From: a virus
Direction: 5' to 3' (one strand)
Virus record (IMG/VR): IMGVR_UViG_3300042154_001407
Span: 1-20,237 of that record
DNA length: 20,237 nucleotides
The notes beneath the pieces were generated by a model that searched no databases, was not told where the DNA came from, and was given only the letters and a program-made list of their open reading frames with translations. The position numbers and the translations under genes are program-made. This document shows positions 1 to 20,237 of the stretch, one piece after another. Within the stretch, counting starts at the first letter, position 1. Each line of letters begins with the position of its first letter.

Positions 1-213
1 AGTTGGCAAATCAATGCGACTATTTATACCATTAAATGTAAAAGCATTACCACTCTTACCAGTACTATAAGTTAATCCACCTTGTGCAGTTCCATTGTAT
101 GTACCTAATGAATCGTTTGTGTTTGATTCACCTTTATATACAGCATAAAGCCCAGTAAGTAATGTACTCACTGTAGCTTTCAACATTGAACTTATTAGTC
201 TATAATAATACAT
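1..213 (-). CDS. LamG-like tail/adsorption protein, N-terminal fragment (cut by window edge)
   Basis: The first 71 codons are visible; the rest lies beyond the left edge. The start at 213 forms a TAATG junction with the stop of the upstream fibre gene, so translation is probably coupled. An in-frame ATG at 186 is an alternative start. After a short mildly hydrophobic N-terminus, residues ~22-71 read like the opening of a concanavalin A/LamG_3 domain: AVYKGESNTNDSLG, then a YNGT turn, then the typical GNAFTFNGINSRIDLP strand pair. Such jelly-roll domains bind glycans or proteins and are common in phage and secreted Bacteroidota proteins. Its place at the end of the tail-tip block suggests a virion surface role in host binding; that role is inferred. 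No catalytic residues are visible in the fragment. Confidence 0.72.
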   Translation of the reverse strand, partial: MYYYRLISSMLKATVSTLLTGLYAVYKGESNTNDSLGTYNGTAQGGLTYSTGKSGNAFTFNGINSRIDLPT

Positions 214-1274
214 TATGCTTGTTGATTTAAACCTAAAACGTCAAATTTACCATCTGTAGAATTGTATATAATTCCAAGGTACATAGTTTTACTAATAACG
301 GTAGTGGTAGGTAAAGTAATACCTATTGCTCTATAGTTAGTTCCAAAAGCAATAGTTTGTGCTGTACCATTGTCTTTTATTCTAATCATTAATGATTGAC
401 CTTCTGCAAAAGTACCAGTAGGATTAGCAAGTGTAAGCCCTGTTGCTTGTGCTGTGATAGTTACTAAATCATTTGTAAATACTGGTGTAACTGTTGCTGA
501 ACTTGAAACTGTTTGAACTGTAGGTGTAATGTAAGACCAGTTTGCTTTTCCGTCAGATGTTATTGATTTAAGATATTTACCTACCGCTTGAGTACCATCA
601 GTTACTTGAAGTCCATAAGCCACACCTGCCCCAGCTGAAGCTGCTTCAAAATGACCAGCAATATTTTCAACTTGACTTACGTTTGCTAAACCATAGACAC
701 CAATTGATTTGCCTGTTGCATTTCCTGCTGATTCTCCGTAAATACCAATATTTCTAACAGTTGAACCAGAAGCAGTACCTCTAGTTCCTATTTTCCATGA
801 AGAAGAAGCTCCATCAGCTATTCCATTTATAGCTTGTGTATAAGTACTCCCTCCTCCTGTATTTGTAACTATTAATCCAACTGTATCAGCTCTGGTTTCT
901 AACACGACCATCCTTGCATTACTAGCGGCTACGCTATTTATAGCGACACAAGTATTATTATCAAGTATTTGAGAATCACTAACATACTCTCCGTCTGGAT
1001 TAACTCCATCTGAAATAAATTTAGCTACTCTATTTACAGTTCCGCCACCAAGTCCATAACCTGAAAGAGTAGTAGGTTTACCTGTAATTACAGACCATGC
1101 AACAGTTAAATTACTATTTAAAAAAGCAATTAATTGTGCTTTTGTCATTCTTCGAGAAGCATATACGCCAGCAGAACCTTCTGTACCACTTACATAAACG
1201 TCTACCCAAATAAGGTTTTTAGTATTAGCTTCCGAAACGTCGTAAAGCTGTTGCTGTTTTAGTTGTTCACTCAT
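213..1274 (-). CDS. Tail fibre-like / receptor-binding candidate protein
   Basis: A 353-residue protein rich in Gly, Ser, Thr, Ala and Val, typical of beta-structured trimeric phage fibres. Residues ~60-75 hold the tail-fibre motif ITGKPTTLSGYGL (compare the 'ISGKPTTLAGYGI' linkers common in fibres). Residues ~176-225 hold repeated short units ending in IGIYG, IGVYG and VAYGLQV, which suggest a beta-helical shaft. GKYLKSITSDGKANW near 232-246 resembles the linker found before C-terminal fibre domains. Residues ~250-353 form a separate Thr/Val-rich tip domain. It starts 7 nt after the upstream 769-residue gene and ends in a TAATG overlap with the LamG-like gene. The most likely role is a distal adsorption protein; the receptor cannot be told. 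A head or neck fibre is the alternative. Confidence 0.72.
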   Translation of the reverse strand: MSEQLKQQQLYDVSEANTKNLIWVDVYVSGTEGSAGVYASRRMTKAQLIAFLNSNLTVAWSVITGKPTTLSGYGLGGGTVNRVAKFISDGVNPDGEYVSDSQILDNNTCVAINSVAASNARMVVLETRADTVGLIVTNTGGGSTYTQAINGIADGASSSWKIGTRGTASGSTVRNIGIYGESAGNATGKSIGVYGLANVSQVENIAGHFEAASAGAGVAYGLQVTDGTQAVGKYLKSITSDGKANWSYITPTVQTVSSSATVTPVFTNDLVTITAQATGLTLANPTGTFAEGQSLMIRIKDNGTAQTIAFGTNYRAIGITLPTTTVISKTMYLGIIYNSTDGKFDVLGLNQQA

Positions 1275-1281
1275 ATCTTTA

Positions 1282-3591
1282 TTATGCTGTTATAAAATTA
1301 ATACTATTTGTGTTAGAAACTCCAATTCCAGTCGTATAAATAAATAAATCTCCATTTGATGAGCAGTCATCACTTATTTTAGAAGTAATACAAATGTTAT
1401 CACCAGTTACTTTTTCCATATCAAGTAGACATTCTAAAGTAATTGCAGTTGTACTAAAGCCACTTGAATTTAATTTATTATCTGTAATACCATATAATGG
1501 ATTAGAAGCATCTGTATTGGTATCTATTTCAGTAGAAAACACCCATCTCGGAGAACTTTCTTTATTTTCAACCGTTATCTGACCGTAAATATCACTGCCC
1601 CATGCAGTTGGTGCTGTATGTATTGCTCTAATTAATATTTGTTTACCTTTCTTAGGTGCAGTTACAGCAGTCATAGATGGATAGTCAAACAATTGAATTA
1701 CAGAAGTTACCGTGCTATCATCGTAAGTTTTAATTGAAATGTTTTTGTAAAACCAATCTACAGCACCATTTCTTTCAATCTCAACTTTTACTTTTAAAGA
1801 CCAATCACCAACTTGGAAATTATACCAATTGTTGTTGTTTTTATTTTGAGAAGAAAAATAAGGGTGAGTTAAAACAAGTTTTTCCCAATATTCCCATTTA
1901 ATTAAGAATGGATAGTATAATCTTAAAATTGCTGTAGTACCATTATTTGAACTTTCCATTAAATACGCTTCTTTTTTAAGCGAACTTTGTGGTAAATTAT
2001 TATTTAAAGCAATAGTTTGGTCAGCCCAAAAGTCAAAATCTTGATTAGATAAGTCAAAATTAATAGACTCTAATACAAATTCCTTATCCAATACGTTGTT
2101 TACAACTACAATACTTGATTTTACATTGGAATTAACGTCTGCTTTTAGTATTGAAAAATCAGCAATAAAACCTAAATCATCTTCAAGGTTGAAATCTGTA
2201 CTTGACGCAGGTATTGATAAGTCTGAATAGTTTACATTGTAAGAGTGATTAAACAAACTTGTTAAAGTAGGAGTAACTAATTTACCTACTGCGTATTTAT
2301 ATTCTAAATTACTCCCTGAAATTAAGGCATTATAGTTATCTGCTTTTACCCATAAGTAAAATACTCTGTCAGTAGTACCTCTAGTTGCAATAAAATCACC
2401 TAATCCACTAGATAAATACAATGGATTTAATTCAAATGATACAGTAAATGTTCTGTTACCTCCTGCATCAGCATAAGAAAATGCAGTTAGTTTTACTGTA
2501 TATGGAGAACTACCACTTGCTGTAAATGTATTTCCAATATTAGCAGTTCCAATTAAACCTGTTTTAAGCAAGAAAAGTTTATCGCTTTGACTCTTAGCTT
2601 GATTTAAGTTGTAAGTATCGTCTAAAGTACTGTAACACCCTCCAATCTCTAATTTATCAATAGTAGTTCCTTTTACTTGAATGGTTAGATTAACAGTATT
2701 TAAGGAATTATAGTATAAAGCAGTGACATTATTTGTTATTGATAGTAATTTAGGTATTTCAGTGTTATAAGATTCATCAAACCAACCTGTATTACAATCA
2801 TCGTTAATTTGAATTGTAGTAGGTTTATTTGTTTCAGAAGAAACTACTCTGAAATCAAGTTGAGTAAATTGTTTTAGGTAGCTTTTACCTTTGAACATTT
2901 CCTCGAATAATACTCCTACAAAAATAGTTGTAAAAGAAATTTCATAGTTTCTAACAGCTCTACCTGTAACATATACGTTGGTAGAGTCTGATAAACGCTT
3001 AATTGTAGTATTTGTAATAGCAAATTGACCTGATTTTTTACCTACCTGAGTTAAATTTGCAATTGAACTTACTGATAAAGATGAAAGTCCTTGATAAACA
3101 AGTTTGCTTTCTTCACCATCAACTAAACTATCACTAGAAGCACTCGGATTATTACTGTCGGTAAAGTTAATGCTTAAATTTATTTCGTCGTGTACAGAGT
3201 CAGTATATATTATCCAAATTGAAGACGGAGAGCCTTGGGAACTAGAATTATTTACGTTAGGCAAAGAACTTCCAGATATAACAAGATATAATGGATATAC
3301 ATCATTAATAGTAGCAGACCATGAACTTGTAACAACATTAGCATTATTAATATCCTTCCAATAAATAGTCATTCCTTTTCTAAATCCAGATTCTATGAAA
3401 TCCCCTTGCGACTGTTTAAGGACTCCATCAAGATTATCAAACGACATTGAATTATCACTACTTGACCGAACGTAAATATCTGAACTGATAGTTAATTTAG
3501 AAGTTATAGTATCTCCTGCGTTAGCTTTGTAATCACTCCCAGAATTTCCGTAAATGTCTGTGTATGACTTAGATATTAATTTTACTGACAT
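1282..3591 (-). CDS. Large tail-tip / baseplate-associated structural protein
   Basis: A 769-residue protein with no family I recognise with certainty. It is rich in Ser, Asn, Thr and Tyr, lacks a signal peptide or clear membrane segment, and consists of alternating hydrophobic/polar stretches that suggest serial beta-sandwich modules. It lies between a tail hub-like protein and a fibre-like protein, which is where Bacteroidota siphophages keep tail tip or upper fibre proteins, so a structural role is inferred from position and composition. Its ATG lies inside the upstream 75-residue gene (23-nt overlap), which suggests coupled translation. No peptidase, glycosidase or lysozyme motif was seen. 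Confidence is high that it is a gene and moderate that it is a tail protein. Confidence 0.68.
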   Translation of the reverse strand: MSVKLISKSYTDIYGNSGSDYKANAGDTITSKLTISSDIYVRSSSDNSMSFDNLDGVLKQSQGDFIESGFRKGMTIYWKDINNANVVTSSWSATINDVYPLYLVISGSSLPNVNNSSSQGSPSSIWIIYTDSVHDEINLSINFTDSNNPSASSDSLVDGEESKLVYQGLSSLSVSSIANLTQVGKKSGQFAITNTTIKRLSDSTNVYVTGRAVRNYEISFTTIFVGVLFEEMFKGKSYLKQFTQLDFRVVSSETNKPTTIQINDDCNTGWFDESYNTEIPKLLSITNNVTALYYNSLNTVNLTIQVKGTTIDKLEIGGCYSTLDDTYNLNQAKSQSDKLFLLKTGLIGTANIGNTFTASGSSPYTVKLTAFSYADAGGNRTFTVSFELNPLYLSSGLGDFIATRGTTDRVFYLWVKADNYNALISGSNLEYKYAVGKLVTPTLTSLFNHSYNVNYSDLSIPASSTDFNLEDDLGFIADFSILKADVNSNVKSSIVVVNNVLDKEFVLESINFDLSNQDFDFWADQTIALNNNLPQSSLKKEAYLMESSNNGTTAILRLYYPFLIKWEYWEKLVLTHPYFSSQNKNNNNWYNFQVGDWSLKVKVEIERNGAVDWFYKNISIKTYDDSTVTSVIQLFDYPSMTAVTAPKKGKQILIRAIHTAPTAWGSDIYGQITVENKESSPRWVFSTEIDTNTDASNPLYGITDNKLNSSGFSTTAITLECLLDMEKVTGDNICITSKISDDCSSNGDLFIYTTGIGVSNTNSINFITA

Positions 3592-3796
3592 CTTCTAAGA
3601 GTTTATTCATTTTATTTATATCCTTATTTTCAATTGCTACCTGTAGTTCTGAAAATATTTCTTGTGCCTGTTTAACCTTATTTTTATCCTCATCTGAAAT
3701 TTCTTTGTTAATGAGAATTAAGTCAAGTTTATCTTTGGCTTGTTTGGATATATCTTGCACTTCTTGTGAAAGTTTTATTAAAGCATCTACATTCAT
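3569..3796 (-). CDS. Small predicted coiled-coil protein in tail module
   Basis: A 75-residue highly charged protein rich in Lys, Glu, Asp, Ile and Leu with heptad-like spacing along almost the whole length (for example ALIKLSQEVQDISKQ and KQAQEIFSELQVAIE), so probably one or two helices forming a coiled coil. It has no Cys or Trp and no membrane segment. It sits between the hub-like gene (stop at 3806) and the 769-residue tail gene and overlaps the latter by 23 nt. Tight packing and strong helix periodicity argue that it is real. It could be an assembly factor or small tail component; there is no sequence evidence for either. Confidence 0.6.
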   Translation of the reverse strand: MNVDALIKLSQEVQDISKQAKDKLDLILINKEISDEDKNKVKQAQEIFSELQVAIENKDINKMNKLLEDVSKINI

Positions 3797-3805
3797 ATAG
3801 CAAAT

Positions 3806-5521
3806 TTAATATATTTTCGTTAACTTAAATTGTTTATTGAATACATTATGTGGCTCTTTATAGTCAATTACTGCATAATTTTTCTCATCGAAATAGTCAA
3901 TCTTCATTATTTCGCATATTTTACCATCTATTGTAACGAAATTTTTATTCACAATATCTACAAATTCAGAACTTGTAATCTTAATTCTAACACCTCTTTT
4001 GATTATGTATTGGTATAATTCTGGATTGTTTATGTAGTGGTATTTATCCCATAAGTAAGTAGGTGTAAGTTTGCTTTGGTCACCTGACATTCCTCTAGCT
4101 TTATCCCACATAAATATTTTAGTAGTCGAAAAGAATGGTGCTGTGAGTTGTATTGCACCGTATTTATTTTTCTTAGCTACTAAGTTTGTTGAACCAAGCG
4201 ATAAAAAGTCAATTAATTTATAAAGTCCTTTAAATTGTTTTTCCAACCATGTTAATTTGTCTTTTCTTTTAGCAAGTGCAAATGGTAATGTTTTTTCATT
4301 AAGTCCTTTTATCAAATTTAATGTAACATCGTTTAATCCTGTGGTATCTAAAGAGTATTCAGCTAAGTTGTTTTCAAAAGCATCAATTGTATTGTAATCG
4401 GAATAGTCACTAAGGTAATGGATATAATATCTTCTAAATAATTTAGTAAAGTCATATTCGTAAGAGTTTACTCTGTCTGCTTGTACTACTAATGAAGTTG
4501 ATAATTGTTGAGTAGCATTTGACTGCCAATAATCCCATCTTTCAAGAGTAACAGTTTTATTCAACACTCTAGCTTTACCATTAAACATATTCTCCATAGA
4601 ATAAATCAAAGTACCTAAAGTACCTACTGTATCACTTGATTGTGGGAAACATTTGTTTTGACCTGTTCCGTAATCACTAGAGAATACGTCATACCACTTA
4701 ATGTTTGTTCTGTTTTGTGGAATTGGAAGAATAACCATATCTGCGTAATCACTTTCGAGTATAGAAGACTTAAATTCATACCCTAAGAAGTTACAGCTCT
4801 TTTTAAGTAAATCTAAAGCAGTACACGCTTGTAATTGATTTAATGGTGGGTTTAATAGCCTGTATAATTCAATTCCAAATACAACTGCTTGATATGCTAA
4901 TATTGCAAAGAATATAAGTGATAAGGCAAGTTTTGCAGTAGCAATTAATATTGTTTTCCAATCTGCAACAATAACAACTCCTGCTAATGAAACTCCATAT
5001 AGCGGAAATACAGCCCACACAAACTCTGTTGCACGTTCTTTTACTTCTTTGGCTTGACTTGCAATAGTTATAGACACCGTAAACAAACCTAATGAAGCCG
5101 TCAATGCTCTAGCAGGTGCATCTTGTGGCAATACTTGGTAATCAATTGTTATTGGAGTAAATGGATTAGATAAGTTGACTAAGTCAAATATCAAACTTTC
5201 AGCTTTATCAAAGAATTGGTCATGTCCATATCTATTTTTTAAAGTAACATTTACCTTGTTGTCAAATACTTTAAATCCATCTGTAAAATCTACATAGTAA
5301 TCTATAAACTTAGAAGGTGCAAACTCTATTTGATACGGTAATCCTTCTAATAGTCCGTTTGACGCTACGTGAGTGTCTACCATCTTCTTTGCTTCACGTG
5401 AAAGTACAATAGAATCAGTAGTTATCTTTTGATTATCTACACGTGCTTCAAAGTCAATTGAAATGCCAATGTCAAATCTGTTTTCTGGAGATATTTCAAT
5501 CCCTTTTATTTTATGCTTCAT
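3806..5521 (-). CDS. Tail hub/distal tail-like protein with internal hydrophobic block
   Basis: A 571-residue protein directly downstream of the tape measure gene (gap of 2 nt), the usual position for distal tail or baseplate hub proteins. The N-terminal ~130 residues look like a beta domain; the C-terminal ~330 residues are mixed, with a terminal SEFVDIVNKNFVTIDGKICEIMKIDY stretch of a kind seen in hub-like proteins of Bacteroidota phages (recollection, not a search). Residues ~136-157, ~167-186 and ~189-218 are strongly hydrophobic, enough for two or three membrane-spanning helices, which is unusual for a soluble tail protein. Two Cys pairs or singles occur after the block (C233, C243). A role in membrane penetration during DNA entry is a reasonable inference from the hydrophobic block plus position. 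Confidence 0.66.
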   Translation of the reverse strand: MKHKIKGIEISPENRFDIGISIDFEARVDNQKITTDSIVLSREAKKMVDTHVASNGLLEGLPYQIEFAPSKFIDYYVDFTDGFKVFDNKVNVTLKNRYGHDQFFDKAESLIFDLVNLSNPFTPITIDYQVLPQDAPARALTASLGLFTVSITIASQAKEVKERATEFVWAVFPLYGVSLAGVVIVADWKTILIATAKLALSLIFFAILAYQAVVFGIELYRLLNPPLNQLQACTALDLLKKSCNFLGYEFKSSILESDYADMVILPIPQNRTNIKWYDVFSSDYGTGQNKCFPQSSDTVGTLGTLIYSMENMFNGKARVLNKTVTLERWDYWQSNATQQLSTSLVVQADRVNSYEYDFTKLFRRYYIHYLSDYSDYNTIDAFENNLAEYSLDTTGLNDVTLNLIKGLNEKTLPFALAKRKDKLTWLEKQFKGLYKLIDFLSLGSTNLVAKKNKYGAIQLTAPFFSTTKIFMWDKARGMSGDQSKLTPTYLWDKYHYINNPELYQYIIKRGVRIKITSSEFVDIVNKNFVTIDGKICEIMKIDYFDEKNYAVIDYKEPHNVFNKQFKLTKIY

Positions 5522-5523
5522 AA

Positions 5524-8500
5524 TTACGAAAATCTTGAAATATTACGAACTTTAGTGTTGCCAGTTTTTTTAGTTTCCATAATGTGCATTACTCCACCAA
5601 CTATTTCACCAAGTTCAATGTTAGATTCTGGTTTGTTTTTGATTACATTTTTTAAGTCTTGTAACTCTGAAACTATCATGTCTGTACTCCATGAACCTAC
5701 ATTTAACTGCATTGCACCATCACCTTTACGCATAACTTCACCTCTATGAAAATCCTCTGCTAATTTAGCAATTTCAAGGTTAGATAAATCACCTATTTTA
5801 CTATTTAATGCTTTTGGAATAACTCTTTCGTTAGGGTGTAATACAGCGTGAAAACCTCCTTTACCATCAACTCCTTGTCCATTGCTTCCTGTATCTTCTG
5901 TACCGTCAAAATAAGCAGGTAATCCATTTGATACAGTATTTGCTAATTGATTTAATAAGGTAATATCAGTAAGCGTTTTTGTAAATGGATTCTCACCAAC
6001 TTTAGCATTTTGAATATTATTTGAGTATGCCTGAAATACAGTCATTGCAATTTGCAGTTTCTGAATTGATTTTTGCTCATTAATCTTTTGTTTTTCAGTT
6101 TCTAGTTGTTGAACATCAAGCTGTGCTAAAGACTCTTGTGCTTGTATGCTACCTGATACTGCTTTTTCACGTAGAAAGTCAGCTTGTGTAGACATACGTT
6201 CCATACGTTTATCAAGTATATCAATTCTACGTTCAGCTAAATTAATATAATGCTCCAAAGACTTTTGAATTAAGTTGTTTACTGATTCGGCGGTATTTTT
6301 AATAATTTCTAATCTTTTTTCAGCACGTATTAATTCAAGTTTATCTAGTGTATCTTGCATTTTTTCTACTGAATCACGCTTAATATTAGCCATATTTTTT
6401 TCATGGTTTTTTTGTAGCCCTTCAATTTCCAAGTTAGTATCTTCTTGACGTTTTATGTCGTTTTCATACACTTGTGCTTTTTCTTTATCTGCACCTTCTT
6501 TTATTTGTTTAGCATAATCTTTATTTATTTCAAGTTGTGCTTTTAAATTTTCAATTTCAGCTTTTAACTCTTGTTTTCCAGACTTACTTAAATTTTTCTT
6601 TTTAAGATTTATTCTTGCATCAACTAACTTGCGTTCTGTATCTGATTGAATTTCTGATAATTGTTTTAATTTTGTTTTTTCTTGTTCTTCTACTGCTATT
6701 AATTCATCATTAAATGTTTTAGTATCACGAATCTTTTTATCTTCTTTTTCAGCTTGAAATCTTTTTTCTTCAAACTCTTTTTTAGCTTTTTGCTCTAGTT
6801 CTATTGCAGTTTGAACTGCACCTGCACTATATTTACCAGTAAGATTTACAGATTTTTCTTCTTTATCTAATGCAATTCTAGTTTTATCAATAGCCTCTTG
6901 CATTTTATCTTCTGATTTTATCTTATCAATATCTTTTAATATTTCAAGTTGTCTACTTAGGTAAATGTTTGTTTTATTATATTCTACATTTAAGTCACGA
7001 ACTTCTTTAGTGTGTTCTAACACTCCTTTAACAATAGGGTCTGGAGTGTAATCTTTTTTACCTCTGCCTTTTACTGGTATTGTTAAAGATTTTTTATATT
7101 CTTTTTCAGCATCTTTTGCTATTTTTTTTATACTATTATATGTTGCAGTTAAAGCGTTTAGTTCTCTTAAAATCTCATTTTCACCTCTAGCACCTATTGG
7201 GTCTAATAAATTTGAAGCATATTTTGAAAGTTTAGATTTTTCTAAGAATGATAAATATTCATAACCTATTAAATCCATTGCTAATTTAGCGTCTTGCAAT
7301 TGCCTTTGTGTTATTTCATAAGCAATTCTAGCTTTATCTTTCGCTAATTTCTTATCTAAAGTTTCATTAATTCCAGCATAAGACGCATTTAATTGGTCTG
7401 TAAACTCTTTTTCATCTTTAAGATTTTTTATAGTTGTACCATACTTGCTATTAATTTCATCAATAATTTCAGCCCTTCTTTGACTTTCATAGTTTGTGTT
7501 TTCTAAGGCTTCAAATAATGATTTTAACTCTAACTTCTCTTTGCTTGAATCTAAAATTAATTCGTTTTCATTTGTTTTTAATTCATTTCTATATTCTTTT
7601 ATTTTATTTCTAATTGACTTTAATTTCATTTCGGTAACAGCAAATTCAGTCACCATTAAAGCGAAAATACCTATAAAGTTTTTATATAAAACATCACCTA
7701 AGTTTGATGCAGAGTTTTTAATACTATCTAAAACTCCAGCAAATCCTTTCCCATTTCTAATACCTTTTACAAACGCAGAGTTCATTAATTCTTGCGATAA
7801 AGCACTTACTTTAATCACAGTATTATAACTTACCCATATATGTAATAAAGTCCCTACAAATGATATTATAGGCTTAATATTTCTTCCTAACGTAAGTAGG
7901 ATAGTAGATAAAGTTTCATTTAACCCAACACCTTTTTGTACATTATCAAAGTATAAAGCAATTTCAGTTTTAAGTACGTTAAAAGCACCGCCTAAGGTAT
8001 GTAGTCTAGCACTTGCTTTAGAACCAAATGCAATCTCTAATTCAGTAGCAAACGCTGGCATAACATCATCTGCTAGTACCAAACCTTTTTTCATTAAGTC
8101 ATTTAATTGAGCTTCTGATACACCCATTGATTTAGCCATGATACCAAAAGCCCCAGGCAATCTTTCACCTAATTGTTGTCTTAATTCCTCTGCGGAAACT
8201 GTACCTTTAGAGAACATTTGAGATACAGCACGTAAAGCACCTTCGGTGTCTTGATTAGATAAAGCTAACGCAGAACTTGATTTGATAATGCTTTCATAAA
8301 TTCTTTTACGTTCACTTAATGATAAGTTAGAAGATTCAGTAGATGCTATAAATCCTTTATAAGTACCCATTAACACTAATAAATCTTGACCGTACGACCT
8401 TGACATTTCAGTTAGAAACTTAAAGTTCTTTCCGTATTCTATTGAACTCCCAGATACATTCTTTAAAGATAGGTTTAAACTATCTAATTTTATTTGAGTA

Positions 8501-9204
8501 TCTAATAAATATCTAATACCATCAAACACCCCAAAAGCAAGTCCTAATTGCATTAAAGCATTCTTTAATCCACCTATTGCTTTTTGGTAATTACCTACAT
8601 TACGGAAGTTATCGCCTACTGTACTATCAAGTTTTTTAAGTGCTTTATCACCTTCAATTGCTGATTTAGTGGTTTCTTTATATTGTTTACTTAACTTATA
8701 ATATTCAGCTGAATTTTTCTTGCCTTGTTTTTCAAGTTCAAGCATTTCAGCACCCAACCTTTTACTTTCGTTCTTTAAATCACGAGTGTTATCGGATAAT
8801 TCTTTGTAAGCACCTGAAAGTTTCTTTTTATTAGCTAAAGCACGCTCATCAGATTTATTTATTTGTTCTTGTGTTTTTAGTGCTTCACGCTTAGTTTTTT
8901 CTTCTTCACGTAATGCTTGTTCGGAAGTCTTTTTAGCTTCACGAATTGCAATCTCATTGGCTTTATTTACTTTAGTTTGAGTTTCAACAGCACTAGTTAA
9001 TTCCTTAACCTTAACAATCAAGTCGTTAATTTCCTTTACATTGTCAGTTTTAACGCTTTTTAATTCTTTTTTAAAAGACGTTCCAACTTTTACTAGTTCT
9101 TCGTTTAGTTCAGAAATCTTAGTTTTTGCTAATTCTGCACTATCTACAACTATTTTAAATATATCACCTTCAAATATATCGGAACTCTTAATTTTTTCAC
9201 TCAT
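5524..9204 (-). CDS. Tail tape measure protein
   Basis: At 1226 residues this is the longest gene here. It sets tail length by spanning the tail lumen and is delivered into the cell with DNA. Residues ~1-200 are charged coiled coil. Residues ~240-420 match the tape_meas_nterm domain: MSRSYGQDL, the TYKGFIAST helix, then SKGTVSAEELRQQLGERLPG (~332-351) and KGLVLADDVMPAFATELE. Hydrophobic stretches near 215-235, 440-465 and 510-530 could enter the inner membrane. Residues ~540-1100 are again long Lys/Glu-rich helices. The C-terminal part contains GGFHAVLHPNERVIPK, a motif often found near the end of tape measures. The gene starts just after the presumed tail-chaperone gene and its ATG lacks a Shine-Dalgarno site. 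No lysozyme or peptidase motif was recognised inside it. Confidence 0.94.
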   Translation of the reverse strand: MSEKIKSSDIFEGDIFKIVVDSAELAKTKISELNEELVKVGTSFKKELKSVKTDNVKEINDLIVKVKELTSAVETQTKVNKANEIAIREAKKTSEQALREEEKTKREALKTQEQINKSDERALANKKKLSGAYKELSDNTRDLKNESKRLGAEMLELEKQGKKNSAEYYKLSKQYKETTKSAIEGDKALKKLDSTVGDNFRNVGNYQKAIGGLKNALMQLGLAFGVFDGIRYLLDTQIKLDSLNLSLKNVSGSSIEYGKNFKFLTEMSRSYGQDLLVLMGTYKGFIASTESSNLSLSERKRIYESIIKSSSALALSNQDTEGALRAVSQMFSKGTVSAEELRQQLGERLPGAFGIMAKSMGVSEAQLNDLMKKGLVLADDVMPAFATELEIAFGSKASARLHTLGGAFNVLKTEIALYFDNVQKGVGLNETLSTILLTLGRNIKPIISFVGTLLHIWVSYNTVIKVSALSQELMNSAFVKGIRNGKGFAGVLDSIKNSASNLGDVLYKNFIGIFALMVTEFAVTEMKLKSIRNKIKEYRNELKTNENELILDSSKEKLELKSLFEALENTNYESQRRAEIIDEINSKYGTTIKNLKDEKEFTDQLNASYAGINETLDKKLAKDKARIAYEITQRQLQDAKLAMDLIGYEYLSFLEKSKLSKYASNLLDPIGARGENEILRELNALTATYNSIKKIAKDAEKEYKKSLTIPVKGRGKKDYTPDPIVKGVLEHTKEVRDLNVEYNKTNIYLSRQLEILKDIDKIKSEDKMQEAIDKTRIALDKEEKSVNLTGKYSAGAVQTAIELEQKAKKEFEEKRFQAEKEDKKIRDTKTFNDELIAVEEQEKTKLKQLSEIQSDTERKLVDARINLKKKNLSKSGKQELKAEIENLKAQLEINKDYAKQIKEGADKEKAQVYENDIKRQEDTNLEIEGLQKNHEKNMANIKRDSVEKMQDTLDKLELIRAEKRLEIIKNTAESVNNLIQKSLEHYINLAERRIDILDKRMERMSTQADFLREKAVSGSIQAQESLAQLDVQQLETEKQKINEQKSIQKLQIAMTVFQAYSNNIQNAKVGENPFTKTLTDITLLNQLANTVSNGLPAYFDGTEDTGSNGQGVDGKGGFHAVLHPNERVIPKALNSKIGDLSNLEIAKLAEDFHRGEVMRKGDGAMQLNVGSWSTDMIVSELQDLKNVIKNKPESNIELGEIVGGVMHIMETKKTGNTKVRNISRFS

Positions 9205-9205
9205 A

Positions 9206-9649
9206 TCAACTTATATTACTTTGTTTTTCGTATTCTTCCATTATAGAGTAAAACTCCGTAACAGTTATAACTTTCCAATCTAATCTATAGCCAAGCCACT
9301 TTCCTAAGTAGATTAAAGTTTTTTCAATACTCAATCCAGATTCAGAAGTTTTCTGTAAAGATACAATTTTAGCATCTTCTATTTCTATTTGTGTCAACTT
9401 GAAATCATCTTTTGTAATCAAAAACTCACATTGCAACAACGCTTTTTTCTTTAGAATATCCAAATACTTCTGATATTCTTTATTTACTCCACGTTTTTGT
9501 AAGAACTCATCATACAATTTGTTGAACGCTTCTTGATTATCCGTTTCTTCTTTAAGTTCTAAATGAACATACTTTAACTCTCCGCTCAAGCATTTCTGCC
9601 AATTAAACAAAGGTATTTCATCAATCGATTGATAATGTCTTTCTTGCAT
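9206..9649 (-). CDS. Conserved Bacteroidota phage protein upstream of tape measure (tail assembly chaperone candidate)
   Basis: A 147-residue acidic, helix-rich protein. Its opening QERHYQSIDEIPLFNWQKC, the central ALLQCEFLITKDDFKLTQIEIEDA and the end LIYLGKWLGYRLDWKVITVTEFYSI resemble a family I recall directly upstream of tape measure genes in Bacteroidota phages. In siphophages this slot usually holds the tail assembly chaperone, which binds the tape measure while the tube polymerises; function is inferred from position only. The start at 9649 lies 29 nt inside the upstream gene, and the conserved-looking N-terminus right after this ATG supports an independent start. The stop is one base before the tape measure ATG. 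Confidence 0.68.
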   Translation of the reverse strand: MQERHYQSIDEIPLFNWQKCLSGELKYVHLELKEETDNQEAFNKLYDEFLQKRGVNKEYQKYLDILKKKALLQCEFLITKDDFKLTQIEIEDAKIVSLQKTSESGLSIEKTLIYLGKWLGYRLDWKVITVTEFYSIMEEYEKQSNIS

Positions 9650-10091
9650 ACTTAATCATTCTTATTTTTATTTCATTCTTTAAAGCCGTCATACTTTCTT
9701 CCGTTAAACCTACAATATCATTACCATATTGCTCAAATAGATTTGTAGTGCCTAAAAAATTAGTCTTATTAGCATCCGCATCTACTTCAAAACCATCATT
9801 CATTACTTTTATAAACATAGAATTAAAAAATGTTCCTGTATCAAACAATGTGTAATGACTACCTGCTTTTTTTACAGGATTTATTTGCTCTGTAAGTTGA
9901 GAGTAGCGACCTATAACATTTCCCTTTGCATTTACTCCTAAGTCAATTAACTGGTGTTTTTGAATCAAATATTCAATTACATATTCTTGAACTTCCCTGT
10001 CAAATGAATATAACCAAGCATCAATCTCTTTTAAGAGTTTAACTTCTTTTAGTTTCTTAACCAAATCAGTTTTAGCAAAAAGGTCTTTCAT
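9621..10091 (-). CDS. Tail completion / minor tail-type protein
   Basis: A 156-residue basic protein after the tail-tube gene. Residues ~78-105 (SHYTLFDTGTFFNSMFIKV) resemble the 'L-x-DTG-x-F-x-x-S' segment of virion morphogenesis or gp10-like neck/tail completion proteins; the C-terminus is a helix rich in Lys and Arg (NEIKIRMIKYARKTL). A role in capping the tail or joining it to the head is inferred. It begins after a terminator-like hairpin, so its expression is expected to be lower than that of the tube gene, or it has its own start: a TACCTTTG box lies 4 nt upstream of the ATG, but without a properly spaced TTG. It overlaps the next gene by 29 nt. Confidence 0.58.
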   Translation of the reverse strand: MKDLFAKTDLVKKLKEVKLLKEIDAWLYSFDREVQEYVIEYLIQKHQLIDLGVNAKGNVIGRYSQLTEQINPVKKAGSHYTLFDTGTFFNSMFIKVMNDGFEVDADANKTNFLGTTNLFEQYGNDIVGLTEESMTALKNEIKIRMIKYARKTLSID

Positions 10092-10102
10092 AATTCAAAG
10101 GT

Positions 10103-10131
10103 AAAAAAAAAGAGGTACAAATTAATGTACC
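10103..10131 (-). terminator. Intrinsic terminator after tail tube gene
   Basis: On the minus strand a perfect 6-bp stem, GGTACA with TGTACC, encloses a 6-nt loop and is followed after two bases by a run of nine T (plus-strand A at 10103-10111). It lies between the tail-tube stop (10157) and the next gene (10091). It fits a partial or full Rho-independent terminator that lowers transcription of downstream tail genes relative to the tube protein. The stem is short, so read-through is likely. Confidence 0.66.
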
Positions 10132-10156
10132 CCTTCCTTAAATGTTTATTTAAAAA

Positions 10157-11062
10157 CTATACTAACGTAGTAGATAATGTTCCAACATATCCAGCTTTAG
10201 CAACCGACAACGTAACTGGCAATGAAGCAGTTTGTGAAGCGAATGTCAATGCGTAGCTGTTTTCAGTAGCAACAGCAGTTAATAAAGTGATTGTAGCACC
10301 AGTTGCTGTGTTTTTAAGAGTGAAGTCAGCTTGAACAAGTCCAAGAACTTTAATCTTATTTTTAGCAGTACCATAATCAAGCGTTCCAGTAACTACAAGA
10401 GTTGTTTGTGAAGCAGAAGTTTTAGCTAAAGCAACATCTAACAATCCTTCAAGGTTATTGAAGTCGTACAAGTCAGTTGTATCAGATGGAGTTAATAACC
10501 AAAGTGTAGACTCATCAAATAATCTGTAGAAGTCAAATCCTACCATGATTTTTTGAGTAGCTGAATCTGTAGCAAACATTAATTTTGCTTCAAAAGATTC
10601 GTTATCTACTGGAATTGGATATAATTTATCACCAACTTTAGAACCAACTAAGTTTCCGTTAACGTCAACAACATAAACACCGAAATCAACACAACGATTA
10701 TCTTGGATTTTACCTAATAATTGTGGAGTTTCATTCCATAATTGACCTGCAAAAGAACGTTTACCTTGTTTGATAAATACTTTACGTCCAGATGGAGCTT
10801 CTTCGAAAGTAGAATCAGCCTTAGCTAGTTCAACATTTTCGAATTGTGGAAGTGGAAACCATCTTTTAGTAGCGTCAGCTTGATTAGCTAAAGCTGTAAA
10901 AGTAGCTTCAGTAAAAGTAGCTGTTAAATCTAAAGAGTTTTTAGCACCAGTTGAATCTTTCAACGGAACTAAGATAAGTTTTGAAGTAACGGATTGAATC
11001 GTTACGCAATTTGGTGTTCCAGTATTTGATAAACCAGATTCACATTTACAGCCTAATGACAT
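10157..11062 (-). CDS. Major tail (tube) protein with C-terminal Ig-like region
   Basis: A 301-residue protein, beta-rich, high in Thr, Ala, Val and Leu, standing alone between two hairpins and located after the capsid gene and before tail chaperone and tape measure genes: the standard place of the tail-tube subunit. Residues ~1-205 form the predicted tube domain (LPQFENVELAKADSTFEEAPSGRK, then RSFAGQLWNETP, then a KLMFATDS strand). Residues ~212-301 look like an added Ig-like or Big-type beta domain: TTLVVTGTLDYGTAKNKIK, ATGATITLLTA and VTLSVAKAGYVGTLSTTLV. Such domains decorate tail surfaces. There are three Cys near the N-terminus (C5, C7, C19), which is unusual. The assignment rests on gene order plus composition; no search was possible. 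Confidence 0.72.
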   Translation of the reverse strand: MSLGCKCESGLSNTGTPNCVTIQSVTSKLILVPLKDSTGAKNSLDLTATFTEATFTALANQADATKRWFPLPQFENVELAKADSTFEEAPSGRKVFIKQGKRSFAGQLWNETPQLLGKIQDNRCVDFGVYVVDVNGNLVGSKVGDKLYPIPVDNESFEAKLMFATDSATQKIMVGFDFYRLFDESTLWLLTPSDTTDLYDFNNLEGLLDVALAKTSASQTTLVVTGTLDYGTAKNKIKVLGLVQADFTLKNTATGATITLLTAVATENSYALTFASQTASLPVTLSVAKAGYVGTLSTTLV

Positions 11063-11083
11063 ATTTTTAAAGTTTTAATGATT

Positions 11084-11111
11084 AAAGAAAAGAAGGGGAG
11101 TTACCCTCCCC
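11084..11111 (-). terminator. Hairpin/terminator after the capsid gene
   Basis: On the minus strand GGGGAG (11111-11106) pairs with CTCCCC (11100-11095) around a GGTAA loop, extended by GAA/TTC past a bulged T, and is followed by a T-rich tract (TTCTTTTCTTT). It sits just after the capsid stop codon at 11119. It may end most capsid transcripts or protect their 3' ends. The T tract is interrupted, so termination is probably partial. Confidence 0.62.
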
Positions 11112-11118
11112 ATTCAAA

Positions 11119-12330
11119 TTAAGGTTTTAATAATGCAGTTTTTGCAGTAGAGAAAGTTCCTTTAACAAAAGCATTGTAGTGATTAGATTTCACATAATGA
11201 ACCGCACGTGCTTCACACAAGATTGTCATTAAGTTTTTAGTGAAGTCATCATTTACATAACCAACTTGGATATTCAAATCCTCTCTAATACGTAAGTTAG
11301 ATTTAGTAAAGTCACCAACTAAGAAAGTACCAGCAGTCATACCAACATTTTCGATAACTGGAATACCTTTAACTCTAGTAACTCCGTTAGCATCAACATA
11401 TTGCATAGCATAAGTGTACTCACCTGTAGTTGTTTTGTTTAATTGCATTTTAACTGCATCCTCTGGGTGAAGAACAATATAGTTAGCATTAAACAATCCA
11501 GTTTGAATTTGTGCGATAGCTACAGCTAAAACGTCAAACTCGTTAGGAGATACATAAGCTAAAGCAAAGTTACCAGCAGCCCAAGCAACAGCATTTTGTA
11601 AGATACCAACTAAGTTATCTCCAGCACCGTCACCAGAAAGGATTTGAGAATCTAATTTCAATTCAACGATTTCCATCAACTCATTGTTAATTTCATTACG
11701 CATGAATGGTAAATCAGCAATCATTTCTTTAGAAACTTTAATCCATGCAGTAACTTTTTTAACTGCTACAGAAGTTTCAACTACATTGAAGTCAGCTTGT
11801 GATTTTAATGCACCCTCTGCTGTCATATCAGCACCACCTTCTTGTCCACTAGACTGAATGTAAGTGATATACTTAGAAGTTGTACCAGAAGCATTAACTA
11901 ATTGACGTAAGAAAGGCATTCTACGTGCAATACGAGTAACACCAGCTTCTAATTGCGATAAAGCAACTGTACCACCAGAGTAGTTGTTCGTAATTGACAT
12001 TGTACCTACTGCTTTAACGTCAAGGTTCATTAAACCACCTTTTTCAGCGATGTCCTTGATTTTGTCAATAGAGTCAGAATAAGCATCAGCGATAGCTTGT
12101 CCGATAGATTTCAAAGTAACATTTTTTGAAGTTTTTTCTTCTTTCATTCCTTCTACTAAACCTTCCAATTTTGCAATTGCAGATTTAACTTCGGAGTTGT
12201 CAGATTTACCTTCTAAGTCTGTTAATTGATTTTTCAACGCTTCTAAGTCTGTTTTAGAAACGGAATTTGCTGTTTTTTCAGCGACAATTGAGTTTACTTT
12301 CTCAATTACTTGTTCTGGAGTCATTTCCAT
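11119..12330 (-). CDS. Major capsid protein, HK97 fold
   Basis: A 403-residue protein with the layout of HK97 gp5-type capsid precursors. Residues ~1-85 are a charged, helix-forming segment (EQVIEKVNSIVAEK, then KTDLEALKNQLTDLEG) like the delta/scaffold domain that the adjacent protease removes. From ~125 the capsid fold follows: LSQLEAGVTRIARRMPFLRQL, then a glycine-rich E-loop-like region, VKKVTAWIKVSKEMIADLPF, and the LDSQILSGDGAGDNLVGIL segment that is very typical of this family. The C-terminal third includes the P-domain-like YIVLHPEDAVKMQL and VLVGDFTKSN-type strands. It follows a 97-nt leader without genes and is followed by a hairpin, which fits high-level expression. A second ATG two codons in (12324) is possible. 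Confidence 0.93.
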   Translation of the reverse strand: MEMTPEQVIEKVNSIVAEKTANSVSKTDLEALKNQLTDLEGKSDNSEVKSAIAKLEGLVEGMKEEKTSKNVTLKSIGQAIADAYSDSIDKIKDIAEKGGLMNLDVKAVGTMSITNNYSGGTVALSQLEAGVTRIARRMPFLRQLVNASGTTSKYITYIQSSGQEGGADMTAEGALKSQADFNVVETSVAVKKVTAWIKVSKEMIADLPFMRNEINNELMEIVELKLDSQILSGDGAGDNLVGILQNAVAWAAGNFALAYVSPNEFDVLAVAIAQIQTGLFNANYIVLHPEDAVKMQLNKTTTGEYTYAMQYVDANGVTRVKGIPVIENVGMTAGTFLVGDFTKSNLRIREDLNIQVGYVNDDFTKNLMTILCEARAVHYVKSNHYNAFVKGTFSTAKTALLKP

Positions 12331-12427
12331 TTTTGTTTGTTTTTGGGTTAAAGTTTACAAATTTTTATCTACGCTACGTTGGGTTTTCGTTGTGTAGAGT
12401 GATTTGCTCGACTCTAACGCTTTTAAA
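12331..12427 (-). promoter_or_regulatory. 97-nt untranslated leader of the capsid gene
   Basis: This is the longest gap inside the late minus-strand block and contains no ORF. On the minus strand AGAGT and ACTCT can pair around a 10-nt loop (plus coordinates ~12396-12415), and CTAC/GTAG pairs lie next to it. The last ~25 nt before the ATG are A-rich with no Shine-Dalgarno motif. No complete TTG...TAnnTTTG promoter is visible. It could be a stabilising or translation-enhancing leader for the most abundant virion protein; that is inference. Confidence 0.4.
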
Positions 12428-13105
12428 CTAACATTTACAAGCATCTTTATATTTTGATACAGAATAGGTAATAATAGTACCACTTAAATTCGCATCAAGT
12501 ATGTTTTTATACATACCATTTTCTGTTTCAGTTCCAAATCTACTAAAAACTTTTCTATTAAAACTACTTAATCGCTTATAAAGTGCAAAATTATTTATTA
12601 CTTTCTCAAATTCTTCTTGTAAAGCAATCATTGGTTCTGACACTTGAAGTCTATGGTCTTTAGTGTAATAGTTTAACACATCAGTTTCATCAAGAAATAA
12701 AACAGTCATTTCTAAGTCACGCTCTAAAGACGCTTCCAATCCATAAAGTTTTTCGCTGTGATTTTCTAATAACCAAACTAATGGTGTTTTATTGAGCATA
12801 TTCTTATCCTTCTTCTCAAACTCAATATTAGTAGCAAGTTTAGTTCCTGTTATCGGAAATGGTAAAGGACATCGTACTGATTTCACGAGTGTAGCACTTT
12901 CTATTTCAAAGTAAGTGTCCTTTACTACCGAAGTAACAACAGATGAAGCATCTGCATCGCTAGAAGTTTTACCGAATATAATTTTACCTGCACGAATCCA
13001 CTTCGTATTACAAGTATAAAATCTTTTACTAGAATAAGAACTAACTTCAATTGAAGTGTCAATCTTATTTACAATCTCCTCAAATAAAACACTAATATCT
13101 CTCAT
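12428..13105 (-). CDS. Head-module protein of unknown function (connector/head-closure candidate)
   Basis: A 225-residue protein. I chose the ATG at 13105 because it makes an ATGA overlap with the upstream stop; a TTG two codons earlier is possible but less likely. Residues ~115-160 contain PLVWLLENHSEKLYGLEASLERDLEMTVLFLDETD, a mixed helix/strand segment of a kind I associate loosely with Bacteroidota phage neck genes; the C-terminus is SGTIITYSVSKYKDACKC with two Cys. It sits between a connector-like gene and the capsid leader, so a role in head completion or head-tail joining is inferred from position. No domain is recognised with confidence. Confidence 0.5.
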   Translation of the reverse strand: MRDISVLFEEIVNKIDTSIEVSSYSSKRFYTCNTKWIRAGKIIFGKTSSDADASSVVTSVVKDTYFEIESATLVKSVRCPLPFPITGTKLATNIEFEKKDKNMLNKTPLVWLLENHSEKLYGLEASLERDLEMTVLFLDETDVLNYYTKDHRLQVSEPMIALQEEFEKVINNFALYKRLSSFNRKVFSRFGTETENGMYKNILDANLSGTIITYSVSKYKDACKC

Positions 13106-13602
13106 AACCAATAAGCATATTGTTTATTATATCCTCTAAAGTCTGGATAAGTACCTAAGTTTAACATTATATAATCTTGAATAGCACGATAAGTCTTTAC
13201 AGATTCATTATAACGTAAATATATAGGTGTATGTGCCGAAATAGGATTAGAGTTTTCAGAACTCTGCTTAACAACACCAATTGGAGTAGTTTGAGTAATA
13301 GAATCCTTCATATATTCGAAATAGATGAATCCTAACAACATATCTTTCATTCCTCTTGAAATGATAAGCCTAATGTCCATTTCTTCCTTAAAAGGATTAA
13401 ATATCTTAGTGTACTTTGCAGTGACTGGAACTCCTGCTGTTAAATCAGCTATAAATTGATTGTAAAGTTTTATACCCAACAATTCAGTCAGGTATATATC
13501 CTCGTATCTGTCAATATAAGACTGGATATTTGTATTTGCATACATTCCAGTAGAAAGTGCAAACTTTGAAGTAAAATCACTAATCGTTACAAACAACCCC
13601 AT
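13102..13602 (-). CDS. Head-tail connector-like protein (DUF6712-like)
   Basis: A 166-residue mostly helical protein. Its opening (ISDFTSKFALSTGMYANTN), central IYLTELLGIKLYNQFIADLTAG and later GFIYFEYMKDSITQTTPIGVVK resemble the Bacteroidota phage DUF6712 group and gp6-type connector proteins, which form the ring beneath the portal. The similarity is from memory and not a search. The start overlaps the end of the 63-residue gene by 23 nt and the end overlaps the next gene by 4 nt (ATGA), so the three genes are probably translated as a coupled set. Confidence 0.58.
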   Translation of the reverse strand: MGLFVTISDFTSKFALSTGMYANTNIQSYIDRYEDIYLTELLGIKLYNQFIADLTAGVPVTAKYTKIFNPFKEEMDIRLIISRGMKDMLLGFIYFEYMKDSITQTTPIGVVKQSSENSNPISAHTPIYLRYNESVKTYRAIQDYIMLNLGTYPDFRGYNKQYAYWL

Positions 13603-13771
13603 AACCTTGTTCTAAAAAAATATTTGCGTGTTCACCAGAAATAACTACTACTTCACCTTCTTTATTGAATGGTGCTTTGTTATTAAATGAAAACTTTACT
13701 AATTCGTGTTTTTCAAATTTATTGTTTACAACAACTTTTGCTTCTTTAGTAGTGCGTTTTACTTTTTCCAT
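13580..13771 (-). CDS. Small head-module protein, unknown
   Basis: A 63-residue basic protein (Lys-rich N-terminus MEKVKRTTKEAKVVVNNK) with a beta-like middle (HELVKFSFN) and a C-terminal part GEVVVISGEHANIFLEQGYGVV that resembles the short beta/alpha tails of small phage head proteins. It has no membrane segment. It starts 2 nt after the protease stop and overlaps the following connector-like gene, so it is probably real and made with the head genes. Function is unknown; a decoration or connector-associated role is only a guess from position. Confidence 0.55.
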   Translation of the reverse strand: MEKVKRTTKEAKVVVNNKFEKHELVKFSFNNKAPFNKEGEVVVISGEHANIFLEQGYGVVCND

Positions 13772-13773
13772 GA

Positions 13774-14538
13774 TTATTTAATATTAGTTACAACTTTACT
13801 CCAGTCAAAAGATTTTTCTTCTTCTGTAGGCTCGATTATTTTTTTAACGTCCATTGCTTCGATATTCATACTTGCAATTTCAGAAAGTTGAGAAGTCAAG
13901 AACTTATGTCGCATTTCAAGTGAATATAAACTATCATCTGTACGACTTCCATTTCCTAACGCTTTAACAATAGTGTCCATCTCTTTTGTGATAGTAGTGA
14001 TAATCTTAGTTTTTTCTTCTGATTTACCAACTTCTAATACTGGAGTCATTTCGTTAGCACCAAATGTTACTGCTGAACCTTCCCAAAGTGCTACCTCTGA
14101 AACTAAGTAATATCCACCACCATCTTTGGTTTCGTCTTCAATCCACTTAATCTTATCAGCTAGATATTTAAAACCAATAGAATGCTCACGGATAATTCCA
14201 TCTTGATAATCACATAAAGCGTCATTACCTAAGGTAGAACTTCCAAGTTCACCTACAGCATATAATCCATTTTCGTCTTCTTTAAGTTCAACGAACTTTC
14301 CTATTTGCATTTTCCAGTCATGGTGTCTTAGGAAAGCAATTTTTCTATTTGAAGAAGAATCACAACCTCTTTCTTGTAAAGACTTAGAAAAAGCACCTTT
14401 TACAATCATATCTTGGTCGGAATCAATATTCCCAAAGTGTGCTAAATACATTGCTACCTTACGAGATTTAGCATCAACATCCTTAATTTCTAAAGAATGT
14501 GATTTAATTTTATAGGTAGAATTAAGTTTATTATTCAT
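13774..14538 (-). CDS. Prohead (capsid maturation) protease, peptidase S78 / HK97 gp4-like
   Basis: This 254-residue serine protease cleaves capsid precursors inside the prohead. All three catalytic positions expected for the S78 family are visible: His in FLRHHD (H73), Ser in REHSIGF (S120) and Glu in SEVALWEGS (E148), with the flanking AVTFGANEM that normally ends the protease core. The N-terminal VAMYLAHFGNIDSDQDMIVKGAF is also typical. Residues ~170-254 form a charged helical tail that may act as a scaffold or capsid-targeting piece. It opens the leftward head operon; a TACATTTG promoter-like box lies 20 nt before its ATG. It is separated by only 39 nt from the divergently oriented portal gene. 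Confidence 0.92.
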   Translation of the reverse strand: MNNKLNSTYKIKSHSLEIKDVDAKSRKVAMYLAHFGNIDSDQDMIVKGAFSKSLQERGCDSSSNRKIAFLRHHDWKMQIGKFVELKEDENGLYAVGELGSSTLGNDALCDYQDGIIREHSIGFKYLADKIKWIEDETKDGGGYYLVSEVALWEGSAVTFGANEMTPVLEVGKSEEKTKIITTITKEMDTIVKALGNGSRTDDSLYSLEMRHKFLTSQLSEIASMNIEAMDVKKIIEPTEEEKSFDWSKVVTNIK

Positions 14539-14545
14539 ATTTACT

Positions 14546-14553
14546 TAAATTTG
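14546..14553 (+). promoter_or_regulatory. Candidate -7 box for the portal gene
   Basis: TAAATTTG fits the Bacteroidota -7 consensus TAnnTTTG and lies 24 nt before the portal ATG at 14578. There is no exact -33 TTG at the usual spacing; the closest match is a TTA at 14523-14525. It overlaps the left half of an inverted repeat (ATTTGT-TGT-ACAAAT, 14549-14563). Confidence 0.45.
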
Positions 14554-14558
14554 TTGTA

Positions 14559-14566
14559 CAAATGTA
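14559..14566 (-). promoter_or_regulatory. Candidate -7 box for the protease/head operon
   Basis: On the minus strand TACATTTG fits TAnnTTTG and lies 20 nt before the protease ATG at 14538. No exact TTG is present at -33 (a TTA is the nearest). It overlaps the right arm of the palindrome at 14549-14563 and faces the portal promoter box, so polymerase could probably use only one of them at a time. Confidence 0.42.
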
Positions 14567-14577
14567 AAAAAATTATT

Positions 14578-15813
14578 ATGAGTAACCCTTCTTTTTGGAA
14601 TGCTTTTTTCGGAACACCTATAAATAATAATCAACTTAGGGAAATAAATACCTTATTAGATACTAATAGAGCATATCAACATGACTTCTATGGTAAAAAA
14701 GTTCCAATCTGGATGAATACCGAAAAACCATTTCAAGCATACGTTGAAATACCAGAACTTAGAACTGTAGTAGATAAGAAGGCTCAAATGCTTTCACAAG
14801 GTCGTCCACGATTGATTAAAGAAAGTGATGGTACTGAAATTGAATCTCATTGGGTACTTGACCTTATTAAGAATCCTAATCCAATGCAAACTTGGCAAGA
14901 CGTAATGTATTCTATATCCGTTAACGATAGTTTATTTTCTACTGCTTTATGTTATGCACCAAGAAGAAGTTTTGGAATAGTTAATTTATTTGTTCCACTT
15001 GCAAGGCATAAGGTTCAAATCAATACTTCTGGTAGAACTCTTAAACAAATGGATAAAGGTGGTCTTATTAAAGATTATACTTATAACTATGAAGGTGAAA
15101 AGCCAGAAACACTAACAAATGAAGAAGTAGTTATCATTCAAACTACAGATGGTGTGAATATTTTAGATTCTATATCAAGAATTGAGTCTTTAAAGTACCC
15201 ATTATCTAATATTAAGGCACAATACAACAAACGTAACATACTTTTAGAGAACATTGGTGCTATTGGTATCTTATCTGCTTCAAACTCTGATTTAGGAGGT
15301 GCTTTACCAATGAGTCCAGAAGAAAAAGAACAAATACGTAAAGATTGGTATAATCGTTCTAAAGATGAGATTATTATTTCTGAAAACGATGTTAAATGGA
15401 CTCCAATGTCATATCCTACTAAGGACTTAATGTTGTTTGATGAACTTAAAGCTGATAAACTTGCTATTATAGATGCTTTTGGTCTTAACTACTATATTTT
15501 CTCTAACGAAAGTGGTTCTACTTACTCTAACGTAAACTATGGTGAGAGATTATGCTACACTTCTACTATTATTCCAGAGTCAGAACGAATTTATAACAAC
15601 ATTACTGAACAACTTGGATTAGATAAAGAAGGTTTAAGATTAGTTGCTGATTACGGACACCTTCCAGTATTGCAAGACGACATCTTACAAGAAGCACAAA
15701 GTATAGACTATAGAGCATCTGCTTTAATCAAGATTGAAAACGACCTTGGAATTACTTTAAGTGATGAAGAAAAGAAATTATTTTTGCGTTTAAAGAAAGG
15801 AGTTAATAGATAG
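14578..15813 (+). CDS. Portal protein, HK97 family, on the opposite strand to all other genes
   Basis: A 411-residue protein; start chosen at the first ATG (an upstream TTG at 14551 would overlap the promoter box). It forms the dodecameric ring through which DNA enters the head. Typical portal features: EIPELRTVVDKKAQMLSQG (~58-75), HWVLDLIKNPNPMQTWQDVMYSI (~91-113), the NIKAQYNKRNILLENIGAIGILSA stretch, SPEEKEQIRKDWYNR, and a C-terminal FDELKADKLAIIDAFGLNYYIFS followed by a NYGERLCYTSTIIP segment. Length is normal for the family. In most HK97-like phages it is co-directional with terminase and protease; here it lies between them but is reversed. It has its own -7 box and its own terminator, so it forms a monocistronic unit. 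No frameshift or truncation is seen, and codon use looks like that of its neighbours. Confidence 0.92.
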   Translation: MSNPSFWNAFFGTPINNNQLREINTLLDTNRAYQHDFYGKKVPIWMNTEKPFQAYVEIPELRTVVDKKAQMLSQGRPRLIKESDGTEIESHWVLDLIKNPNPMQTWQDVMYSISVNDSLFSTALCYAPRRSFGIVNLFVPLARHKVQINTSGRTLKQMDKGGLIKDYTYNYEGEKPETLTNEEVVIIQTTDGVNILDSISRIESLKYPLSNIKAQYNKRNILLENIGAIGILSASNSDLGGALPMSPEEKEQIRKDWYNRSKDEIIISENDVKWTPMSYPTKDLMLFDELKADKLAIIDAFGLNYYIFSNESGSTYSNVNYGERLCYTSTIIPESERIYNNITEQLGLDKEGLRLVADYGHLPVLQDDILQEAQSIDYRASALIKIENDLGITLSDEEKKLFLRLKKGVNR

Positions 15814-15833
15814 TTGTTTCATTACATTATATA

Positions 15834-15862
15834 GGGAGTGGATTTTATCTACTCCTTTTTTT
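15834..15862 (+). terminator. Intrinsic terminator of the portal gene
   Basis: GGAGTGGAT (15835-15843) pairs with ATCTACTCC (15847-15855) around a TTT loop, nine pairs with one G-T wobble, followed directly by seven T (15856-15862). It begins 21 nt after the portal stop. This is a well-formed Rho-independent terminator on the plus strand. Confidence 0.86.
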
Positions 15863-15869
15863 GTGCATT

Positions 15870-15909
15870 AAAAAACCCCTCAAGCCAGAATCAACAGCGA
15901 GAGGGGTTT
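15870..15909 (-). terminator. Intrinsic terminator facing the portal terminator (terL / candidate sRNA end)
   Basis: On the minus strand AAACCCCTC (15909-15901) pairs perfectly with GAGGGGTTT (15881-15873) around a 19-nt loop and runs into six T (complement of 15870-15875). The T run follows on the minus side only; the plus side has just TTT then A. It therefore stops leftward transcription coming from terL or from the promoter at 15970-15997 before it runs antisense through portal. Confidence 0.82.
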
Positions 15910-15963
15910 AAAAGAAAGAAATAATTAATCAAATACACCGAAAGAATAGAAGAAAAGCGTATT
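15870..15963 (-). ncRNA. Candidate ~95-nt small RNA between terL and portal
   Basis: The stretch has no ORF, yet is bounded by a full promoter match (TTG at 15995-15997, 17-nt spacer, TATATTTG at 15970-15977, all minus strand) and a strong minus-strand terminator at 15870-15909. A transcript would start at about 15963 and be about 95 nt long: an unstructured pyrimidine-rich 5' half, then the 9-bp terminal hairpin with an unusually large 19-nt loop (minus strand TCGCTGTTGATTCTGGCTT). It could be a phage regulatory RNA, or simply a promoter that drives read-through antisense to portal. The exact start and existence of the RNA are inferred. Confidence 0.45.
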
Positions 15964-15969
15964 CAAGCA

Positions 15970-15997
15970 CAAATATAATCTTTTTTTATATATCCAA
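15970..15997 (-). promoter_or_regulatory. Bacteroidota-type promoter overlapping the end of terL
   Basis: On the minus strand TTG (15997-15995) is followed by 17 nt and TATATTTG (15977-15970). This matches the TTG-N17-23-TAnnTTTG consensus of Flavobacteria and relatives at every defined base. The TTG lies inside the last terL codons (AGG TTG GAT ATA TAA). Downstream there is no coding sequence before the terminator at 15870-15909, so the product would be a short RNA. Confidence 0.6.
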
Positions 15998-17422
15998 CCT
16001 TTTAAATAAAGATTTAATCAACATTGACAATCCAGCAAGACAATCTGGTGCATCATCGTTTTTCATTTTACCTTCCTTACTAAAAGATAATAGATTAGTC
16101 ATAAATTGGTGATAATCGTTATTATTCTCATATTTCACGAATACAAAAGCGTTATTTATACTTGCTGACTGCATGATTATCCTTGTCATCTTATTTTGCG
16201 TATTATGCACTTGTAAAATCTTAGTTCTAGTTTGTTTTTGAAGTGTTCTAGCAAAGACAGCTCCCATTGCGTTACTTTCTACCCTACAATAAGAAGTTCG
16301 GTATCTATTTAACTTCTCTGCAATCAAAGGAATGGTTACATCAGTATTATTTTTGTTAAAACAATAATCTGCAATGTAAATTGTTCCATCAATAATAACT
16401 GCTAGTGCCATAGCTGTATAATCTGCTCCTTGGTCTGATACATCGACATAAGCAATACTTCCAGCACTTCTACCTTTGATAAGATTAAAGTCTGCTTCAC
16501 TAATAGTACGTAAATTAGAGAATAAACGACCTTTTAAATCGACTGGTTCTTGCATATACTCTGCACTCCAAATATCTGGATTGATTTTCTTACGAATCAT
16601 CTTATATTGGTCTGTAGACATTACATCAGCACAAAAAGTTTCTTCATTTGAATCTAAGGCTGGAATAACTATCGATTCATCATAACTGCCTTCTTGGAAA
16701 TTCTTGCCTATAACATCGTTTGTCGACCATCTCGTACCAATATCAATCTTAGCACACGTTCGTTCAAGACGAGAGTCGTGAGTACCTTCTTTCCATTGTA
16801 AAACCCTATCATTGGTAACATCGGATAGTGCATCCTCAATACCACGATACAAGTCATCGGTAATAGCAAGTTTTGTAGCACCAAAACCGATAATTGTTCC
16901 ACCTACACCAGCACCAAAATAACCTACTTGACGAGATTTATTAGTATTCCAACCATTAAGGTTTGCTTTATCATTAGAAATAGTTACATCTGGAAATACA
17001 GAATTAAACTTTTCTGATTTTAACACTTGACGTACATCGTAAGAGAACTTTTGATATAGAGTTCCAGTACAAGTGTTACGCATAACAGACTCAGAAGGAT
17101 TCCTACCTAAAGTCCACGCACAAAATAATGTTGTTATATATGATTTTCCGCCCCTTGGTGGCACTGAGACCGATAAAGAGTTAATCTTACCTTCCTCAAT
17201 TCTTTGGAAGGCTCTAGCGACACGTTGCAAGAATTTACGTTTAAGAAAAAAGTCTTTGTCATAAAACTTACAAAACTCCCAAAAGTCATCTTTACCTAAC
17301 TTGGCTCTAAGATGGTATTCCAGTGCTTTCCTCGCTTCCTCCTTCGTTGCTGTCTTCTGTTCCTTCTCCGAGTGCAAGTTCTTGTTCTCTAAAGTAGTCT
17401 GGTTCATCATCGTCATCGTCAT
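15986..17422 (-). CDS. terL: Terminase large subunit (ATPase/nuclease)
   Basis: A 478-residue packaging motor that docks on the portal, pumps DNA and cuts it. ATPase half: Walker A VPPRGGKS (~87-94), Walker B KLAITDD (~184-190), coupling-type motif IGTRWSTND (~228-236). Nuclease half (RNase H-like): acidic residues in AYVDVSDQG (D327), VESNAMG (E382) and KNDDAPDCLAG (D456-D460). The start is uncertain: four ATGs occur in the first six codons (17422, 17416, 17410, 17407) and no later ATG precedes the conserved part (~residue 35 on). The first 116 bp lie inside the small terminase gene in another frame; in that overlap the large-subunit frame uses AAG, GAG, ACG, GCG and AGG codons that are otherwise rare here. 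Transcription ends at the hairpin at 15870-15909. Confidence 0.94.
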   Translation of the reverse strand: MTMTMMNQTTLENKNLHSEKEQKTATKEEARKALEYHLRAKLGKDDFWEFCKFYDKDFFLKRKFLQRVARAFQRIEEGKINSLSVSVPPRGGKSYITTLFCAWTLGRNPSESVMRNTCTGTLYQKFSYDVRQVLKSEKFNSVFPDVTISNDKANLNGWNTNKSRQVGYFGAGVGGTIIGFGATKLAITDDLYRGIEDALSDVTNDRVLQWKEGTHDSRLERTCAKIDIGTRWSTNDVIGKNFQEGSYDESIVIPALDSNEETFCADVMSTDQYKMIRKKINPDIWSAEYMQEPVDLKGRLFSNLRTISEADFNLIKGRSAGSIAYVDVSDQGADYTAMALAVIIDGTIYIADYCFNKNNTDVTIPLIAEKLNRYRTSYCRVESNAMGAVFARTLQKQTRTKILQVHNTQNKMTRIIMQSASINNAFVFVKYENNNDYHQFMTNLLSFSKEGKMKNDDAPDCLAGLSMLIKSLFKRLDI

Positions 17423-17978
17423 TTAATAGTGCTTTAATATCTTCTTCTGAAAAGTTGCTTATATCAACTGTAACATTTTTACTTTCCACTTCTTGTGCGT
17501 GTGGTTTGTAGGCATTATCCATTAATGCTTTATAGGCATTTACATCACCTTTGAGTGCTTTTTGTAAAATAGCTAGTGTCATTTGATATTCTATAGGAAT
17601 ATATGACTCAATACCAGTAATAGGGTCTTTTCCCCATCGTGTAGCTTCCAAAATAGCACGAACTACTGTACTTCTATTCAATCTGCCTTTAGGTCTACCA
17701 CCAAGGTTTCTTTTAGGCACATCGGTTTGTTCAACTTCTATAGGTTCATCTTTTTTAGTCACATCGTCTGGTTTAGGTACTTTTAGCGGGTAAAGTGCTT
17801 CTTTTACGTCTTTTTCGCTGTATTTGTTCCTAAATTGTACTTTTTCGATGAAAGAAAGTCCTTCATCACCACGTTTTTTAGGTTTTATAACGTATTTACC
17901 ACGCTTAGTACCAGCTTTTACACCTCTAGCTTCGGTAGTTTTCCTTTTAGCTCTGGTTCTTTTAGGTTTTTCTTCCAT
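17307..17978 (-). CDS. terS: Terminase small subunit-like DNA-recognition protein
   Basis: A 223-residue protein immediately upstream of the large terminase. The N-terminal ~45 residues are very basic (RTRAKRKTTEARGVKAGTK). Residues ~92-170 hold the core NLGGRPKGRLNRSTVVRAILEATRWG, then IPIEYQMTLAILQKALKGDVNAYKALMDNAYKPH, which resembles the DUF5681-like small terminases of Bacteroidota phages; GRPKG is an AT-hook-like DNA-binding motif. The C-terminus is strongly acidic with five successive Asp, then Gly/Ser/Glu-rich; that end is dual-coded with terL. It begins with a TAATG junction to the upstream gene. It probably recognises the packaging site and stimulates the motor; the recognition site was not identified. 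Confidence 0.78.
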   Translation of the reverse strand: MEEKPKRTRAKRKTTEARGVKAGTKRGKYVIKPKKRGDEGLSFIEKVQFRNKYSEKDVKEALYPLKVPKPDDVTKKDEPIEVEQTDVPKRNLGGRPKGRLNRSTVVRAILEATRWGKDPITGIESYIPIEYQMTLAILQKALKGDVNAYKALMDNAYKPHAQEVESKNVTVDISNFSEEDIKALLNDDDDDEPDYFREQELALGEGTEDSNEGGSEESTGIPS

Positions 17979-18250
17979 TAGAATAAATCAATTAATTGTT
18001 CTGCTTGAATAATATTCGTTTCGTATTTACCTCTGCCAGATTTAGTCTTCAATCCAAGGTTAAACTTTTCACGAATTACTTCATCTTGTTCTTCCGTAGT
18101 GCATATTACTATGAAGTGTGAACGCTGTTCTTTAGGTTCTTCTTGTGGTTCAAACATATTATCGAATGAATCAAAAGTCATTGCATCTAACTGAATATCT
18201 AAGTTCAATTCATCTAGTGAAAAACTACCAAAACTTAAATCACCTTCCAT
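17978..18250 (-). CDS. Small acidic protein upstream of terminase, unknown
   Basis: A 90-residue protein; ATG at 18250 preferred over a TTG 42 nt upstream, because it gives a 16-nt overlap with the previous gene like the other overlaps nearby. The first ~45 residues are acidic and low in complexity (SFSLDELNLDIQLDAMTFDS). Residues ~47-90 (RSHFIVICTTEEQDEVIREKFNLGLKTKSGRGKYETNII) look like a small beta-alpha fold, similar to C-terminal segments I recall from ParB/methyltransferase-associated proteins of Bacteroidota phages, but I cannot assign a family. The stop overlaps the small terminase start (TAATG). Confidence 0.58.
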   Translation of the reverse strand: MEGDLSFGSFSLDELNLDIQLDAMTFDSFDNMFEPQEEPKEQRSHFIVICTTEEQDEVIREKFNLGLKTKSGRGKYETNIIQAEQLIDLF

Positions 18251-18435
18251 AGCTTCAATGCAATTATTACGATTAGTCCTAACATGAAGCAAGAGGTCAC
18301 GATAACCTCGAACCTCTTGTCTTTTGTTTTGCGTGCTTTAACACGTTTATTATGGTCTTTAACAATCTTAACACGTTTTACTGGATTCTGTAAATCACGT
18401 TTCAATTGTCTTGTTTGTTTTCTATGACTGCTCAT
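18235..18435 (-). CDS. Small basic protein with C-terminal membrane anchor
   Basis: A 66-residue protein. Residues 1-43 are extremely basic (RKQTRQLKRDLQNPVKRVKIVK, then NKRVKARKTKDKR). Residues ~44-63 (VIVTSCFMLGLIVIIALKLW) form a single hydrophobic helix, so it is probably a tail-anchored inner-membrane protein with its positively charged domain in the cytoplasm, which could hold nucleic acid or phospholipid head groups. It overlaps the upstream gene by 14 nt and the downstream one by 16 nt. I do not recognise a family. A holin or host-takeover factor are guesses without direct support. Confidence 0.58.
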   Translation of the reverse strand: MSSHRKQTRQLKRDLQNPVKRVKIVKDHNKRVKARKTKDKRFEVIVTSCFMLGLIVIIALKLWKVI

Positions 18436-18739
18436 TACTTTTACTTTTTAACCAGATTTCTCTTTGTTTTTTATTGTACTTAGCAAGACTTTCTTCTTTT
18501 AGTTTAGGCTCTACGTATTCTTTATGATAATACGCTTCTTCTTCGTCCATTCCTTCTACTTCTCTAAAATAATCCGTACTAAAATATTGACCTTTGCGAA
18601 ATGCTTGTTCTATTTGTTCTTTTTCAAGTTGTAAATAATAATCAATAGCTTCTTTTGGAATAAAATTTTTATTAATACCACCTAAAAAGAAAGCATCATC
18701 TAAGAATTGTTCAAACGCTGTTTTTTTAGGATAACTCAT
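18422..18739 (-). CDS. Small phage protein, unknown
   Basis: A 105-residue charged, helical protein (DDAFFLGGINKNFIPKEAIDYYL, then KEQIEQAFRKGQYFSTDYF). The 'EKEQIEQAFRKGQ' helix resembles small accessory proteins common in Bacteroidota phages, of no known function. I chose the ATG at 18739 (14-nt overlap with the upstream gene) over the ATG at 18766 (41-nt overlap), because the local pattern of overlaps is 14-16 nt. No enzyme motif or membrane segment is seen. Confidence 0.6.
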   Translation of the reverse strand: MSYPKKTAFEQFLDDAFFLGGINKNFIPKEAIDYYLQLEKEQIEQAFRKGQYFSTDYFREVEGMDEEEAYYHKEYVEPKLKEESLAKYNKKQREIWLKSKSNEQS

Positions 18740-19451
18740 TGCGTAGTTTTTTAGCTTTATCGTCATACCACCTCGCTTTCTCTAAGTCACGTTCAATAGA
18801 TTGGTCTGGCTTTCTACCAGCACGCATTCTGTATTTAAAAGCTGTCATCTCACAATGCAAGATTAATGCTTCTGTACCCCAAAGTAGTTTCATCATATCG
18901 ATAACTTCCATACTACCTTGTTTGTAGTGTTCTGGATTTACGAAGTCATATTGTTCTTGCTCTTTTTTTTGTTCTTCTTTTTCTTTATCAAGAATTACGT
19001 GTTTATTTTTTACATCCCCATTTTTATCTAATTCCCACAACTCAATCCTACTTGCTAAATCAGTAAGTTTTTGGTGTTCTGTTTTTTGGTCTAAATTATT
19101 TAGCTTATCCAGCTTTTCAGTTATTTTATCTGCTTTATCTTTACTCATTGTTCTAAAAAATTCAGTTGTGAAAGTATCTACTCCTTCTATTTTACCACCG
19201 CTCTTACATTGCATTATTTGACCTAAGAAACTTTCATAGTTATCACCTAAAAAGTGGTAGAATTTAATTATAAAGTTTTCTGACTCTAACAAATCTCCGC
19301 ATTTAGGTTCAAACCTTCTATACCATGCTTTAAAGTCTTCCATAGGTAAACAATGTTTATCATTACCAGCTTGAAGACCTACAAAGCCATCAGAAGTGTA
19401 GCCCATGAATCCATAGACTACACCACTCTCTTTATGTTGATATGTTATCAT
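18726..19451 (-). CDS. DUF3310 protein with long N-terminal extension
   Basis: A 241-residue protein. Residues ~170-237 (VNPEHYKQGSMEVIDMMKLLWG, then FKYRMRAGRK and DLEKARWYDDKAKKL) are a clear DUF3310 domain, the family that includes the T7 gp1.7 nucleotide kinase. Residues ~1-50 (VYGFMGYTSDGFVGLQAGNDKHCLP) look like a small beta domain; residues ~100-168 are Lys/Glu-rich helix. DUF3310 proteins are often much shorter, so this one is probably a fusion or carries a regulatory extension. It is translationally coupled to the MazG-like gene (TAATG at 19451), suggesting a shared role in nucleotide metabolism. Kinase activity is not shown. Confidence 0.8.
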   Translation of the reverse strand: MITYQHKESGVVYGFMGYTSDGFVGLQAGNDKHCLPMEDFKAWYRRFEPKCGDLLESENFIIKFYHFLGDNYESFLGQIMQCKSGGKIEGVDTFTTEFFRTMSKDKADKITEKLDKLNNLDQKTEHQKLTDLASRIELWELDKNGDVKNKHVILDKEKEEQKKEQEQYDFVNPEHYKQGSMEVIDMMKLLWGTEALILHCEMTAFKYRMRAGRKPDQSIERDLEKARWYDDKAKKLRNELS

Positions 19452-19738
19452 TAGTCCTTAATAAAAGTTCCGTTAACAGTCTTACCAGTTCGGTTTTTAA
19501 TTTCTTGATAAGCAATTTCTTCGCACTCATCAATATCAAAACCTAATTGCTCTGCTAGTATTGTAATAACAACTTTTATGTCGCCAAGGGCGTCTATCTG
19601 CTCTATTTTATTGCCTTTAAGGATTGCGTTAGCAAGTTCACCAACTTCTTCGCTTAGTTTCATAAATTGTTGAGGTGCTAACTCTGGATTTAATAATCCT
19701 TTTGGCTCTCCCCATGCAAGTATTTCTTTCTTTCTCAT
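19451..19738 (-). CDS. MazG-like nucleoside triphosphate pyrophosphohydrolase
   Basis: A 95-residue all-helical protein of single-domain MazG-like size. The metal-binding motifs are present: SEEVGELANA (E30, E31, E34) and IDALGDIKVV (D49, D53). The family hydrolyses (d)NTPs to the monophosphate plus pyrophosphate, and in phages may alter (p)ppGpp or dNTP pools. It sits between a 41-residue ORF and the DUF3310 gene with overlapping stop/start, fitting a small nucleotide-metabolism cluster beside an SSB. Substrate is unknown. Confidence 0.85.
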   Translation of the reverse strand: MRKKEILAWGEPKGLLNPELAPQQFMKLSEEVGELANAILKGNKIEQIDALGDIKVVITILAEQLGFDIDECEEIAYQEIKNRTGKTVNGTFIKD

Positions 19739-19743
19739 TTTTA

Positions 19744-19869
19744 TTAATTTAAATCGTCATTTAACATATTCATTTCCTTTCTTAACTTTCTATAGAAGTT
19801 GAACACTCCTTTTCTATTCTCACGAAAACTCCATCTAATAGAGAATAGTTCACGCTTAGAGTATTTCAT
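19744..19869 (-). CDS. Very small basic protein (41 aa), hypothetical
   Basis: An ORF of 41 codons plus stop fills the space between the membrane protein stop (19875) and the MazG-like start (19738), leaving gaps of only 5 nt on both sides. The product is basic and aromatic in its first 30 residues (KRELFSIRWSFRENRKGVF, then FYRKLRKE) and ends acidic (MLNDDLN). The fit into the gene array is the main support; no family is recognised. Confidence 0.5.
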   Translation of the reverse strand: MKYSKRELFSIRWSFRENRKGVFNFYRKLRKEMNMLNDDLN

Positions 19870-19874
19870 CTTTC

Positions 19875-20096
19875 TTAAAATATCCAGTTCAACAATAAGT
19901 AAATTACTAAAGCAAAACCTACTCTAATAAAACTCTCTACCATAGCACTATTGTTACGTAACCAATTCAATAAAGTATCAGTCTTTAACCATAACAAAGG
20001 AACTACTACTAATCTATCTGCAATAAACACAGAGAACATTATAGGCATCAACACGATACCTACAATGAATTTTAAACTTTTCTTAAACTTTTCCAT
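19875..20096 (-). CDS. Small membrane protein with two predicted transmembrane helices
   Basis: A 73-residue protein. Residues ~9-36 (FIVGIVLMPIMFSVFIADRLVVVPLLWL) and ~53-73 (ESFIRVGFALVIYLLLNWIF) are hydrophobic; they are joined by a polar loop (KTDTLLNWLRNNSAM), and the N-terminus is positive. That size and topology resemble small two-helix holins, but no endolysin gene is next to it, and it lies beside an SSB, so an early membrane-associated role is equally likely. It begins 2 nt after the SSB stop. Confidence 0.6.
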   Translation of the reverse strand: MEKFKKSLKFIVGIVLMPIMFSVFIADRLVVVPLLWLKTDTLLNWLRNNSAMVESFIRVGFALVIYLLLNWIF

Positions 20097-20098
20097 GA

Positions 20099-20236
20099 CT
20101 AAAAAGGTAAAGAATCATCATTACTTTCAATCTCTGCAATAACACTTTTCTTAGGTTCAAAACCTTGTCCTTGTGCATCCTTTACAGCATTACTACCAAT
20201 CTTACTAATCTTCCATACATCTAGTGTATTAAAGAA
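20099..20236 (-). CDS. Single-strand DNA-binding protein, DUF3127-like, C-terminal fragment
   Basis: The last 45 codons of a gene that enters from the right edge. The first visible residues, FFNTLDVWKISKI, match the end of the OB-fold of DUF3127-type SSB-like proteins of Bacteroidota (typically '...FNTLxAWRI...'). A flexible linker follows, and the protein ends in the acidic tip ESNDDSLPF, the hallmark SSB tail that docks replication and repair proteins. This points to a DNA replication or recombination module to the right of the window. The stop is 2 nt before the small membrane protein start. Confidence 0.78.
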   Translation of the reverse strand, partial: FFNTLDVWKISKIGSNAVKDAQGQGFEPKKSVIAEIESNDDSLPF

Positions 20237-20237
20237 C

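Follow-up and report, generated by a model that had tools for sequence, protein, structure and literature searches.

In the uncultured viruses analysed here, probably siphophage-like phages of Bacteroidota, the portal gene of an HK97-type head module keeps its normal slot but is read alone from the opposite strand. Judged from the sequences compared, this inverted layout is an old, inherited and fixed architecture that has been reversed at least once within the family. It is probably a heritable inversion of a single gene, in which the portal flipped together with its promoter, the protease and capsid genes use a box of their own on the other strand, and the late head genes are consequently read as three transcripts.

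The head module and its inverted portal gene

The window, i.e. the whole 20.2 kb stretch of DNA that was analysed, is a single IMG/VR viral contig fragment. Its recognized head and tail genes are the following:

14578-15813, plus strand: portal gene, HK97-type (PF04860), opposite in direction to all other head and tail genes
15986-17422, minus strand: TerL, the terminase large subunit (PHROG terL, 3e-73), convergent with the portal gene
13774-14538, minus strand: head maturation protease S78 (2e-21), which opens the protease-capsid unit
11119-12330, minus strand: major capsid protein, HK97 fold family (PF05065, 9e-36)
5524-9204, minus strand: tape measure, recognized by Pfam or PHROGs

The 14578-15813 frame encodes 411 residues from an ATG start and matches the Pfam Phage_portal family (E 4e-25) as well as PHROG portal families; an earlier note on this DNA had placed a portal gene here, alone on the opposite strand, and both the gene call and its coordinates are right. 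No family match was obtained for the frame called "terS" (17307-17978). Portal, S78 protease, capsid and TerL genes are adjacent in the window, the same genes, order and protein families as in the HK97-type module (terS-terL-portal-protease-capsid on one strand) of e.g. the Flavobacterium Lillamyvirus and Muminvirus and of the window's co-directional relatives. Unlike that module, the window is not co-directional: the portal, between terL and protease as usual, deviates in its strand alone, and protease and capsid genes have a promoter box of their own.

Related loci were sought in IMG/VR with the portal of the window, with four diverged ones and with a profile built from 16 sequences, and also among public phage records, which yielded 204 loci and, once duplicates were merged, 161 non-redundant ones. 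A locus was scored as inverted when its portal ran against all those of its neighbours terL, protease and capsid that could be scored. By this measure 88 loci are inverted and 72 co-directional, one is unscorable, and none is mixed. The inverted order persists in members whose portal is only ~50% identical to that of the window; the more distant isolated flavophages Danklef, phi19:1, lillamy and snusmum are all co-directional. In bacterial genomes the provirus scan with a single sequence returned no loci and the profile scan two, both co-directional. One of these two, L146 (RFQY01000125.1), is a phage contig binned in a Rhodobacteraceae MAG, probably wrongly, as both its relatives and its promoter boxes are indicative of Bacteroidota. 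In another locus, L029 (3227-3628), the portal frame looks interrupted near its 5' part in comparison with the relative L017; the match begins 403 nt past the protease gene, reflecting either a sequencing error or a broken gene.

The earlier note had allowed that comparison of gene order and strand might expose an assembly error, or relatives that all carry the normal orientation; instead, many independent contigs are inverted and both orders are common. Nothing inside the window alone, which is one IMG/VR fragment, excludes a portal segment flipped in assembly or binning, but the same junctions are shared by dozens of other contigs, which come from different samples and diverge to 50% portal identity, and the divergent gap holds a coherent two-box promoter. 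The chance of such an artefact is negligible, and recurrence among relatives led to its rejection as the source of the inversion.

Promoter boxes and terminators around the portal gene

The -7 box of Bacteroidota sigma-A promoters is TAnnTTTG, placed at -12 to -5 (PMC9723704). Boxes of this form and hairpins with terminator character flank the genes of the window as follows:

14546-14553, plus strand: predicted portal promoter -7 box TAAATTTG, with predicted +1 at 14558 and a 20-nt leader; conserved in inverted and co-directional relatives
14559-14566, minus strand: predicted protease/capsid operon -7 box TACATTTG (plus-strand letters CAAATGTA), with predicted +1 at 14554 and a 16-nt leader; faces the portal box
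15833-15862, plus strand: predicted portal transcript terminator, hairpin of -13 kcal/mol with T-run; region z -5.9
15870-15907, minus strand: predicted terL transcript terminator, hairpin of -15 kcal/mol with T-run
11095-11111, minus strand: terminator-like hairpin after the capsid gene, GC-rich with a T-rich tail

Both boxes match TAnnTTTG and lie within 21 bp of the 39-bp divergent gap between protease and portal. The two are oriented towards each other in the window's subclade, TAAATTTG-TTGTA-CAAATGTA, and their predicted starts are 4 bp apart. This spacing agrees with that of bidirectional promoters, in which core elements on opposite strands lie so close that polymerase can bind only one of them at a time. 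The earlier note had correctly located the promoter-like box at 14546-14553, which proves to be enriched among relatives, and a strong terminator at 15834-15862, where the hairpin and T-run begin one position earlier; the opposing box at 14559-14566 and the terL terminator had been missed. No preferred spacing of TTG upstream of the boxes was seen that would indicate a -33 TTTG/TTG element, the gap holds no tRNA or Rfam element, and a canonical sigma-70 scan found 34 matches, below the 44.7 expected from shuffles.

Boxes were counted in the protease-portal gaps of 38 representative inverted lineages against dinucleotide shuffles of the same gaps. A portal-directed box is present in 33 lineages (shuffle mean 4.7), leaving five in which the exact box is absent; a protease-directed box is likewise present in 33 (shuffle mean 3.5), and both occur together in 30 (shuffle mean 0.44). 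In 13 of the 38 the boxes are arranged back to back at a 10-bp offset, CAAAnnTA-NN-TAnnTTTG, as against 0.01 expected. Among co-directional clusters, 23 of 27 have a box just upstream of the portal (2.7 expected by shuffling), and opposite boxes occur in 3 of 27, no excess over chance. A pre-protease box is found in 6 of 27 co-directional clusters by a looser count; it is clearly intergenic only in L054, L100 and L204 (3 of ~29 clusters), and four other such hits fall at the start of the protease gene itself. Among the late genes tested, a consistent box precedes only the portal, in inverted lineages the protease, and a single tail gene (18/28). The last of these, a TAnnTTTG box within 10092-10156 of the window and also seen in relatives, precedes a 156-residue tail gene (9621-10091) and is itself preceded by a terminator-like hairpin at 10139-10106; it is probably a tail-module promoter common to both orientation groups.

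Since co-directional relatives carry the portal box, the portal promoter appears to be ancestral and the promoter of the protease and capsid genes the acquired element. The earlier note had viewed the portal's own promoter as part of a regulatory unit made by the inversion; the promoter is indeed present, but its box, found in 23 of the 27 co-directional clusters, would predate the inversion rather than result from it.

Because a predicted promoter and a predicted terminator are both present, the portal gene is very likely a transcription unit of its own. Terminators are detectable after the portal in 10 of 30 inverted lineages and after terL in 4 of 30, compared to one terL-portal gap among 27 co-directional relatives; in some inverted lineages the convergent gap is only 23-31 bp. 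The hairpin at 11095-11111 suggests a site of termination or attenuation for the capsid transcript.

Among inverted members the portal-terL gap takes up cargo and varies in length between ~20 bp and 3.7 kb. Free-standing HNH or NUMOD4-HNH-AP2 endonuclease-like frames of 154-181 residues immediately follow the inverted portal, on its strand, in L003, L014, L015 and L026 and are absent from the window; runs of small genes occupy the gap in L032, L033, L044 and L062. A calcineurin-like metallophosphoesterase of ~290 residues is found in the terL-portal gap of both inverted (L084) and co-directional (L054/L055) members, and its gene is always in the terL direction, whichever way the portal points.

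History of the orientation changes

The descent of the two orders was examined in a tree of TerL, portal, protease and capsid from 59 representatives (1486 columns, SH-aLRT support). Support is 99 for the main co-directional clade and for the window's inverted clade, and 100 for a second inverted clade, and the well-supported branches force at least three switches of orientation; portal, terL and protease trees taken singly need three to four. L100, which is co-directional, is nested in an inverted clade beside L077 with support of 100 and most plausibly represents a return to the co-directional order, with the caution that it is one contig without terL. The co-directional L054 and L055 are the sister group to eight inverted loci, a position that allows change in either direction. 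The root of the family is insecure, the outgroups being very distant and on long branches, and rooting with them is not trusted. Both one old inversion followed by reversions and two independent inversions are possible; the differences in promoter geometry between subclades are slightly in favour of multiple events. A protease box is present in L100 and in L054, the two nested co-directional lineages, but as a trace of reversion it is only suggestive. As a diagnostic scar the box was rejected, being present also in L204, a main co-directional lineage.

Several orientation changes in the family's trees could also reflect an active invertible segment, in which a recombinase flips the portal within the population and switches its expression on and off by phase variation; invertible promoters are known to be abundant in Bacteroidota (e.g. 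PMC8748976, PMC4747536). Such a segment is nevertheless highly improbable. No long or strong pair of inverted repeats joining both portal junctions was found in the window and six relatives, nor was any near-identical pair of opposite orientation found; the nearest, L077 and L100, are 81% identical in portal amino acid sequence, and the opposite pair L054 and L046 are at 74%. Moreover, the portal is essential and its promoter is kept either way round, so that a flip would not turn it off. Lacking both flanking repeats and a close opposite-orientation pair, the invertible segment was rejected, and slow evolutionary flipping is indicated in place of phase variation.

Possible consequences for head gene expression

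The heritable inversion would have started from an ancestral unit of promoter, portal, protease and capsid, transcribed from a -7 box of sigma-A type that followed terL. The portal would then have flipped with its box as one cassette, and the protease and capsid genes would be read from a separate box, opposite in strand but within the same short portal-protease gap. The outcome would be three late-head transcripts: terL with its own terminator, portal alone with its own terminator, and protease to capsid. Where the divergent boxes overlap tightly, the site would take one RNA polymerase at a time, and the two promoters may for this reason be coupled rather than independently set in dosage or timing.

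A dosage role for the inversion is plausible. The inversion may also be a neutral accident with no regulatory benefit, tolerated since the portal always had its own promoter, and this reading has a substantial chance of being correct although somewhat below even. Because co-directional relatives have the portal promoter, a flipped portal would stay expressible, and a return to the co-directional order has occurred at least once, in L100; against neutrality are the very long persistence of the inverted order across strongly diverged lineages and the conserved tight two-box geometry, which suggests selection on at least the promoter layout. In a dosage device, overlapping divergent promoters would compete for polymerase and set the ratio of portal to protease-capsid message. 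The mutually overlapping boxes of most inverted lineages would suit such a device, as would the constant 10-bp offset seen in one set of them and the facing layout in the window's clade, but the geometry varies between subclades and co-directional relatives do without overlapping promoters; it is possible yet rather unlikely. Steric exclusion is known from bidirectional promoters of E. coli, which do not allow simultaneous binding; at the five tested, basal activity was too low for polymerase competition (PMC12825309), a result that favours neutrality, and a dosage effect therefore cannot be assumed. The strict form of the proposal, in which the flipped portal and two-box promoter act as a ratio-setter such that each portal message costs one protease-capsid message and stoichiometry is fixed at one DNA site, is speculative and unlikely.

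The single-gene inversion shares features with two known systems. In phage P2 (NC_001895) the portal is likewise divergent from the capsid genes, with adjacent promoters and a shared activator site; pP serves terminase P and portal Q, and pO serves scaffold O, capsid N and further genes. In P2, however, portal and large terminase subunit share an operon that diverges from the capsid genes, whereas here terL is on the capsid strand, convergent with a one-gene portal unit; and P2 starts are ~110 bp apart, in contrast to the predicted 4 bp here. Bacterial bidirectional promoters (Warman/Grainger; PMC12825309) similarly have pseudo-symmetrical core elements on both strands where one polymerase excludes the other, as is predicted here, but the present boxes are of the Bacteroidota TAnnTTTG type and are adjacent or facing rather than formed from one shared -10. 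No earlier description of a portal flipped alone, or placed on a compact bidirectional Bacteroidota promoter, was found in the open-access literature searched. The parts are thus known and their arrangement is new.

Few features of tailed phages are as conserved as the gene order of the HK97-type head module, and the difference between 12 portal copies and capsid copies in the hundreds is usually put down to assembly, not transcription. Inverted portals of the kind described here should not be taken for assembly errors by annotation pipelines. The gap between portal and protease offers an example in phages of a conserved Bacteroidota-type bidirectional promoter, as predicted from its boxes, and a family in which the portal has been flipped, long kept and at least once reverted is a natural comparison set for the transcriptional separation of portal and capsid.
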